The notes under the pieces: generated by a model
The model's input: only the letters and a program-made list of their open reading frames with translations
The model's database searches: none
Told to the model about the DNA's origin: nothing
Made by a program: the position numbers and the translations under genes
Shown: positions 1 through 64,000 of the stretch, piece by piece
Numbering within the stretch: the stretch's first letter is position 1
Layout: each line of letters opens with the position of its first letter
Source: Xenophilus sp. E41
GTDB lineage: Bacteria > Pseudomonadota > Gammaproteobacteria > Burkholderiales > Burkholderiaceae_C
Direction: 5' to 3'
DNA: 64,000 bases
Assembly: GCF_003671765.1 (NCBI RefSeq)
Contig: NZ_QPIB01000005.1
Location: 66,528-130,527 of the forward strand

Positions 1-83
1 CGCAGGGGGTGAGTCGCTGGCACGAAGTCATCGAGCTTGGCGACAGTGAACAAGGATTCCTGAGTGATATCGGCGCCACGCAT
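1..83 (-). mobile_element. Transposase N-terminus, IS5/IS1182-type (runs off left edge)
   Basis: Reading leftward from an ATG at 83, the first 27 codons begin MRGADITQESLF and continue with DDFVPATHPL. This matches the usual N-terminus of a common proteobacterial DDE transposase group annotated as IS5 or IS1182-like, typically MRGxDxxxxxLF...EDFVPxxHPLR. The rest of the gene is outside the window. The GTAAGGTTTACGATA sequence near 112-126 (minus strand) probably lies at the IS terminus. Family assignment is from memory of the N-terminal motif only. Confidence 0.55.
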
Positions 84-370
84 GGAAATCGGGGTTCCCG
101 GCAGATTGGAGCCGATATCGTAAACCTTACACGGCAAAGTCAGACAGGCCGTAGGCGAATTTCAACAAGCTGCTAGCAAGGCGGCACAAGCGAGCGCGAC
201 GATCACTGTGAGTAGCTCCGTCGGAAAAGACGGCCGGCCGGTCGCGAGCTCGCCGAAGAGCACAACCGCAGTGGCGCCACGGATCAGTGGATAGCAGCCA
301 TACCGGATGACAGTCGCAATGAAGGGGGCGCATTGGTGCTCATCTGTTCTGTCCTAAAGCTCTGACTGGA

Positions 371-401
371 TTGGAAAACCTTCTAGCTACGGTAGAGTCA
401 A
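371..401 (-). promoter_or_regulatory. MerR-type promoter with 19-bp spacer, leftward
   Basis: On the minus strand there is a -35 TTGACT (401-396), a 19-bp spacer with the imperfect dyad CTACCGTAGCTAGAAGGTT, then a weak -10 (376-371). Overlong 19-bp spacers spanned by a dyad are the hallmark of promoters activated by MerR-family metal sensors. No intact gene lies downstream: the ATG at 340 opens only a short broken frame before the IS end near 126. Confidence 0.4.
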
Positions 402-445
402 GGGCGTCCGGGAAGACCCTGTGGCAAGTTCGTTGCATCTGCGCC

Positions 446-476
446 TTGACTCTCCAGCCGCTACAGGCTTCAGCAT
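446..476 (+). promoter_or_regulatory. MerR-type promoter for the cation transporter
   Basis: TTGACT at 446-451 is followed by a 19-bp spacer, CTCCAGCCGCTACAGGCTT, and a CAGCAT -10 at 471-476. The overlong spacer carrying an imperfect dyad fits CadR/PbrR/ZntR-type regulation. The transporter start codon is 24 nt after the -10 element, with a GGAAGGAA ribosome-binding site just before it. No MerR gene is visible in the window. Confidence 0.5.
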
Positions 477-500
477 CCATCGATTTGGAAGGAACAATGC

Positions 501-1136
501 ATGGCTGAAAACCACAGAAATCACGAAAACGACGAGTTGGGCCGCCTAGATGCGAGCGATGCGAAGGACCGAAAGATTCTTCTGACTGTGTTGCTGATCA
601 ACCTGACGCAGTCCGCCGCCGGCATTGCCCTTGGCATCTGGGCTGGCTCTACGGCGCTGATGGGCGCCGGGTTGGACAACCTCGCCGATGCGTCGGTCTA
701 TGCGGTTAGCCTGTATGCCGTCGGTCGTGCGGCAACGGTCAAGGTGGGCGCGGCCCGCTTGTCGGGTTTCTTGCTAATCGGCCTGGCCGCGCTGCTGCTG
801 TTGGAAGTCCTACGCCGCTTCGCTGGAGGGGAAGAGCCTGTCGGCCCAGCCATGATGGCCATGGCCGCGCTGAACGCGGCTTTGAACCTAGTGTGCCTCA
901 GACTACTGCGCCGCCATCGCGGGGAAGATGTGAACTTCAAGGCGTCAGCGATCTTTACCAGCAACGACTCCATCGTCAATGGTGCGATTGTGCTGTCCGG
1001 GGTGCTGGTGATGGGGTTCGGGTCGAACATCCCGGATCTGGTGCTGGGCGTCATCGTGGCCGCAATCGCAGCGAATGGGGGGCGGGAAATCCTGCGCGAA
1101 GCATCGGAAACAGCTCGCCGTAAGGCGGGCACATAA
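501..1136 (+). CDS. Small cation transporter, CDF-like
   Basis: A 211-residue inner-membrane protein resembling cation diffusion facilitators, which export divalent metals such as Zn, Cd or Co using proton exchange. A hydrophilic N-terminus of about 25 residues precedes roughly five to six hydrophobic helices. GLDNLADASVYAVSLYAVG (from about residue 57) and TSNDSIVNGAIVLSG (from about 153) correspond to the two paired metal-site helices of CDF proteins. The C-terminal cytoplasmic domain of full-length CzcD/FieF (about 300 residues) is absent, as in the short cation transporters commonly found beside cadR on ICEs. A GGAAGGAA ribosome-binding site precedes the ATG. The metal specificity cannot be read from sequence. 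Confidence 0.75.
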   Translation: MAENHRNHENDELGRLDASDAKDRKILLTVLLINLTQSAAGIALGIWAGSTALMGAGLDNLADASVYAVSLYAVGRAATVKVGAARLSGFLLIGLAALLLLEVLRRFAGGEEPVGPAMMAMAALNAALNLVCLRLLRRHRGEDVNFKASAIFTSNDSIVNGAIVLSGVLVMGFGSNIPDLVLGVIVAAIAANGGREILREASETARRKAGT

Positions 1137-1859
1137 GGCATGTTTTCGCCCAGTTCATCCCGAGGTTTACCTCTGCAAAAGAGGTAGTCCAGCCTTTGGG
1201 CTACGGCCTCGGCTGCAGCCGAGCGTACCATTGGCGATGGCCGCGCGATAGGCGGGCATGCCGTTCTCGACCTCCGTCTGCCGTACAGCAGCGGTGCGCA
1301 AGGTTGAGGGTGCATGTCGTCTCTCCTGTTCGTGTGGCCCAGGCCAATGGCCGGGCCGGGACGTTGATGGGCAGGAGAATGGCGCCGAAGGCCCAACGGC
1401 CTTCGGCTCGGGAGAAAAGAGGAACCACCCGTGGGCTGATTGGCAGGCCCGGTCGTCGCTAGAACCGTCTGCTCATCAAGCAATCACACCCGGCCCATGT
1501 CGTGGCTGGGGCCGGCATCGTCTGGCGCACATCCGCGCACAAAGGGAGCCCGTTTTTGCACCGGCGGGCACCGGCACCGATTACCGCTGACCACGAAGGG
1601 TCTCCCGGTGGCTCGTGCAGCCTGGCAAGCCACCGGGAGACCCTTCGCAGAGGGCGGAAGAAACGCAGATCAACAGAACGCGCGTGGTGCGGCTCGCAGA
1701 GAAGCTACCTTCAGGTCCCGCGGCCGGGGACGGCTGGGCGGGACGCGCACACGGATCAAGAAGGCGTTGCGCGCTGGGCGTCCCGCAGGGCATGCGGCGG
1801 AGTGCGGGACAGGGGCCACGCCGCCGAAGGCGGGCACGGCTCACGGGGAACGGGGGCGG
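1137..1859. other. 723-bp stretch without a convincing gene
   Basis: It lies between the cation transporter and topB, is very GC-rich, and contains only open frames with no family resemblance. The one clear structure is the hairpin at 1594-1647. A minus-strand frame near 1300-1170 reads like a worn coding remnant but could not be assigned. Confidence 0.5.
1594..1647. repeat. Perfect 20-bp inverted repeat, 14-nt loop
   Basis: CGAAGGGTCTCCCGGTGGCT at 1594-1613 is exactly reverse-complemented at 1628-1647, separated by 14 nt. It has no T-run on either side, so it is not a standard intrinsic terminator. It lies about 210 bp past the stop of the leftward topB gene. It could be a transcript-end structure, a recombination relic or part of a small RNA. 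Confidence 0.6.
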
Positions 1860-3890
1860 TCAGGAGCCTTTGCGGCCGCTACGGCGCGGGCGCGAGGCGC
1901 CGCGCTTGGAGCTGCCGGATTCGACTGGCAGCGTGCCTTTGCAGTCCGGGTAGCGGCTGCACGACCAGAACGGGCCGCTCTTGCCGCTGCGCTGGCGCGT
2001 GGGTGCGCCGCACTGCGGGCATGCCGGCCCTTGGGGAACCTTGATGGACAGGGAGGCGCTGCCGTACTGCGCAATCAACTGCGAAATCCACGCGGCCTGC
2101 TTGCCGATGAACACGTCCAGGGTGAGCTGTCCGGCCTCGATCATGTCGAGCGCCTGTTCCCAGACGGCGGTGGTGCCAGGGTCGGCAATCGCCGCAGGCA
2201 CGGCATCGATCAAAGTGAAAGCCGCATCCGAGGCGCGGATGGCGCGCCCCTTCTTCACGAGGTAGCCGCGAGCGATCAGGCCGCCGATGATGTTGGCCCG
2301 CGTCGCTTCGGTGCCGATGCCAACCGTATCCTTGAGCTTCTGCTTCAGGCGGGGATCGGACACCAGCTTGGCGACGCCTTTCATGGACTTGACCAACTCG
2401 CCTTGCGTGTACGGTTTGGGCGGCAGCGTCTTGAGTGCCTTGAGATCGACGTCGGCCACCTGGCATGCCAGGCCCTCATACAGTTTCGGCAGCGCGGGCA
2501 GCACCTGGGCGCGGACCGCAGTATCGCCCTCGCCATCACCGTCTTCGGCCTGCGGCTCGGCGAGCACCTGGCGCCAACCCGGGATGACAACCTGCTTGCC
2601 CGTGGCCGCCAGGTTCTGCCCCCCGCACGAAAACTTGGCCACAGTGCGGTCGAACTCGTGGTGAGGGAGGAACTGCGCCAGGTAATGCGACCGGATGAGC
2701 CTGTACACGGCCAGTTCCTTCTCGCTCATGGCGGAGAGCTTCGCCGGTTCGAGCGTCGGGATGATGCCGTGGTGCGCCGTGACCTTGCCATCGTTCCAGG
2801 CGCGCGAGCGCTGCGAGCGGTCGAGCTGGCCCATGATCGAGCGCAGCGAGGGATCGGTCTTGAGCAGGCTGTCGAGAACGGTGGGCACTTCGGCAAACAT
2901 GCTCTCGGGCAGGTAGCCTGAATCGGAACGCGGGTACGTAGTGGCCTTGTGGGTCTCGTACAGGGACTGGGCGATCTCCAGGGTTTCTTGAACATCCAGC
3001 CCAAGCTGTTTGGAACAGACCTCCTGCAAGGTGCCCAGGTCGAACAGCAGCGGCGGGCCTTCACGCATGTGTTCGGTCTCGACAAACACCACCTGAGCGC
3101 TACCCGCAGCGCGGATCTGTTGCGCGGCTTGCTGGGCAACCGGCTGTTGCAGGCAGCGGCCAGCGTCGTCGGTGCAGCCATCGGGCGGAACCCACTGCGC
3201 GCTGAAAGCCTGTCCACCCGCAGACAGGGACACGTCGATGGCCCAGAACGGCACCGACTTGAAGGCCGCGATCTCGCGGTCGCGGTCCACGACGAGCTTC
3301 AGGGTCGGCGTCTGCACGCGCCCGACGGACAGCACGCCGTCGTAGCCGGCCTGACGCCCGAGCACCGTGAACAACCGGCTGAGGTTCATGCCCACGAGCC
3401 AGTCGGCGCGTGAGCGCGCAAGCGCCGAGTAGTACATCGGCAGCGTGTCGGATGAGGGCCGCAACTTGCCGAGCGCGGTGCGGATCGACGCATCGTTGAG
3501 CGCCGACAACCACAGCCGTTCGATGGGGCCGCGGTAACCGCACAGGTCGATGATCTCGCGGGCGATCAGCTCTCCCTCGCGGTCGGCATCGGTGGCGATG
3601 ACCAAATGGGTCGCCTTCGCCAGAAGCGCTTTGACGACCTTGAATTGCGTGGCGGTCTTCGGTTTGACCTCGACCCGCCACTGCTGGGGAACGATGGGCA
3701 ACTGCTCCAGCGACCAGCGCTTGAGCGCCGCGTCATAGACCTCGGGAGCTGCTGCTTCTACGAGATGGCCAATGCACCAGGTGACGGTGACGCCGGAGCC
3801 GCTGAGACAGCCTTCACCGCGCTGCGTCGCGCCGAGAATCCGGCCAATGTCTTTGCCCTGGGAGGGCTTCTCGCACAAGAACAGCCGCAT
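1860..3890 (-). CDS. topB: DNA topoisomerase III, ICE type
   Basis: A type IA topoisomerase of 676 residues from the MRLFLCEKPSQ start; a start 21 nt further upstream is also open. It decatenates single-stranded intermediates during ICE replication or transfer. The N-terminal Toprim domain starts at EKPSQGKDIGRILG and carries the acidic motif TDADREGELIAREII (about residue 105). The catalytic tyrosine lies in TTYPRSDSGYLP (about residue 310), and a C-terminal zinc ribbon (CPQCG...CSRYPDC) is present. It is the last gene of the minus-strand maintenance module, as in clc/PFGI-1-type ICEs. A long antisense frame over it is a codon-bias shadow. Confidence 0.93.
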   Translation of the reverse strand: MRLFLCEKPSQGKDIGRILGATQRGEGCLSGSGVTVTWCIGHLVEAAAPEVYDAALKRWSLEQLPIVPQQWRVEVKPKTATQFKVVKALLAKATHLVIATDADREGELIAREIIDLCGYRGPIERLWLSALNDASIRTALGKLRPSSDTLPMYYSALARSRADWLVGMNLSRLFTVLGRQAGYDGVLSVGRVQTPTLKLVVDRDREIAAFKSVPFWAIDVSLSAGGQAFSAQWVPPDGCTDDAGRCLQQPVAQQAAQQIRAAGSAQVVFVETEHMREGPPLLFDLGTLQEVCSKQLGLDVQETLEIAQSLYETHKATTYPRSDSGYLPESMFAEVPTVLDSLLKTDPSLRSIMGQLDRSQRSRAWNDGKVTAHHGIIPTLEPAKLSAMSEKELAVYRLIRSHYLAQFLPHHEFDRTVAKFSCGGQNLAATGKQVVIPGWRQVLAEPQAEDGDGEGDTAVRAQVLPALPKLYEGLACQVADVDLKALKTLPPKPYTQGELVKSMKGVAKLVSDPRLKQKLKDTVGIGTEATRANIIGGLIARGYLVKKGRAIRASDAAFTLIDAVPAAIADPGTTAVWEQALDMIEAGQLTLDVFIGKQAAWISQLIAQYGSASLSIKVPQGPACPQCGAPTRQRSGKSGPFWSCSRYPDCKGTLPVESGSSKRGASRPRRSGRKGS

Positions 3891-4095
3891 GTCAGTCCAT
3901 CCGATTTCCATGGTTCATTGAGTTGCGGGAATCGAGGATGCCGAACACCACCAAGGGCAGCAGCAAACAAGCCGCATGCGGTGGCGACCACTTTTACGGG
4001 ATGGGATGGCGGGGACGGGAGTGGCGTTCGGCCGGGGATGTGCGGGCCGGGAGCCGCGATTTTTTGGAGCGCACGGACGCCGGTGGACGTTGATG

Positions 4096-4118
4096 GAGCT
4101 ATCCCCTGGGGATAGCTC
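4096..4118. repeat. 23-bp palindrome, copy 1 of CTATCCCC-N-GGGGATAG
   Basis: A perfect palindrome with 11-bp arms (GAGCTATCCCC) around a central T at 4107, located between the SSB-like gene and topB. The core CTATCCCC-N-GGGGATAG recurs at 6109-6125 and 6240-6256. See findings. Confidence 0.8.
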
Positions 4119-4164
4119 GCGAGGGCATGGGGGCGACGGACGACTGCCACCGCCCCATGCCGGA

Positions 4165-4617
4165 TCACTTCCTGCGCTTCGGCTCCTTCGGCGCGGTCGG
4201 TTCCTGGGCGGCCGGGGGTTTCGGCTGCGCATCCTGCGCGGCCTCTTGCTGCCTGGGGCTGAGGGCTACGGACTCGATGCGGAACGGCAGGATGCCGACG
4301 CTGCGCGCGTTGATCTGCCAGGTCTCGCGCGGCTGATCCTCGTTGTCCGTCCAAGGTTCGCGCTCCATCCGGCCGACGACCAGCACGCGCATGCCCTTCT
4401 GGTAGAGGTCCTTCCAGTGCGCGGCGTCGCGGTGCCAGATTTCCACCGGCGCCCAGAAGCCGCCGCGATCCTCGAAGGTGCCATCCTTCTTGGGAATGGG
4501 GTTGTCGAAATAGACGTTCAGGCGCAGAAGGCGGCTGGGCTCGTCGTTGCCGTTGGGGAACTCCCGGTACTCGGGGGGCGAGCCGATGTTGCCCTCGCCA
4601 GAAAAATGCGTACTCAT
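4165..4617 (-). CDS. Single-stranded DNA-binding protein-like, ICE
   Basis: 150 residues from MSTHFSGEGNIG; the longer upstream open frame has no family resemblance. The OB-fold-like core includes LRLNVYFDNPIPKKDG, FWAPVEIWHRDAAHW, MRVLVVGRMEREPW and WQINARSVGILPFRIES, matching SSB strands. The proline- and lysine-rich tail (PPAAQEPTAPKEPKRRK) replaces the acidic tip of the housekeeping SSB, so it probably does not recruit the host SSB interactome in the usual way. It sits in the clc/PFGI-1 ICE module beside DUF3158 and topB and probably coats transferred or replicating single strands. Confidence 0.85.
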   Translation of the reverse strand: MSTHFSGEGNIGSPPEYREFPNGNDEPSRLLRLNVYFDNPIPKKDGTFEDRGGFWAPVEIWHRDAAHWKDLYQKGMRVLVVGRMEREPWTDNEDQPRETWQINARSVGILPFRIESVALSPRQQEAAQDAQPKPPAAQEPTAPKEPKRRK

Positions 4618-4690
4618 GTTGCAATCTCCGTGGTGGTTGAAATACCCGCACCTGGTCGGTGACGAGCGCGTGCTGGGTTGCCCGGCGCGA

Positions 4691-5218
4691 TCACTGATCG
4701 CGCAGTGCGGGTGGGATGGACTTGAGCCGACGCAGGTAAGCGTCTTCCGCCTCGGTGGCCTTGCTGGCACACTCCTGGGCCAGCCTGCCCAAGGTGTGCA
4801 ACAGGCTGATCTGCATGTTCAGCGTGATGCGCTGCAGCTCGATGGCGTGCAAGTCGGCCAGCAGGTTGACCGGCGTGCTGGTACTCGCCATCAGCTCCTG
4901 CCACAGTGCCACGCCCATGGCCGAGCGGTCGTGCTTGCGCCAGCGAAGAAACGCCGTGCCTGCGCCAGTTGTCTGCTGGGCCAGTTCGATGGGGAGCAGG
5001 TGGAAGGGATGCCCGAGGGCTTGTTGCAGCACCTGTCGCTGCGCCAAGCCAATCAACTCGTCGCGCATGGCGAAGCACTGGCTGGCCCAGGCCTCCAAGT
5101 CCCCTTTACCCTTAAAGGGCTTTAAAAGGCCTTTTTGAGAGGCTGCGTGTTCCAACTGCATGAAGGCTGTCTGTTGCAGAGGGCGGAAGTAGCGGGTGTC
5201 GCGGTTTGGGTCGCTCAT
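4691..5218 (-). CDS. DUF3158 family ICE protein
   Basis: 175 residues, predicted soluble and largely helical, of unknown function. It is recognised as the DUF3158 protein that sits between the TIGR03761 gene and the SSB-like gene in clc/PFGI-1-type ICEs. Features visible are a basic Gln-rich N-terminal half (GKGDLEAWASQCFAMRDEL) and two long amphipathic helices in the C-terminal half. Its start codon overlaps the stop of the upstream gene by 4 nt (ATGA), implying translational coupling and a shared job in element maintenance. Confidence 0.8.
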   Translation of the reverse strand: MSDPNRDTRYFRPLQQTAFMQLEHAASQKGLLKPFKGKGDLEAWASQCFAMRDELIGLAQRQVLQQALGHPFHLLPIELAQQTTGAGTAFLRWRKHDRSAMGVALWQELMASTSTPVNLLADLHAIELQRITLNMQISLLHTLGRLAQECASKATEAEDAYLRRLKSIPPALRDQ

Positions 5219-5988
5219 GCCTGCGCGTCCTCGCCGGCCGTCGCTTCGGGGGCGGCGGCCTCGTCGCTGGGCGATGCGGCTGCGGCAGGACCGTCACCGC
5301 GCTGCTGCAGGCCACGGCGCATGATGGGCGGCGCGAACTTCGAGCGGCGCGTGCCCTCCAGCACGTCCGGCGGCATCTCGCCGAACTTTTCCAACGCCGC
5401 CCGCGCTGCGGCATTCTTGGCGGCGAAGTCGTCGCGGGTGCAGCCCGAGTAGCGGTACTGCTGGGCCAGCGAGAACAGGCTGCGCAGTGCATGCGCGCCT
5501 TCGTTGAGCCAGCGTTCGAGCGTCGAGCGATCGATCAGCGCGGTGTGGTGCGCGAGGATCAGCTTGCGGGCGATATCGTCGTAGTCGGCGAGCAGGTACA
5601 CGGCGGCAAAGCCGAGCTGCGCATTGACGAACAGCGGCAGCTTGACCGGCTGGACGTTGAGGTTTTCGCCCAGGGTGAGTGCCGGCGGCACGCTCGCCAG
5701 GGCCTGGTCCACCTGTTCGCGCAGCGATTGCAGCGTGGCCTTGGTCTGGTCGAGCTTGTCCTCGATGCGGAGCATCCAGAAGTCGCTGTACGGGTCGTCC
5801 TGCTCCGAGCCGCGCCGCATCTTGTTCATCTGGGCGATGTAGCCGTTCAGGCCGACGATGCCCGGTCGCCCTTCGGCGGCGGCGCGGCCGTGCCAGATGC
5901 GCGAGGCGTGGTGCGTGTGCAGCGTCAGCGACATCGCGCTGCGCAAGGAGCCGAGATTCAGTTGCAGGGGTTCGTTGGTGGTTGCCAT
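5215..5988 (-). CDS. TIGR03761 (PFL_4669) family ICE protein
   Basis: 257 residues. The order and sequence (SLTLHTHHASRIWHGR, GLNGYIAQMNKMRRG, DPYSDFWMLRIEDKL) match the integrating conjugative element protein family first seen in the Pseudomonas fluorescens genomic island. The function is unknown. The C-terminal 40 residues are Ala/Pro-rich and probably disordered. It follows a 315-bp intergenic region containing two copies of the CTATCCCC palindrome, so it probably begins a transcription unit with DUF3158 and the SSB-like gene. Confidence 0.85.
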   Translation of the reverse strand: MATTNEPLQLNLGSLRSAMSLTLHTHHASRIWHGRAAAEGRPGIVGLNGYIAQMNKMRRGSEQDDPYSDFWMLRIEDKLDQTKATLQSLREQVDQALASVPPALTLGENLNVQPVKLPLFVNAQLGFAAVYLLADYDDIARKLILAHHTALIDRSTLERWLNEGAHALRSLFSLAQQYRYSGCTRDDFAAKNAAARAALEKFGEMPPDVLEGTRRSKFAPPIMRRGLQQRGDGPAAAASPSDEAAAPEATAGEDAQA

Positions 5989-6108
5989 GGTGTCCGCTCG
6001 TTGTTGGAAAAGAGCGGACAGCTTCGGCAGGTAGCGGAAGGCAGTCAGTCAACAAACCGAAACCCGCCCGTCCCCGGTTCACGGCGCGGTGGGTGCATGC
6101 GTCGCGAT

Positions 6109-6125
6109 CTATCCCCTGGGGATAG
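6109..6125. repeat. CTATCCCC-T-GGGGATAG palindrome, copy 2
   Basis: A 17-bp perfect palindrome about 120 bp upstream of the TIGR03761 gene start (5988, minus strand), with the same core as copy 1. Confidence 0.8.
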
Positions 6126-6239
6126 CGCCATGGAGCGCCAAGGAACGCTGCACACCCGGATCAGCGCGAACAAGGCCGATCCCGCTGCAGGCGATCGAGG
6201 CCTGGCGTGCAGCGGTTCGACGTGTAGCCGTCAGTGGAA

Positions 6240-6256
6240 CTATCCCCAGGGGATAG
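6240..6256. repeat. CTATCCCC-A-GGGGATAG palindrome, copy 3
   Basis: A 17-bp perfect palindrome, inverted relative to copies 1 and 2 (central A), 48 bp past the stop of the STY4528-type gene. With copy 2 it brackets a 114-bp segment that has no gene. Confidence 0.8.
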
Positions 6257-6303
6257 CTCTACTGGAAGCCACCGGCATCCACTTCACCACCTTGCAGGCC
6301 CGC

Positions 6304-7566
6304 TCACTTGCTGGCGAGCAGGTTGCGCAGCCGCTCGATGTGCTGCCTGGCGACTTCTGGCGGCACAGGCTTGCCCTGCGGCTGGGATGGTGGCGGTGCT
6401 GGTGGTGGCGGCCGCTCGTTCGGCGCAACGGGCGCCGATGGCGCGTCCTTCTTGGCCCAGGCGTTGAACTCGCCATGGATGGCCCGCTGGATGATGCCGA
6501 ACAGATACCCTGCAGGATTGCGGATGCCATGGTTGCTGCATCGTGCAGCCCATTCGTCCAGCACGGCCTGCCTCAGCGCAGCATCGACCTGCTGTAGTGC
6601 CACCCTCGCACCTGTCTGCTGCTCTGCCTTCAGTTCCGCGAAGCGTTTGGGCCATTGCAGGTCGCCCAGCGCGCGCGCATGCGCTTGTGCCTGCGCGGTA
6701 GTACGTACTTCATTAATACGACTACTACGTACTGTACGGGCCTGCTTCGGATTCCGAAGAGAGGCGTCTGGCGCGGGTTTCGACCCTGCTTCGGATTCCG
6801 AAGTGGGATCGTCAGGATTCCGAAGAAGGCTCGTCGCCCCTTCTTCGGATTCGTGCGTGGCGTCCTCCTGTGGATAACTTTCGTGCGCCCCGACGCCCTG
6901 GCTGGCGAGGCGTTCGGCCAGGACTTGCAGCCTCGATGGCAGGGTGCGCCCGGCCAGCATCGGGTCTTCGCCGATTTCCTTGAGGGTGTGCAGGCCTACG
7001 ATCTGCACGGCTTTGGCCGAATGGCCGAGCGCTTGGCTGACGAGTTGCAGGTAGTCCGGGTCGAGCTGCATCGCTTCAAAGGGGGTCAGCGGCTCGTCGT
7101 GCAGGACATAGAGGTTGCCGAGGATGCGGCCGGTCTTGGCGTCGCGCCGTCGCCGCACCAGGCTCAGCCATCGAGTCAGCCGCAGCAGCGTCAGTGCTCG
7201 CGCCACGGTTTCGTGCGAGGCTTGCCCGGCGCAGGGCATCGACGCCAGCCAGGGCCGAAGCTGTTCATACGTCGGGAACGCCGTCACGCCATCGTCGTTG
7301 AGCATCAGCCGGAAGACCTGCCAGGCATTGCGCTCCAGCGGCGTCAGGCGGCGGTCGAGGAACAGCCGTCGCGGTACGGTCTCGTGCCGGTTGCCGCTGA
7401 ACAGGAAGGCATCGCCAGACGCCGGACCAGTGGGCATCGCGACAGGTGTAGGTGTGGGCGGGGGCGCGTCGGCGTTGGGCTTGGGCACAAGGTCTTTCAG
7501 CGCAGCGTCGAACAGGTCTGCGAGTGCGATGGGGCCACGACGTGGTGCGGTGTCGTCCACGGCCAT
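6304..7566 (-). CDS. STY4528-family pathogenicity-island replication protein
   Basis: 420 residues from MAVDDTAPRRG. The N-terminal half is a winged-helix-like region (RRLFLDRRLTPLERNAWQVF, FPTYEQLRPWL, HETVARALTLLRLTRWL, LGNLYVLHDEPL) resembling DnaD- or RepA-type initiators. A long low-complexity linker (about residues 220-280) separates it from a C-terminal helical domain (LDEWAARCSNHGIRNPAGYLFGIIQRA). Families of this type are annotated as ICE or island replication proteins. The linker-coding DNA carries an origin-like array (see 6700-6877), an arrangement like lambda O. It is followed by DUF2857 and ParB genes upstream in the same operon. Confidence 0.8.
   Translation of the reverse strand: MAVDDTAPRRGPIALADLFDAALKDLVPKPNADAPPPTPTPVAMPTGPASGDAFLFSGNRHETVPRRLFLDRRLTPLERNAWQVFRLMLNDDGVTAFPTYEQLRPWLASMPCAGQASHETVARALTLLRLTRWLSLVRRRRDAKTGRILGNLYVLHDEPLTPFEAMQLDPDYLQLVSQALGHSAKAVQIVGLHTLKEIGEDPMLAGRTLPSRLQVLAERLASQGVGAHESYPQEDATHESEEGATSLLRNPDDPTSESEAGSKPAPDASLRNPKQARTVRSSRINEVRTTAQAQAHARALGDLQWPKRFAELKAEQQTGARVALQQVDAALRQAVLDEWAARCSNHGIRNPAGYLFGIIQRAIHGEFNAWAKKDAPSAPVAPNERPPPPAPPPSQPQGKPVPPEVARQHIERLRNLLASK
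6700..6877. other. Candidate internal replication origin
   Basis: Four iteron-like elements lie within the replication gene. Two are perfect 15-bp palindromes CTTCGGATTCCGAAG (6745-6759 and 6789-6803), and two are partial copies (6815-6825 and 6843-6853). Aligned starts are 44, 22 and 32 bp apart, close to whole helical turns. To one side is an AT-rich dyad (AGTACGTA at 6700-6707, TACGTACT at 6726-6733). To the other is a perfect DnaA box, TTATCCACA on the minus strand, at 6869-6877. Origin function is inferred. Confidence 0.5.
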
Positions 7567-7568
7567 GG

Positions 7569-8129
7569 TTAACCCAATCCTTGATCGACCCAGCTCTTGA
7601 TCGAAGCCCAGACCACCGACAGAGGCAGCGACATGCCTTCGGCGAGGTCCATGGCGGCATCGAGGATGGAGGTTTCGTCTTCGAGATCGACGTTCCTGCT
7701 GCTGGTCACGGCCTTCCATTGCCGCCACAGCTCCGTGTCCTGCTTCTCGTCCAGCACGGGATGGCGACCCTTGCGCTTGGGCAGGCCGAGGATTTCGCGG
7801 CGAAGCGCCACTTCCTGGTGGGTCAGGCCGTAGAAGCGGCTGACCATTTCGGTGCTCGCGCCGAGGCGCAGCATGCGATCGACCGTGGCGATCTCCTTCT
7901 CCACATCCTGCGCCTGCCTGAGCAGACGCCGGAGCACTTCGCGGTTGACCGTCACCGAGCACCACGAGACGTTGGCGTTGGCCAGCACGCTGATCAGCGC
8001 GGGATGCTTGAGGGCGTCCAGCTCTTCCTCGCCAAACCCCATCAGCTTGCAGCGGCGCAGTTGCCCATTGCGCAGGTCATAGAGGGCCTGGGCGATGACG
8101 GCCTGGTTGAGTGGGTGTGGTGCGGACAT
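7569..8129 (-). CDS. DUF2857 family ICE protein
   Basis: 186 residues, soluble. It is recognised as the DUF2857/STY4526-type protein that sits between ParB and the STY4528 replication protein in clc/PFGI-1-type ICEs. RMLRLGASTEMVSRFYGLTHQEVALRREILGL (from about residue 85) looks like a helix-turn-helix preceded by a helix, so it may bind DNA. It ends 3 nt before the start of the replication gene and begins 15 nt after the ParB stop, all in one operon. No biochemical function is established. Confidence 0.75.
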   Translation of the reverse strand: MSAPHPLNQAVIAQALYDLRNGQLRRCKLMGFGEEELDALKHPALISVLANANVSWCSVTVNREVLRRLLRQAQDVEKEIATVDRMLRLGASTEMVSRFYGLTHQEVALRREILGLPKRKGRHPVLDEKQDTELWRQWKAVTSSRNVDLEDETSILDAAMDLAEGMSLPLSVVWASIKSWVDQGLG

Positions 8130-8144
8130 GCTGGTCTCCCTCGG

Positions 8145-9782
8145 TCACGTTCCAGGGTCCGCAGCGCCGGCGTCCAGGTCGAGCAGACGGCGGGCCAGCC
8201 GCAGCAGCCGGAACAGCTTGACCAGTGCGGTGTCGCTCAGTCGCCGGGTTGCGTCGCCTTGTCCGTGCAGCAACGCCGACAGGTCGATGACGAATTGCCT
8301 GTTATCCAAGCCGACGTCGGCGGGCTGCTGACCGGCCATGCATGCCAGCAGCGCCAGGACGGCACGGCCCAGCGGCTCCAGGTCTTGGGCGTGGGCACGG
8401 CAGGCGAAACCGATGCCGTCTGGACGGTCATCGATGCACTCGTCCAGGCGAGCCTCGCCCGCGATCTCGCGGGCGAACTGCGCGACGTGGATGCGCAGGC
8501 GCTCGGGCGTGTCCAGGCTCGCGTCGATGTGCCAGACGTCGGAAATCGGGTAGAGACCGCCTGCTTGGACGGGAATGGACTGCAAGACGTTGGCCGAGAA
8601 ATCGGGCAGCGCATCCCCCAGCTCGTCGGCGACCATCCGCTGAATGGATTGCAGCCGCTCCGTCGTCGGTGCAGGCGAAACGATGTGCCCCTGCAGCCGA
8701 TCACCAGGAGCAGCCATGGGGCTTCCTGCGGGTGAGCCGTCCGACCCTGAGCCGCCCTCGCGCTCGCGCGACCCAGGTGTGGTTGCCGGCGTCGGGGCCG
8801 ATGGGGCCGGCGCCGCGGGCGGGCGTGCCATGGTGTCAGGCTCAGGCAGCGTGGGGGGTGCCGTTGGTGGGGTCGGATCGCTGACCAGGGCGCGATGGCG
8901 GCTTTCGGATTCGGTGAGGTCGAGCGCCAGTACGTCGTAGTCGATGCCGAGCAGTTCGGACATTTGGCCGATCAGCTCGTCCTGCACGCGCTGGGGGGCG
9001 AACTCGTCGGCCTGCGTGTCGAACTGCGACAGCACCTCCTGAAAGAAGTCATCGAAGTCCTGTACCAGTAGTGTGCGGCCTTTGGCGTAGCGCTCCCACG
9101 CGAGCATGCAGGCCTTGCGCATGACCGACAGGCGTTCGACCTGGTGGCGGCCGAGCCCGCCATAGAGCACGGTCGGGATCGCCGGCAGGAGGTAGCGCAC
9201 CGCGTCGTTCATCCGGCTGATGTGCGACTGCTGGACCGGGAAACCATCGGCGGCGAGGCGGCGTGCCAGTTCGGACTGGCTCAGGGCGGCGCCGCTTTCC
9301 TGCTCGTAGAACTCGCGCGCCTTCTCGACGCCGAGGGCGCGCTCGATGAACGTCAGGCCTCCACGCAATTCGTTCTCGGCCAGGTGGCCGGTCAGCATGA
9401 CGACTTCGCCGCGGCTGGGCCACGGCCGGAACAGGCACGATATGCGAAAGAACCGCTCGTCCTTGGTCTCCGACCACAGTTCGCGCAGGATCGCCAGGCG
9501 CGTGTTGCCGCCGTTGCGAATGATGTAGTGGTCCTCGCCCGGGCGCCGGGTGATCGCCGGGGCTGCGTCCAGGCCGCGCTCGCGGATGGACGCCTTGATG
9601 TCCTCGTAGGCCGGGTTGCGCTTCTTCCTGGGATCGTGGTCGTAGGGGCGCAACTGGTCCAGGGTCACGACCATGGGCGTGTCGGCGATCGGGTCGCTCA
9701 AGGCCGAGGTGGACGGGCCGCTGCGCTCGAACCCGGCCGCGAGCAGCTTGCCGGCCATCTGCTGGGAGGTCATTTCAGCCAT
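8145..9782 (-). CDS. ParB family protein, PFGI-1 ICE class
   Basis: 545 residues from MAEMTSQQMAGKL. The ParB/Srx-like N-domain includes VVTLDQLRPYDHDPRKKRN, RNGGNTRLAILREL and ENELRGGLTFIERALGVEK. A helix-turn-helix (LSQSELARRLAADGFPVQQS) and a long Pro-rich linker (about residues 310-370) follow, then a C-terminal domain. This large ParB is typical of the TIGR03764 ICE class and partners the ParA encoded upstream, securing element inheritance. It overlaps the HicA-like gene by 8 nt. Confidence 0.88.
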   Translation of the reverse strand: MAEMTSQQMAGKLLAAGFERSGPSTSALSDPIADTPMVVTLDQLRPYDHDPRKKRNPAYEDIKASIRERGLDAAPAITRRPGEDHYIIRNGGNTRLAILRELWSETKDERFFRISCLFRPWPSRGEVVMLTGHLAENELRGGLTFIERALGVEKAREFYEQESGAALSQSELARRLAADGFPVQQSHISRMNDAVRYLLPAIPTVLYGGLGRHQVERLSVMRKACMLAWERYAKGRTLLVQDFDDFFQEVLSQFDTQADEFAPQRVQDELIGQMSELLGIDYDVLALDLTESESRHRALVSDPTPPTAPPTLPEPDTMARPPAAPAPSAPTPATTPGSREREGGSGSDGSPAGSPMAAPGDRLQGHIVSPAPTTERLQSIQRMVADELGDALPDFSANVLQSIPVQAGGLYPISDVWHIDASLDTPERLRIHVAQFAREIAGEARLDECIDDRPDGIGFACRAHAQDLEPLGRAVLALLACMAGQQPADVGLDNRQFVIDLSALLHGQGDATRRLSDTALVKLFRLLRLARRLLDLDAGAADPGT

Positions 9783-10023
9783 GGCGGCCTCCCTGCACTG
9801 GGGACCGGGCCTCGCGCTCGGCGCGGCGGATCTGCGCGCGGGCGTTGAGGGCGGCCCGGTGGTCACTGGCCGTCGAACTGGTGTAGATCGCGGCGCAGCC
9901 GGCCTTGGTGAATTTGAGGTGGCCGCCCGGCGTGCGCTTGACGTGCCAGCCCTCGCCGACGGCGAATTCGATCAGGGCGCGCAGCCGCTTATGGCCTCGG
10001 GCCAGTTCATGTGCGCTCGCCAT
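9775..10023 (-). CDS. Small HicA-like protein between parA and parB
   Basis: 82 residues from MASAHELARGHK; an upstream start at 10074 is also open. LRALIEFAVGEGWHVKRTPGGHLKFTKAG matches the HicA/dsRBD-like fold: helix, strand, then a GGHxxF segment whose histidine is the catalytic residue of HicA mRNA interferases. No HicB antitoxin gene is adjacent. It overlaps parA at its 5' end and parB at its 3' end, so it is translationally locked into the partition operon. The toxin assignment is an inference from this motif. Confidence 0.6.
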   Translation of the reverse strand: MASAHELARGHKRLRALIEFAVGEGWHVKRTPGGHLKFTKAGCAAIYTSSTASDHRAALNARAQIRRAEREARSPVQGGRHG

Positions 10024-10882
10024 GGGGCCTCCCGGTATCCAGAGGAAATGGCGGGCGGCCGGACACCGTGGCAAATCGGTGCTGCCATTGCGGGAACAGT
10101 TCGCCGGCGAGGCCGCGGATGGTGTCGAGCGCGGCGGGGGCGACTCTGCCCGGTGGCTGGCGGTATTCGACCCGATGCACTGGCAGGCCGCGCGTCGCGG
10201 CGCGCGGATAGGCTTCGATGGCCGGCACGTCGGTGGTCAGCACGCGGATGCCGGCGTGGTCCTGGAACAGGTCGCGCAAGGCCTGTTGGATCAGCCGGGC
10301 GTTCGCCGACACCGGGTGGACCCTGTTGATGAGCAGATGCAGCGGCGGCGGCTCAATGCCCAGGTGCCGGTACGGAGCGATGTCCTCCAGCAACTGCATG
10401 GTGCCGCGCCGCAGTTCGCGGGCGGCGAGGATTTCCGGGGTCACGGGTGACAGCGCGAGATCGGAAGCGAGCACCGCCATCTCCAGCGTCACCGAACGCG
10501 CGCCCTGGGTGTCGATCAGCACCAGGTCGTAGAGAGGAGCCAGCATGGGCAGCAGGTGCCGCAGCCGCAGGCGCCCATCCGGCGCGTGCAGCAACAAGGT
10601 GCTCAGCTCGCCCCGGTGGTCGTTGGACAGCACCAGGTCCAGACCCGTAATGATCGTGCGGGACACGAGCTGGCCGAGGTCGCGCTCGTTGAAGGCCAGC
10701 AGCTCATAGATGCCACCAGGCGCACGGTGTCCCAGTTCGTAGTAGGACGACAAGGTGGGCTGCACGTCGAGATCGAGCAGCAGCACGCGCAGCCCCGCGT
10801 CGGCGACGAGCCCGCCCAGGTTCGCGGCAGTGGTGGTCTTGCCGACGCCACCTTTCGTTGAAATGATGGATACAACCTGCAT
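10007..10882 (-). CDS. parA: ParA family partition ATPase (ICE 1)
   Basis: 291 residues. Deviant Walker A KGGVGKTTT at residues 10-18 (ParA signature lysine K10, catalytic K15), Walker A' region LLLDLDVQPTLSSYY and a Walker B-like LVLIDTQGARS. This cytoplasmic ATPase binds DNA non-specifically and moves ParB-bound copies. It is the first partition gene after the AlpA-like regulator (42-nt gap), matching clc/PFGI-1 order. Promoter elements are presumably upstream of AlpA. Confidence 0.92.
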   Translation of the reverse strand: MQVVSIISTKGGVGKTTTAANLGGLVADAGLRVLLLDLDVQPTLSSYYELGHRAPGGIYELLAFNERDLGQLVSRTIITGLDLVLSNDHRGELSTLLLHAPDGRLRLRHLLPMLAPLYDLVLIDTQGARSVTLEMAVLASDLALSPVTPEILAARELRRGTMQLLEDIAPYRHLGIEPPPLHLLINRVHPVSANARLIQQALRDLFQDHAGIRVLTTDVPAIEAYPRAATRGLPVHRVEYRQPPGRVAPAALDTIRGLAGELFPQWQHRFATVSGRPPFPLDTGRPHGERT

Positions 10883-10924
10883 GGCGTTCTCCGTGTGAGG
10901 ATGGAAGGTCCGCGGGAGAATGGG

Positions 10925-11146
10925 TCAGGCCCGGTTGTTGACGCGCTCGGCGATCCACTGATCGATTTCGATGGAATCCCAGCCGACGGCGCGCACACCC
11001 AGGCGCAGCGCCTTGGGGAACTTGCCCGCGCGCATCAGGTTGTAGAGGTGGGCGCGCTTGAAGCCGGACTTCGATTCGACTTCTTCCAAGCGCAGGATGC
11101 GGCGCTCGTTGGGCGGCAGAACAGGTGTTTGCGACATGGTGGTCAC
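10925..11146 (-). CDS. AlpA-family regulator
   Basis: 73 residues with the MerR/excisionase-like winged helix: ILRLEEVESKSGFKRAHLYNLMRAGKFPKALRLG, then VGWDSIEIDQWIAERV. AlpA proteins regulate excision or maintenance genes of islands. It is the first gene of the minus-strand maintenance operon. Two small palindromes lie 36-78 bp upstream and may be its operators. A start at MSQTP, 9 nt downstream, is equally possible. Confidence 0.85.
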   Translation of the reverse strand: MTTMSQTPVLPPNERRILRLEEVESKSGFKRAHLYNLMRAGKFPKALRLGVRAVGWDSIEIDQWIAERVNNRA

Positions 11147-11181
11147 TCCTGAACGCTCAGTGGCGTTTGTTGGCGTGACCT

Positions 11182-11224
11182 CTATTCAATAGACATGGCT
11201 ACGGAAAGACATTGCAAATGCAAT
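11182..11224. promoter_or_regulatory. Two palindromes upstream of the AlpA gene
   Basis: CTATT-C-AATAG (11182-11192) and ATTGCA-AA-TGCAAT (11211-11224) lie in a locally AT-rich stretch directly upstream of the AlpA-like start codon at 11146. They are candidate operators for autoregulation of the maintenance operon. Confidence 0.35.
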
Positions 11225-11255
11225 CTCCGCGACTGCACATACAAGCTGGCAATCC

Positions 11256-12002
11256 TCAGAGGGTGGCGCTATGCAGCCGGCGTCTGGCCGTGGCGAACTT
11301 GCCGTTCAACGTCCGCTCGGCGATCCCCATGACGCCGTGGTGATGGGCGACCAATGCGCTTACGACAGCCTCTTGCGTTTTGAAGCTGGAGTACGGTGTG
11401 CCCGAGGGCGATTGGCCGAGCATCAGCTCCAATATGCCGCCGATGATGTTCAGGTAGGTGGCTTCGGCCCGATCACTGATTGGGTACTGCGCGCAGGCCG
11501 GGATGATTTTGGACTGTTTGAGCAGTGCGTCGTGCTTGTCTTGCAGCTCGCGGAGTTGGCGCTTGGACTGCTCCAGGGCAGATTTGAGGGCCAAGCGCTC
11601 GACCAGCATGGCCTGCCCGGTTTCCAGAGAGATGGAGGGATGGGCGATGCGCTCGCTGCGCGAGAAGAGAAAGCCGGGGCGCTGTTCGGGGTAGTGCTGG
11701 CGCATCCAACGCTTCAGATCGACGTGACGGACAGTGAGATCAGGGGAGTCGATCAGCGCGGTGTCGTGCGTCGTGATGCCGTTCCTCCCGAAAGGAAGTT
11801 CCGCATTGAGGATGCCATCGTAGATGCGTTCGGTATACAGCCTCAGCTCACCCCAACGTGGGCAATCCAACGACTGTGGCAGGTTCCTTGACGACGAGAC
11901 CGAAGTGAGGATGACATGCTCAAACCGCAGAAGCCCAGCCCACCGGAGGGAGGCTTCGATCGGACGATAGAACACCTTCGATGCTGGTGCATTGTGGTTC
12001 AT
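11256..12002 (-). CDS. Conserved ICE hypothetical protein with coiled coil
   Basis: 248 residues from MNHNAPASKVFYRPIEA, preceded by a good GGAAGGAGATG ribosome-binding site; the longer open frame lacks one. I do not recognise a named domain. The N-terminal half looks globular (IEASLRWAGLLRFE, LYTERIYDGILNAELPF). RLALKSALEQSKRQLRELQDKHDALLKQ (about residues 140-168) is a predicted coiled coil, and the C-terminal part is basic. Proteins in this position near the distal att end of clc-type ICEs are common but uncharacterised. It is probably a separate unit from the AlpA operon (109-nt gap). Confidence 0.65.
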   Translation of the reverse strand: MNHNAPASKVFYRPIEASLRWAGLLRFEHVILTSVSSSRNLPQSLDCPRWGELRLYTERIYDGILNAELPFGRNGITTHDTALIDSPDLTVRHVDLKRWMRQHYPEQRPGFLFSRSERIAHPSISLETGQAMLVERLALKSALEQSKRQLRELQDKHDALLKQSKIIPACAQYPISDRAEATYLNIIGGILELMLGQSPSGTPYSSFKTQEAVVSALVAHHHGVMGIAERTLNGKFATARRRLHSATL

Positions 12003-12279
12003 GCTCCCATCTCCTTCCAGGAGAACTACATGGCCGACTCCTTTGGCGCCAACCTCATGGCCGGGCAGTTGTCTGTGGATGAAGCGAGTCCCGAGTCTCG
12101 CTTCTTCATGAGCCCTGAGCACTTTTCAGTAGCTCAAGTCAGTGGTAGCCGCCATGTGCTCAATGTGTAAGAATCCGTGAGTGGTAGGTTGATCGGTCCT
12201 GTCGCTGATCAACACGAAGAATGGCGCTCACACTGGCAGCGTCATGCGTTACCGCAATCTCATCAAGAGCAATTTGTCA

Positions 12280-12405
12280 TGGTGTGATACCCCTGCGGTT
12301 TCACAGGGCGCAATAGGCGCGCAGTGGCTTCTAGATGCCAAGGCAGGCGTACTGATCCCGAGCCTGTCATGCGTTCCCAGGTATCCTGATATACCGATAA
12401 AGAAT
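12280..12405 (+). pseudogene. Possible RES-domain toxin C-terminal fragment
   Basis: The frame reads WCDTPAVSQGAIGAQWLL, then DAKAGVLIPSLSCVP. This resembles the C-terminal part of RES-domain NAD-degrading toxins, where a Gly-x-x-Trp segment is followed by an LRVPS motif. A residue is missing in that motif and similarity stops soon after. There is no intact N-terminus and no Xre antitoxin. This is a low-confidence call based on pattern only. Confidence 0.3.
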
Positions 12406-12561
12406 CGCGCATCCAGTCCCAGTGACAAGCGTATGGGTTCTTCCCGCGCAACTTGCGCAGACGGGTATGGGTGGTCGCTTCTGCAGCGAGCCGGTGTGCC
12501 GAACAGCTCAGGCACGGCGAGAGCCATGCAGTCCAACCTTGGTCGCCGGGAGGCGCTAACG

Positions 12562-12791
12562 ACGACAGGCGTCTGCCGCCAGACAACAACCGCGTCGAGA
12601 GGCAAATTCGTCCAGTGGCACTTCAAAGGGCGAACCAGTTGTTCGTCGGTAGCTTGCGTGCCGGTCAGCGCGCTGTTTCGGTGATGAGCCTGGTGCGCTC
12701 GGCTCGGCCCAACGGGCATGACCTCTATGCGGACTTGCGTGACGTGCTCGAATGCCTTTCGACGCAGCTAGCCAAGCATATGGAAAGGTGA
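12562..12791 (+). mobile_element. IS66-family transposase 3' remnant
   Basis: The final 70 or so codons read RLPPDNNRVERQIRPVAL, then SLRAGQRAVSVMSLVRSA and NGHDLYADLRDVLE. This is the conserved C-terminus of IS66 TnpC, which usually has LPxDNNRxExxIRPxAxGRxxWLF and AGxxAAxxxSLxxTAxxNGxxPxxYL. No upstream transposase is present, so it is a dead fragment lying 200 bp inside the ICE end. Confidence 0.75.
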
Positions 12792-12993
12792 TCATTGGTG
12801 AGTTCGAGACCACCGTAGCCGGCGATGAACGAGGTGTGGGGACGATGCGCTGAGGAGGTGTCCTTGGACCTTACTGGAAGTTTCTGGACGAACTTGTTGC
12901 CGAGGGTGAAAAATGAGGCTACAATTAAGGTCTTCGCTAGTCAAGCCAGCGAAGAAAGTGATTGGGAAACAACGGCTTACGGTCTTAGTAAAC

Positions 12994-13011
12994 GTCTCGT
13001 TTCCCGCTCCA
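12994..13011. other. ICE attachment site: 18-bp tRNA-Gly 3' end
   Basis: GTCTCGTTTCCCGCTCCA is the 3' terminus (T-stem, acceptor and CCA) of a bacterial tRNA-Gly with no tRNA body upstream. clc-type ICEs integrate at the 3' end of tRNA-Gly and leave an 18-bp duplication at the distal end. The site therefore marks the boundary between ICE 1 and chromosome. The tRNA-Gly, tRNA-Cys, tRNA-Leu order around it is the classic PAGI-2/clc hotspot. Confidence 0.8.
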
Positions 13012-13018
13012 GTTTTCA

Positions 13019-13047
13019 AAAAGGGAAGCATCTGCTTCCCTTTTTTT
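13019..13047 (+). terminator. Intrinsic terminator beyond the att site
   Basis: AAGGGAAGC (13021-13029), a 4-nt loop and GCTTCCCTT precede a T7 run. It sits between the tRNA-Gly remnant and tRNA-Cys. It either ends a transcript reading out of the ICE or was the tRNA-Gly terminator. Confidence 0.7.
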
Positions 13048-13069
13048 CAGGCGCCTCGGCAGCCTGAAT

Positions 13070-13143
13070 GGCGCGATAGCAAAGCGGTTATGCCCCGGAT
13101 TGCAAATCCGGTTAGACCAGTTCGACTCTGGTTCGCGCCTCCA
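13070..13143 (+). tRNA. tRNA-Cys(GCA)
   Basis: 74 nt including encoded CCA. The acceptor arms GGCGCGA/TCGCGCC pair perfectly, the discriminator is U73, and the anticodon stem-loop CCGGA-TTGCAAA-TCCGG has anticodon GCA at 13102-13104. The T-loop is TTCGACT. Confidence 0.95.
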
Positions 13144-13231
13144 CCCACACGGAGCGGCCTCTGTTCAACGGCGTTGATGACGGCGTGAAAAGAGGCCGCT
13201 TTGTTTTGGGTTATCGTCGTTCAATCCCGGC

Positions 13232-13278
13232 GCCCGGATGGTGAAATTGGTAGACACAGCGGACTTAAAATCTGTTTT
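13232..13278 (+). pseudogene. 5' fragment of tRNA-Leu(UAA)
   Basis: Acceptor 5' strand GCCCGGA, a D-arm with GGTAGACAC and a full anticodon arm GCGGA-CTTAAAA-TCTGT (anticodon TAA) are present without an intron. After the anticodon stem the sequence diverges: there is no variable arm, T-arm or 3' acceptor strand. It is a truncated tRNA gene about 155 bp upstream of the intact tRNA-Leu. Confidence 0.8.
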
Positions 13279-13434
13279 GTCAAGTCCTTCTTGCTTGCGC
13301 CAACGGGCCAGAAGGCCAATAGTGACAACGGTTTGCGAGCGTCCATGATGCAGCTTCATAGCTTGGCTTGACGGTCAGGAGCCAGCTAGGCGCCAGTAGA
13401 TGGAGGTAGGTGTTTCCAGCGCATTGCACGCTAC

Positions 13435-13748
13435 GCCCGAGTGGTGAAATCGGTAGACACAAGGGACTTGAACAATTTGAGCCTTCGGGGGGAAACGCCC
13501 GGAGTGAAGCCCGTCAAAATCGGCGAAAGCCCTGGATGCTTCTGCACCCGAGCCAACGCCGAGCCAAGCCCAAGCAACAGTTTGGGAAGGTGTAGAGAGC
13601 AGACGGCGGGCACCTACGGCCGCAAGGCTATGGTGAAGGCGTGCTCCAGACCACGAACAGCGCATGCGCGTTGGCGGCGAAAGTCGAAGTGGTAAGAAAA
13701 TCCCTCGACCTTACGGTCATGCCGGTTCGATTCCGGCCTCGGGCACCA
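13435..13748 (+). tRNA. tRNA-Leu(UAA), interrupted by a group I intron
   Basis: Exons are 13435-13469 and 13697-13748, giving an 87-nt mature tRNA with encoded CCA. Acceptor arms GCCCGAG/CTCGGGC pair perfectly. Joined exons give the anticodon arm AGGGA-CTTAAAA-TCCCT with anticodon TAA. The variable arm CGACCTTACGGTCAT and T-arm CCGGTTCGATTCCGG are normal. The intron lies between U34 and A35, the same position as the cyanobacterial and plastid tRNA-Leu(UAA) introns. It is followed 6 nt later by a terminator. Confidence 0.93.
13470..13696 (+). ncRNA. Group I intron (IC3-like) in the tRNA-Leu anticodon
   Basis: 227 nt. The 5' exon ends in U and the intron ends in G, as group I splicing requires. 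A short IGS (GAG, about 13480) can pair with the exon CUU to form P1 with a U-G pair at the splice site. Core segments match the well-studied Azoarcus tRNA-Ile intron: TCAAAATCGGCGAAA, AACGCCGAGCCAAGC, AAGGTGTAGAG, AGACGGC and GCTATGGTGAAGGC. The P7 strands are AGAGCA and TGCTCC. No homing endonuclease is present. It is probably self-splicing. Confidence 0.92.
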
Positions 13749-13754
13749 ATCTAG

Positions 13755-13785
13755 AGCCGCCCCTGTTCACGCAGGGGCGGCTTTT
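13755..13785 (+). terminator. tRNA-Leu terminator overlapping the DUF2274 stop
   Basis: AGCCGCCCCTG and CAGGGGCGGCT form an 11-bp perfect stem with a 6-nt loop, followed by TTTT. On the other strand the last codons and the stop of the DUF2274 gene (13767) lie inside this hairpin. It may therefore terminate transcription from both directions. Confidence 0.8.
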
Positions 13786-14009
13786 CCGTTCTTGGGCTGC
13801 GTGCGCTTGAAGCCTCGATCCCCAGCCATGAATGCCTCCAGCATGTGCGGGATCAGCGTCGCGGCATCGACCGCTTCGCCATACGACTGCGCGTGCAGCG
13901 CGGCATAGCGGTCGAGGTCGGCTTTCAGGCTGGCCGGGCACGCGAATGTCAGCTTGACGCTCTCGGTCTTGGGCAGCGGCCCGAGCCGCAGCTTCTTGGT
14001 CGTGCTCAT
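13767..14009 (-). CDS. DUF2274 protein, last gene of the trb operon
   Basis: 80 residues. Conserved core KKLRLGPLPKTESVKLTFACPASLKADLDRYAALHAQSYGEAVD. It resembles a ribbon-helix-helix fold (ESVKLTFACPASLKADLDRY), so it may bind DNA or regulate the operon. DUF2274 is the terminal gene after trbI in Tn4371-type ICEs. The start overlaps the trbI stop by 4 nt. Its final residues are encoded within the tRNA-Leu terminator hairpin, suggesting its 3' end was fixed or altered when the element inserted. Confidence 0.85.
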   Translation of the reverse strand: MSTTKKLRLGPLPKTESVKLTFACPASLKADLDRYAALHAQSYGEAVDAATLIPHMLEAFMAGDRGFKRTQPKNGKAAPA

Positions 14010-15274
14010 TGCGAAGCTCCCCGGTTGAAGAACAGCGGCTGATAGGGCCGCAGCACGAGATCCCGGTTAACGATGACTCGCACCGGCAAGCCGGGGCGCG
14101 CCGTCAACGTCGGCTGTATGTTCATGTTGCGCCGGGTGATCTCCTGGCCGACCTGGTTGATGCTGTCCTGGGCGCTGTCACGGCCGGCGATGACGATGCG
14201 GTTGCCGTTCTGGCGGTTATCAGGCGCGGCCAGCTCGGCGCCGACGCCCAGCAGCGTCGTCAGCACAGCGCCCGCGACGATGCGATTCCAATGCCAGTTC
14301 ACATCGTCTTCCAGGCCGGCGTAACCGGCCGGGTCGGTGCCGACAAGGTTGTCGAGCGTGAGCGAGGACGTGTCGGGCAGGATGATCCGGTTCCACACTA
14401 CCTGTACGCGGCTCTGCCCGTAGCTGACCTGGCTGTTGTAGCGCCCGAGGATGCGCGATCCCTGCGGGATCAGCAGGAACTTGCCTGTGGCCGTGTCAAA
14501 GACCGGCTCTGTCACCGTGGCGATCACGTCGCCCGGCAAGTCTGATTTGATGCCCGTGACCAAGGCGCCAGCGATCACCGTTCCGGCCATCACCTGATAG
14601 GGCGACGCCGGCAGCGCCAAGTTGCCGGAGTTGCGGGTTTCCGTAGCGCCGCCTTTCAGGAACGCCTCCTTCTGGTCTTGCCGGTTCTGCACGGCAGTCG
14701 GGTCGGCAGGCTGGGCCGCCGTCGAGGCCGGCCCGCCGGCGAGCGGATCGAAGGCCGCGAGCGTGCTTGCTGCGCCAGGCGCCACCGGCGCTGCCTGCGC
14801 CACCGTGGCTGCACGTTGGCCACCCGAGCGGAAGAACACCGACGAAGCCGCCGCTGCATCGGCCTCCTTGCGCAAGGCATCCTCGGGATCATGGCCCGGT
14901 GGCGCATATGCTGGCGTCACGGGCTGCTGCGAGTTGACGATGGCGGGGCCAAGATCGCCCGGCAGCGGCGGCCCCAATTCGGGTAACTTCGGCGGCAGCT
15001 TCGAGTAGTCCGCCGGCAGGCCATCCAGACCTTCGGACTTCGACACGCGCTCGACGTTGTAAAGCTCGGTCTGCTCACTGGCCGCGCGCCGCGGGGGCTG
15101 CAGCGACCAAATCGTGGCGCCGAGCACGGCGACCGATAGGCCGCCAACGAGGATGGCCAGCGTGCGCCGGTTCAGGCGTGTGACCGGGCGCGGCTGGGCG
15201 CGCAGCGCCACCGCCTCCGGTGCGACCTTGTCCGCCTGCGGCGTGGCGAGGTCGGGGGTGTCGTCCTGGCTCAT
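14006..15274 (-). CDS. trbI: TrbI: VirB10-like T4SS channel protein
   Basis: 422 residues. Short cytoplasmic N-terminus, one transmembrane helix (about residues 36-57, LAILVGGLSVAVLGATIW), a Pro/Ala-rich periplasmic linker (about 95-205), then the VirB10 beta-barrel domain (ASPYQVMAGTVIAGALVTGI, LIPQGSRILGRYNSQV, RVQVVWNRIILPD). It bridges inner and outer membranes in the type IV secretion channel and works with TrbG and TrbF. It is coupled to neighbouring trb genes on one long minus-strand transcript. Confidence 0.95.
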   Translation of the reverse strand: MSQDDTPDLATPQADKVAPEAVALRAQPRPVTRLNRRTLAILVGGLSVAVLGATIWSLQPPRRAASEQTELYNVERVSKSEGLDGLPADYSKLPPKLPELGPPLPGDLGPAIVNSQQPVTPAYAPPGHDPEDALRKEADAAAASSVFFRSGGQRAATVAQAAPVAPGAASTLAAFDPLAGGPASTAAQPADPTAVQNRQDQKEAFLKGGATETRNSGNLALPASPYQVMAGTVIAGALVTGIKSDLPGDVIATVTEPVFDTATGKFLLIPQGSRILGRYNSQVSYGQSRVQVVWNRIILPDTSSLTLDNLVGTDPAGYAGLEDDVNWHWNRIVAGAVLTTLLGVGAELAAPDNRQNGNRIVIAGRDSAQDSINQVGQEITRRNMNIQPTLTARPGLPVRVIVNRDLVLRPYQPLFFNRGASQ

Positions 15275-15276
15275 GG

Positions 15277-16281
15277 TCAGTTCCTCCGCGCGACGCCGTC
15301 CGTGCGCTTGATCCGCACCACGTCGCCCTTGTCACCGCCCAGGCGCAGTTCGGCCGCGCCGAACAGCCGATCCACGATGTAGTACGGCGAGCGGAAGCGG
15401 TAATTGACCAGTTGCCCGTCGCCTTCCGGCCCGATCACGAACAGCGGCGGCAGCTCGCCTTGCGCGATGCCGGCGGGGAACTGGATATAGACCTTCTGCC
15501 CGTCGTCGAAGGCGCGCAGCGGCTTCCACGGCGGATTACTGCCGCTGACCGCGTAGCGGAAGCGCAGGTTCTCCAACGACAAGCCGGAATCCACCGGCGC
15601 GACTGCGCTGGCCGCCTGCGCCTGGCGCTGCAAGGCCAGCATCCGGTCGCGCGGATATTCCCAGGACGCCGACGCCATCCACGTCTTTTCCGTCGAGGCC
15701 AGCTCCAACAGGTACGTCCTGCGGCTGGTGGTGATGACAAGATTGGTCCTGAGGCCCGAGCGGATCGGCTTAACGAGCACGTTCACGCGCAACTCGGCAC
15801 CGCGTCCGCTGGACGTGTCGCCCACGATCCAGCGCACGGTATCTCCGGCGGCGACCGTCACCAGCTCCTCGCCCGGCTGGAGCGAAACCACGGTCACGCG
15901 GCCCACGGCCGCATAGACCTGATACAGCGCGCCGTCGGTGAACGGCCACACCTGAATCGCGTTGACGTAGCCCTCGCGCGTAGGTGCGACGCGGGCCTCG
16001 GCATTGGCGCGCGAGACGCGCACCTTCTCGTCTGCCGGCTCCGGCATGGGCTTGGCGTCCTCGGCTTCGGGCAACGGCTTCAACTGCGCCGGCATCGGCA
16101 GCACCTCGGGCACGGCCACCACCTCCACCGGCGCAGGAGGTTCTGGCAGCGGCTGGGCAAGCACCGGCTCATCGAGCGAGATCACGGGCGGCGGCTTGCC
16201 CTGCGTGGCGCAGCCCGAAAACAAGGCGGTGGATGCAAGCAGGATCACTGGCAAAGCGGATTTACGGAGAAGATCATTCAT
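15277..16281 (-). CDS. trbG: TrbG: VirB9-like T4SS lipoprotein
   Basis: 334 residues from MNDLLRKSALPVILLAS. A lipobox-like LFSGCATQ puts a lipidated cysteine near residue 23. A Pro-rich stretch precedes the VirB9/CagX domain (YVNAIQVWPFTDGALYQVYA, VRWIVGDTSS, TNLVITTSRRTYLLEL, VGDKG-like end). It is an outer-membrane component of the mating channel that pairs with TrbI. The start overlaps the trbF stop by 4 nt. An upstream in-frame extension is not supported by the family. Confidence 0.94.
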   Translation of the reverse strand: MNDLLRKSALPVILLASTALFSGCATQGKPPPVISLDEPVLAQPLPEPPAPVEVVAVPEVLPMPAQLKPLPEAEDAKPMPEPADEKVRVSRANAEARVAPTREGYVNAIQVWPFTDGALYQVYAAVGRVTVVSLQPGEELVTVAAGDTVRWIVGDTSSGRGAELRVNVLVKPIRSGLRTNLVITTSRRTYLLELASTEKTWMASASWEYPRDRMLALQRQAQAASAVAPVDSGLSLENLRFRYAVSGSNPPWKPLRAFDDGQKVYIQFPAGIAQGELPPLFVIGPEGDGQLVNYRFRSPYYIVDRLFGAAELRLGGDKGDVVRIKRTDGVARRN

Positions 16282-16982
16282 GGCTTGGCTCCTTCGGAAG
16301 AATCCAGCTCGCGGCTCCACGACAGACCATTGACGTAGATGCCCAAGGGATTGCGGCGCAGGCGTTCTTCGGTGCGTGGTAGCTGGAGCACGATGGTCAC
16401 CACGGCCGTCCACCGCTCCAGCCCGGCCGCGGCGCCGTTGACGTAGCGGCGTTCCGTCCAGCGCACGTTGAACGAGGTGTTGCTGGCTCGCACGACGCTG
16501 GTGATATGCACCGTCACCGACTCCTTGCCGATGCGTGCGAACGGATCGTTCACACGCGCGTAGTCGTTGAGCACCGCTGCGCCCTTGTCGGTCGTGTAGT
16601 CGTAGGCGTCCAGCCAGTTCTGGCGGACGACGATGGGGTCGATGGACAGCGAGCGCACCAGCGTCACAAAGCGCGCGATGTAGTACGCCTGCTGCGCATC
16701 AGTGGGCCGGTACGACGTGGCGGCCTCGCCCACGGCGCGGACCTGGCCCGCGTTGTCCACCTCCACGACGTAGGGCGTCACGATGGACTGCGCCGAGCGC
16801 CACACCAGGCCGCCAGCCATCAGCAGCGCGAGCGTCAGGCAGCCGAAGGCCATCAGCCGCCAGTTCTTCGCCTGCACGCGCGGCGAGCCGATACGGTCGT
16901 CCCACACCTGGCCGGCGGCTTGGTACGGCGTGGCAGGTTGCGGCGTGTCGGCATAGCGCACCTGCGGCTTCTTGAATCGCAT
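16278..16982 (-). CDS. trbF: TrbF: VirB8-like T4SS protein
   Basis: 234 residues. Cytoplasmic N-terminus, one transmembrane helix (about residues 42-62, LMAFGCLTLALLMAGGLVW), then the VirB8-like periplasmic domain (YYIARFVTLVRSLSIDPIVVRQNW, KESVTVHITSVVRASNTSFNVRWTE). It is an assembly factor of the mating-pair apparatus. It starts 24 nt after trbL and overlaps trbG. Confidence 0.94.
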   Translation of the reverse strand: MRFKKPQVRYADTPQPATPYQAAGQVWDDRIGSPRVQAKNWRLMAFGCLTLALLMAGGLVWRSAQSIVTPYVVEVDNAGQVRAVGEAATSYRPTDAQQAYYIARFVTLVRSLSIDPIVVRQNWLDAYDYTTDKGAAVLNDYARVNDPFARIGKESVTVHITSVVRASNTSFNVRWTERRYVNGAAAGLERWTAVVTIVLQLPRTEERLRRNPLGIYVNGLSWSRELDSSEGAKP

Positions 16983-17006
16983 GGTCAGTTCTCCTTATGA
17001 ATCGCT

Positions 17007-18392
17007 TTATTCGTCGGAGCCGCGCAGGCTCGGCCCCTGGCCGGAGCCGCCGCCATCGCCACCGCGCAGCGTGTGGGCGGTGGTGGTCGCGGCGTGGGTG
17101 AGTTGCTGGCGGCGATGCAGGCGCTTGGCCCAAGCGGGCCGTTCCTGTGTCTGCGCCGTAGCGGCGCCGGATGCGGCCTCGCCTGCGGCACCCTGACCGA
17201 ATGCCGCGCCCGCGCCACCATCGGCAGCAGCGCCATTCCAGCCAGCGTGGAAGGGAGCGGCCATGCGTTGCCCGGCAGCGGAAGCGCGGGATGCAGCGCC
17301 TCGCCCGGCCGCCCGCGCGCCGGTCTTGGCGACGTTGCCCAGGCCCGCCATCGCGCCCTTTGCGCCGCCGCCAGCGGCGGCGGAACCGGCCTGAAACGCC
17401 GACTTCGCACTGCTGGCCGCCGACGTAGCGGCGCGCGCACCGCTACCGGCCAGCTTGGCGGCAGCCGGGGCCATGCGCGCACCAGCAGCCACGGCGCCAC
17501 CCACGCCCGTCGCGGCGGCGCCGATGGCGACGGCCGTGCCGGCAGCGCCGACAGCAGCACCGGCCATTGCGCCAGCGCCGAGCTGCGGCGCACCGGAGAC
17601 GAGGCCCGTGGCGATGCCGGGGCCGAAGATCCCGAGCGCCAGCAAGGTGAGCGAGGCCAGCATGATGACCAGCGCGTGGTCGATGGACGGCTCGGCAGGA
17701 TGGACTTGGAACTGAGCGAACAAGCCTGAGCCGATACCGACGATCACGGCCAGCACCAGCACCTTGACGCCGGAGGCCACCACGTTGCCCAAGACCTTCT
17801 CGGCGAGGAACGCGGTCTTGTTCCAGAGCGCGAACGGCACCAACACGAATCCGGCGAGCGTGGTCAGCTTGAACTCGATCAGCGTGATGAACAGTTGGAT
17901 CGCCAGCACGAAGAAGCACAAGACCACGACCAGCCACGCGAGGAACATCACCACGATGGGGTCGAGGTTCACAAACACTTCGGGAAAGCCCGCCATCTCG
18001 CCGATCTGCTCCAGAATCGGCGCCCCGGCGTCGATGCCGGTTTTCGCCAGCCGGCCCGGCTGCAAGAAGTTCTCCATCGTGATGGCCGAGCCGGTGGCTG
18101 TGATGCCCAATCCCGCAAACGAGCGGAACACGATGCTGGCCAGCCAGTTGAAGTTATTGATGATGTAGGCGAAGGCACCGACGTAGAGCACCTTGCGCAG
18201 CAGCTTGGCGATCACGTCCTCGCCCTGGCCGGTGGCATGGCTCATGGCCCAATACAGGCCGGCGATCGTCATGTCGATGACGATCAGCGTGGCCGTGAGG
18301 AACGCCACTTCGCCCCGCAGCAGCCCGAAACCCGAGTCGATATAAGCGGCAAAGGTGTTGAGGAATTGGTCGATGATGGTCACGTCATTCAT
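17007..18392 (-). CDS. trbL: TrbL: VirB6-like polytopic T4SS protein
   Basis: 461 residues. The first 290 residues hold six or so transmembrane helices (EVAFLTATLIVIDMTIAGLY, FLAWLVVVLCFFVLAIQLFI, VKVLVLAVIVGIGSGLFA). The last 170 residues are low-complexity Ala/Gly/Arg-rich, typical for TrbL and variable in length. It forms the inner-membrane part of the mating channel. The start overlaps the trbK stop by 4 nt. Confidence 0.94.
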   Translation of the reverse strand: MNDVTIIDQFLNTFAAYIDSGFGLLRGEVAFLTATLIVIDMTIAGLYWAMSHATGQGEDVIAKLLRKVLYVGAFAYIINNFNWLASIVFRSFAGLGITATGSAITMENFLQPGRLAKTGIDAGAPILEQIGEMAGFPEVFVNLDPIVVMFLAWLVVVLCFFVLAIQLFITLIEFKLTTLAGFVLVPFALWNKTAFLAEKVLGNVVASGVKVLVLAVIVGIGSGLFAQFQVHPAEPSIDHALVIMLASLTLLALGIFGPGIATGLVSGAPQLGAGAMAGAAVGAAGTAVAIGAAATGVGGAVAAGARMAPAAAKLAGSGARAATSAASSAKSAFQAGSAAAGGGAKGAMAGLGNVAKTGARAAGRGAASRASAAGQRMAAPFHAGWNGAAADGGAGAAFGQGAAGEAASGAATAQTQERPAWAKRLHRRQQLTHAATTTAHTLRGGDGGGSGQGPSLRGSDE

Positions 18393-18721
18393 GGCGTGTC
18401 CTTCGGTTCGGCGGGAACGGCCGGCGCCATGCCATCGGCCGGTTCCTCGAAGCTCGGCGGGATCGGCGGCAGGTCGGCCAGCGTCTGGTATTCATCCGGC
18501 CCAGCCTGGCCGGAGAAGAAGCGCCGCCGGAAGGCTTCGGCGGCGGCGCGGCAAGCGTCCTCGCCCGTGGCCTGCCGGTCGTCCGCGCATTGCGCGCGCA
18601 ATGCCTTGAGCCGCAAGGGATCGGCGGCCAAGGCATCGGCAAGGTGGTCAGCCGGCTGTTCGCTGCAAGCGGCCAGCAGCGCAGCAAGTACCAGAACAGA
18701 CGGGACGAGGACGCATCGCAT
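18389..18721 (-). CDS. trbK: TrbK-like entry-exclusion lipoprotein
   Basis: 110 residues. Signal peptide MRCVLVPSVLVLAALLAACS with a lipobox cysteine at about residue 19, then a short helical domain (ALAADPLRLKALRAQCADDR, EDACRAAAEAFRRRFFSG). Position between trbJ and trbL matches TrbK, the lipoprotein that blocks entry of an identical element. It shares a pattern with the EexN-like gene at 26327-26605 (ADPLRLKALRAQC versus ANPERLKELRQQC). Confidence 0.8.
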   Translation of the reverse strand: MRCVLVPSVLVLAALLAACSEQPADHLADALAADPLRLKALRAQCADDRQATGEDACRAAAEAFRRRFFSGQAGPDEYQTLADLPPIPPSFEEPADGMAPAVPAEPKDTP

Positions 18722-18733
18722 AGCGGCCTCCCG

Positions 18734-19459
18734 TCAGTTGCCGTAGAAATCCACGCGCTGCGGCGTGTATGGCGTGCCATCGCCCAGGAAACGCCGCCGC
18801 ACCTCGCGGGCGCGTTCCGTGGCCGCGGTCTGCCGTGCCAACTCCAGCGAGGCGGCCCGATCTTGCGTGATCTGGAGCCGCTGCGACTGGATCGACTGCT
18901 TGGCCTGCAAGGCCAGCAACTGGTTCATGGCCTGCATGGCTTGCAGCGCGCCTTCGGCCGACTGGCTCTTGCCCACGAGGTCGGCCAGCACGCTTTCGTC
19001 TTCGCCCAGGTTCTGCGACACCTGGGCCTGCATCCGCATGGTGGTCTGCAAGCCGTTGAGCGTGTTCCGCCAATGCTCCTGCGCATCGCGGTACATCTGG
19101 TCGCCGCTGACGGTGGCGGCGTACTGCTCGGGATACAGGCGCTGGAACTCCCGATCCAGATTCGTCACGTCGTAGGCCAGGCCGCGCGCCTGGTCGATCA
19201 GCCGCTGCGTGGTCGCCAGATTGGCGCGCAACTGGCCGACCACGCTGGACGGCAGGCTGGCGAGGTTGCGCGCCTGATTCATCAGCATCTGCGCTTCGTT
19301 CTGGAGCTGCTGGATCTGGTTATTGATCTGCTCCAGCGTGCGGATCGCGGTCAGCGTGTTCTGCACGAGGTTCGTGGGGTCGATCACAACCCATTGCGCG
19401 TGGGCGGTGGCAGTGCAAAGCATGGCCGAGATGGCGGCGGCGACAAGACGCTTTTTCAT
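18734..19459 (-). CDS. trbJ: TrbJ: VirB5-like T4SS protein
   Basis: 241 residues from MKKRLVAAAISAMLC. The signal peptide ends at TAHAQW. The mature protein is helical and Gln-rich (IRTLEQINNQIQQLQNEAQ, QAMNQLLALQAKQSIQSQRL), as expected of VirB5/TrbJ pilus-tip or assembly proteins. The C-terminus RRRFLGDGTPYTPQ resembles the C-terminus of the EexN-like protein nearby. The start overlaps the trbE stop by 4 nt. Confidence 0.92.
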   Translation of the reverse strand: MKKRLVAAAISAMLCTATAHAQWVVIDPTNLVQNTLTAIRTLEQINNQIQQLQNEAQMLMNQARNLASLPSSVVGQLRANLATTQRLIDQARGLAYDVTNLDREFQRLYPEQYAATVSGDQMYRDAQEHWRNTLNGLQTTMRMQAQVSQNLGEDESVLADLVGKSQSAEGALQAMQAMNQLLALQAKQSIQSQRLQITQDRAASLELARQTAATERAREVRRRFLGDGTPYTPQRVDFYGN

Positions 19460-21915
19460 GGCAGGTTCTCCTGTGGGTGGTCGGTGGTACGGAAAGAACC
19501 CGGCGCGAGGCCGGGGAACGAGGCCAGCAGGTCGGCCGCCCAATCGAGGCCGCGATGGCGCAGCCAGGCGCCCGCGAAGCCGGGCACGCCGGCGTCCAGC
19601 AGCACGCGGTCTATGTCGCGCTGGTCTTGCGGCGTGGAAGCGCCCGCGAAGGCCAGCGCCGCCTGCCCCAGGTCGAGGTCGAACAGGCGATTGCCGAGGC
19701 GGGATTGGTAGTAGTAGTCGCGCTTGGGGCTCGCGGTGGCGACGATCTCGATCTGCCGGCTGTTCAGGCCGAAGCCTTCGTAGATCGTGCGAATCTGCGG
19801 TTCCGTCGCCTGCGGGTTGGGCAAGAAAATCCGACTCGCGCAGCTCTCGATGATCGCGGGCGCGATGCTCGAATCCTTGATGTCGGCGAGGCTCTGCGTG
19901 GCGAAGATGACGCTGACGTTCTTCTTGCGCAGCGTCTTGAGCCACTGGCGGATGCGTGCGGCAAACACCGGGTCGTCGAGGAACAGCCACGCTTCATCGA
20001 GGATCAGCAGCGTGGGCGCCCCGTCGAAGCGTTCATCGAAACGCGCAAAAAGGTAATGCAGCACGGCCATGACGGCGGCCTTGCTGTGCATCAGCTCCTC
20101 CATCTCGAAGCACTGCACGTCGGCCATGCCCAGCCGGTCGTGGTCGGCGTCCAGCAGCTTGCCGTGCGCGCCACCCAGCACATAGGGCGACAACGCCTGC
20201 CGAAGCGTGTTCGATTGCAGCAGCACGGAAAGCCCGGTCATCGTGCGCTGCTCCACCGGCGCACCGGCGAGACTTCCCAGCGCCGACCAGATGGCCGCGT
20301 TCTCGTCTGGGCCGACCGCCACGCCTTCGTGCAGCAAGCGGCCTTCGATCCATTCGGCGGCCCAGGTGCGGTAGCCCTCGCGGTCGATGCGTGCGAGCGG
20401 CTGGAAAGCGATTTCGCCATCCGTGCCGAGGTCGTAGTGCTCGCCGCCCAGCCCGAGGATCGTGGCTCGCATCGAGCGCCCCATGTCGAAGGCGAAGATG
20501 CGCGAGCCGCGGTAGCGGCGGAACTGCATCGCCAGCGTGGCAAGCAAGACCGACTTGCCCATGCCAGTCGGCCCCGCGACCAGCGTGTGGCCCACGTCGC
20601 CGATGTGCGTCACCAGCCGGAACGGCGTGGCGCCATCGGTGCGCGTGACGATCAGCGGCGGGCCGTCGAGATGGTCGTTCTTCTCCGGCCCGGCCCATAC
20701 CGCCGATACCGGCATCATGTGCGCCAGGTTCAGCGTCGAGACGATGGGCTGACGCACGTTGGCGTAGGCGTTGCCCGGAATGGACGACAGCCACGCATCC
20801 ACGGCGTTGAGCGTTTCGGGAATGGTGACGAAGCCCCGGCCCTGGATGGCACGCTCCACCATGCGCAGCTTCTCGTCGGCTGCGCCGGCGTCCTCGTCCA
20901 TGACGGTGACGGTCGCCGTCAGGTAGCCGAAGGCGACTTGATCGCTGCCCAGTTCCTGCAAGGCGGCATCCGCGTCCGCCGCCTTGTTGTTCGCGTCGGT
21001 ATCGACCAGCGGGCTTTCCTGCTGGAAGATCGTTTCGCGCAACAGCGCGATGACGTTCTTGCGCTTGGCGAACCACTGGCGGCGCAAGCGCCCCAACCCC
21101 CGTTCCGCCTCGGATTTGTCGAGGCACAGAAAGCGCGTGCTCCAGCGATACCCAAACCCCAGGCGGTTGAGGTCGTCCAGAATCCCCGGCCAGGTCGAGG
21201 TCGGGAAACCTCGCACCGACACCACGCGCAGGTGCTGGTCGCCCAGCATGGGCGCCAGGCCGCCGACCAGCGCGGAATCGGTCAGCAGCGCGTCGATGTG
21301 GAACGGCACTTCGGGCACGCCCACGCGATAGCGCAGCGTCGAGATGGTCGCGTGCAGGTAGGTCAGCGTCTGCGCGTCATCGAGCCAGTCAATTTCCGGC
21401 ATCACGCTGTCGAGCAGGTCGAAGACGCGATCCGTTTCCGCGACGAAGGCTTGCAGCCGCTCGCGCCAGTCCACGCCATTCGTCGGCGTGTTCTCGTAGA
21501 GCATCCTGGCTGCACGAGCGCGGGATTCTTCCGGCGGCAGGTAAAGCAGCGTCAGGTGATAGCCGCTCTCGAAGTGATTACCCGATTCCTCGAAGGCGGC
21601 CCGGCGTTCTTCCTCCACCACCCACGAAAGCGGCTCGGGAAACTCCGAGTGCGGATAGTCGGCCGCAGGCCGGCGCTCGGCTTCGATGAATAGCGCCCAG
21701 CCCGATCCCATGCGGCGCAGCGCATTGTTCAACCGCGCCGACGTGGCGACCAGCTCGCCTTGCGTCGCGCTGTCGAGGTCAGGCCCGCGAAACCGGGCCG
21801 TGCGCTGGAAACTGCCGTCCTTGTTCAAGACGAGGCCCGGCGCGACCAGCCCGGCCCAGGGCAGCCAGTCGGCAAGCAAGGCCGGGCGCTGGCGGTATTC
21901 GGCGAGATTCAGCAT
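19456..21915 (-). CDS. trbE: TrbE: VirB4-family T4SS ATPase
   Basis: 819 residues. The N-terminal CagE_TrbE_VirB domain starts at MLNLAEYRQRPALLADWLPW. The Walker A is VAGPTGMGKSVLLATLAMQF (about residue 450), and Walker B is TLLILDEAWLFLDDPVF (about residue 640). A late motif, VSVIFATQSLADIKDSS, is typical of VirB4. It energises assembly of the mating channel at the inner membrane. A long antisense frame covering the gene is a codon-bias shadow. Confidence 0.96.
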   Translation of the reverse strand: MLNLAEYRQRPALLADWLPWAGLVAPGLVLNKDGSFQRTARFRGPDLDSATQGELVATSARLNNALRRMGSGWALFIEAERRPAADYPHSEFPEPLSWVVEEERRAAFEESGNHFESGYHLTLLYLPPEESRARAARMLYENTPTNGVDWRERLQAFVAETDRVFDLLDSVMPEIDWLDDAQTLTYLHATISTLRYRVGVPEVPFHIDALLTDSALVGGLAPMLGDQHLRVVSVRGFPTSTWPGILDDLNRLGFGYRWSTRFLCLDKSEAERGLGRLRRQWFAKRKNVIALLRETIFQQESPLVDTDANNKAADADAALQELGSDQVAFGYLTATVTVMDEDAGAADEKLRMVERAIQGRGFVTIPETLNAVDAWLSSIPGNAYANVRQPIVSTLNLAHMMPVSAVWAGPEKNDHLDGPPLIVTRTDGATPFRLVTHIGDVGHTLVAGPTGMGKSVLLATLAMQFRRYRGSRIFAFDMGRSMRATILGLGGEHYDLGTDGEIAFQPLARIDREGYRTWAAEWIEGRLLHEGVAVGPDENAAIWSALGSLAGAPVEQRTMTGLSVLLQSNTLRQALSPYVLGGAHGKLLDADHDRLGMADVQCFEMEELMHSKAAVMAVLHYLFARFDERFDGAPTLLILDEAWLFLDDPVFAARIRQWLKTLRKKNVSVIFATQSLADIKDSSIAPAIIESCASRIFLPNPQATEPQIRTIYEGFGLNSRQIEIVATASPKRDYYYQSRLGNRLFDLDLGQAALAFAGASTPQDQRDIDRVLLDAGVPGFAGAWLRHRGLDWAADLLASFPGLAPGSFRTTDHPQENLP

Positions 21916-21930
21916 CGCGGCGTCCTCCCC

Positions 21931-22203
21931 TCACACGTCCAGCAGCGGGCGGTGCTTGATGTGCCGGGCGAAGACCTGCATGAACTGCGGATCGACGCGC
22001 GCACCCCACACCGCCAGCGAATGGCCGACGATCCAGAGCACCACGCCGGGAATCCACAGTTGCAGGCCCAAGCCGACAGCGGCGGCCAGCGTGCCGTTGG
22101 CGATCGCCACGGTGCGCGGCGCACCGCCAAGCAGAATCGGCTCGGTCAGTGAGCGATGCAGCGGCACCTCGAAGCCGTCCCTGAAGGTGTCCGGGGCACT
22201 CAT
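21931..22203 (-). CDS. trbD: TrbD: VirB3-like T4SS protein
   Basis: 90 residues. Starts MSAPDTFRDGFEVPLHRSLT, then two close hydrophobic segments (TVAIANGTLAAAVGLGLQLW, IPGVVLWIVGHSLAVWG), then a cytoplasmic tail. This is the VirB3/TrbD architecture of a small inner-membrane protein acting with TrbE. The start overlaps the trbC stop by 4 nt. Confidence 0.92.
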   Translation of the reverse strand: MSAPDTFRDGFEVPLHRSLTEPILLGGAPRTVAIANGTLAAAVGLGLQLWIPGVVLWIVGHSLAVWGARVDPQFMQVFARHIKHRPLLDV

Positions 22204-22583
22204 ACGACCGCCCCGCCGGAGAAGCTGAAGAACGACAGGAAGAAGCTGGAAGCCGCAAACGCGATGGACAGACCGAAGACGATCTGGATCAGCTTGCGGA
22301 ATCCGCCGGACGTGTCGCCGAAGGCGAGCGCGAGGCCCGTGGCGATGATGATGATGACCGCGACGATTCGCGCCACCGGCCCCTGGATGGATTCGAGGAT
22401 GGATTGCAGCGGGCCTTCCCACGGCATCGAGGAACCGGCGGCCTGCGCGGTTCCGGCTAGGAACAGCAGCAGCGCGGCCAGCAGCAGCCCTTGCCCCGCA
22501 GGGCGGGCCAGGCAGCGCAGCCGCGCGTGGCGCAAAGCCGGATTTGCAGAAAAACGGAAAGCAGGAATGGTCATCTGCGTCAT
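22200..22583 (-). CDS. trbC: TrbC: VirB2-like pilin
   Basis: 127 residues. Long signal region (GQGLLLAALLLFLAGTAQAAG, cleavage near residue 49), then MPWEGPLQSILESIQGPVAR and two hydrophobic helices (IVAVIIIIATGLALAFGD and the final FGLSIAFAASSFFLSFFSF). It is the major conjugative pilin precursor. The start overlaps the trbB stop by 4 nt. Confidence 0.93.
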   Translation of the reverse strand: MTQMTIPAFRFSANPALRHARLRCLARPAGQGLLLAALLLFLAGTAQAAGSSMPWEGPLQSILESIQGPVARIVAVIIIIATGLALAFGDTSGGFRKLIQIVFGLSIAFAASSFFLSFFSFSGGAVV

Positions 22584-23632
22584 GGCAGTTCTCCAAGTGA
22601 GTCAGGGGATGGGGAAGTCGCCGCAGCGGGTGCGGCATTGGGAAGCGGCGGCAGCTCGGGAAACGGCGTTTCCAGCGCGTCCGCCAGTTGGTAGCCCACG
22701 CCGTCGAAGCCGACGACGCGGGCGATGCTCTCGATGCGGCGTTTGCGCCCGCGCCCGGCGATGTGGATCGCCACGTTGACCGCCTCGGCGATCAGCGCAC
22801 GGGGCGGGTTCACCGCCACTTCGAGAATCAGTTGCTCCAAGCGCAGCAGCGCGCCGAGTGCGGAGCCGGCATGGATCGTGGCGATGCCGCCGGGATGGCC
22901 GGTGCCCCACACCTTGATGAGATCCAGCGCCTCGGCGCCGCGCACTTCGCCAACGACGACGCGATCAGGCCGCAGGCGCATGGACGAGCGCACCAGCTCG
23001 GTCATGGACACCACGCCTGCGCGGGTGCGCAGAGGAACGTGGTCACGGGCCGCGCATTGCAGCTCCACCGTGTCTTCGAGCACCAGCACGCGGTCGCCGG
23101 TGGCGGCGATTTCGGCGAGCAAAGCATTGGCGAGCGTGGTCTTGCCGCTGCTGGTGGCGCCGGCGATCAGCACGTTCTGCCGCTCGCGCACGGCGCGAAC
23201 GAGAAAGCCCGCTTGCGCGCTGGTCATCATTCCGTCGATGACGTACCGCTCCAGCGGAATTACGCCGATGGCACGCTTGCGCAGCGCGAAGGCCGGCCCC
23301 GGCGCTGCCGGCGGCAAGATGCCCTCGAAGCGTTCGCCGGTTTCGGGCAACTCGGCGGACAGCAGCGGCTGGCCGCGATGGACTTCTGCGCCGACGTGGG
23401 CCGCGACCAGGCGGATGATTCGCTCGCCGTCCGCCTCGGACAGTTCCACGCCCATCGGCGCGCGCCCACTAGAAAGCCGATCCACCCAAAGGGTGCGATC
23501 AGGATTCAGCATCACCTCCACCACGTCCGGGTCTTCGAGCGCGGCGGCGATCAGCGGCCCCATCGCCGTGCGCAACATCTGGATGCGGCGGTCGAGCGAC
23601 GTGGCGGTCATGGACTGCGGAACGGCACTCAT
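22580..23632 (-). CDS. trbB: TrbB: VirB11-family T4SS ATPase
   Basis: 350 residues from [16 protein letters not shown]. The Walker A is [20 protein letters not shown] (about residue 153), the Asp box is [13 protein letters not shown], and the Walker B/His box is [20 protein letters not shown] then [11 protein letters not shown]. It is a hexameric cytoplasmic ATPase for pilus biogenesis and secretion. It overlaps the copG-like gene by 4 nt. Confidence 0.96.
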
Positions 23633-24093
23633 GACGCACGCTCCTGCGCTTGCGCGGCTGCCGCCGCGTCTTCCATCCGCATCGGGTCGGGATGCAGTTC
23701 CTCCACCACGTCGCGCACCAGGCTGCGGCCCCGCAGCAGGTGGCGGCCAAGCTGCTCGGTGAACTGCTCGAAGCGCGCTTTGCCCTGCGCGCGTGCCGCG
23801 TCTTGGTGCGCCTCGGGGACTGGTGTGCTGACCGTGAGGTAGTAGCGAATGAACAGCGCCAGCGTTTCGATGGCGATGTTCTGGTCGCGCTCCATGCGCT
23901 CGGCCTGGCGCGACAGGCGATCCAGCCGCTTGGCGATGGCCGCTTCGCGCTGGTCGGCGGCATCGGGCGACAGCCACGATGCGAGCGCCGCCGCGACGAT
24001 GGACGACTTGGACACGCCTTTCTTGGCGGCAAGCTCATCGAGCCGCTTGGCGTGCTCGGGCTGGATAAAGAGGTTCAGGCGGTAGTGGCTCAT
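23629..24093 (-). CDS. CopG-like ribbon-helix-helix protein
   Basis: 154 residues. N-terminal RHH motif [41 protein letters not shown], then helical regions with [21 protein letters not shown] protein of this type lies between traG and trbB in all Tn4371-like operons and probably autoregulates transfer genes, or acts at the relaxosome. It overlaps both neighbours by 4 nt. Confidence 0.85.
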
Positions 24094-26090
24094 AGCTCGA
24101 TTCCGTCGTTGGGGTCGAGGGAAGCCAGCCGGGCCGTGCGCTGCATGGCTGGATCAAGCTGGCGAGGAAGGGGAAGCGGCAGGTCGTCGTCGTCATCGAG
24201 CAGCCCAAGGTCGGCCGCAGGCGCGGCCAGCACGGGGTCGTAGGCGACGGTTTCGGAGAGTTCGGGCTGACGGCATGGGCCGCCGTCGTCGGTGCTGTCC
24301 AAGTCGTCGGCGGATGCCGTGCCCGGTGCTGCCGGCATCAGCGGAATCGCCAGCCCGCTCCAGTCATCGGGCCGCGATGGCGGCGCGTCGGCGTACTGCC
24401 CGTCCGCCAGCGCGGGCGGCGGCAGCACGCGACGCTTGAAGTTGCTGTCCACGTAGTAGCGCAGCTTCTTCGCCTTGATCGGCGCCATGCTGGACACCAT
24501 CACCACTGCCTCGTCGGGTGGAAGCTGCATGACTTCGCCCGGCGTCAGCAGCGGGCGGGCCGTCTCCTGGCGCGACACCATCAGGTGGCCCAGCCACGGC
24601 GCGAGCCGATGGCCCGCGTAGTTGCGCTGGGCACGCAGCTCGGTGGCCGTGCCCAGCGTCTCGGAGATCCGCTTGGCGGTGCGTTCGTCGTTCGTGGCGA
24701 ACGTCACGCGCACATGGCAGTTGTCGAGAATCGAATGGTTCTGGCCGTAGGCTTTGTCGATCTGGTTGAGCGACTGCGCGATGAGGAAGCTGCGGATGCC
24801 GTATCCGGCCATGAAGGCCAGTGCCGTCTCGAAGAAGTCCAAGCGCCCCAGCGCCGGGAACTCGTCGAGCATCAGCAGCAGCTTGTGGCGGCGCTCGATG
24901 CCATCGGAGCCATCGAGCGATTCGGAGAGGCGCCGACCGATCTGGTTGAGGATCAGGCGAATGAGCGGCTTCGTCCGCGAAATGTCCGAAGGCGGCACCA
25001 CCAGGTACAGCGACACAGGATGCGCTGCCGCGATCAGGTCTGCGATGCGCCAGTCGCAGCGCGAAGTGACTTCGGCCACCGTGGGATCGCGGTACAGGCC
25101 GAGGAACGACATGGCCGTGGACAGCACGCCCGAGCGTTCGTTGTCGCTCTTGTTGAGGACTTCACGCGCCGCCGACGCGACGACCGGATGCGCCCCATCG
25201 CCGAGGTGCGGCGTGGTCATCATCCGATGCAAGGTCAGCTCGAAGGGGCTGGCCGGGTCGCTAAGGAAGTTGGCGACGCCGCGCAGCGTCTTGTCCTTGC
25301 CCGCGTAGAGCACATGCAGGATGGCCCCGACCAGCAGTGCGTGGCTGGTCTTTTCCCAATGGTTTCGCTTCTCCAGCGCGCCTTCGGGATCAACCAGAAT
25401 GTCCGCGATGTTCTGCACGTCGCGCACCTCATGCGCGCCGCGCCGTACCTCCAGCAGCGGGTTGTAGGCCGCCGACTTCGCATCGGTCGGGTTGAACAGC
25501 AGGCAATGTGAGAAGCGCGAGCGCCAGCCGGCGGTGATCTGCCAGTTCTCGCCCTTGATGTCGTGGATGACGGCGGATGCGGGCCAGGACAGCAAGGTGG
25601 GCACCACCAGGCCCACGCCCTTGCCGGAGCGCGTGGGCGCGAAGGTCAGGACATGTTCCGGGCCTTCATGCCGCAGGTACTGGCGGTCATGCTGGCCCAG
25701 GAACACGCCGGCCGGCTGCGTGAGGCCCGCCATGCGAATGTCCTGCGCGTTCGCCCAGCGGGCAGAGCCGTAAGTCGTGACAAGGCGCGATTGGCGCGAG
25801 CGCCAAATCGACATGCCGATGGCGACCACCACCGCCAGCAGGCCGCTGCCGCCCGCGATGGCGCCGCCGGTATCGAACACGCGCGGCGCGTAGGCATCGA
25901 AAACGAACCACCACTCAAACAGCTTCCACGGGTGGTAGATCGGTGTGCCGAGAAGGTCAAACCAGGGCGAGCCAAGGCGTAGTTGATAGCCAAGAGCCGC
26001 TGCTGTCCATTGTGTGGCGCCCCACACGCCGGCGATCACGATGCCGAATACCACGGCGATCTGACCGAACAGCACGTTCGTCCCTTGCAT
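24090..26090 (-). CDS. traG: TraG: type IV coupling protein (VirD4-like)
   Basis: 666 residues. N-terminal transmembrane segments (FGQIAVVFGIVIAGVWGA, GLLAVVVAIGMSIW), Walker A TFAPTRSGKGVGLVVPTLLS (about residue 152), Walker B LLLMLDEFPALGRLDFFETA and the TraG motif GIRSFLIAQSLNQIDKAYG. It docks the relaxase-DNA complex to the mating channel. The acidic C-terminus (residues 620 on) probably contacts the relaxase. It is the first gene of the long trb operon on the minus strand. Confidence 0.96.
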   Translation of the reverse strand: MQGTNVLFGQIAVVFGIVIAGVWGATQWTAAALGYQLRLGSPWFDLLGTPIYHPWKLFEWWFVFDAYAPRVFDTGGAIAGGSGLLAVVVAIGMSIWRSRQSRLVTTYGSARWANAQDIRMAGLTQPAGVFLGQHDRQYLRHEGPEHVLTFAPTRSGKGVGLVVPTLLSWPASAVIHDIKGENWQITAGWRSRFSHCLLFNPTDAKSAAYNPLLEVRRGAHEVRDVQNIADILVDPEGALEKRNHWEKTSHALLVGAILHVLYAGKDKTLRGVANFLSDPASPFELTLHRMMTTPHLGDGAHPVVASAAREVLNKSDNERSGVLSTAMSFLGLYRDPTVAEVTSRCDWRIADLIAAAHPVSLYLVVPPSDISRTKPLIRLILNQIGRRLSESLDGSDGIERRHKLLLMLDEFPALGRLDFFETALAFMAGYGIRSFLIAQSLNQIDKAYGQNHSILDNCHVRVTFATNDERTAKRISETLGTATELRAQRNYAGHRLAPWLGHLMVSRQETARPLLTPGEVMQLPPDEAVVMVSSMAPIKAKKLRYYVDSNFKRRVLPPPALADGQYADAPPSRPDDWSGLAIPLMPAAPGTASADDLDSTDDGGPCRQPELSETVAYDPVLAAPAADLGLLDDDDDLPLPLPRQLDPAMQRTARLASLDPNDGIEL

Positions 26091-26326
26091 GACCTGGCCT
26101 CCGATTTCTCCTGCGCTGATTCCTCATGGGGAAGGCGGCACAAGAACGTGCCGCAGGCGTCAGGATGGGTGTCGGGTCAGTGCCGGTCAAAGACTGCTTC
26201 GAGCAGAAAGGTCGAGCAAAAAGACAGAATTAGTGCAGGGGCGAACCAATGAAAAACACCGCAAGCGATAACGCATTGCGGCGTGTCGAGCAGAAATATT
26301 GAGGCGATGCTGCGAACCGCCAACGA

Positions 26327-26605
26327 TCAGAACTTGGCTGATTCCTTCGGTGGTGTGTACGGCGTTTCACCGTCGCCATAGAACCGCTTGCGCGTGGCTT
26401 CGGCTACCCGATTGCACAGCACGTCGCCCAGCTTGGGGCGATCCGTCTTGCATTGTTGGCGCAGCTCTTTGAGCCGTTCGGGGTTGGCCGCCAGTTCTTC
26501 CACCGTCGGGATATTCGCCTCCGGAACGTTGGTCGTTTGTGGCGTCTCGGAATTGCCGCAGGCAGTCAGCGCGGCCACCAGCAGGAACTGGATGAGCTTC
26601 TTCAT
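26327..26605 (-). CDS. eexN: EexN-family entry-exclusion lipoprotein
   Basis: 92 residues. Signal and lipobox MKKLIQFLLVAALTACGN, then IPTVEELAANPERLKELRQQ and the end KRFYGDGETPYTP. EexN-type lipoproteins are linked with exclusion of redundant transfer in Tn4371/R388-like systems. The start overlaps the LysR gene stop by 4 nt, so the regulator and the exclusion protein are coupled. A 236-bp gap separates it from traG. Confidence 0.85.
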   Translation of the reverse strand: MKKLIQFLLVAALTACGNSETPQTTNVPEANIPTVEELAANPERLKELRQQCKTDRPKLGDVLCNRVAEATRKRFYGDGETPYTPPKESAKF

Positions 26606-27546
26606 GGCGTGGATTCCTCCAAGGGATCGGAATGATGGCCCGGCTTGGGCCTTGGGGGTTCCGGAGATTCAATGGCCTGCACGCGCTCAATGAACCGGGC
26701 CAGAACATCGGACGGCTCGCCTTCGGGGAACAGTAGGTAAGTTGTCAGCGGCGGCACGCGCAATGCCAGCGGTCGGGCCACCACACCTGCGTCAGGGTTA
26801 GCGGCAATGCGCGCGGCACCCGTAAACCCAAGCGCCAGGCCAGCCGACACCAGCACCATCATCAGATCGCACGTAGCAACCCGTTCTGCGACCAACGGCT
26901 CCGTGCCGGCCCGGCGTAGCACACGATCTACGAATCTGGCATGGCCTTCGCAAACTTGTGGATCGCATAGAACCAGCGGATAGCGCAGCAACTCCTCCAA
27001 AGGAATGCGCTTGTACGCAAGCAGCGGATGCCGGGCTGGCACCGTTACTATGAGCGCGTCTCGCCATACAGGTATGGCGGCGATGCTGTCACCTACTTCA
27101 TCAGACTGCGCAAACCCCACGTCGTACAGATCGTCGTGCAGACCTTTGATCTGCTGTGATAGCGGTACCTCGAAGAATCGGAGTTCAAGTTCAGGCTCTT
27201 CTTGTCGGCATAGCGCCAGCAGAGCCGGTAGGCGCGACGGTGTGATGCCGTCCGACAATGCCACTCGCAATTGCCCATGGAAACCATTGGCCGCCGCTTT
27301 CACGCTATCGCGGGCTTGCTCCAAGACAGTGAACACGCGACGCACGTGTTCCAAGAACAGTCGGCCAGCGAGCGTCAATCGAGTGCTGCGAGTGGTGCGA
27401 GCAAATAACACCGCCCCGAGTTCCACCTCCAACTCCTTGATAGCGCGCGACAGAGGCGACTGCTCAATGTGCAGCCTCTCCGCTGCTCGTGCGAAGTGGA
27501 GTTCTTCAGCAACGGCCAAGAAGCAACGCAGATGACGAAGCTCCAT
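26602..27546 (-). CDS. traR: LysR-family regulator (TraR position)
   Basis: 314 residues from MELRHLRCFLAVAEELHF. The N-terminal winged helix is FARAAERLHIEQSPLSRAIKELE (residues 17-39). The effector domain has LRVALSDGITPSRLPALLAL and ends with a Pro-rich tail. A LysR gene in this place in Tn4371 is named traR and is thought to control transfer genes. The symbol is by position and similarity; the inducing ligand is unknown. Confidence 0.8.
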   Translation of the reverse strand: MELRHLRCFLAVAEELHFARAAERLHIEQSPLSRAIKELEVELGAVLFARTTRSTRLTLAGRLFLEHVRRVFTVLEQARDSVKAAANGFHGQLRVALSDGITPSRLPALLALCRQEEPELELRFFEVPLSQQIKGLHDDLYDVGFAQSDEVGDSIAAIPVWRDALIVTVPARHPLLAYKRIPLEELLRYPLVLCDPQVCEGHARFVDRVLRRAGTEPLVAERVATCDLMMVLVSAGLALGFTGAARIAANPDAGVVARPLALRVPPLTTYLLFPEGEPSDVLARFIERVQAIESPEPPRPKPGHHSDPLEESTP

Positions 27547-27773
27547 ATAGTGCCCTCTCAAAATGCATCTTCATCGCAGAGCCTCCATGCTCAATCTCGT
27601 CACAACGATCTGTGTGGACGACGATTGGCGTCCCGTACAGATGTAGATCGGATGAAAATCGGAGCGATCATGACGCCCCGCCACGATTGCATTTCCCGAA
27701 TCGTTGAGAGCCTGGCCTTACGTGTGCAACGATGGCCGCAGACACACTCCGTCGATACTCGAGGAGGAGCCTT

Positions 27774-28490
27774 TTAGTTGGTTAAATCGGCAATTGACAA
27801 GAGCAAGGTGGTGAGTTGCTCTGGCATGGTGATGTGGGGGTTGTGCGAAGCAGGCAGCTCATAATATTTCCACCCTTCTCGGGCTTGAGCGCGGGACGCC
27901 GAAAGACCAAAGGTGTCATACAGACCAGTCTTCGTACAGTAAATATACGCAGAAGGGATGTTTGAAGCTTCTCCCGCTAGACATAGAGGAGATGTGAACG
28001 TAGCAAGGGGTTGCGGTCCGCGCCTCCCTTGGGCGAGCTTTTGATCATGGTCAGGGGTGTCCGGCGGAAGTGGGCTTGGGGGGACCAGCCAACCGAATCC
28101 ATTGTTCTTGACGTCTTCCAGGATGGCGGCTCGCTGAGCCTTTGGCATGAGATCCAATGCGCACTCATCGGACTCCGGTAGTAGTGCGTCGATGTATATC
28201 AACTGTTGAATCCGATCGGGGATTCTGTCGGCCACACCAGTCACGACCATTCCCCCATAGCTGTGCCCGACCAAGATGACATGGTTGAGGTTCTCCGACT
28301 CGATAGCACGGACGACATCATCGACGTGCATATGCAGGTCGATACGAGGTCCAAGCAAGTGCGAGCGTTCACCCAGCCCCGTACAGGTTGGCGTCAGGAG
28401 TCGGTGATGCGCTGCCAAAAAGAGAGAGTGCATTCGCCACCACGCCCAACCTGCTGACCAGGCCCCATGGACCATCACAAAGGTGTTCAT
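27774..28490 (-). CDS. Alpha/beta-fold hydrolase (esterase)
   Basis: 238 residues. Motifs of small plant-MES/EstC-type esterases: FVMVHGAWSAGWAWWRM (oxyanion region), nucleophile elbow VGHSYGGM (Ser at about residue 96), an acidic residue near the C-terminal sheet and the catalytic His in PASHNPHITMPEQ. Likely hydrolyses an ester or activated thioester-like substrate. It is in tandem with the SDR gene (10-nt gap) on the minus strand, opposite to the GntR gene, so it probably belongs to the cargo's catabolic pathway. The substrate is not readable. Confidence 0.8.
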   Translation of the reverse strand: MNTFVMVHGAWSAGWAWWRMHSLFLAAHHRLLTPTCTGLGERSHLLGPRIDLHMHVDDVVRAIESENLNHVILVGHSYGGMVVTGVADRIPDRIQQLIYIDALLPESDECALDLMPKAQRAAILEDVKNNGFGWLVPPSPLPPDTPDHDQKLAQGRRGPQPLATFTSPLCLAGEASNIPSAYIYCTKTGLYDTFGLSASRAQAREGWKYYELPASHNPHITMPEQLTTLLLSIADLTN

Positions 28491-28500
28491 GGGGCGAGAC

Positions 28501-29256
28501 TCAGTATCGATATGCCAAGAAGCCGCCGTCCAGCAGTATCTCGGCGCCAGTCACGTACCCAGCCTCTTCTGATGCAAGAAACAAGATTGCGTTCGCGGCG
28601 TCTTCTCGCTTACCGGTGCCGCCCAGTGGAACGGTTTCAAAGAACTTTTCCCGCATTTTGGGATCAGCGGACACCACTGAGGTTCGCATGGGGGGCAGAA
28701 GACCGGGAACGATGGCGTTTACCCGGATCCCTGATCTTGCGTACTCGCCTGCAGCAGAGCGCGTCATGGCCAACACCCCGGCTTTCACGGCGCAATAGCC
28801 CATGTGGAGACCGGGCATGCCTGCATACGCTGCGATGGAGGAAATCGTGATGATTGATCCCCCACCTGCACGAGTGATGGCGCGGGCGCCATGGCGGATG
28901 GCTAGGAAGGTGCCGCGGATATGGATTGACGTCAGTCGGTCGAGATAGTCGACCTTTTCATGATCAGGAACCATACCGCTTATGCCGGCATTGCTTACAA
29001 CGATATGAATGGCTTCGAAGGATTGCTCCCCCTTCTGAAGGGCTTCCTTCCAGTTTTCCTCTTCAGTGACGTCTAGCTTGACGAAGCATGCTTCGCCACC
29101 CCCCTCGGTAATCGACTGTGCGACTGCTTGGCCTTCTTGCTCTAGTAGGTCAGCGATGACCACGCGCGCGCCCTCGCGCGCAAACATCCTTGCTGTGGCT
29201 TCACCAATGCCGCTCGCGGCGCCTGTCACGAAAGCAGTTTTTCCAGTGAATCTCAT
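28501..29256 (-). CDS. Short-chain dehydrogenase/reductase (SDR)
   Basis: 251 residues from MRFTGKTAFVTGAASGIG, with a GCAAGGAGACG ribosome-binding site. Classical SDR features: cofactor loop TGAASGIGEA, VVIADL (acid after strand 2, NAD-preferring), VSNAGIS (NNAG equivalent), SIITISSIAAYAG (catalytic Ser) and YCAVKAG (YxxxK). Oxidises an alcohol to a ketone or aldehyde, or the reverse. It is the first gene of a two-gene operon with the hydrolase. Confidence 0.88.
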   Translation of the reverse strand: MRFTGKTAFVTGAASGIGEATARMFAREGARVVIADLLEQEGQAVAQSITEGGGEACFVKLDVTEEENWKEALQKGEQSFEAIHIVVSNAGISGMVPDHEKVDYLDRLTSIHIRGTFLAIRHGARAITRAGGGSIITISSIAAYAGMPGLHMGYCAVKAGVLAMTRSAAGEYARSGIRVNAIVPGLLPPMRTSVVSADPKMREKFFETVPLGGTGKREDAANAILFLASEEAGYVTGAEILLDGGFLAYRY

Positions 29257-29436
29257 ACACGTCTCCTTGCAATATGAAAAGGGCAGAGGGGGTTCAGAGT
29301 CTCGGCCGTCTAGCATCTTACACATATCTCGGTAATATTCAAGATGTCAGCAAGATTCCGTTGTCGGCTGGCTAAGAAGCTTGACGCGAGTCGAGGCTGA
29401 CTCTCGCTTGCCGCCGCTTACGTCATTCGGGCTCTA

Positions 29437-30540
29437 GGGAATGTCTGCAAAACTCAGGCGCTGGCCGCGTAGCGTGAACGGCAGCGCCCTGCGATGATCT
29501 GCGGCATGAAGCAACTCGGACTGGGCCTGAACCTGTCGACTAAGAAGACGCGCAAGCGGGAGTTCTGGGAGGAGATGGAGCGCGTGGTTCCGTGGTCGGC
29601 GCTGGTGCAGATCGTGAAGCCGTACTACCTGAAGGCGAAGACGGGCCGGCCGCCGTTTGCCATCGAGACGATGCTGCGGGTTCATTACCTCCAGCAGTGG
29701 TTCGCGCTGAGCGACCCGGCGATGGAAGAGGCGCTGCACGACATGCCCGTGTTTCGCGAGTTCGCCAAGCCAGGCGACGTGGCGCGGTTGCCGGACGAGA
29801 CGACGATCCTGAGGTTCCGCCACCTGCTGGAGAAGCACGACCTGGCGACCGACATGCTGCGAGTGGTCAACGACATCCTGCAGGCCAAGGGCCTGTTGAT
29901 GAAGAAGTGCAAGGTGGTCGACGCCACGCTGATCGCAGCGCCGAGTTCGACGAAGAACGCGTCGATGCAGAGTCGGGACTGGTGCACAGCGTCGTGGGCT
30001 GGTCGGCCAACGTGAACGACGTGACGCAGGCAGGCAGCTTGCTGCACGGCGTTGAGGAGGTCGCCTTCGGCGACGCCGGCTACCGCGGCGTTCACAAGCG
30101 CGGCGAGGCTCAGGGGCTGCAGTGGCACGTGGCGATGCGCGCCGGCGACCGCCGCAAGCTGAACCCATTCCTGCAGCCCGACTTCCTGGCAGAGCAGGCG
30201 GAGAAGCTGACGGCGAGCATCCGAGCCCAGGTCGAGCACCCGTTCCGTGTATTAAAGCGGCAGTTCGGCTACACGAAGGTGCGGTACCGCGGCCTGGCGA
30301 AGAACACAGTTCAGATCGTCACGCTGTTCGCGCTGTCGAACCTGTGGATGGCTCGGCGCAGCTTGATGGGGCGCGCAGGGATGAGTGCGTCCGCAGCCTT
30401 ATGCGGGGCGGCCTCGAAGGGCACCGAAACCATCATGTAGCGCCGCGTACGGGCAGTGATTTGAAGCAACCATGCGTAGCGTGGCGTAGTCAAGATGCTT
30501 CCGAATCGGCGCTGCGAATCACGTTGCGCAGACCTTTCCT
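29437..30540 (+). mobile_element. IS5-family insertion sequence
   Basis: The left end GGGAATGTCTGCAAAACT and the right end (read inward) AGGAAAGGTCTGCGCAAC match at most positions, giving an element of about 1.1 kb. No clear target duplication was found. It lies between the SDR and GntR genes and splits what was probably a divergent promoter region. Transposase inside is broken (next entry). Confidence 0.75.
29494..30440 (+). pseudogene. IS5 transposase, internal deletion and frameshift
   Basis: The first part (29494 to about 29960, ending VDATLIAAPSSTKN) is a normal IS5-family N-terminus with FREFAKPGDVARLPDETTIL. The reading frame then changes. The second part resumes at VDAESGLVHSVVGWSANVND and runs to GTETIM. 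Around 25 residues expected between them (the segment with the DP-x-M and KKGNQWYFGMK motifs) are missing. The transposase is therefore probably inactive. Confidence 0.8.
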
Positions 30541-30722
30541 CGCGTAGGTGATGCAGAGGTCGCGGACAACGGACCAGATACAGTGGACCCAGAGCAAGGG
30601 CACTGCGAAGCGGCCGAGGACCATGTGCTGTCCAAGTTCAGCTAGCATGTCAACAGGACACAACTTGTTTTTTGCCCCATCGCGCTGACGAAGGGCTCGT
30701 TTTATACCGGCAAAGGCATTGC

Positions 30723-31418
30723 ATGAAGAAGTCGCTCGCTGTTTCCTCTAGGAGACAAAAATCCAACTCCAACCGAACTGAAGCGCCGACTCTGGCCGAG
30801 CAGGCTTATAAGAGGCTTGAGGAGATGATCATTACTCTGCAGCTAGCACCAGGCGTGGTGCTTTCTGAGTATGGTTTGTCGGAACTGCTGGAAATTGGTA
30901 GAACACCAATCAGAGAGGCGCTCCAGCGTCTCGCCGGAGAGGGACTGGTTGTGGTCCTCCCCAAGCGAGGGGTTCTTGTTTCCGAAAACAATATTCGCAC
31001 CCAACTCCGATTGCTGGAGTTGCGAAGGGAAGTGCAACGTCTTCTCGCACAACTCGCAGCAGAGCGGGCAACAGAGGAGGAGAGGGCGCATTTTGCCCAG
31101 ATCGGCGCTTCTCTGCTTCATGCAGCTAGCGCGCGCGACGAAGGGCTTTTTGCTCAGCTAGATCGAGAACTCGATGAGTGCATGTGGAAAGCGGCTCGCA
31201 ATGAGTTCATAACCAAGACGATGGCGCTCATGCGCGGTTTATCGCGCAGGTTCTGGTTCGAGCACTATCGCAGGGTTGGAGATCTTCCGCTGGCGGCCAC
31301 ATTGCATTCAAAAATGGCCGAGGCGATAGCCAGGGGTCACTCTAAGGATGCCGCTGCGGCCTCCGATCGTCTTGTTGACTACATCGAGAGCTTTGCGCGA
31401 GAGACCATCACCAATTAG
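30723..31418 (+). CDS. GntR/FadR-family regulator
   Basis: 231 residues from MKKSLAVSSRRQKSN; the upstream ATG at 30672 is less likely. Winged helix YKRLEEMIITLQLAPGVVLSEYGLSELLEIGRTPIREALQRL (about residues 30-72), then an all-helical FCD-like effector domain (RLLELRREVQRLLAQLAAER, DRELDECMWKAARNEF). These regulators respond to small carboxylates or CoA esters. It probably controls the hydrolase/SDR genes or the Liv transporter; operator-like motifs TGTCATGCA lie before the transporter. Confidence 0.85.
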   Translation: MKKSLAVSSRRQKSNSNRTEAPTLAEQAYKRLEEMIITLQLAPGVVLSEYGLSELLEIGRTPIREALQRLAGEGLVVVLPKRGVLVSENNIRTQLRLLELRREVQRLLAQLAAERATEEERAHFAQIGASLLHAASARDEGLFAQLDRELDECMWKAARNEFITKTMALMRGLSRRFWFEHYRRVGDLPLAATLHSKMAEAIARGHSKDAAAASDRLVDYIESFARETITN

Positions 31419-31532
31419 AACTTGGGTACCTTGGTGCTGCGAATTGGCCCCGGCGCGCGGAGATTAAGTCAGGCAGTTTGACCCTGCCTCGATTTCGCGT
31501 ACAGCAAGAAGTTGGAAACTTCAAAGGTTCGA

Positions 31533-31667
31533 TCACGCGACCTCGGCCGCCTTCCTGTAACCCGTCTCGTCACGCCGATCACGGGCCAGCAACGCCCAGA
31601 CGATTCGAGCGTTCTTGCTGGCGAGTGCCACCGCCGCCACGTTCTTGTTGCGCCGCTGGACCACAAA
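31533..31667 (-). mobile_element. IS110/IS1111 transposase C-terminal fragment
   Basis: The minus-strand frame ends QRRNKNVAAVALASKNARIV, then WALLARDRRDETGY and a stop at 31533. VAAVALANKxARxxWALLA is the conserved C-terminus of IS110-family transposases. The rest is gone. Confidence 0.6.
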
Positions 31668-31755
31668 GGTGGCCCCGGAAATCTGAACACGGCGATGAGT
31701 GAAAACTCTGCCCTGTGAGCGGTCCGCGAAGAGCGGGCTGACATGGAGCGAGAGC

Positions 31756-32280
31756 ATGAGCAGAAGACCACGCCGGAACTTCTCACCGGCGTTCAAGGCC
31801 AAGGTGGCGCTGGAGGTCAACCGTTCGCCGGCAGCCGCATGCCGCGCCACATGCTCAAGGCACGAGGCTTCGAGGTCGGGCGCAAGCACGTGGCGCCCCT
31901 CATGCGGCGCATGGGCATCAAGGCGCTGTACAGCAAGCCCAACACGAGCCGCAGCATGTGTGATCTACCCGTACCTGTTGCGCGGCCTGGCGATCGAGCG
32001 TGCGAACCAGGTCTGGGCGATGGACCTGACCTGCATCCCGATGGCACGCGGCTTCGTGTACCTGGCCGCGATCATTGACTGACATAGCCGCAAGGTCCCG
32101 GCCAGGGACGTGTCGATGTCGATGGAAGCGGACTTCTGCGTGCGCGTGCTCGACCATGCGATCGCGCGTCACGTCAAGCCGGAGATCTTCGATACCGACC
32201 AGGGTTCGCAGTTCACCAGCATGGTGTTCACCGAGCGGCTCAAGGGCGAGGGCATCGCCATCAGCATGGGCGGTCACACG
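31756..32280 (+). mobile_element. IS3-family remnant (decayed)
   Basis: The start of an OrfA (MSRRPRRNFSPAFKAKVALE) jumps into OrfB pieces in different frames. Recognisable are [54 protein letters not shown] (first DDE Asp) and KPEIFDTDQGSQFTS (second Asp). The frames are broken by stops and indels and the 3' end dissolves near 32280. Dead element. Confidence 0.75.
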
Positions 32281-32579
32281 AGATGCCCACCGCGTCGGTC
32301 GTGCGTTCGCGCAAGCGACGCCCGCCCGCCACCGTGGACATCTCTGCACTGCGGTCAACCCCGGCAGCGTTCCACTTGTCGTCGCCCGACTCGTGTTCAG
32401 ACCGATGGGGCCACCTCTCGGCCGCACATCCTCTTAGTACCTCATTTCAAGGGAAAACCCTCTATGAGATACTTTTGCCGCTCATGTAATATACTTGTGT
32501 CATGCAAGTTGGCATATGACTGCGAAACTGCATGACATCGATTGGTCCTCATCTATCTGTGTCATGCAAAGGAGACAAA
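32281..32579. promoter_or_regulatory. Leader of the Liv operon with three TGTCATGCA motifs
   Basis: The AT-richer leader carries TGTCATGCA at 32498-32506 and 32560-32568 and its reverse complement at 32529-32537. The first copy lies inside ACTTG-7-CAAGT (32493-32509), a GntR-like symmetric site. The third copy is only 11 nt before the start codon. A probable ribosome-binding site AAAGGAG lies between them. Confidence 0.45.
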
Positions 32580-33842
32580 ATGAAGTTAAGTCGGCGGACT
32601 TTTACCCAAGCAACCCTGGGTGCGGCGGCGATATCTGTGGGTGGGCCTCTGTTTGCGCAGGACCGACCTCTGCGTCTTGGCCTGTTGGCGCCGCGATCAG
32701 GGGTGGCTGCCTTCATGGGGGAGGACAGCATTCGAGCCGTTCGGTGGGGGGTGGACCGAATCAACCGGTCGGGGGGGATTGCAGGTAGGAAAGTGGAGCT
32801 CGTCATTCAGGAGGAGACCACTCCCAAGGACACAGTTGAGCGGTTTCGCCATCTGGCACTGCAGGAGAAGGTGGACGCCATTCATGGACTGATTTCTACC
32901 GGCGTTACTCTGGCAGTCGCCCCCGTCGCAGAGGATGAGCGTGTTCTGCTCCAGTGCTGGGATGGAACGACACAAAACGGAGTGCAAGAGTCGATGCCAA
33001 AAACTCGTTTTGTGTTCCGGTCGACTGACAACGAGTGTGAAGCAGTGATGAGTTCGCTCATGGCCATCAAACGCTTCAAAGGTAAGTTCGCAACTATTGC
33101 AGGAGTGAATTCCGACTATTCGTATGGGCGAAACTGCTGGGAAACGTTCAAGACGTTGTTGTCTCGCTATGACATCGAGGCCAAGGTTGTTTCTGAGCAA
33201 TGGATCCGGGTTGGTGCCACCGATCTCACGACGAACGTGGCGGCATTGAACGCCGCCAAGCCTGATCTGATTTTCAATTCGCTCTTCCTCTCCGATCTTC
33301 CTATCTTTCTTCGGCAGGCCTCCGCGGCAGGTCTGCTGGCCAACGCAAAGATCGTGTCGACCGTGGCGGGTGGTCAAATCAATGACCTGCGGTCCAGTTT
33401 CGTTCCCGAGGGTGCATTGCTGGGGCAGAACACCTTCTACTTTGACTTGCCCGGAGCATCCGAATTGCAGAAGTCGTTTGTTGCGGAATACAGGGACCGC
33501 TACAAGGCCATTCCGACCACATCGGCTGACCGCGCCTACTTCAATCTGATGGCTTACAAAGCCGGTGTCGAGAAGGCGGCGAAGGCTGCCGGCCGCTGGC
33601 CAAAAACTGATGAGATCGCTGATGCCATTGCCGGAAACGACATCGAAAGTCTAGGTGGCCGAGGGCGTTATCGGGCCGACAAGATTGCCGAACAGATGTT
33701 CTACCAAGGCTTCAGTAAGAACAGTACTCAGCATGAGTACCCGGGGCTGTCCGATATTACCGCCGCGTTTTCTGATCAATTGCAGAAGCCTGCAGGCGCA
33801 GACTACTGGAAATGGATCAAGACTGCAGATTTCCGCGTGTAA
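32580..33842 (+). CDS. ABC importer substrate-binding protein, Liv type
   Basis: 420 residues from MKLSRRTFTQATLGAA. A Tat-like motif (SRRTF) precedes a hydrophobic stretch and a cleavage site near LFAQD, so it may be exported folded. The Peripla_BP_6 body (LRLGLLAPRSGVAAFMGEDS, GGIAGRKVELVIQEETTPKD, RFVFRSTDN, GVNSDYSYGRNCWETFK) belongs to the family binding branched-chain amino acids, amides, urea or aromatic acids. Encoded first in the operon with LivHMGF. A ribosome-binding site AAAGGAG lies 8 nt upstream. Confidence 0.9.
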   Translation: MKLSRRTFTQATLGAAAISVGGPLFAQDRPLRLGLLAPRSGVAAFMGEDSIRAVRWGVDRINRSGGIAGRKVELVIQEETTPKDTVERFRHLALQEKVDAIHGLISTGVTLAVAPVAEDERVLLQCWDGTTQNGVQESMPKTRFVFRSTDNECEAVMSSLMAIKRFKGKFATIAGVNSDYSYGRNCWETFKTLLSRYDIEAKVVSEQWIRVGATDLTTNVAALNAAKPDLIFNSLFLSDLPIFLRQASAAGLLANAKIVSTVAGGQINDLRSSFVPEGALLGQNTFYFDLPGASELQKSFVAEYRDRYKAIPTTSADRAYFNLMAYKAGVEKAAKAAGRWPKTDEIADAIAGNDIESLGGRGRYRADKIAEQMFYQGFSKNSTQHEYPGLSDITAAFSDQLQKPAGADYWKWIKTADFRV

Positions 33843-33907
33843 TTATTCGTTAGCGGAGTGTGCTTTAAGCGTACTCCGCTAAGTTAAAAATTCCGTACAC
33901 GCATGAA

Positions 33908-34801
33908 ATGGATGCTTCAATGCAGTATGCCAACCTCTTTTTAGCCGGTCTCTTCCAAGCCGCGATTTTGTTTCTTGTCGCCTGCGGTCTGCAACTCATC
34001 TTTGGCGTTCAAAAGGTCGTCAATCTTGCCTGTGGTTCGTTCTATGCGCTGGGAGCGTTTTTTGCTATTACGGCTGTCGGCCTCTTGCACCAATGGCAAA
34101 TGCCGATGATTTTTCTTGTTCCAGCACTTGTGTTGTCTGGTGTACTCGTTGGAACAGTCGGAGCTCCGTTAGAGTTGTTGTTACGTCCCGTATATAGGCG
34201 AGACCCTAGCTATCAACTTTTGCTGACCTTTGGTCTTTTGCTGATGTTCCAGGATGTTTTTCGTTTTTTCTGGGGTGCTGCACCGAGATCAATGGACAGC
34301 TCTCTATATGGAATATATGGAACGATCGACATAAGTGGATTGCAGATCCCTGTATATAACTTTCTTGTCATTGGAGCGAGCATCCTAATCGCAATGATTT
34401 TAGGATTGTCACTCAAGCGAACCCGTATTGGACGGATCGTACGGGCTACGGCTGAAAATCGGAACATGACTGAAGCATTGGGTGTTAATTCATCCAAAGT
34501 ATTCACAATGGTTTTTACGCTGGGCTGCATTCTAGGAACTGTGGGTGGGGCATTGGTTATTCCCACTTCGGCTGCCTCTATGACCATGGCCGCTGAACTC
34601 GTGGTGGAGGCCTTTGCAGTTGTTGTGATCGGGGGCTTGGGCAGCATGGCTGGGGCTGCTGTTGGCGCCATCATTGTCGGGCTCATGCGGGCGTTCGCAG
34701 TTTCGTTAGCTCCTGAAGTGGAGATTCTCTCCATCTATCTAGTTGTCGTTGTTGTCCTCTTGATTCGCCCTGTTGGATTGTTTGGAAGGAGCGCATCTTG
34801 A
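33908..34801 (+). CDS. livH: Liv-type ABC permease 1 (LivH family)
   Basis: 297 residues, about eight transmembrane helices. Opens MDASMQYANLFLAGLFQAAI, with the family motif GVQKVVNLACGSFYALGAF (about residue 33) and AVVVIGGLGSMAGAAVGAI near the C-terminus, the coupling region with the ATPase. It pairs with LivM; the start of livM overlaps its stop by 4 nt. The gene is visibly AT-richer than the ICE backbone, a sign of separate origin. Named by family; leucine is not implied as the substrate. Confidence 0.88.
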   Translation: MDASMQYANLFLAGLFQAAILFLVACGLQLIFGVQKVVNLACGSFYALGAFFAITAVGLLHQWQMPMIFLVPALVLSGVLVGTVGAPLELLLRPVYRRDPSYQLLLTFGLLLMFQDVFRFFWGAAPRSMDSSLYGIYGTIDISGLQIPVYNFLVIGASILIAMILGLSLKRTRIGRIVRATAENRNMTEALGVNSSKVFTMVFTLGCILGTVGGALVIPTSAASMTMAAELVVEAFAVVVIGGLGSMAGAAVGAIIVGLMRAFAVSLAPEVEILSIYLVVVVVLLIRPVGLFGRSAS

Positions 34802-35814
34802 GCGCAGTATTTGACGTAATTTCTCCGAGAATTCGGCCTCGGCCGAAGCCGCGGTTGCTTAACGGCGTTATTCCATTTGTTGTGTTGCTAGCTGGACTTG
34901 CAATTGCACCTTTGATGCTAACGCCGTACAGCACCGTGATGCTTATGCCTGCCTTGGCATTTGGAATCGCTCTTCTCGGCATGAATCTTCTGTTTGGCTA
35001 CACGGGGTTGCTGTCCTTTGGCCATGCAATGTTCTTGGCTGTAGGGGCATACGTGGCGGCCGCAGCGACCCAGGCGGGCGTTCTCCACTTTGAGTTGATC
35101 TTGATCGCAGCAGCGAGTTTGGGAGGACTATTCGCATTGGCGATTGGTGCTCTCTGTGTCCGTTTCACACATATCTTCTTTGGCATGCTCACACTTGCGT
35201 TTGGCATGCTTCTTCACTCTTTCCTGTTCAAGTTCTACAACTTGACAGGAGGTGATCAAGGTATGCGTGTCCTGCGGCCGATGTTACTGGGGCAGGATTG
35301 GGATATGACTGCGACTCAGTTTCTCAGTGGTCCGTTCTATTACTACTGTTTGATAGTTTATGTGCTGCTCGGATTGCTCACCTGGCGCATCGTCAGTTCG
35401 CCTCTTGGCCTCCAGCTGCGCGCTATTAGAGACAATGAGAGCAAGGCTCGGTACCTTGGCGTACGTGTCTATCGCCTCCGACTGTTTGCCTTTGTAGTGT
35501 CTGGCGTTTTCGGTGCAATCGCTGGCGCGATGTTGGGGGTTTCCACTGGACTTGCTGATCCGGAGCTTGCGTATTGGCCTCAGTCAGGCAATCTTATTTT
35601 CATGATGATTCTTGGGGGGGCTGGAACCTTTGTGGGGCCTGGGGTAGGGGCGCTCATTTTTGTTCTGCTGCATGAAGTACTGGTATCGAGTACGGCCTAC
35701 TGGAGATTTATGTTGGGTGCTACGTTGGTGTTTCTCGTGCTTGTGCTTCCAGAAGGATTGATCGGCACGATTTCCAATCACTTGCAACGTCGTGTAAGGG
35801 GAGATGCCCAATGA
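34798..35814 (+). CDS. livM: Liv-type ABC permease 2 (LivM family)
   Basis: 338 residues, multi-spanning. Family motifs LLFGYTGLLSFGHAMFLAVG (about residue 62), GLQLRAIRDNESKARYLGV and GGAGTFVGPGVGALIFVLL. It forms the transmembrane heterodimer with LivH. The start codon is TTG, giving the overlap TTGA with the livH stop; it overlaps livG by 4 nt. Confidence 0.88.
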   Translation: MSAVFDVISPRIRPRPKPRLLNGVIPFVVLLAGLAIAPLMLTPYSTVMLMPALAFGIALLGMNLLFGYTGLLSFGHAMFLAVGAYVAAAATQAGVLHFELILIAAASLGGLFALAIGALCVRFTHIFFGMLTLAFGMLLHSFLFKFYNLTGGDQGMRVLRPMLLGQDWDMTATQFLSGPFYYYCLIVYVLLGLLTWRIVSSPLGLQLRAIRDNESKARYLGVRVYRLRLFAFVVSGVFGAIAGAMLGVSTGLADPELAYWPQSGNLIFMMILGGAGTFVGPGVGALIFVLLHEVLVSSTAYWRFMLGATLVFLVLVLPEGLIGTISNHLQRRVRGDAQ

Positions 35815-36605
35815 GTGCCATGTTGAGCGCATGCAATGTATCCAAATCTTATGGATCGTACCAAGCTCTAAAGAATGTGTCTTTGGAGATCGGAGGCGGT
35901 GAATTCGTGTCAATAGTCGGCCCGAATGGAGCAGGGAAGACCACACTCGTCAATGTGTTGACGGGGTTGGCGGCCCCCTCCCAAGGGACGGTGCATTTCA
36001 TGGGAAATAGTATTGCTGGAGTAGGTCCGGTTAAGTTGGCTGCGATGGGCATGGCCCGTTCATTCCAGCTGGTCAATATTTTTCCAGAGGTGAGCGTTTG
36101 GGAGACGATCGCAGTTGCTGTAAGTTCAAGGTTGCGTAGAGCTTCGAATCCATTACGAACATTGACCAAAGATCCTCAGATCGAGGACGAAGTTCAGCAT
36201 ATTGCTGGAACACTTGGCTTGCATCACAAGCTTTTTGAACGAGCTGGTTCTCTCTCACAAGGAGAGAAAAAACTCCTTGATATCGCCAGCGCATTTGCAC
36301 TTCGTCCTAAGGCCATCCTTTTAGATGAACCTACTTCGGGCGTCTCAAGTGGAGACAAATACGGGATTATGGAACTGTTAGTGAAGGCGGCACGCTCGGA
36401 AGGGGTGAGCGCCATCATTCAAGTCGAGCATGACATGACACTGGTCGCACGTTACTCGCATCGGGTGATCGCGCTTCAGGAAGGGCGTGTGATTGGAGAT
36501 ATGTCTCCGGATGTTTTCTTTAAGGACTCCTTGATGCTTGAAGCAGTGATCGGCCCTGTCCACAGTAGTCAGAAAAAAAACGAGGGGGAACACCAGCCAT
36601 GCTGA
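35811..36605 (+). CDS. livG: Liv-type ABC ATPase 1 (LivG family)
   Basis: 264 residues. Walker A GPNGAGKTTLVNVLTG (about residue 38), ABC signature LSQGEKKLLDIASAF, Walker B AILLDEPTSGV, H-loop QVEHDMTLV. It works as a heterodimer with the LivF-like ATPase. The stop overlaps the livF start by 7 nt. Confidence 0.92.
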   Translation: MSAMLSACNVSKSYGSYQALKNVSLEIGGGEFVSIVGPNGAGKTTLVNVLTGLAAPSQGTVHFMGNSIAGVGPVKLAAMGMARSFQLVNIFPEVSVWETIAVAVSSRLRRASNPLRTLTKDPQIEDEVQHIAGTLGLHHKLFERAGSLSQGEKKLLDIASAFALRPKAILLDEPTSGVSSGDKYGIMELLVKAARSEGVSAIIQVEHDMTLVARYSHRVIALQEGRVIGDMSPDVFFKDSLMLEAVIGPVHSSQKKNEGEHQPC

Positions 36606-37324
36606 ACGTGTCCGAACTGACCGTGGACATCCAGGGAAGTCGAATTCTTCGAGGTATCAGTCTTGAGGTTCGCGCCGGTGAACTGGTATGTCTTCTCGGC
36701 AGAAATGGAGCGGGAAAGACCACCACTTTTCGGTCGTTGATGGGCTATCTTCGGCCCGTTTCCGGGCGCATCTCGTGGGAAGATAAAGATCTTGCGCGCT
36801 TGAGCACATGGCAGATTGCGCAACTGGGCATTGGCTTTTCCCCTGAAGAATCGGAAGTGTATGCCGACCTCACGGTCGAGGAAAACATTGAACTTCCGAC
36901 GTGGACTCGTACCTGTGGCAGACCTGCTGCGGAGCGCATTTCGGAAGCATATCGTATTTTCCCCAAGCTGGAACGATACCGTAAACGCGGGGGGGCAGAG
37001 CTTTCGGGTGGCGAGCGCAAGATGGTATCTATCGCCCGCGCATTGGCTCTCGACGCAGAACTCCTTTTACTCGACGAACCTTTTGAAGGTCTCTCACCCG
37101 CCATCATTCCACTTGTAGCGGAGGGAGTCGCCGCGATTCGCCAATCTGGGAAAGCCATTGTGATGGCTGAATCCAATTTGCATCATGTTCCAGATTACAT
37201 AGATAAACTAGTGGTGATTGAGCGCGGTGAAATTATTTACACGGGCTCGTTGAGCGGAGCTCTCGGGGACGTGGAGGTTATGAAAATTATCGCGGGTGCC
37301 GTGGATGCGGAACCTCAAACTTGA
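36599..37324 (+). CDS. livF: Liv-type ABC ATPase 2 (LivF family)
   Basis: 241 residues. Walker A GRNGAGKTTTFRSLMG (about residue 38), signature LSGGERKMVSIARAL, Walker B LLLLDEPFEGLSP. The H-loop His is replaced in AIVMAESNLHHV, where the ESN position normally holds xEH/Q; LivF proteins often carry EQN here. It completes the importer. Confidence 0.92.
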   Translation: MLNVSELTVDIQGSRILRGISLEVRAGELVCLLGRNGAGKTTTFRSLMGYLRPVSGRISWEDKDLARLSTWQIAQLGIGFSPEESEVYADLTVEENIELPTWTRTCGRPAAERISEAYRIFPKLERYRKRGGAELSGGERKMVSIARALALDAELLLLDEPFEGLSPAIIPLVAEGVAAIRQSGKAIVMAESNLHHVPDYIDKLVVIERGEIIYTGSLSGALGDVEVMKIIAGAVDAEPQT

Positions 37325-37337
37325 CCAGGGGCGAGAT

Positions 37338-37637
37338 ATGAAGACATATACGGGCGATCGAACTATCGATGGAATTAAAGTGCTCGCCGATGGCCAATTG
37401 TTGCCTGACCGGACCGACCTGCGTCGCTATGCGGAAATGGGGTTCGAATGGGGGTACGAAGGTGCCGAGCCGCGGCAGTTGGCTTTCGCTCTTCTTTTGG
37501 ATCACACCGGTGACTTGAATCTTTCCGCTGATTCTTGCGAATCTTTCATGAAGGTCATGGTTGCAAATTTTGATAATGAGTGGAGCATTGCTTCCGCAGA
37601 TATTGAAAACTGGCTACGAAGCAAGTCAAGGTATTGA
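37338..37637 (+). CDS. DUF6166 protein
   Basis: 99 residues from MKTYTGDRTIDGIKVLADGQ. The pattern (D-L-R ... GFEWGYEGAEPRQLAFALLLDHTGD, then FDNEWSIASADIENWL) matches DUF6166, a small family of unknown function more usual in plasmids and Actinobacteria. It follows livF by 13 nt, so it is in the operon. An RBS GGGGCGAGA lies before the start. The reason for its presence in a transporter operon is unclear. Confidence 0.65.
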   Translation: MKTYTGDRTIDGIKVLADGQLLPDRTDLRRYAEMGFEWGYEGAEPRQLAFALLLDHTGDLNLSADSCESFMKVMVANFDNEWSIASADIENWLRSKSRY

Positions 37638-37704
37638 CTGCGGCTGAAATCGAGTGTTGTTGGCAGGCATGCCCCTGTTGGGGTCAATTTAATTGGAGGT
37701 TTTC

Positions 37705-38496
37705 ATGGAGCTTCAATCTACTATGATGAAGGAACGCCAGCGTCGATATCGCAAAGAGTATCGACATCGTGTGGCGGGTTGGTACCACGGTTGGCTGCAC
37801 TTGGCGATCATTGCCATCAGCGGTTTCACGGCGCTCTACATCTATGCTGCCAATCTTCGCAACGTCCAACTGTGGGAATGGCTGGCCTTGCCATTGGGTT
37901 TCATGGCTTATCAACTCACCGAATACTTGCTGCATGCGCATGTAATGCATCGGCCTCGCAAGAACGTCATTTTCCGGGCGCTCTATGTGCGACACACATT
38001 GATGCATCATCAGTTCTTTACGCGCGAAGAAATGCGTTTCGCGGATCATAGAGATTGGCGTGTAACGTTCTTTCCCCCTTTCACAATGATCGTGCTTACC
38101 TTGCTGTCTCTCGTGCCATCGCTCGTCGCTGGCTGGATTCTCTCCCCTAATTTCGGCTGGCTGTTGATGGCCGCGCTGACGGGTAGCTACATGTTCTATG
38201 AACTCGTTCATTTCTCATGCCATGTGAACGACAACTGGCTTATTCGAAATACGCCGATTATTAATACTGCGCGCCGGCATCATACGGCGCATCACGATCA
38301 TCCATTGATGATGGAAGTTAATATGGGTATCGGAACCCCTATTTTTGATTGGTTGTTTGGAACCTCCGATCTCAAAAGAGGATTTTGGGGTCATATCTTT
38401 AACGGCTACAGCACGCGTTATTTGAAGCAAGATCTTCGAAAAACAGTTCGTACACCCAATTCAAATGATGGCGTTGTGAAATCGGCAAGCTTCTAA
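37705..38496 (+). CDS. Membrane di-iron hydroxylase (fatty acid hydroxylase/sterol desaturase)
   Basis: 263 residues from MELQSTMMKERQRR, with GGAGG 6 nt upstream. Four hydrophobic segments (two between 28-62, two between 115-160) and the histidine clusters of the superfamily: HAHVMH (about 83-88), RHTLMHHQ (about 103-110), a lone H in ELVHFSCHVN and RRHHTAHHDHP (about 200-210). These bind two irons for O2-dependent hydroxylation or desaturation of a lipophilic substrate. Part of the same operon as the Liv genes and the SDR pathway in principle; substrate unknown. Confidence 0.8.
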   Translation: MELQSTMMKERQRRYRKEYRHRVAGWYHGWLHLAIIAISGFTALYIYAANLRNVQLWEWLALPLGFMAYQLTEYLLHAHVMHRPRKNVIFRALYVRHTLMHHQFFTREEMRFADHRDWRVTFFPPFTMIVLTLLSLVPSLVAGWILSPNFGWLLMAALTGSYMFYELVHFSCHVNDNWLIRNTPIINTARRHHTAHHDHPLMMEVNMGIGTPIFDWLFGTSDLKRGFWGHIFNGYSTRYLKQDLRKTVRTPNSNDGVVKSASF

Positions 38497-38525
38497 CATG
38501 ACTGCCAAATATCCGGAGTGATTAA

Positions 38526-38714
38526 ATGCCAACTAAATTCAAAGTAATTATTTCCATACTGATTTTGATGCTCTTCGGGGTGATAGGTTTGTATGAGTTT
38601 TCGATTGATCTTCGAACGGCTGGTTGGGCTGCATTTTTCTTGGGCGGGTTTATGGTGTTTTCGATCTGGATTTTTCCTGAGGTAAGCAGGGATGATCCTG
38701 TCGACGCCAATTGA
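38526..38714 (+). CDS. Small two-helix membrane protein
   Basis: 62 residues. MPTKFKVIISILILMLFGVI and AAFFLGGFMVFSIWIF are two transmembrane helices separated by a short acidic/basic loop. It starts 29 nt after the hydroxylase stop with CGGAGTG before the ATG, so it is probably co-expressed and may be an accessory to the hydroxylase. No named family. Confidence 0.6.
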   Translation: MPTKFKVIISILILMLFGVIGLYEFSIDLRTAGWAAFFLGGFMVFSIWIFPEVSRDDPVDAN

Positions 38715-38880
38715 GCGGCAGAGGGGTGCTCTGATTACTTCTACTTCAGATCGGATTAAGAAAATGTTCGCTCTCAAGGCAGACGCAGATGTGTGGTCGT
38801 TCTGTTTGATTTAGAACAAGTTCGTTGGTACAGCTTTGGCGGCCAGTGACGTCATACTTAACTTAACCTAGTACATCCTG

Positions 38881-40779
<1,899 letters not shown>

Positions 40780-40979
40780 AAGAAAACACACCGGAATTGC
40801 CGAAACGTGCCTCACTTGCGTACGGTAGTAGCAAAGCTTTGAAGTCAGCCCTCTGTCACAAACAGACGGAGAGAGTTGTGCAGTCCATCACCTCGGTATC
40901 AAAGCCAACACACGGTAAAATCCCAGTGATTGCTGGCCCGAATGAGGGGGCGTGTTGAATCTCTGATTTGCTCCATTCA

Positions 40980-42971
40980 TCATTGGATGGACAGGTAGCG
41001 CCGTCGCCCGATCTTCCATGACACGCTCCCGCCTCGCATTGTGGCGACGAGTTGCTGCCCCAGCCGCTGTTCAAGCACCGGCTTCCAAGGCACCAAGCTG
41101 AACCCCATACCCTCATCGAGCAGTGCGTAGCGTCCGCTGGCAAGCATCACGCTGCGCCGGTAGATGCCGGCCACGCGCTGGCCGTCAGCCACGGGGCGAT
41201 ACCCCAAGCCGGTTTCGGCGGCAATGTCCTTCGCGGCGAGCGTCAGTTCCCGGTCGCGCAGCGTGCCCAGCAGGTTGCGCGCCAAGATCACGCGCTGCCC
41301 GCGCCGCTCGGCCAGCCCCTGTTCCGTCAGGAAGTTGGCACGCTGCTGCATTGCCTGCTTGGCCTCGCTACCAAAACCCAAATCACCCAAGCCGGAGCCG
41401 CCGCCGATCAACTGCTGGTCGAGCCAGGTGGCGCCGATGACGCGAGCTTGACGCTCAATGGGCAGGTGCGATTTTAGCTCCACGGCCACGCCGCCCAGGC
41501 GCTGCGCGTCGTACTGGCGGCCACGCTCGGGCAGGTCGTCCGGCACCTTCCATAGCCCCTCGGCCACGCGCTCCACGATGCCAGCCCGGCGCAGGGCTTC
41601 CAGGCGCCGGACATGGGCTGCCACGACTTCTTGCGGATCGCGGCCAGGGACAGTCTGCCCTTGCGCGATGGCAAGGTGATGGTCGGTGCGGTACAGGCCA
41701 TTGCTTGCCATCGCGGCGATGGTCTTGTCCGCCGCCCGTATCTCGGCAGAGCCTTTCACCTCGACCACCGCGCCCATCGGATACTGCTCCAGTTTCGTCC
41801 TGGGCGACAGCGCGACGTAGTGCGCCTTGCCGTCGATGCCATCGACCACGAGATAGCCCCGGTCGTACAGTTCGTCGGCCAGCCCCTTGCCCGCTACGCG
41901 GCCGATGATGGAGTGCCCATCTTCGGCCGGCTGGAACACGGCCAGGTCGCGCTGCCTGCCGCCCATCGCACGTTGCATGGTGCGGATGATGTCGCCGCGC
42001 TCGCCCATCGCCCGCAGGGTGGACTCAGCTTCGGCGTGGACGGCACAGGTGCCAGGCTGGGTTTCCGTCGCCAAGCCCATGCGCTGAAGCCGTTGCAGTC
42101 GCCCGACCAGCAGCAGGCGCTGGCGCTGCAGCTTGGGATCATTGAAGCGTTCGATTTTCACCAATCCCTCTACCGCTTCACGCTGCAAGGTTCGATCCAG
42201 AGAAGTCCAGCGCTCCTGCTCCACCTCGCGGGCCAGAGTGCGCTGGATCTCCAGCTCGGTGCGTGGCCCGAGCCATTCGGTGGCCAGCTCCATCGCCCGC
42301 TCGCGCATCCCGCGGGTGATGTACTCCTGCGAGATGATGAGGTCTTTGCCCGTATCGTCCTTGCCGCGCAGCACGACGTGGGTGTGCGGGTTGTCGGTGT
42401 TCCAGTGATCCACCGCCACCCAGTCCAGCCGGGTGCCCAGATCAGCCTCCATGCGCTGCATCAGGTGGCGGGTATAGGTGCGCAGGTCTTCGAGTTGGTC
42501 GGCATGCTCGGGCGAGACGATGAAGCGGAACTGGTGACGGTCGCCCCGCCCGCGTTCCTCGAAAGCTGCCGTGTCCGCCTCGTCGGTGATGGTCCCATAG
42601 GCCCGTCCCTGTTCGCCCTGGCGATCCACGCCTTCGCGCCCGATGTAACGCAGGTGCTGCACCGTCGATTTGCCGCTGGCCTGCTGCAAATACACCAGCC
42701 GAACCTTGACCGTGGCCCGGCGTGAATAGGCAGTCAAGGACTGGCCCGTGAAGCTCGCCGCCGTATGCCCGCGCCCCAGACGAGAACCAGGCGCCTTGCC
42801 GGTGGTTTTGCCCCTCACCTTGCCACCCATTCCGCGCTTGCCGCCTGTAACGCCAGCCGCCTTGCTGGTCTGACGCAGCACCTGCGCAATGAAGGTGTCG
42901 CCGCGCTGCTTCGGCTTGCCTGGCCGCACGCGGAAACGGTCATCACCATCCGAGTTTCCGCGCTGGCTCAT
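40980..42971 (-). CDS. Relaxase with DUF3363 (RlxS-like, TraI position)
   Basis: 663 residues from MSQRGNSDGDDRFRVRPG. Basic N-terminus, then RHQFRFIVSPEHADQLEDLR and the HUH-like motif VDHWNTDNPHTHVVLRGKDD (about residue 205), which coordinates metal at the active site. The DUF3363 C-terminal domain follows (LDQQLIGGGSGLGDLGFG, LAERRGQRVILARNLL). It nicks oriT and pilots the single strand into the recipient. Members of this type are the Tn4371-family relaxase. The start overlaps the 151-residue ORF stop by 4 nt. Confidence 0.93.
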   Translation of the reverse strand: MSQRGNSDGDDRFRVRPGKPKQRGDTFIAQVLRQTSKAAGVTGGKRGMGGKVRGKTTGKAPGSRLGRGHTAASFTGQSLTAYSRRATVKVRLVYLQQASGKSTVQHLRYIGREGVDRQGEQGRAYGTITDEADTAAFEERGRGDRHQFRFIVSPEHADQLEDLRTYTRHLMQRMEADLGTRLDWVAVDHWNTDNPHTHVVLRGKDDTGKDLIISQEYITRGMRERAMELATEWLGPRTELEIQRTLAREVEQERWTSLDRTLQREAVEGLVKIERFNDPKLQRQRLLLVGRLQRLQRMGLATETQPGTCAVHAEAESTLRAMGERGDIIRTMQRAMGGRQRDLAVFQPAEDGHSIIGRVAGKGLADELYDRGYLVVDGIDGKAHYVALSPRTKLEQYPMGAVVEVKGSAEIRAADKTIAAMASNGLYRTDHHLAIAQGQTVPGRDPQEVVAAHVRRLEALRRAGIVERVAEGLWKVPDDLPERGRQYDAQRLGGVAVELKSHLPIERQARVIGATWLDQQLIGGGSGLGDLGFGSEAKQAMQQRANFLTEQGLAERRGQRVILARNLLGTLRDRELTLAAKDIAAETGLGYRPVADGQRVAGIYRRSVMLASGRYALLDEGMGFSLVPWKPVLEQRLGQQLVATMRGGSVSWKIGRRRYLSIQ

Positions 42972-43423
42972 GATGCGCCTCCAGCCAAGCCCATCGCGCC
43001 CGAGCGGATGCGGCACACGGTGTTCCCAATGCCTGCATGGCATTTGCGCTGTTGGCGGCACGAAGCCACCCTGTGGCGCGTGCTGCCCCAAACCCATGTG
43101 CAGACTGGCTTTGCGCGCACCGTGGTGCCGCGCCCTTCAATCTTGCCTTCCGCCTTTGCCCCTCGCTGGCGCTCCGGGCAGCGGCGGCCCGGCGGCGCTG
43201 CTGCACGAGCAGCCAGCACGCCGGCGAACGCAGCGACGGCCACAGGCCGGGCGCGTTCGAGGCAAGACACCTGCACGTTGGACGGCTGCGCCGAAGGCAG
43301 CGCGAAGTGCGGCGCGGATGCGCTCGCACTGCACGCGCGACGACACGGCGACGGCCAGCAGCACGACACGCCCGATGGCACGACAAGATGCACGGCAACG
43401 TGCAGCAAGTCGGCGGCCATCAT
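42968..43423 (-). CDS. Possible 151-residue ORF coupled to traF and relaxase
   Basis: Opens at the traF stop (ATGA overlap at 43420-43423) and closes at the relaxase start (ATGA overlap at 42968-42971), so it is fitted between the two genes. The product is basic, Cys- and Ala-rich with no recognised family. Alternatively the 450-nt segment is mainly oriT and the frame is incidental. Codon bias is atypical, which lowers confidence. Confidence 0.35.
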   Translation of the reverse strand: MMAADLLHVAVHLVVPSGVSCCWPSPCRRACSASASAPHFALPSAQPSNVQVSCLERARPVAVAAFAGVLAARAAAPPGRRCPERQRGAKAEGKIEGRGTTVRAKPVCTWVWGSTRHRVASCRQQRKCHAGIGNTVCRIRSGAMGLAGGAS

Positions 43424-44016
43424 GGGCGGGACTCCAGCCAGACCGGATGCGCGACGCCAATCACGGCGCCCACACTGACCGGCCCGAAATACCGGCTGTC
43501 GAACGACGCCGGGTTGGTCACACTGAGCAGGAACAGTTCACCGGGTTCGAGGCGACGGCACTGCTGCCAGGATGGCAGCGGCCGGCCCCAGCGGTCGGCA
43601 GGCAGCACAGCGGCCGAAGGCACGCCGTCGATGCGGACGATGCGGCCAGTGATGCACACCTCCTGCGGCGCGATGGCGCCCACGCGCTTGAGCAGCGGCA
43701 CGCGCGCCGGCAGGTAGCCGCGCTGCGCGGCCAGCGCGGCGGCGTCTGGCGGCAGCGTGGTCAGGACGATGCTGCCCACTTCCAGCCGACGCGGCAGCGA
43801 GCCGGTGCCGTGGCGCTGCGGATTGACGCGATACCAGCCGACCGCCACGCTGTCGGACGGGTTGTAGATCAGGCGCGGCAGCGGCTGCACGAAGGACGCC
43901 CAGGCCAGCGCAGCGAGGCCGCAGGCGGACAGGCCCGCCAGTACGAGGCGAGCGCGCAAACGTGCGCGGGGCGAGCGAGGACGCGACGCGGCGCCGGCAG
44001 TCGAAACGGCGGTCAT
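43420..44016 (-). CDS. traF: TraF: conjugative S26-type signal peptidase
   Basis: 198 residues from MTAVSTAGAASRPRSPRARL. One N-terminal transmembrane helix (LVLAGLSACGLAALAWASF), the catalytic serine region YNPSDSVAVGWYRVN and the lysine of VPLLKRVGAIAPQ. In RP4 the TraF protease cyclises the TrbC pilin, so it probably matures the pilin encoded at 22200. It overlaps the DUF2840 gene by 4 nt. Confidence 0.9.
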   Translation of the reverse strand: MTAVSTAGAASRPRSPRARLRARLVLAGLSACGLAALAWASFVQPLPRLIYNPSDSVAVGWYRVNPQRHGTGSLPRRLEVGSIVLTTLPPDAAALAAQRGYLPARVPLLKRVGAIAPQEVCITGRIVRIDGVPSAAVLPADRWGRPLPSWQQCRRLEPGELFLLSVTNPASFDSRYFGPVSVGAVIGVAHPVWLESRP

Positions 44017-44558
44017 GGCAGTGCCCTCCCGGTCAGCCAGGCGGCGTGCCGCTCGGCGGTGTATTCGGGCAGCGGCAGACGCGCAGCGAGCCGGTTGGCG
44101 AGCGTGCGCCAGTACACGGGCGAAGCGGCGGATGGCGCGATGCCTAGCGCCTCGATGGCGTCGATGCGCTCCAGCACGGCGCGCACCTGGTTCTCCCCCT
44201 CGGCGTGCAGCAGCAGGCGCGCGCCCGGCTGCACGCCGGGGATGCGCTGCGCCGCATCCAGCGGCGTGCAAGCCTGCATCACCATGAGCTGCCAGCGGAT
44301 CGTGCCGTAGTCGTTGGCCTGCCAGCGGATGCGGCTGAACATGGCGCCCGGCAGGAACACCGCGCAGCGCCGCCAGCGGTCGAGCTGGAGCGTGCGCGCA
44401 GGTTCGCCGAAGCGCAGGTAGAGCTTGAAGCGCGGTTCGATGTAGGCCAGCGCCACGCGCGTCAGCGGCGTGCTGGCAGGCTGGCCGGAAGGTGCTGCGT
44501 GCGCAGCCGTGGCCGCGCACGCAACAGGCGCGGCGGCAGACGAAACGGATGCAGTCAT
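44013..44558 (-). CDS. DUF2840 protein
   Basis: 181 residues from MTASVSSAAAPVACAATA; a longer upstream open frame lacks support. Recognised as DUF2840 by RVALAYIEPRFKLYLRFGEP and FSRIRWQANDYGTIRWQLMV. It is always between parA and traF in Tn4371-like ICEs. Function unknown. It overlaps traF and the RHH gene by 4 nt. Confidence 0.82.
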   Translation of the reverse strand: MTASVSSAAAPVACAATAAHAAPSGQPASTPLTRVALAYIEPRFKLYLRFGEPARTLQLDRWRRCAVFLPGAMFSRIRWQANDYGTIRWQLMVMQACTPLDAAQRIPGVQPGARLLLHAEGENQVRAVLERIDAIEALGIAPSAASPVYWRTLANRLAARLPLPEYTAERHAAWLTGRALP

Positions 44559-44839
44559 GGGGTGTTCTCCCTGCGGTGCTCTGGAAACTCCCGCTCCAGC
44601 AGGCCGCGCAGCAGGTCGGCCACGGTCACGCCCTGCGTGAAGGCCGACACCTTGATGCGCGCCCGCATCGCGGGCGTGATGTCGAGGGTCAGGCGAGCCG
44701 TGTAGAGGTCGCCCTTGCCCAGCGCATCGGCATCGCCCTGGCGAATCCACGCCTCGGCGTGCGGATTCGCGGGCGGACGCGCGCCGATGCCGACGCGCTT
44801 GGCCGTGCGTTTGCTGTTCGGTGGCGGCGTCGTTGTCAT
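44555..44839 (-). CDS. Ribbon-helix-helix partition partner
   Basis: 94 residues from MTTTPPPNSKRTAKRV. Basic N-terminus, then a ParG/CopG-like RHH: ARLTLDITPAMRARIKVSAFTQGVTVADLLRGLLER. It starts in an ATGA overlap with parA and probably is its centromere-binding partner (ParG-like). Function by position and fold only. Confidence 0.7.
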   Translation of the reverse strand: MTTTPPPNSKRTAKRVGIGARPPANPHAEAWIRQGDADALGKGDLYTARLTLDITPAMRARIKVSAFTQGVTVADLLRGLLEREFPEHRRENTP

Positions 44840-45474
44840 GTCGTCCACCGCAATAGTTCATCGACCAGCGCAGTGATTTCGCGTGCGGCGGTGCTGTCCG
44901 GCGCCGTCTCGCGTGCAAGCCGGCCAGCGGCGACGCTGTCGGCGAACACGATGCGCTGATGCACTTCCGCGCGCAGCGCAGGAAGCGGTTGGTCGGCCAG
45001 AGCCTGGCGCGCTTCGCGCCCGATCACGGTGGTGCTGACGCGCCGATTGATGACGAAGGCCGCGCGCAGCGCTGGCCGAAACACCTGCGCCTCACGGATC
45101 AGCGCCACCATCTCCGCGCTGGCCCACAGGTCATAGGGGCTGGGCTGCACGGGAATCAGCACGCGCTCGGCCGCCAGCAGCGCGGAACGCGCCAAGGCAG
45201 CGATCCTGGGCGGGCCGTCGATGATGACGTGATCGGCCCGCCTGGCGAGTTCTGGCGCCTCTTGGTGCAGCGTTTCGCGTGCGAGGCCCACGGCGCTGAA
45301 CAGCCTTGGCAAGCCTTGCTGGCTTCTGCGCTGTGTCCAGTCTAGCGATGAACCCTGCGGGTCGGCGTCCAGCAGCATGACATGCTGCCCGCGCATCGCC
45401 AGCTCGCCGGCGATGTGCGTGGCGAGCGTGGTCTTGCCCACGCCGCCTTTCTGATTGAGCAGAGCAACGATCAT
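44836..45474 (-). CDS. parA: ParA family partition ATPase (ICE 2)
   Basis: 212 residues from MIVALLNQKGGVGKTTLATH. Deviant Walker A QKGGVGKTT, LLDADPQGSSLDW (Walker A' Asp) and VIIDGPPRI. A small ParA of the plasmid type, separated from RepA by a 250-bp iteron region. A start at 45489 is also open, but the family starts at MIVALL. Confidence 0.93.
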   Translation of the reverse strand: MIVALLNQKGGVGKTTLATHIAGELAMRGQHVMLLDADPQGSSLDWTQRRSQQGLPRLFSAVGLARETLHQEAPELARRADHVIIDGPPRIAALARSALLAAERVLIPVQPSPYDLWASAEMVALIREAQVFRPALRAAFVINRRVSTTVIGREARQALADQPLPALRAEVHQRIVFADSVAAGRLARETAPDSTAAREITALVDELLRWTT

Positions 45475-45535
45475 GGCTTGGCCCTCCATGCTGGAAAGCC
45501 GGGCTTTTGCTGCTGCCTTTCATGCCGTGTGGTGG

Positions 45536-45730
45536 TTATCCACCGTGGCGCGGCGCTTCTACTAAAAGTTAGAGAATTTAAGTTAGGGAAGTTAGAGGGA
45601 CGCGAAACCCAGTGCTGGCGCGGGTTTGCGGCCGATTTTGTTGCCTGATAGCACGAGGATTCGTTGCCTGATAGCACGACACCTCTGTTGCCTGATAGCA
45701 CGAGTCCATCCACAGACTCTCCCGAAGTTA
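45536..45730. other. Candidate vegetative origin with three iterons
   Basis: Three identical 17-bp repeats GTTGCCTGATAGCACGA (45640-45656, 45663-45679, 45687-45703), spaced 23 and 24 bp, lie just beyond the repA stop. An AT-rich stretch with three AGTTAGRG repeats (45567-45597) and DnaA-box-like TTATCCACC (45536-45544) adjoin. A weaker TTATCCCCG lies at 45729. This is the layout of an iteron plasmid origin. Confidence 0.7.
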
Positions 45731-46561
45731 TCCCCGTGCCGTTTGCGGCACGGGCCGGAAGGTCAGCAGCGGCGAGGAAATCCCGGACGCGTGCTCGATG
45801 CCCAACAGGTAGCCCGGCAAGGCTTGCCGCGCCACCAGCGCCCGCAGGTCGGCGGCGAAGTCGTAGTAGCGCGCCACGCTGCCCGATTTGCGGTACAGGT
45901 GCTGGAAGTCGAATTGCCAGCCGCCCGGCTGCCGCCCGCCGTGCTTGCGCACCAGGCGGTACAGCCACCGCTCGATGCCGCCCGTGAGCCGGAAATACGC
46001 CGGGTCGATGGTCAGCACCAGGGCGGCGTCGAGCACGCCGGCAAAGAACCAGTCCGGCAGGATCAGTTCGAGGCCCAGCGGCGTGCCGCTGGCATCGGCC
46101 AGTTCCTTCCACTCGTTGATCCAGGAAAACCGATGCAATCGCCGCCCGGTCGTCTCGCGGATGGACGTGGCCACCGTGGTCGATTGCAGCCGATCCAGCG
46201 CAGCCTTGAGGCGCTGGTAGTCGCGCAGCGACGTACCGCGCCCAATGAAGCGCAGCACCTCGTAGGGGCGTACCTGCATCAAGCGCGAAGGCCGCAGGCC
46301 CGCGTCGCGCGCCTCCACGATCTGGCTGGCGGCCCAGATCAGGATGTCGGCATCCCAGATCGTGGCGATGCCGTGCTCCTGCGTGCCTTCCACGCGGATC
46401 GTCACGTTGCCCGCCCGGAAGTCGATGGGCTTGACCCGTTTGGACTTCGCCAGCGAGAAGAACGGAAAGGCCATCAAGTCCTGGCTGTCGCGTGGCGCCA
46501 TGTCGCCCGGCAGCGCGCGAAACAGGTCGAGCTGTTCGCGCTCCTGCAAGGGTGTGGACAT
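45728..46561 (-). CDS. repA: RepA replication initiator
   Basis: 277 residues from MSTPLQEREQLDLFRALPGD; a start 12 nt upstream is open. Replication initiator A signature: DSQDLMAFPFFSLAKSKRVK, then IDFRAGNVTIRVEGTQEHGI and ATIWDADILIWAASQIVEA, SLRDYQRLKAALDRLQSTTV and LDAALVLTIDPAYFRLTGGI. This is the winged-helix Rep family of broad-host plasmids. It ends beside the iterons it would bind. It would maintain the excised ICE as a plasmid during transfer. Confidence 0.92.
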   Translation of the reverse strand: MSTPLQEREQLDLFRALPGDMAPRDSQDLMAFPFFSLAKSKRVKPIDFRAGNVTIRVEGTQEHGIATIWDADILIWAASQIVEARDAGLRPSRLMQVRPYEVLRFIGRGTSLRDYQRLKAALDRLQSTTVATSIRETTGRRLHRFSWINEWKELADASGTPLGLELILPDWFFAGVLDAALVLTIDPAYFRLTGGIERWLYRLVRKHGGRQPGGWQFDFQHLYRKSGSVARYYDFAADLRALVARQALPGYLLGIEHASGISSPLLTFRPVPQTARG

Positions 46562-46587
46562 GGCGAAGGCCATCCACGCGCCGCCGA

Positions 46588-46869
46588 TCAGCGCGCACGG
46601 CTGTCGGCCGAGTGGTGCTCGGCGTACTCGGGATCGGAAGTCGTCTCGAAACTGCGGTCGGCGGCCCAGGCATCGAGGTCGGCCACGGCGTACATGACCC
46701 GCCGGCCGAACTTGCGAAAGCGCGGGCCGCCGCCGATCACGCGCTGCTTTTCCAGCGTGCGCGGCGACAGGCGCAGGTACTCGGCGGCTTCGTCGTTGGT
46801 GAGATAGCGTTGGGGCTGCGCGGCAGCGGTCGAGACAGCGGCGGCAGGCCGCAAGGGAGCAGGACGCAT
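46588..46869 (-). CDS. Helix-turn-helix (excisionase-like) protein
   Basis: 93 residues from MRPAPLRPAAAVSTAA; MEVHT start at 46884 is possible. YLTNDEAAEYLRLSPRTLEKQR, then GPRFRKFGRRVMYAVADLDAW is the MerR/excisionase-type winged helix (HTH_17). It sits upstream of repA and may regulate it or act as Xis. Confidence 0.85.
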   Translation of the reverse strand: MRPAPLRPAAAVSTAAAQPQRYLTNDEAAEYLRLSPRTLEKQRVIGGGPRFRKFGRRVMYAVADLDAWAADRSFETTSDPEYAEHHSADSRAR

Positions 46870-46952
46870 GGTGTGAACCTCCATAGCTTTCAAAGCTCCG
46901 GCCACACAGCGCAACCGGATGGAGGCAGTCTCAGAAAACGCGGCCCACTTGC

Positions 46953-47720
46953 TCAGGGTCGTTTTGCGTCGCCTTCAAAACGACCCTTCTCAAGCGGCGC
47001 AAGCTGTGCTAGGCGGCGATAGCCGCCGCGCATCAGCGCATCGCCACGCCGCACCAAGCGGCGCACCTTGGAGCGCAAGCCGCCGTCGGCGTACCAGTCG
47101 GCCACGGCGTCGGCACCGAACAAGCCTTCGCCGACCTCACGCGAGGACGCGCCCGCCAGGGTCGCGTCGAGCGCCTGCAAGGTGTGCAGTTCCAGCAGCG
47201 CGGAAGGTGTTGGCCTGGGCGTGGCGGCGAAGGTCACGCCGGGCACATGACCGCGCACAGGCGCGGCAGTGCCGCCGCGATGGGCATAGGCGACAGCCAT
47301 GCCGTCTTCCAGGCCGGGGGCCAGCGCAAAGCGCAGGCAATGGCCTGGGCTGCGCGCGATCAGCGCCAGCCGTTTGCCGTCATGGAGCAGTTGCTTATGG
47401 CCAGGGATGCGCCAGAACGCGAAGATCGAGGCATCGGGTGGCGGATCTTCATCCGGGTAGAGCTGCACCATCGCAGCGTGGCCGGGCAGCCAGGCCGGAT
47501 GCGCGTCGCGCGCATCCAGGGCCGGGTCTTCCAGCAGGCGCAAGCCCCAGCGTTGCGCCGCTTCCTGTGCCGCCTGCGACCGACGACGATGGCGCAGCCA
47601 GTCGAGCCGGTAGTCGGGGTGCCTGCGCAGGTACTCCCAGGCGAGCGCAAGGCTGTCCAGATGCAGCACGTACAGATACGCGGCAGTCGGATACCAAGGC
47701 TCGGCGGCGCGGTCGGCCAT
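46953..47720 (-). CDS. DUF2285 protein
   Basis: 255 residues. ADRAAEPWYPTAAYLYVLHL, LAWEYLRRHPDYRLDWLR (DUF6499-like N-terminus) and a C-terminal DUF2285 region (LLELHTLQALDATLAGASSR, LFGADAVADWYADGGLRSKV). Almost universal in Tn4371-type ICEs, function unknown. Precedes the HTH gene by 84 nt; probably the first gene of the maintenance operon. Confidence 0.85.
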   Translation of the reverse strand: MADRAAEPWYPTAAYLYVLHLDSLALAWEYLRRHPDYRLDWLRHRRRSQAAQEAAQRWGLRLLEDPALDARDAHPAWLPGHAAMVQLYPDEDPPPDASIFAFWRIPGHKQLLHDGKRLALIARSPGHCLRFALAPGLEDGMAVAYAHRGGTAAPVRGHVPGVTFAATPRPTPSALLELHTLQALDATLAGASSREVGEGLFGADAVADWYADGGLRSKVRRLVRRGDALMRGGYRRLAQLAPLEKGRFEGDAKRP

Positions 47721-48029
47721 GACGCAACCTCCTGGGAACAGGAATCGCCGCCACGGCTGGGCTACGCGCTACATCGCCATCGTCAGAACGTCATGGGTAA
47801 AAATGGTGACTGGGGTTGTCAAGACCGATTGGCTCCGATGCGTTGCGGTTTCCGTCTCAATGCGGCGGTGGCAGCGCCCCGACCGTGGGACGCCGTATCG
47901 GCCAGCCTGCCGCAACCCAAGCCAGGCATCATGACTGTTTCGATCAGACTGGCCGGGGTATGCCGCAAGAATCCCGATTGAGACCTGCCCGGCATGACGC
48001 CAGACTGAAAAAGTCACAGTAGGCCGTAT
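47721..48029. other. 309-bp intergenic region
   Basis: Contains the promoter region for the DUF2285 gene on the minus strand. Less GC-biased than its surroundings. I see no palindrome longer than 8 bp, no repeats and no convincing small gene. Confidence 0.4.
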
Positions 48030-48377
48030 TCAGTCCGGGATCGCTCCGTCGCGCTCGGCCAGCCGGGTGTATTCCGACAGCGTGCGCGTGGGGCGGAAAT
48101 AGAGGTCGCGTAGCACGGGCTGCTGGCGCGGCCCGACGATGCCGGCCAGGTCGGACAGCTTCACCGTCCCCAGCTCTGGCATCCCCAGCCCGAGGTCGAT
48201 CAGGCCGTAGGCCGTATCGCCGTCCGCAGGATCGAGCGCGGCCAGCAGCCAGGTCACATGCGCGTCCGGCGTGAACAACCGCACCACGGGCACCGGGTCG
48301 ATGGCCTCGCCAGCGGCGCGGGCCTTGCCGTGGGCCAGCAGGCGCGCGCGGTCGTCCTCGGTGATGAGTGCCGTCAT
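48030..48377 (-). CDS. DUF2958 protein (copy 1)
   Basis: 115 residues from MTALITEDDRARLLAHGKAR. Family markers: PVPVVRLFTPDAHVTWLLAALD, TAYGLIDLGLGMPELGTVKL and RDLYFRPTRTLSEYTRLAER. DUF2958 proteins are common on ICEs and plasmids and are sometimes linked to host adaptation after transfer, but their job is unproven. A second copy is at 55890-56240 (about half identical in the conserved segments). Confidence 0.82.
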   Translation of the reverse strand: MTALITEDDRARLLAHGKARAAGEAIDPVPVVRLFTPDAHVTWLLAALDPADGDTAYGLIDLGLGMPELGTVKLSDLAGIVGPRQQPVLRDLYFRPTRTLSEYTRLAERDGAIPD

Positions 48378-48490
48378 GGCGCCACCCTCCGGCCGCACGA
48401 ATCCGCCGAAGCGCAAAAGCGCAAAGCCGTACCTGCGGATTTGGGCATAAACACGATGGCGGTTCCGTGATTTCGCGCCTTTGTTGAAAC

Positions 48491-48502
48491 CCGCAAATGC
48501 GG
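48491..48502. promoter_or_regulatory. CCGCA-AA-TGCGG operator candidate
   Basis: A small palindrome 91 bp upstream of the XRE gene in the divergent region shared with DUF2958. A half-like CTGCGGATTT recurs at about 48433. Possible binding site of the XRE protein. Confidence 0.35.
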
Positions 48503-48592
48503 ATTTCTGTAGAAGCGCAGAACAGTGAGCTTTTGATGAATGAGTTAAAGATAACGTGGTTTTAATTGTGCTGCGAATCGACGCTTCTGTCC

Positions 48593-48886
48593 ATGCAGAA
48601 GCGATCCGTCCAGCCCGGCCGACCGGCCGGCGCCACCACCTTCGACGCCGAGCTGGCTCAAGCCTTCGGCGCGGCGGTGCGTGCGCTGCGCACGGAACGC
48701 GGCATCGCCCAGGAGACGCTGGCGCACCTGGCCGGCGTCGAGCGTTCGCACATGGGCAAGGTGGAGCGTGGCGAACACCAGCCCACGCTATCGCTGATCT
48801 TCAAGATTGCCGGCGCGCTCGAATGCAGCACGGCGGTGCTGATGAGCGAGGCTGAAAGCCAGCTCGCGGCAGCGGCCCAGCCGTAG
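48593..48886 (+). CDS. XRE-family transcriptional regulator
   Basis: 97 residues from MQKRSVQPGRPAGATTF. HTH_3 domain LAQAFGAAVRALRTERGIAQ, ETLAHLAGVERSHMGKVERG and EHQPTLSLIFKIAGALECST. It is divergently transcribed from DUF2958 and the upstream maintenance genes. It probably represses the ICE adaptation or maintenance operons. Confidence 0.88.
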   Translation: MQKRSVQPGRPAGATTFDAELAQAFGAAVRALRTERGIAQETLAHLAGVERSHMGKVERGEHQPTLSLIFKIAGALECSTAVLMSEAESQLAAAAQP

Positions 48887-48993
48887 GCGCTGGCCGGGCC
48901 GATCCGGCGCAGCCGGTTCGGCGGCATCGAGGGGCGCCAAGCATCGCGCGGCGGGGATAGCCCACAGGGCTTTCCCCTGGAGTGCAAGCGCCA

Positions 48994-49107
48994 GCGCGTA
49001 GCGCCGCAGGCGCGAAGGCGTGAGGGATTGGAGCCGAATGGCCGTGACGGCTTGCCGGCACGGGGCGCAGCCCGAAAGCCCGGCGGCGCTTGCAGCGCCG
49101 ACACGCC
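48994..49107 (+). repeat. Dispersed ICE repeat, copy A
   Basis: A 114-bp GC-rich non-coding segment beginning GCGCGTAGCGCC and running through AAGGCGTGAGGGATTG, GCCGAATGGCCGTGA and GGGGCGCAGCCCGAAAGCCC. It closely matches copy B (50162-50274) and less closely copy C (56446-56563). Located between the XRE gene and the DUF736 gene. Confidence 0.75.
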
Positions 49108-49224
49108 ATCCTGGGCTTGCTACGCCACGGGCTGCGGGCCATCCACCGATGAATACCGGCCCTGGTGAACATGCCAAGAGGCACCCGTTGCCGAACCCCG
49201 TGCGTGCGGTGCTGCGATGAGCAG

Positions 49225-49258
49225 CACAGCGCCCCGCCGCAATGGGCGGGGCGCTGTG
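49225..49258. terminator. 14-bp perfect hairpin after DUF736
   Basis: CACAGCGCCCCGCC (49225-49238), a 6-nt loop and the reverse complement (49245-49258) directly follow the DUF736 stop (minus strand). There is no T-run, so it may be a Rho-assisted or transcript-stabilising end. Confidence 0.55.
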
Positions 49259-49266
49259 GGCGGCCG

Positions 49267-49581
49267 TCAGGCCGCCTTGGGCTTGTTGCGCGACCAGATC
49301 AGGTCGTGCGTGCCGTCCTCGTTCTCGATCAGGCGGGCATAGACCGTTGCCGGGAATGAAGGATCGTCCAGGGTCACGGACACGTAGGGGCGTCCGGCCT
49401 CGCTGGTTTTCTTCCACGCCGCGCCGATGTCGTGGCCAGCCGCTTGCAGGCGGAAGTCGGGGGCGCTCTCGTTGTTGCCCTTGTCGTTGGGAACCAGCTT
49501 GACCTTGACGTTGAGCGTCAGGGTGCGGAGCTGGCCGTTGAAGCCGTCTTTGTCTGCGGTGAAGGTGCCGATGTTGGCCAT
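49267..49581 (-). CDS. DUF736 protein
   Basis: 104 residues from MANIGTFTADKDGFNGQLRT. Conserved MANIGTF start, LTLNVKVKLVPNDKGN, then PDFRLQAAGHDIGAAWKKTS and VSVTLDDPSFPATVYARLIE. DUF736 proteins are small beta-rich proteins found on nearly all Tn4371-like ICEs and rhizobial plasmids; function unknown. The longer open frame upstream is through non-coding repeats. Confidence 0.88.
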   Translation of the reverse strand: MANIGTFTADKDGFNGQLRTLTLNVKVKLVPNDKGNNESAPDFRLQAAGHDIGAAWKKTSEAGRPYVSVTLDDPSFPATVYARLIENEDGTHDLIWSRNKPKAA

Positions 49582-50316
49582 GATGATTTCTCCTTTCGGG
49601 TTGAACAAGGTCGCGCCAGTGCGTCCTTGTTGTGATCCGTCCGGCGGGGGATGGGCTGGCCGCACCGCGCAGCGGTCGCAACACCGTGGAGAACCTGGAG
49701 GCGAAAAGAATTTGTCCCGCGAGGAATGCGCGCAGCGCAGGGGAAATTGTTTTCGCTGGAAGGTTGCGGCCATGAAGCCCAAGGCGCAGCCGCGCCACCG
49801 CCAGGATTCACAACAAGACAAGGACGCACAGGCCGCCCGCTCCCGAATGGAGACAGGGCCGACTCGGCATCCCCGCGTGACGGCTTCACCGGCTTGCGCC
49901 CTGACGCGGGCCAGGTCAATGCCCCGACGACAAGGCCAGAGCGCCCCAGCCGCAGCTCGCGGCACATGCTTGAGGCGTGGTGAGGAAGCTCCATCGGGCG
50001 AGGCCGAGCGGTGTGTCGGTGAACCGTCCTTCGTGACGTACAGGCAACGAATCGCCAGCGTCGAGGACGGCACGCTTTTGCACAACCTGCCGCAGCAAGC
50101 CGGGGCGTAGCCCCACAAGCTCCGCCCATTGCGGCGGGGCGCAGCCTTCCTCGCAAGCGAAGCGCGCAGCGCCACAGGCGCGAAGGCGTGAGGGATTGAA
50201 GCCGAATGGCCGTGATTCGGCACGAAGCACGGGGCGCAGCCCGAAAGCCCGGCGGCGCCTCGCGCCGACACGCCCAGGCCGTTCTATATTTTCAGGAAGT
50301 AACCCAAGACAAGCCC
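49582..50316. other. 735-bp non-coding stretch with repeat copy B
   Basis: Lies between DUF736 (minus) and GNAT (plus), so it carries both promoters. The segment from 49620 to 50150 has no family-like coding frame. GC-rich with strongly biased composition. Dispersed repeat copy B (50162-50274) occupies its right part. Confidence 0.5.
50162..50274 (+). repeat. Dispersed ICE repeat, copy B
   Basis: 113 bp aligned end to end with copy A: GCGCGCAGCGCC, AGGCGCGAAGGCGTGAGGGA, GCCGAATGGCCGTGATTCGG, GGGGCGCAGCCCGAAAGCCC, then GCCGACACGCC. It ends 43 bp before the GNAT start codon. Confidence 0.75.
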
Positions 50317-50835
50317 ATGACTCTCCAGCTCCGACACGAAACCCCGGACGACATTGCTGCCATCGAAGCCGTCACGACGGCCGCTTTCGCCGATGCGCCG
50401 CACACCAGCCACACCGAGCAATTCATCGTGCGCGCACTGCGCACTGCCAACGAACTGACGCTTTCCATCGTGGCCGAAGAACACGGCCAGATCATCGGCC
50501 ATGTGGCCCTGTCGCCCGTGACCATCACCGACGGCCACGGCCGCCAGGCTGAGGACTGGTACGGGTTGGGGCCGATCTCCGTCCTGCCGCAAAGGCAGGG
50601 GCACGGCATCGGCTCGCGCCTGATGGAGCAGGCGCTGTCTGAACTGCGGGCCATGCAGGCCGCAGGCTGCGTGCTGCTAGGCGATCCCGCGTATTACGCG
50701 CGTTTTGGTTTTCAGGCCCATGCGGGCCTGCAACTGCCGGGCGTGCCGCCCGGCTACTTCATGGCGCTGGCCCTGCATGGGCCAGTGCCCGAAGGCATCG
50801 CGCGCTACAGCGATGCCTTCAACGCCACCGCCTGA
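50317..50835 (+). CDS. GNAT-family N-acetyltransferase (YhbS-like)
   Basis: 172 residues from MTLQLRHETPDDIAAIEAVT; the longer upstream frame overlaps repeat B. GNAT markers: acetyl-CoA loop LGPISVLPQRQGHGIGSRLM (about residues 83-102), FIVRALRTANELTLSIVAEE, and FGFQAHAGLQLPGVPPGYFM, as in YhbS/Acetyltransf_9. The substrate (a small molecule or a tRNA or protein) is not readable. A strong terminator follows. Confidence 0.85.
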   Translation: MTLQLRHETPDDIAAIEAVTTAAFADAPHTSHTEQFIVRALRTANELTLSIVAEEHGQIIGHVALSPVTITDGHGRQAEDWYGLGPISVLPQRQGHGIGSRLMEQALSELRAMQAAGCVLLGDPAYYARFGFQAHAGLQLPGVPPGYFMALALHGPVPEGIARYSDAFNATA

Positions 50836-50883
50836 GCCACCGCGAAGGCGGCGGCGTTCTGACTCGGCTGCTGGCCTTGAACA

Positions 50884-50914
50884 CCGGGCGCGGCCACTGC
50901 CGCGCCCGGATTTT
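50884..50914 (+). terminator. Terminator of the GNAT gene
   Basis: Ten-bp stem CCGGGCGCGG / CCGCGCCCGG with a 6-nt loop, followed by ATTTTG. Good intrinsic-terminator shape on the plus strand, 49 bp past the GNAT stop. Confidence 0.65.
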
Positions 50915-50919
50915 GCGTC

Positions 50920-50954
50920 CACCGCGCCCAGGACGGAACGGCCTGGGCGCGGTG
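50920..50954 (-). terminator. Terminator-like hairpin for leftward genes
   Basis: Thirteen-bp stem CACCGCGCCCAGG / CCTGGGCGCGGTG with a 9-nt loop, 11 bp past the stop of the small leftward gene (50965). It backs onto the GNAT terminator; convergent transcripts end here. Confidence 0.6.
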
Positions 50955-50964
50955 CTGAACGCGG

Positions 50965-51174
50965 TTATTCCTTCGTCTCGATGAGCCACCACACGGCACG
51001 CGGCAAGGCGCGGCCCGTGATGGGGTGAATGTCGGTGAGGTCGGCGCGGGCCGACCAGCCCGAGGGCGGGCGGTAGCCGCGCACGTCGCCATCGTCGTGC
51101 CAGCGGCGAGCGCGTACCGTGCTGGGCGCGTAGATCGCCGCCATGCGCGGGCGGCTGCTGGTGATGCGGGTCAT
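50965..51174 (-). CDS. Small conserved ICE protein
   Basis: 69 residues from MTRITSSRPRMAAIYAP. Contains RARRWHDDGDVRGYRPPSGW and TDIHPITGRALPRAVWWLIE. Short, basic, no named domain. It follows the ParB-like gene by 62 nt. Possibly the same small ORF seen after parB in other Tn4371-like ICEs; function unknown. Confidence 0.55.
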   Translation of the reverse strand: MTRITSSRPRMAAIYAPSTVRARRWHDDGDVRGYRPPSGWSARADLTDIHPITGRALPRAVWWLIETKE

Positions 51175-51236
51175 GGGGGCTTCTCCTTGCAGCGAAGCGC
51201 CCCGGTCGAGGCCGGGGCGCTTGCCTTCGGCGCGGG

Positions 51237-53300
51237 TCAAGCGGCCAGCGCCTCGGCGGGTTCATCCGCCATTGCCTCGGCATCCTCCGGGGCATCCTGC
51301 GCCTGCGTTTCCTGCGGCGCAGCTTCCGGGCCTTCGGTCTTGAAGATGGCAGGCATCCAGCCCGTGCCATCGGCCAACCGCTCGGCTTCGCTGGCAATGT
51401 CGGCCTTCTTCAACTTCGCCAGTCGCGTGACGTGCTCGGGCGCGTACTGGCCCACGGCTTCCAGAATCACGGCCTTGGAAACGTGCTTGAAGTAGCCTTC
51501 TGCGGTCGGCTTCCACCATGCAGCCATGTCGAGGCCCACGGCCTGCGCCAGTTCCTCGCCGGGCTGGTGCGGTGTGGCACGGGGCGTCACCACGTCCACC
51601 GTGGAAGCCACGCACACGGCCAGCAGCCGCACCAGTTCATCTTGCGGCTTCGCCAGCAGCGCGGCAAACAGTTCGGCGCTGTCCTCCGGCAAGGCTTCGC
51701 CCGCCACCTGTTGCAATTCGCACAGCGCCACGGCGGCGGGAGTTTCCGGCCAGTCCGGGGCCATGCCTTCCAGCCGGTCTTGCACTTTGAGGCCCACGCC
51801 CAGCGGCAGAGAATCACGGCTGCGGCCGTAGCGGCGTTCCTGCAAGACGGTCTGCACCATGCCATGCACCACGGCGGCCAGCGCGGCTTGCGGATGCCGG
51901 GCGACTTCGATTTGTAGCGCGGCGGTGCGGTGGGCGCTCAAGCGTTGCGCCAGCCGGTCGGACATGGCGGCGGTCTTGGGTGGCTCGTCGTCCTCGCCTT
52001 CGTCGTCGTTCGCGGCTTCGCCTTCGCTGCCGAAACCTTGGCGCAGCCTTTCCAGCGTGCGCAGCGCCTTGGCCTCGGCCTCGCGCATCAAGCCGCGATG
52101 AATCACGGCTTCGCCGTTGCGGTCGATGGTGACGATGGCACCGGCTGCGGCCTTCACGGTCGCGCCGTAGTCCTGCAAGCCATCTTCCAGCACCTGCAAC
52201 TGCTCGCCCAGGGTTTCGCCTTCCTCCTGCAAGGCGTCGGCCTTTTCCTCATCGTCAGCGTCCAGCGCAGCATCCACGGCTTCGGCCAGTTCGTGCATCT
52301 TGGTTTGCAGCTTCTCGATGCGTGCGGCTTCACGCTTGTTCGGTTCGCGCCGCTCCTTCGGCGCACGCTGGAAGGCGTGCAGGTCGGCATGGGTCACGCC
52401 TGGCGTGGCATCCACCCATGCCCAGCCTTCGGCCTTCACCTCGGCAGCAATGCCCGTCAGCTTATTGAACGCCAGCCCTTCCAGCAGCGCGGCATCGGTC
52501 AGATACACGCCCGCGTCATCTTCGGCGAACAGGTCACGGCGGATGCCACCGCCTGCGGCCTCGTAGCTGTCCAGCCCGACGAAGCGCACCAGCGGATGCC
52601 GGTAGGCGTCGATTTCCCTTTCGGTGAGGCGTTCGCGCAGGTTGGACGGGTGACGCTGCCAGGTTGGCGCATCGTAGAACGCGCTTTCCTGCGCGGCGTG
52701 GTCATCGGTGATGGCAAGGGCCATCAACTGGTCAAGGCTCACGGCATCGGCGCGATAGTCGGCCATGAGGCGGGGCGACACGTTCGCCAGCTTCAAGCGG
52801 CGCTGCACCACCAGCGGCGTAACGGAGAAATCCGCCGCAATGTCCTCGATGGGGCGGCCTTCGGCCACCAGCGCCGCGAAGGCTTCAAACTGGTCTGCCG
52901 GGTGCATGGCTTCGCGCTGCACGTTCTCGGTGAGGCTGGCGGTGCGGGCGGTGCCATCGGCCACCAGCAGGCAAGGCACTTCCCATTCCTTGCTGATTCG
53001 GTGCTTTTTCGCCAGCAGCTTGAGGGCTGCGAGGCGACGGCCACCGGCCACGACTTCGTAATGCTCGCCATCGGCGGATGCAATCACGATCAGGTTTTGC
53101 AGCAGGCCGACACGCTGGATGCTTGCGGCAAGTTCGGGGATGGACATGCGCGGGGTCTTGCGCACGTTGCGGCCCGTGGGGCGCAGCACCAGCCGCGACA
53201 GTGGAACCAGAATCAGGTTCTTGGTCGGGTCGGCGGCTTCCAACGGGATAGCGGCGGCGGTATTGACGGCGCGGGCTTCGGTTTGGGTAACGGCGTTCAT
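51237..53300 (-). CDS. parB: ParB/RepB/Spo0J-like protein (ICE 2)
   Basis: 687 residues. N-terminal ParB domain LVPLSRLVLRPTGRNVRKTP, EHYEVVAGGRRLAALKLL and SLTENVQREAMHPADQFEAF (about residues 30-150), then the HTH IEDIAADFSVTPLVVQRRL. A long C-terminal region (coiled coil at about 340-395, acidic stretch, and a final helical domain) makes it much larger than plasmid ParBs. Present in every Tn4371-like ICE; proposed roles are stability and regulation. It is remote from parA here. Confidence 0.9.
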   Translation of the reverse strand: MNAVTQTEARAVNTAAAIPLEAADPTKNLILVPLSRLVLRPTGRNVRKTPRMSIPELAASIQRVGLLQNLIVIASADGEHYEVVAGGRRLAALKLLAKKHRISKEWEVPCLLVADGTARTASLTENVQREAMHPADQFEAFAALVAEGRPIEDIAADFSVTPLVVQRRLKLANVSPRLMADYRADAVSLDQLMALAITDDHAAQESAFYDAPTWQRHPSNLRERLTEREIDAYRHPLVRFVGLDSYEAAGGGIRRDLFAEDDAGVYLTDAALLEGLAFNKLTGIAAEVKAEGWAWVDATPGVTHADLHAFQRAPKERREPNKREAARIEKLQTKMHELAEAVDAALDADDEEKADALQEEGETLGEQLQVLEDGLQDYGATVKAAAGAIVTIDRNGEAVIHRGLMREAEAKALRTLERLRQGFGSEGEAANDDEGEDDEPPKTAAMSDRLAQRLSAHRTAALQIEVARHPQAALAAVVHGMVQTVLQERRYGRSRDSLPLGVGLKVQDRLEGMAPDWPETPAAVALCELQQVAGEALPEDSAELFAALLAKPQDELVRLLAVCVASTVDVVTPRATPHQPGEELAQAVGLDMAAWWKPTAEGYFKHVSKAVILEAVGQYAPEHVTRLAKLKKADIASEAERLADGTGWMPAIFKTEGPEAAPQETQAQDAPEDAEAMADEPAEALAA

Positions 53301-53365
53301 GGTGAATCTCCAATCGAGTGAAACAAGGGAATGGAGGGGAACCGCCCCTCCGGCGGGGAAACGGT

Positions 53366-54196
53366 TCAGGCTTTCAACTGGCGCAGGCCATCGGCCAGCA
53401 TCCAGAGGGCGCGATTGAGGCGCACATCGGAATCAATGCCCTGCACCGGGCGGGTCTGCTGGCGGCGTCCGTTGGCGCTGCGGCCATGCAATCCGCCTTT
53501 GGTCAGGTTTTCCTGCGTGCGGTTGAACACGCTCCACAGGTCGGGGCGGCGGTCGTCGAACCGGCGCGGCATCAAGATTTGCGATTCGGTGATGGGCGCG
53601 GGCTTCTTGTCGGTGGGGTCGTACTTGAGGGCCAGCGCGGAACGGGCGAACACTTCGGCTTCGCCTTCATCCAGCGTGATAGCGCGCATGGCATCGCGGG
53701 AATCCTTCACCCGCTCGAAGCCGCTCAACACCTCGAAAGCGCCTTCGATGACGGAACCGGCTACGTCGCCCTTATGGGGTACGCGCACGTCCGCCACGGT
53801 GTCGCCGCACACAAGACCATTGCTGCAAACGAAGCGGAACATTCCGGCCAGCATCTGATAGCTGCTGGTGCCGTCATGCGAGTTCAGCAGCACGATTTCG
53901 TTGGCCTCTGCGCCGTTGATCTGGCTGGCGTGGCGCAGGCGCAGCATGTGTTTCGTGTGCTCGCGCTTGCCTTCATCGCGCACGCGGGTCTGCGTCACCA
54001 TGAAGGGTTGAAATCCCTCCTTGCGAAGCTCGGTCAGCACGGCGGCGGTGGGGATATAGGCGTACCGCTGCGAACGGCTTTCGTGCGGGGCATCCGCGAA
54101 GATGGACGGGGCCACGCGATGAATCTGGTCATCGGACAGCGGGTAGTCACTGCGCAGCGAAGGGGAGCGGGAAGCGAAACGGGATGCGAGTTGCAT
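53366..54196 (-). CDS. DUF932 protein
   Basis: 276 residues from MQLASRFASRSPSLRSDYPL. DUF932 features: YIPTAAVLTELRKEGFQPFM, LRLRHASQINGAEANEIVLL and MLAGMFRFVCSNGLVCGDTV. This phage/plasmid family is sometimes called LGT-like and is linked with single-stranded DNA handling, but its job is unproven. It lies upstream of parB in the same orientation (65-nt gap). Confidence 0.85.
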   Translation of the reverse strand: MQLASRFASRSPSLRSDYPLSDDQIHRVAPSIFADAPHESRSQRYAYIPTAAVLTELRKEGFQPFMVTQTRVRDEGKREHTKHMLRLRHASQINGAEANEIVLLNSHDGTSSYQMLAGMFRFVCSNGLVCGDTVADVRVPHKGDVAGSVIEGAFEVLSGFERVKDSRDAMRAITLDEGEAEVFARSALALKYDPTDKKPAPITESQILMPRRFDDRRPDLWSVFNRTQENLTKGGLHGRSANGRRQQTRPVQGIDSDVRLNRALWMLADGLRQLKA

Positions 54197-54902
54197 GTCT
54201 TTCTCCTGAACAAAAAGGCTGTTGAAGAAAACCGCACACCGGATTCCTAGATTCGGAGCCCAGCCTTTCGGCTGTTCGGTGCGGTCGGCACGAGGAACCC
54301 GGTTGGCCCTGTTGCCACCGTCTTTCCTGAGTTCATCGCCCGCGACGGTCAGGAGCGCGCGAACGGGCGCCGTCAAGGAGGCAAGCGCAGGGTTGGTGCG
54401 GCCCGCAGGCGCAGCCGAGGACACGGCCCTGCGCGCCTTGACGGCACACGGGCGCGGGCTACAGTCGCGGTGAAGGTGATGAAGTCAGGGGAGACGGCTG
54501 GACAAGGCAACGGCCTTCCCCACACGCCGACCGCACGGCAAGCGAAGCGCGCAGGCCCGAAGCTGGAAGCCGGGCCGGAGGCGTCAGCCGAGCGGAGCGA
54601 GGGAACGATGGAAGCCCGTCAGGGGCGAGACGCCGCAGGCGGCTCGATGCGCAGCACGACAGCGCGACCGGCCATCTCCCAGGTGGCCGGGGACGCCCAT
54701 GCAGTTTGGGCATCGCGGGATTTGTCTTCGGCGGATTTTTCGCGGACAATGTGGGCAAGGCCCTGTCCGCCTGAGCTTCGAGCGGCTCAATCAAGACTGC
54801 GTTCTGCTTTCCCCCCGTATTTCTTGCCACCACCATGCGATATCGCCTGGGCGTAGGCCAAGTAATCGCTCGATTGGCCTGCGCTGAAATCAGGAGAATC
54901 GT
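54197..54902. other. 706-bp non-coding stretch with partial repeat copy D
   Basis: Carries the DUF932 promoter on one side and the leader of the 308-residue gene on the other. It contains an imperfect inverted repeat (CCGTCAAGGAGGCAAGCGCA at 54372-54391 against the CGCGCCTTGACGG block at 54434-54446). From 54538 it shares GCAAGCGAAGCGCGCAGG and GGCCGGAGGCGTCAG with copy C. No convincing gene. Confidence 0.5.
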
Positions 54903-55829
54903 ATGCCCATCGGCATTTCCGACCTTGCCCATTCTGTTCGCAAGAACAGCGTTTCTGTGGCCGCCCCTGTGCAGCTTGGCCATGCGCAGCAAATCATTGT
55001 TGCTGCACTCGGCTACAAGAGCCTTGCCGCCTACCAGGCCGCCCAGGTAGCCGCACTCGAACCCAAAGACTTGAGCAATGTCTACCACGTTGTACTCGAC
55101 TACGACTCGCTCGATAGGCGCGCCAGCGAACTTGGCGCAGCCCCCGCGCCAAGCCAACTGCATGAGCTGATCGACGCAGCCTTCAAGGAACGAGCACCCC
55201 ACACACACATTCACGCCTCTCACGCAGGCTTCGATAACTATCTGCGTGAGCATGTGGATCAGGTGGTCATCGAAGACGATGACGTGAACAGCGAGATGGC
55301 CAACGCCAATTACGATGGCATTGATGAGGTCTATTTCGATTTCGAGGTTGAGTCTGAAAACGTCCCCGTTGGCAGCTCGCTGGAAATCGACCTGGATGGC
55401 CATGTTGGCTTGGGCATCGACACTGAGCGTCCCTACGCGGGCCACATCGTGAATGTGGAGGGCACTTTGAGCGTGGAGCGATTGGGCAGCCAGTGCTTTG
55501 GGTCAGTGGACTGCCAAGTCACCAAAGCGGAACTCGATACGAACTGGGGGGATGACGACCACGACGGCGAGCCACCGCCGCGCAGCGTATCGCAATCCTA
55601 TGCCGAACTGCTGGGCCTCGAACTGCATGAGGTTGGCAATCTCGCCGATGTAGAAGCAATGGAGTTGGACGGCAGTAGCGGTGAAATGGTCTACGGCTAC
55701 CTCCTCGACTTCACGGACTACGCATCGCCCGAGATAGCGCAGAAGATCTTGCGCCGTCACTCTTCACTGCGTATCGAAGTCGGCCCTGGCTTCTTTGAAG
55801 GCGTTCGTAGCGACGACTGGCCTCGCTGA
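54903..55829 (+). CDS. Unrecognised acidic 308-residue protein
   Basis: Not assigned to a family. Residues 1-60 hold QQIIVAALGYKSLAAYQAAQ, which resembles the N-terminal helix pair found in some plasmid and ICE proteins. The middle (about 110-230) is very acidic (VVIEDDDVNSEMANANYDGI), then a beta-rich part (NVPVGSSLEIDLDGHVGLGI). It ends with a helical domain. High-quality codon use and a GGAGAATCGT ribosome-binding site support a real gene. It may bind a basic partner or mimic DNA. Confidence 0.7.
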   Translation: MPIGISDLAHSVRKNSVSVAAPVQLGHAQQIIVAALGYKSLAAYQAAQVAALEPKDLSNVYHVVLDYDSLDRRASELGAAPAPSQLHELIDAAFKERAPHTHIHASHAGFDNYLREHVDQVVIEDDDVNSEMANANYDGIDEVYFDFEVESENVPVGSSLEIDLDGHVGLGIDTERPYAGHIVNVEGTLSVERLGSQCFGSVDCQVTKAELDTNWGDDDHDGEPPPRSVSQSYAELLGLELHEVGNLADVEAMELDGSSGEMVYGYLLDFTDYASPEIAQKILRRHSSLRIEVGPGFFEGVRSDDWPR

Positions 55830-55889
55830 CGATGCAGTAAGCGCATCCCGATACGGGATGCGCTGCTGGGCCATCCGCCCAAGGCCGAG

Positions 55890-56240
55890 TCAGACAGCTA
55901 TCCGCCCGCTCAGCCGCGCCTCGCGCGCGTAGGCGCTCAACCGCTTCTCAGCGCGGAAAGACAGGTCGCGCTCGATCGGCAAGCCCAGCCCGCCGCGCAC
56001 GATCGCCAACTCGCCCAGGCTGACCCAGCCGATTTCCGGCGCCCCCAGGCCCAGGTCGCAAAGACCAAAAGCGTGGTCGTGGTCGTCAGGATCAATCTCG
56101 GTCAGCAGCCAGGTCGCGCCGGCGTCCGGCGTGAACAGCTTGACCACGGGGGCCGGATCAAAGTCCGGGTTCTCCAAGGATTCGCGGCCGTTGGCCAGCA
56201 GTACGATGCGCTGCTCGTCAGTGATGAGTGCGTTGTTCAT
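55890..56240 (-). CDS. DUF2958 protein (copy 2)
   Basis: 116 residues from MNNALITDEQRIVLLANGRE. Same markers as copy 1: PAPVVKLFTPDAGATWLLTE, HAFGLCDLGLGAPEIGWVSL, RDLSFRAEKRLSAYAREARL. It follows the 308-residue gene tail to tail. A leader containing repeat copy C precedes it. Paralogy and repeat context suggest duplication of a DUF2958-plus-leader unit. Confidence 0.82.
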   Translation of the reverse strand: MNNALITDEQRIVLLANGRESLENPDFDPAPVVKLFTPDAGATWLLTEIDPDDHDHAFGLCDLGLGAPEIGWVSLGELAIVRGGLGLPIERDLSFRAEKRLSAYAREARLSGRIAV

Positions 56241-56688
56241 GGTGAACTCCTGCAAGGATGCCGGGCGGAATTGCCCGACCCTTCCGGGGCACGGCGCAGC
56301 GCAAGCAGTCAGGGGTCGCAGACGGCCGACAGGACGCAAGCGCGCATGGCGCGCGCCGCCCTTGACGGCGAGAACGCCGTGATACGGTGAAGGGAACAGC
56401 AAGACTGCCCACACCCGCCCGCTGCACACACTCGGCTTTTAGGGCAAGCGGAACGCGCAGGCTCGAAAGGGCCGGAGGCGTCAGGGGGCAAAGCCGAATG
56501 GCCGCGATTCGGCACGAAGCGCGGGGCGCAGCCCTCGAACCCGGCGGCGGCACGCCGGGACGCAATGAAGACTGTCAGATAGAATAAATAGGCATCGCGT
56601 CGACGAAAGATCCCCGTGCAGCGATGCTATTCTTTTCTTCGCTGCGATCATTCACGGCTCACAGCGTTGACACGATCGGAGATACGGC
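56241..56688. other. 448-bp non-coding leader with repeat copy C
   Basis: Holds the DUF2958 promoter (minus) and the leader of the zinc-ribbon gene (plus). Most of its right half is dispersed-repeat copy C. After 56575 the composition becomes AT-richer, marking the start of the accessory genes. Confidence 0.5.
56446..56563 (+). repeat. Dispersed ICE repeat, copy C
   Basis: AAGCGGAACGCGCAGG, GGAGGCGTCAGGGGGCAAAG, GCCGAATGGCCGCGATTCGG, CACGAAGCGCGGGGCGCAGC, then CCGGCGGCGGCACGCCGGGA. Aligned with copies A and B but more diverged. It lies about 210 bp upstream of the DUF2958 copy 2 start (minus). Confidence 0.7.
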
Positions 56689-56976
56689 ATGACGTTCAAA
56701 GCGGACAAGTACAACCGGTCGGTCTGTCTGAATTGCCCAACGTGCGGTGGCACTGAGTTTTCACACGACGGCGCTGATGGGCAGACGAGCGAACTGTTCA
56801 CCTGCGGCAACTGTGGGTTGCAGATTTCCAAGGATGATCTCATCCGAGCCAACGATGAGAACGTGCAAGCGCATGCCAAGGAGATCGGGAAAGCCGTCGT
56901 CAAAGATCTTCAGAAGGAACTGCACGAATCGCTGAAGAGGGCATTCCGCGGCAGCAAGAACATCAAGATCCGATGA
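56689..56976 (+). CDS. Small zinc-ribbon protein, ECs_2282-like
   Basis: 95 residues. Two CxxC pairs, CLNCPTCG (about 13-20) and CGNCG (about 44-48), make a zinc ribbon. The helical C-terminus is basic (GKAVVKDLQKELHESLKRAF, RGSKNIKIR). It matches the ECs_2282 type of putative zinc-binding proteins, carried with phage-like or defence cargo. It overlaps the next gene by 4 nt; the two are probably a functional pair. Confidence 0.7.
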   Translation: MTFKADKYNRSVCLNCPTCGGTEFSHDGADGQTSELFTCGNCGLQISKDDLIRANDENVQAHAKEIGKAVVKDLQKELHESLKRAFRGSKNIKIR

Positions 56977-57449
56977 TGCCCTTCCCAATCAGTGTTGGTG
57001 ATGCCATCGCCATAGGCGCTCTTTTGCTGTCCGCGTACGCCACTTGGACGACGTTCAGATTCAATCAGAAACAGAACAAGTTGATTGAGAGCCAGGATCG
57101 ACTGAACAAGCTACTTCTGGAAAAAGAAGCCACTGAAATCCTCAACATTAAGAAAGCGGACCTCGGCGCGACGTTCATCAAGATCGGCAGCAACAACCGA
57201 CGGCTGAAAATCTGGAACAAGGGGAAATCGGCCGCGCGCAACGTGTCGCTGTCGTTTCCCGATGGCAACGACTGCCTGGTTCAATCGGACATCGACTCGA
57301 AATTTCCGCTAGAGACACTGGACACGCTCCAGTCGGTGGAATTGATTGCGTCCATATCACTGGGTAGCAAAAGCAAGCACTCCATCAAGCTGACGTGGAG
57401 CGACGATTTCAGCGATCACAACGAGAAGGTGGTCTACCCGACGATCTGA
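56973..57449 (+). CDS. Membrane-anchored protein paired with zinc ribbon
   Basis: 158 residues. One transmembrane helix (VGDAIAIGALLLSAYATWTT, residues 7-27), a coiled coil (FNQKQNKLIESQDRLNKLLL) and a beta-rich cytoplasmic or periplasmic domain (RRLKIWNKGKSAARNVSLSF, SVELIASISLGSKSKHSIKL) like an immunoglobulin fold. Family not named. The gene ends 25 nt before the stop of the opposing PIN-like gene. Confidence 0.65.
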   Translation: MMPFPISVGDAIAIGALLLSAYATWTTFRFNQKQNKLIESQDRLNKLLLEKEATEILNIKKADLGATFIKIGSNNRRLKIWNKGKSAARNVSLSFPDGNDCLVQSDIDSKFPLETLDTLQSVELIASISLGSKSKHSIKLTWSDDFSDHNEKVVYPTI

Positions 57450-57474
57450 AAAGATGCCTGCGCAAGGCCACTGG

Positions 57475-58293
57475 CTAGGAATAGAGCTGGCCGTCGGGAC
57501 AAAGCAGACCAAACCACCGCTGCAGTTTCTTTTCTCGCGTGGCGAACGATCCTTCCAGTGTTCCCAACAGGAGGTAGTGCGCGTCGAGAACATCGTGCTC
57601 GATTTTCTCGTAGGCTTTTCCGCTCAGTGTGTCGGGAACACGTCCACCATAACGACAATATGCGTCCAGCGCGAAAAGCAACTGGACCTGCTGCCAACGA
57701 AATAGTGCCCAATCCCGGGTCATGATCGTGGCAGGCGGTAGTGGAAGTTCGCCCGAAGGGACTTCCAGGCTCCCGTAGAACTTCAACATTGCATCGGTAT
57801 TGGTCGCGATGACCTCCTCGGCGGCCTCCCGCAGTGACTGTCGCTCCGCGCTGGTGCCTTCCAGAAGATTTGGGATTAGGGTCGGAATCAAGCGCACCCG
57901 GTCAAGAAATCGTTCGACATCTTCACGAAGTTCCGCCGTCTGCTCCTGAAGCGCCTCAGCCGCCGAAGGCGGCAGCGCGTAGTTCGCGCCGGTCAGCGCC
58001 TCGTTGAATTGGAAGCGGATATCCTCGTACCGCGTAGAGGGCTTGCCGCAGGCTTCGTGCGACTCTATCTCCTGTTTCAGCAGCGCCCCTACGTGATTGA
58101 CCAAGATCACCGGGTTCTCGATCTTGGGAAACTTGGCGAAGCAGCGCGAGCGTCCCGGTTCGGACGACGAGATCAACTCGTAGAAAAGTACGTCGGCCAT
58201 CAGCAACTGGTGCGACTGCGCGAGTTGCAGCATGTGCGCCGCCGTCGATCCTTGCAGGTAGTTCTTGTCGAGAACAATCGTGGGCTTTGCCAT
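57475..58293 (-). CDS. PIN-like domain protein in defence cassette
   Basis: 272 residues. Start MAKPTIVLDKNYLQG. Acidic pattern D9, D34, E39, then E232, D234 and D237 (EKIEHDVLDAHYLLLGTLEG) fits PIN-type nuclease metal sites; the usual final TNDxxL is replaced by ATREKKL at 251-257. The middle (residues 75-190) is helical. It follows the Rad50-like ATPase by 11 nt, so they are probably made together, with the ATPase controlling this nuclease. PIN function is inferred from pattern only. Confidence 0.6.
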   Translation of the reverse strand: MAKPTIVLDKNYLQGSTAAHMLQLAQSHQLLMADVLFYELISSSEPGRSRCFAKFPKIENPVILVNHVGALLKQEIESHEACGKPSTRYEDIRFQFNEALTGANYALPPSAAEALQEQTAELREDVERFLDRVRLIPTLIPNLLEGTSAERQSLREAAEEVIATNTDAMLKFYGSLEVPSGELPLPPATIMTRDWALFRWQQVQLLFALDAYCRYGGRVPDTLSGKAYEKIEHDVLDAHYLLLGTLEGSFATREKKLQRWFGLLCPDGQLYS

Positions 58294-58304
58294 TGAAGTC
58301 CGGA

Positions 58305-60944
58305 TCAGCTAAAGGTCGCCGCCTGGGGCTTGGCTTTCTCCCATGCCTTGCGCGCTGTGTTGTACTCAGCCTTGATGCGGTCCATCTGTGCCAATTCGTC
58401 AACCACGAAATCAATCGTCAACGGCACTTCGTGGAAGTCTGGCGAGTGGGAGTGAGCATCGATGTATCGGGATAACATCACCATGCGCGTGTGAACCTGT
58501 GCAGCAATGCCTTCATCAAAATACACCTGACTGAGGGTGAAGGTGATGTTCTCCCGCCAGCGGCGCACGACATTGCCGAACAGCTTTCGCTGAATGAAGT
58601 CCTCATAGGCGGTACGCAGGCTGCCACACGCCTTCTCCAGGCTGTCGCGCTGCTTGTCGCCATCCAGCGTGCGGGCGACGTCAAGGTGCTTTCGTGCGCG
58701 ATCGTGTGCAGCACCTTCGTAATGTTCGTGAGGGAAGGCCAGGCTGTCGATGACACCTGGCTCTTCGGCCTCGCCACGCCACACGGTCCGGCCCGCGAAA
58801 TCGACACCCTTTTCCACCGCAGCCGTCGCCAGATAGTTCGTAAACAGGATGTCGTGCGTAAAGACGATCACCTGCCGCTTGGCGGCTTCGTCCACCAGGC
58901 GTTGTGCGATCGCCTCTTTGCGTACATGGTCCATCGAGGTCACGGGGTCATCGAACACCACGCCCAAACAGGAACCGTTGAGTTCCACTTCAGTGAGAAA
59001 GTCGGCCAATGCCGCGGCGGTCTGTTCGCCCTCGCTCAGCACCGAAGACGGGTCGATGCCGGCCACGCTGGCGTTGGCAATCTCGATTTTGCGATCAGTC
59101 GTTCCAGCATCGCCCGCGAAGCGGAATTGCACCGGCAGCTTGAGCTGCAGGGCGGCGCAGTTCTCCGTGAATCGCGCGATGAAGCCCTGCGCCACCAGTT
59201 CTGTGGCCAGCGCTTTCTGCTTGCTGGTCACTTCGCGTTGGGATACGGCAAAGCCGCGGATGCACGAATTGGCCTTCACCACCCATTTGAGGTCTGCCAC
59301 CGCCGCAGCGATGGCATCGTACTGGCCGGAGAGCACCTGGCGATCGAGTAACAATCGCTCCTCTGCCATCAACGACCCCATCAGTACCTTGGGGTCCTTC
59401 TGTCGCAAGGCATCGTTGTCGGATTTCAGGCGCTCAACCAACTCCGTGATGCGTACCGAGACCGGGTCATGGTCCAACATGCTCAAGCCAGGGTCGAAGG
59501 CACCGGCAACCGCCCGCGCCAATGCTCCGATGACTTCCCGATAGCCTTCGACATGACTGGAAACCGCCGCGGCCATTGCGGCATCCACCTCGGTCAAGGT
59601 CCGGCGCGCGACACTGCCCTCGTCGAAGAAGGCGAGACTGATCTTCGACAACTTCGTGCCATACCCTGCGAGCGTTGTCTTGGCCTGGCCAAGCTGCGCT
59701 TCGACACCACTGGTTGCGAACTGATAGAAGCGGGTCAATCGTGCAATGCCGTCTTCGTCGAGAACCTGATGGCAAAGCACGCATCGGGCCGCATCCGCCT
59801 TCGGTGGAAACGCCTCGTCAGGATAGGCTTCGGCGTTGTAAGCAATGGCCGCAGCCAGCAGGTCACGCCATGCTGCTGTGCCGATGGGCTGCACCGGCTC
59901 CTCGCCCAACTGTGCCGCTGAGAGCGCTGACGCCTTTTCCGTCAGCGTCTGAATCTGCTTGACGGCATTGGTGATCTGTTCCGCGACTGCAGGCGATACA
60001 GCCATGTGCAAACCTGAGATCGATGCTTTCAGTGCGTCCAGATCGATGATGCGCTGCTCATTCTGGCGAATGATCTCCTTGGGATCGGTGGTCCTGAGTG
60101 TCGCGAGTTGCTGGACAACCGATTCCAGGCGCGCGCGCTCCTCGTCGCCGAAGGCGGCCAATGCCTGCAAGCCAACGAGGTCCGTCTGTGCCGTCAGGGT
60201 GATCAGCAGCGAAGCGACTTCGGACGTGCTGCCTGGAATCGCGAACTTGTCCGTAGCGTGGGAACGTAGAGCGATGTCATCGCGCAGCTTGCGCTGGAGC
60301 TTTCCGAAGACCTCCACCATGCGGGGAAAAACATCGAACAGATAAGGCATGACTTGGAAGGCATTGCGCTCATCCAGATGGACACGCACGCAGGTCGAGT
60401 CGAACACCGCGAAGTTGTCGCGCAGTCGCTGGCAAGGCTCCTTGTAGACAAATGTCGTGTTGGAGCCGTCGTCGAAGGCAAACGTCGCGCTAGGCGTGGG
60501 TTGTTTGTGCTTGGCCAACTTCACATCGCCGAGAATCGCGGTTTGCTTGGAACGGGTGAAGCATGCGGCTTTGAGCACTCGCGCATAGCCGGACTTGCCC
60601 GCACCGTTGGGACCATAGATCACAGTGAGCTTGCGCCCGAAAGTCAGTGTTTCACCCGGCGCCAGGGCGTTGACGCCGGTCAGTGCGGTCATGGCGGTCA
60701 CTACGCTTGAGTCCGTTGTGGGGCCGCCTTGGATCTGGGGCAAGGCGATGTCCCATGTGGCGCGTGGCATCTCCGTGGTGGCCAGTTGCTGGTCCATCAA
60801 GTACTCGCGGTAGACCTCATCCAAAGCCTCGTCCGGGAAATCGACGGCGCCAACGAGTTTGACCAGCAGGCACCGCTGCCAGTTGGAAAGCGTCTTGCCC
60901 CAAGCGGACAGCGCATCGAAGACATTGAACGCCGCTTGCGACAT
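58305..60944 (-). CDS. Rad50/RloC-like ATPase with CxxC hook
   Basis: 879 residues. Walker A GPNGAGKS (111-118), coiled-coil region with a zinc-hook-like CVLC (388-391), then the ABC signature LSEGEQTAAALA (636 on), Walker B CLGVVFDDPVTSMDH (659-673) and the H-loop FTHD (H697). The hook and coils are like SMC/Rad50 or RloC proteins, which sense DNA damage or foreign DNA. The C-terminal 150 residues are helical, with no anticodon-nuclease motif that I can see. Neighbours (PIN-like, HEPN-like and Mrr-like) suggest a defence complex with this as the sensor. Confidence 0.85.
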   Translation of the reverse strand: MSQAAFNVFDALSAWGKTLSNWQRCLLVKLVGAVDFPDEALDEVYREYLMDQQLATTEMPRATWDIALPQIQGGPTTDSSVVTAMTALTGVNALAPGETLTFGRKLTVIYGPNGAGKSGYARVLKAACFTRSKQTAILGDVKLAKHKQPTPSATFAFDDGSNTTFVYKEPCQRLRDNFAVFDSTCVRVHLDERNAFQVMPYLFDVFPRMVEVFGKLQRKLRDDIALRSHATDKFAIPGSTSEVASLLITLTAQTDLVGLQALAAFGDEERARLESVVQQLATLRTTDPKEIIRQNEQRIIDLDALKASISGLHMAVSPAVAEQITNAVKQIQTLTEKASALSAAQLGEEPVQPIGTAAWRDLLAAAIAYNAEAYPDEAFPPKADAARCVLCHQVLDEDGIARLTRFYQFATSGVEAQLGQAKTTLAGYGTKLSKISLAFFDEGSVARRTLTEVDAAMAAAVSSHVEGYREVIGALARAVAGAFDPGLSMLDHDPVSVRITELVERLKSDNDALRQKDPKVLMGSLMAEERLLLDRQVLSGQYDAIAAAVADLKWVVKANSCIRGFAVSQREVTSKQKALATELVAQGFIARFTENCAALQLKLPVQFRFAGDAGTTDRKIEIANASVAGIDPSSVLSEGEQTAAALADFLTEVELNGSCLGVVFDDPVTSMDHVRKEAIAQRLVDEAAKRQVIVFTHDILFTNYLATAAVEKGVDFAGRTVWRGEAEEPGVIDSLAFPHEHYEGAAHDRARKHLDVARTLDGDKQRDSLEKACGSLRTAYEDFIQRKLFGNVVRRWRENITFTLSQVYFDEGIAAQVHTRMVMLSRYIDAHSHSPDFHEVPLTIDFVVDELAQMDRIKAEYNTARKAWEKAKPQAATFS

Positions 60945-61015
60945 GAAGATTCCTTGTTTTAAGCCATTTGAATCTCGTTCAACAGGCTGGGACGGTCTAT
61001 TCAGAGGAGGCAGGT

Positions 61016-61041
61016 GATTGTCGTATCACGATACAACAATC
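61016..61041. promoter_or_regulatory. 26-bp operator-like palindrome before the ATPase
   Basis: GATTGTCGTATC (61016-61027), AC, then GATACAACAATC (61030-61041): 11 of 12 arm pairs match. It lies 72-97 bp upstream of the ATPase start and 22 bp past the HEPN-like stop, in the only sizeable gap (119 bp) of the cassette. It probably marks a second promoter for the ATPase-PIN pair. Confidence 0.5.
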
Positions 61042-61063
61042 GATCAGGACGGCGTTGCGACGC

Positions 61064-61882
61064 CTACGAAAAGGACACTGCCGCTTTCTGCACGCCATCC
61101 AGTTTTCTATGGATCAGTGAAACCAGCGTCAAGATGTCGAGCGCATCCTGCTCAGACATAGGCCAATTCGTCTTCGGGGCATGGGCCAAGGGATTGCGCA
61201 CGGCGCCGAACAGACCGATTAGCAAGTTCGCAAATCCTCTCTGCTCGCTCTTTTCGGACTCGGTGCTCAGTGGTCCCAAGACCAAGATTGGCTGCTGACC
61301 CGCGAACGCCTTGTTCACCAAGTCGGCACCATCGCCGGTCAACCCCGACAGTATGCGAATTCGCTCGGCGACACCCTTGCTCGCCTCGAAGACCGCATGA
61401 AAATAGTTCTCGTCCAACAGCTCGGCTCGGCAGTAATTCAAGACCTCCGCATGGACGACTCTGCTTTCCAGCGCCGCCTTGAGACGTCCAGCGCGTGCGC
61501 GGGCTGCATCCAACGTCGTCGCCTTGTCGGCATATCCCACCTTGCCATCGTCGCGAACATAGAAGCCAGAGAACGCCAGCACGACATTGAGTTCATCCCG
61601 CAGCCAAGCAAATGTTCCAGGATCGCGCACGTAGTTCACCGGGTTCATTGCGCGGTTGATGAACATAATCAGATGGTTGCCTCGCTGATGCTTGTTCTGC
61701 AACTCGGCGAGCGCGTTGAACAACCGCTTCCACTTCGTCATGCCCGGCGATGGGTCGATCACTTCCATCTCTTGCAGCAGCCTCCCAATCTGTGTGCCAC
61801 TCAAGCCGCGCTCGGTGTCTGCAAGCACACGGCAGGCAGCTTCAAGATGCTGAGAACTGAACAGGTCAATTTGCGCCGCCAT
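61064..61882 (-). CDS. TIGR02391 family protein, HEPN-like
   Basis: 272 residues. The C-terminal half matches TIGR02391 (Ymh): ENYFHAVFEASKGVAERIRI, LSGLTGDGADLVNKAFAGQQ, SEQRGFANLLIGLFGAVRNP. RNPLAH (R229-x4-H234) is the HEPN RNase motif. The N-terminal half is a helical accessory domain. TIGR02391 proteins cluster with restriction-modification and other defence genes. The gene starts 17 nt after the Mrr-like stop. Enzymatic activity is inferred. Confidence 0.8.
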   Translation of the reverse strand: MAAQIDLFSSQHLEAACRVLADTERGLSGTQIGRLLQEMEVIDPSPGMTKWKRLFNALAELQNKHQRGNHLIMFINRAMNPVNYVRDPGTFAWLRDELNVVLAFSGFYVRDDGKVGYADKATTLDAARARAGRLKAALESRVVHAEVLNYCRAELLDENYFHAVFEASKGVAERIRILSGLTGDGADLVNKAFAGQQPILVLGPLSTESEKSEQRGFANLLIGLFGAVRNPLAHAPKTNWPMSEQDALDILTLVSLIHRKLDGVQKAAVSFS

Positions 61883-61899
61883 TGCCGACCTCTCCGCGT

Positions 61900-62841
61900 T
61901 TAGCGGACGACAACATCGAACGGTGCATGCACCGAGCGAAAGGTAGCGAGGATGCGGTCACGGGCGCAATCCAGTTCGTCCGCTACACGAGAACTGAGCA
62001 TGTAGGTGGGGCAGTCCGCCTTGCCGCATTCACAATGCCGGATCTCGCCTTCTCGGAGGCGAGAGACGAAGATGCGGCGCAGTTCATCGACTTGACGCAC
62101 AACCTGGGCCAGCACCTTGCGAACACGCTGATCTCTGATGTGATGGATCGATGGAATGCGCCGAATTTCGGTGCCTTCACGTGTTCTCCACGCTCCGGTG
62201 TTGAGTGCTCGAATGGTGTCCTCAACAGCTTGCTGGAAGGCGGGTAGCGAACTTTCCTGTTGAAAAGGTGTGCGAAAAGCAGGCCGGTCGAATACGGCAG
62301 CCATCAAACCCAGCGCCTCGGCGTCGGATAAGCCAGGGAAGTCATCAACGAATTTTCGGATCTCAGCTTCGGCTTCGGGGAACTCGACTCCCTGGACGAA
62401 GCGGTGCAAGAGGTATTCGCCACGCAAACGCAGGTTCTCCTCGAACTCGACGCTCGACCAGATCGTCACATGCGCTACGCCAAGTGCAGCAGCGCTATCG
62501 CTGATCCGTGTTCTGCTGGCGTCAGAGACTGCACCACGACAGATGAATTTGAAAGCATCTGGCGTACCGCCAGTAGCCTCGACAGCCTTCTCCATATCGG
62601 TTCGGGCTTTCGCCAGGGTCAGCATGTCACGATTAGCGCACTGGATAATCGTCTTGCGCGAAGGTCGATCGTCAAACTCCTCGATTCCGAAGATGTCTCG
62701 TCCCTGGTCGCTACCCGATTGGCCGTGCCAGATCAGGTCGCGCCAGCCGGTACGAACGTGATAAGCAAAAGCAAGGCGCTCAAATTGAACGCCGCTGTAG
62801 TCTTCAAAGTGAATCGGATGAACGATGCTTGCCATAGGCAT
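61900..62841 (-). CDS. Mrr/PD-(D/E)xK-like protein with Cys cluster
   Basis: 313 residues (MPMASIV; a start at the second Met is possible). N-terminal restriction-endonuclease-like fold: FERLAFAYHVRTGWRDLIWH, then GSDQGRDIFG (D49) and the strand KTIIQCANRD. In Mrr-type enzymes the last motif is QxK; here the lysine position is A (QCAN), so catalysis may be lost or altered. A C-terminal HCECGKADC could bind zinc. It starts 6 nt after the antitoxin gene, so it is in the same operon. Confidence 0.6.
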   Translation of the reverse strand: MPMASIVHPIHFEDYSGVQFERLAFAYHVRTGWRDLIWHGQSGSDQGRDIFGIEEFDDRPSRKTIIQCANRDMLTLAKARTDMEKAVEATGGTPDAFKFICRGAVSDASRTRISDSAAALGVAHVTIWSSVEFEENLRLRGEYLLHRFVQGVEFPEAEAEIRKFVDDFPGLSDAEALGLMAAVFDRPAFRTPFQQESSLPAFQQAVEDTIRALNTGAWRTREGTEIRRIPSIHHIRDQRVRKVLAQVVRQVDELRRIFVSRLREGEIRHCECGKADCPTYMLSSRVADELDCARDRILATFRSVHAPFDVVVR

Positions 62842-62847
62842 CGAACA

Positions 62848-63165
62848 TCAAGCCGCGTGCGCCGAGGGCGCAGAAGCCAGCGGCTGCACAGCCAAGCGTA
62901 GGCCCATCGTCTTGAGGATGGCGGTCAAGCTGTTCAGGGCGGGATTGCCCTTCGGCGACAACGTGCGGTAAAGCTGCGTCGGGTTAAGGTGAGCCTGTTC
63001 GGCCACCGCCTGCACGCCGCCGACTGTCTGCGCAAGCTGGCGCAGCACGGTCATCAGTTCGGCTTGGTCGCCATCGGCCAGGATGTTGTTGATGACTTCA
63101 AGTGCGAGCGCCGGATCGTTGCGGTACAGCTCGGCCATCGCCTCGTCATGGGATTTGCCTCTCAT
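62848..63165 (-). CDS. HigA-like antitoxin
   Basis: 105 residues from MRGKSHDEAMAELYRNDPAL. C-terminal HTH: LAQTVGGVQAVAEQAHLNPT, then LYRTLSPKGNPALNSLTAI, the XRE/HigA-type of antitoxin seen after HigB/RelE-like toxins (addiction module, toxin first). It overlaps the toxin gene by 4 nt. It leads directly into the Mrr-like gene. Confidence 0.8.
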   Translation of the reverse strand: MRGKSHDEAMAELYRNDPALALEVINNILADGDQAELMTVLRQLAQTVGGVQAVAEQAHLNPTQLYRTLSPKGNPALNSLTAILKTMGLRLAVQPLASAPSAHAA

Positions 63166-63491
63166 TCGTCGATTCTCCGTTGCCAGTCCTGCCAATAGCC
63201 CACCGCCCGGTCAATGTCCGCATCCTGGGTGCGCTTGTCGCCACCACACAGCAGCAGCACCAACCGTTGCCCCGCTAGGCCGTAATAAACCCGATAGCCA
63301 GGCCCCGCGTCGATGCGCAGCTCCCACACGCCATCTCGGCAAAACTTGTGGTCGCCGAAGTTGCCTTGCTCGATACGGGCCACGCGGCGGATGACCGCCA
63401 CCTTGGCTTGTGCATCACGCAAGCGCCGCAGCCAGTCGGTGTAGAGATCCTTCTGTACGTCGGCCGAGAGGTAGTGCTCGATTCGGTACAT
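63162..63491 (-). CDS. RelE/HigB-like toxin
   Basis: 109 residues. MYRIEHYLSADVQKDLYTDW, RDAQAKVAVIRRVARIEQGN, KFCRDGVWELRIDAGPGYRV, YYGLAGQRLVLLLCGGDKRT and DIDRAVGYWQDW match the RelE/ParE family HigB-like subgroup (phage Gp49-like). Cleaves mRNA on the ribosome in related proteins. It is the first gene of the six-gene cassette; a 19-bp palindrome 62 bp upstream may be its operator. Confidence 0.88.
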   Translation of the reverse strand: MYRIEHYLSADVQKDLYTDWLRRLRDAQAKVAVIRRVARIEQGNFGDHKFCRDGVWELRIDAGPGYRVYYGLAGQRLVLLLCGGDKRTQDADIDRAVGYWQDWQRRIDE

Positions 63492-63552
63492 TGTTATTTT
63501 CGTTTATAGACGAATGGAAGTCAAGGAGAAGGGGCGAGCCCGCGTCCACATT

Positions 63553-63571
63553 TCCGAGACACTGTCTCGGA
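63553..63571. promoter_or_regulatory. TCCGAGACA-C-TGTCTCGGA palindrome
   Basis: A perfect 9-1-9 palindrome between the integrase stop (63593) and the toxin start (63491). It is either the toxin-antitoxin operator or the terminator hairpin of the leftward integrase transcript. No T-run follows on the minus strand, favouring the operator. Confidence 0.55.
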
Positions 63572-63592
63572 TTTCCCGGGTGGGCCTCCTTC

Positions 63593-64000
63593 TCATGCTT
63601 CGACCTCCGCCTGGCGTTGCGCACCCGTGATCGTCTTGCGCCGGGCCGCCACTAGTTCGGCCGCTTGCCGCACCGGATCGTCCTCGGTATGGACGTAGCG
63701 CATGAACATCGCCGCGGTCTTGTGCGCTGTCAGCGCCATGCCGACCTTTAGGGGAACGCCCGAATTGGCAATGTCGGTCGCCGAGCGGTGGCGGATACCG
63801 TGAGTGCCGACCTTCGGCACACCGGCACGGTCAAGGATGCGCCGCCACGCCTGATAGTAGGTGTGGGTGCTGAGGGGCTTGCTGTGGTCGAGGATCGCCG
63901 GGCAGACATAGGGCGAATCGCCGTAGCGAGGAGCATTGGTCAGCCGCCGGCGGGCTTCCTCACTCAAGGGCTTGGACATATCGCCGGTCTTGCTGTCCGG
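63593..64000 (-). CDS. int: Tyrosine recombinase (ICE integrase), C-terminal part
   Basis: The frame stays open past an internal Met to the window edge (PDSKTGD before MSKPL), so at least 135 C-terminal residues are seen and the N-terminus lies outside. Catalytic residues: HGIRHRSA (HxxR), AHKTAAMFMRYVHTE (H/W and the nucleophile Tyr). The integrase belongs to the Tn4371-like ICE, whose other end is at about 13.76 kb, so the ICE spans just over 50 kb. Confidence 0.85.
   Translation of the reverse strand, partial: PDSKTGDMSKPLSEEARRRLTNAPRYGDSPYVCPAILDHSKPLSTHTYYQAWRRILDRAGVPKVGTHGIRHRSATDIANSGVPLKVGMALTAHKTAAMFMRYVHTEDDPVRQAAELVAARRKTITGAQRQAEVEA

Follow-up and report, generated by a model that had tools for sequence, protein, structure and literature searches.

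An RloC-type gene with a rare neighbour and a Ymh HEPN gene group, probably separate modules, form the integrase-proximal cargo of one ICE family

PD-Lambda-3 needs both of its components, A and B. PD-Lambda-3 has been described as an abortive infection system (PMC13190303), and one table ties it to a PD-(D/E)xK domain (PMC10952713). Its B component belongs with the Ymh family, which, like the nuclease domain of RloC and PrrC, has been placed in the HEPN superfamily; the same paper already described Ymh in an operon with restriction-modification genes, and thus the trend toward diverse Ymh partners is known (PMC3710099). RloC itself is defined as having ABC-ATPase motifs, an inserted CX2C zinc hook and an Arg-X3-Glu-X36-52-His arrangement, in proteins of 658-897 aa (PMC2610378, Davidov and Kaufmann 2008). 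PrrC, which also joins an ATPase to an anticodon nuclease triad, is described there as having no hook insert and as linked to hsd genes. RloC is listed among translation-stopping defence systems in a paper that gives no test of it at that point (PMC12322248).

We analysed a window of 64,000 nucleotides from Xenophilus sp. E41, in which six minus-strand genes (g1 to g6) lie beside a tyrosine integrase gene of an ICE (3' part at 63593-64000, minus strand; PF00589, E 7.1e-13; 399 aa as an ORF in the assembly). The gaps between the ORFs from g1 to g6, when recomputed, are -4, 6, 17, 119 and 11 nt, the same as in an earlier note made from the sequence of the window, which had also recognised the integrase and had located K117, R229/H234, D9 and D34 where we find them. 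Of the gene families it named, those of g1, g2, g4 and g5 were matched, that of g3 was matched weakly, and the PIN assignment of g6 was left without any match. Its picture of defence-type cargo by the integrase agrees with the toxin and nucleic-acid-attack families found for g1 to g5 (again weakly for g3), but does not extend to g6, which has no family. Against the corresponding loci L027, L028 and L029, each of the six genes has a dN/dS of 0.07-0.16, indicating purifying selection; because the differences are mainly at silent sites, the genes, g6 included, encode maintained proteins and are no chance ORFs. A crude promoter scan gave no promoter-like site in the g4-g5 spacer and one before g1, so that a single transcript is possible; there was no excess of such signals, with one promoter-like site against 1.8 expected from shuffles and six terminator-like sites against 7.3. 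No hsd gene was found among the six genes, and the cassette had no megablast match in E. coli genomes. The remark in the note that it knew of no named system with this gene set held for Lamassu, Gabija and Septu, whose partners LmuA, GajA/GajB and PtuA/PtuB had no PADLOC match in g1-g4 or g6, but not for g5, which fits the RloC type.

The g5 gene (58305-60944, minus strand) encodes 879 aa and matches PADLOC PDC-S06 (E 4.4e-120) and AAA_13 (E 7.2e-15); among the PADLOC matches listed, which cover 25 of 34 families, weaker ones are mad3 (3.9e-12), LmuB (2e-8) and AriA (4.3e-7), and PrrC is matched with only E 7.3e-4. The ATPase motifs are Walker A (residues 111-118), LSEGEQ (636-641), FDDP (664-667) and THD (696-698), the hook is CVLC (388-391), and the C-terminal part has R777-x3-E781-x49-H831. 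Thus, g5 agrees with RloC in its ABC-ATPase motifs, its single CX2C, its Arg-X3-Glu-X49-His and its length, and with PrrC in combining an ATPase with the triad. We aligned 16 proteins, namely the window protein, one 96% copy and 14 relatives that are 22-66% identical to the window protein. Invariant in all 16 are the ATPase residues G111, N113, G114, G116, K117, S637, E638, G639, E640, D665, D666, P667 and H697, and likewise C388, C391, R777, E781, R795 and H831. The C-terminal R, E, R and H recur in every member (17/17) of a second set of C-terminal regions, which draws 15 of its sequences from viral-collection contigs and overlaps the first set only in the window protein and one near-copy lineage. 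Left out were L040 and L043 (no ORF under the filter), L053, L054, L057 and L069-L072 (none of which passed it), and L073-L087 (short matches). Each of 39 g5-type ORFs, from 41 loci, contains exactly one CxxC, a count to which L088 and L096 gave no ORF and which was restricted to loci with a full ORF. The triad claim rests on the alignments, since a pattern search with spacings of 36-56 picked another Arg in L013, L038 and L059.

By these features g5 looks like RloC, a zinc-hook anticodon nuclease, and so should carry its own anticodon-nuclease domain; it is probably the effector itself and not a sensor alone. In the AlphaFold model of residues 700-879 (mean pLDDT 74), the region is a helical bundle, one helix of which bears both R and E. 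The first four Foldseek rows for this model are two HEPN-titled entries, SO_3166, and TT1696, which we take to be a HEPN protein, at E 0.16-0.27, which is not significant, and the VIA Z of the HEPN rows (7.1-7.6) lies amid unrelated bundles, one of which reaches 8.6. SO_3166 is a HEPN protein (PMC4621449). Because these matches fall within bundle noise, the RloC membership of g5 rests on sequence motifs. Relatives of g5 were found in 16 of 399 (E up to 1e-30) and 15 of 398 (E up to 1e-40) sampled genomes, the genome of the window included in both; a viral-collection scan with the single g5 protein found none. Among the distant relatives with listed neighbours, which in one set were L088 and later, no dominant conserved neighbour was seen by eye; an SbcD-like gene follows two of them, and a gene with the look of HsdS, again by eye, lies 12 nt ahead of another. 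PDC-S06 models that match g5 near full length look like RloC in sequence, and their members could be tested as tRNases.

The g5 locus differs from described RloC loci on both sides, with the tail of a decayed gene before g5 and g6 following it after 11 nt; a gene like g6 is not mentioned with RloC in the parts of PMC2610378 that were available, nor did the partly covered literature on RloC, HEPN and PIN defence yield a mention of the pair, which is short of proof of absence. The product of g6 (57475-58293, minus strand; 272 aa; dN/dS 0.11-0.13) has no family match. Searches of family libraries and solved structures gave no PIN match, and the best matches are at chance level (PHROG 21461, E 0.22; UPRTase, E 0.21; PDB chains, E 0.17 or higher). 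The AlphaFold model has a pLDDT of 39 and is unusable. By eye, a PIN site divided between the two ends of the protein could be made up of D9, E39, D237 and E254. In this respect g6 resembles DS-3 (PMC13092281), where such an arrangement, with a long middle part between the acidic residues of either end, has a precedent; the likeness is one of described layout, DS-3 works alone, and PIN is a candidate identity for g6. Occurrences of g6 are rare: it was found in two of 399 order-sample genomes (the own genome and one 100% copy) and, as a profile, in three of 398 phylum-sample genomes, the third being a weak partial match; the profile match in genome G972 (E 0.002) covers residues 21-85 only. A viral-collection scan with the single g6 protein found no relative. 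One phage candidate (E 0.6), a 669-aa protein among Bradyrhizobium prophage tail genes with no cassette genes nearby, was rejected as a chance match.

The g4 gene (61064-61882, minus strand) encodes a HEPN-family protein of the Ymh/TIGR02391/PD-Lambda-3_B type, with a PADLOC match to PD-Lambda-3_B (PDLC03987) at E 7.6e-172 and 567.8 bits and a strong TIGR02391/Hypoth_ymh match (PF09509, E 9.7e-45). Its motif R229-N-x3-H234 is kept as RN-x3-H in all 39 locus rows covering the site, down to 40% identity, although these rows include many copies of one gene. The family was found in three of 369 class-sample genomes, the own genome included (E up to 1e-10), in none of 14 control genomes, and in 122 plasmid records. 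Directly upstream, in the slot that A has in PD-Lambda-3, stands g3 (61900-62841, minus strand). On an Enterobacter plasmid, an authentic PD-Lambda-3_A (E 2.3e-100), with a PD-(D/E)xK motif by eye, directly precedes ymh. In contrast, A is absent from the cassette: g3 has no match to the PADLOC model PDLC03986, no BLASTP similarity to authentic PD-Lambda-3_A, and 313 aa against 159 for A. Judged from sequence, g3-g4 resemble PD-Lambda-3 but are not PD-Lambda-3.

Nucleases of the Mrr-type PD-(D/E)xK group have an Mrr_cat domain with a D and an (E/Q)xK motif. The N-terminal domain of g3 appears to be a divergent member, with a weak Mrr_cat match (E 0.021) under the Pfam cut-off and a PADLOC match to PDC-M58A (1.7e-5); an Achromobacter relative passes the cut-off (Mrr_cat 1.2e-4). 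In an alignment of five proteins, G43, D45, G47, R48 and D49 are invariant, whereas QxK is not conserved and I66, C68 and N70 are invariant instead; K78 is also invariant. The nuclease lysine may thus be absent from g3. An Acidisarcina protein of 1152 aa, in which Pfam finds no family, starts with a g3-like domain (48% over 164 residues); the part after it looks by eye like a P-loop NTPase. Neither the single g3 protein nor the g3 alignment brought up a relative in viral-collection scans.

We opened 17 plasmid regions, 13 of them with g4 relatives, hand-picked for spread and thus giving no statistic, with annotations as deposited. One g4 relative lies beside a truncated PD-Lambda-3_A (by eye), followed by HamA and a helicase; another has PD-Lambda-3_A and an Mrr_cat protein as neighbours. 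Elsewhere the neighbours are a Shedu nuclease, ABC-three-component genes, a type I restriction endonuclease or another HEPN protein, and in further settings TA genes or mainly transposases. Nine of the regions were chosen for their spread, and in seven of these a gene on the strand of ymh precedes it by under 100 nt; PD-Lambda-3 has the same arrangement, and this suggests a genuine slot for a partner. Plasmids of at least four phyla carry the Ymh HEPN family, and since in Pseudomonadota it stands beside several kinds of DNA-targeting defence genes, it is a candidate shared effector.

The remaining two genes adjoin the integrase. The g1 product (63162-63491, minus strand; 109 aa) is a RelE/ParE toxin of the HigB type (TIGR02683, 124.6 bits against a cut-off of 62.85; PF05973, E 8.1e-8), and g2 (62848-63165, minus strand) matches as an addiction-module antidote above the Pfam cut-off (41.5 against 27; PF21716, E 1.2e-10). 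The ATG start of g2 overlaps the g1 stop by 4 nt, with an alternative TTG upstream at 63195. Since a toxin-family gene and an antitoxin-family gene lie next to each other in one operon, g1-g2 are by sequence a TA pair of the HigBA (TIGR02683-TIGR02684) type, from which g2 differs in that its TIGR02684 score (42.2 bits) is under the NCBIfam cut-off of 53.7.

When 84,980 species genomes were scanned for g6 with a pattern-based method, ten loci came out, of which eight hold all six genes in the same order at 93-100% identity. Five of these are at 99.6-100% (two Hydrogenophaga MAGs, two Variovorax and one Comamonadaceae MAG) and three at 93-97% (a Lysobacterales MAG, a Rhizobiaceae MAG and Stutzerimonas stutzeri KOS6); MAGs account for five of the eight, the Lysobacterales and Rhizobiaceae loci among them. 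The integrase is present in seven, the exception, L027, being a short contig. Between the two ICE lineages that keep all six genes together, dS in the cassette genes is 0.12-0.27. The earlier note had asked whether the order recurs in unrelated genomes; it does recur, in eight loci of several host groups, but only within one ICE family. In the ninth locus, in Caballeronia, g5 and g6 are fused by a deletion, out of frame (72% for g5 residues 1-498), and these remnants lie behind AbiEi/AbiEii genes; g1-g4 are absent, and ymh fragments occur elsewhere in the genome. The tenth, in a Herminiimonas MAG, has only the tail of g6, behind IS21 istAB (by eye) and near the contig end. In all, g5 precedes g6 in nine of the ten loci, eight of them from one ICE family.

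Parts of the cassette also occur separately. The closest outside relative of g5 that we saw (67%) is on a Yersinia ruckeri plasmid, where it shares 4 nt with a recombinase gene and is without g6; no g6 was found beside other g5 relatives in the flanks examined, which were short for many. Conversely, related elements have ymh without g6: contig C10 of the genome of the window, pKAZ5 and the viral-collection loci L048-L050, with the ymh of L050 known from its tblastn match only. On C10, ymh lies behind an HTH gene, and the other strand of the contig has an RloC-like gene (30%); the genome has only one g6 match. On pKAZ5, which has a 70% integrase, the integrase and ymh are separated by genes for a RelE protein and a DNA-binding protein. 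L048 and L049 have an HTH gene, and L048 and L050 an integrase-like ORF of 399-400 aa by eye.

The spacer between g4 and g5 (60945-61063), which we regard as the probable junction of two modules, is 119 nt in the window and about 400 nt longer in L027-L029, with the extra DNA exactly between the two genes. In L028 and L029 this DNA includes a stretch of 151-155 nt with a 77-79% match to a dispersed ICE repeat past the far cargo end (56408-56554, minus strand, in the window by repeat alignment; 10740-10884 in L028), and g5, g6 and the converging genes o7-o8 are framed there by direct repeats. The repeat is also present in the window at about 50.2 and 49.0 kb, on C10 just past its ATPase gene, and on pKAZ5 between the last cargo gene and radC. 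A decayed gene has further left its tail in the extra DNA of L027-L029, with the stop 14 nt before g5 (by eye); the last codons of this tail still align in the window spacer, and the gene has no plasmid match. From the repeat copies we infer that the modules may have been brought together by recombination at ICE repeats; the operon read by the earlier note would then be partly an accident of stacking.

We consider it fairly likely that the locus comprises two separate modules of abortive-infection type, HigBA with g3-g4 and RloC with g6, placed one behind the other where a single ICE family carries its integrase-proximal cargo. The g5-g6 remnants of Caballeronia without g1-g4, the ymh genes without g6 on C10, pKAZ5 and L048-L050, and the junction DNA of L027-L029 all argue for this, whereas the joint occurrence of the six genes in two ICE lineages and in Comamonadaceae, Lysobacterales, Rhizobiaceae and Stutzerimonas hosts speaks against it and would fit a single system too. 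The spacer without a promoter-like site, the ymh fragments elsewhere in the Caballeronia genome, the non-significant HEPN rows for g5, the lack of a family for g6 and the doubtful nuclease lysine of g3 also count against it. In such a system, proposed in the earlier note with a CxxC-hook ATPase as the sensor governing PIN-, HEPN- and Mrr-like subunits, the RloC-like ATPase would sense invading DNA and command g4, g3 and g6, with HigBA as a fail-safe; the constant order and high identity in eight of ten g6 loci, the selection on all six genes and the short intergenic gaps would then be expected. Because of the g4-g5 junction and the separate occurrences, we regard it as unlikely: a relic gene and an ICE repeat lie between g4 and g5 in related loci, all eight full sets belong to one ICE family, and none of the 147 plasmid records with a match holds at least 80% of the cassette. 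Moreover, g5 fits RloC with an effector triad of its own, and, largely as the note had foreseen for the case against it, in the loci that were opened, relatives of g3, g4 and g5 stand beside different genes, while g5 fits the RloC type and g4 is of the PD-Lambda-3_B family. A role of the cassette mainly as an ICE addiction or stability device, and not in anti-phage defence, seems more improbable still; a HigBA-type pair does adjoin the integrase, and pKAZ5 has its RelE and DNA-binding genes between integrase and ymh, but the families of g4 and g5 are tested or listed as anti-phage in the sources seen, and no antitoxin partner for g5 is evident.

That g5-g6 form a true two-gene RloC variant, with g6 as an inhibitor, a tRNA-specificity factor or a second RNase and with g1-g4 as separate cargo, is quite possible, though somewhat less likely than not. 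The 11-nt gap, the low dN/dS of g6 and the position of g5 upstream of g6 in nine of ten loci, Caballeronia included and the tenth being cut short, point to it; against it stand the lack of g6 in the other g5-relative loci within the mostly short flanks examined, and, since the Y. ruckeri g5 is without g6 and the Caballeronia copy is broken, only two independent contexts are left for the pair. We note that this reading is a sharper form of the two-module explanation. As for g4, it might be a promiscuous HEPN effector that joins any adjacent defence system, so that its pairing with g3 is incidental, as the plasmid relatives beside HamA and a helicase, PD-Lambda-3_A with an Mrr_cat protein, Shedu, ABC-three-component, type I endonuclease or HEPN genes would allow; we lean somewhat against this in view of the closely preceding same-strand gene in seven of the nine hand-picked regions.

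If the two-module explanation is correct, g3, in the slot of the PD-(D/E)xK partner, would probably sense or engage foreign DNA, and the g4 HEPN RNase, by analogy of family with PD-Lambda-3, would cut RNA and arrest growth, with HigBA stabilising the element or backing up the arrest. In the other module, the Rad50-like zinc-hooked ATPase of g5 would hold its C-terminal HEPN nuclease in check until DNA damage, phage attack or restriction failure frees it to cut tRNA and stop translation; as an RloC, it would be expected to remove the wobble nucleotide of a tRNA, under the control of zinc and the ATPase. These biochemical steps are transferred from studied RloC, the observations on this locus being the motifs, the selection, the recurrence and the junction. 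The g6 protein may be a dedicated, rare partner of this RloC, and might conceivably be a second RNase, of PIN type. A bolder proposal, about which we are rather doubtful, is that g5-g6 constitute a two-protein RloC in which a split-PIN-like g6 finishes nicked tRNA or chooses the tRNA and so blocks phage tRNA repair, and that g3-g4 are a relative of PD-Lambda-3 in which an Mrr-like sensor replaces the nuclease and Ymh is an exchangeable kill module. The parts are mostly known; what is new is the RloC-g6 pair and the replacement of A by g3, the former being the newest. In this way, the puzzle of six genes becomes a set of testable claims. Stacked ICE cargo modules can mimic one operon, which calls for caution in discovery by guilt by association.

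A minor observation concerns the structure of the junction. A near-perfect inverted repeat, an 11-pair hairpin, lies just after g4 (61018-61039). The fold of the whole g4-g5 spacer has a z of -1.26, and 24 of 200 shuffles fold equally well; a special single-strand fold of the dispersed ICE repeat found no support (z 0.14). The palindrome pattern was drawn from the site itself, and its shuffle count of 0 therefore says nothing on the rarity of the palindrome. The core 12-mer of the inverted repeat is kept in all eight full-set loci.

The proteins of the six-gene cassette are 99.6-100% identical between the window and the full six-gene loci L022-L026, which come from Variovorax, Hydrogenophaga MAGs and a further Comamonadaceae MAG, and this level of identity is consistent with recent spread of the ICE. 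A repeat of approximately 110-155 bp is scattered through the ICE, with copies that are roughly 69-87% identical and are placed at the boundaries between cargo and backbone. Copies were found in the window (56408-56554, 50153-50263 and 48984-49107), in another full six-gene locus, L028 (5894-6044 and 10740-10884), on contig C10 of the same genome (L005, 6093-6203) and on pKAZ5 (L015, 7220-7355). This repeat may be a recombination substrate for cargo exchange. The spacer between g4 (the Ymh/HEPN gene) and g5 (the RloC-type gene) contains a near-perfect palindrome (window 61018-61039), which is retained across the full-set loci and might either serve as an operator or form a hairpin.

Two overlapping plus-strand genes (window 56689-57449) run toward g6, the family-less gene of the cassette, and accompany the cassette. 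The first encodes an ECs_2282-type zinc-binding protein that matches the PADLOC candidate model PDC-M14A (E 3.7e-8); the product of the second, 158 aa in length, had no family match in family-profile searches.

The same genome (G000) has a second ymh gene, 88% identical and preceded by an HTH gene, on contig C10 (L005, 263-6034). It is followed by genes for 427-aa and 236-aa proteins and then by a converging second RloC-like gene (30%). Neither the 236-aa protein nor the pKAZ5 copy of the 427-aa protein was assigned to a PADLOC or Pfam family.

In a viral-collection contig (L068, 2592-6355), a HigBA-type pair also lies upstream of an RloC-like gene; its HigB is 59% identical to g1, and this is an independent TA-RloC neighbourhood. 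In two other such contigs (L059 and L062), the RloC-like gene overlaps a downstream gene that, by eye, resembles SbcD. In Caballeronia (L030, 5864-7500), AbiEi/AbiEii genes are directly upstream of the broken RloC-g6 copy. The neighbours of Ymh HEPN genes in plasmid regions (L014, L019, L107, L108, L111 and L112) include Hachiman, Mrr-type, ABC-three-component, type I endonuclease, Shedu and other HEPN genes. An 1152-aa protein of an Acidisarcina plasmid (L020, 4875-8333) starts with the N-terminal domain of the type found in g3, the Mrr-like gene; by eye, it looks like a P-loop NTPase, and a Swt1-type HEPN gene is located near its gene.
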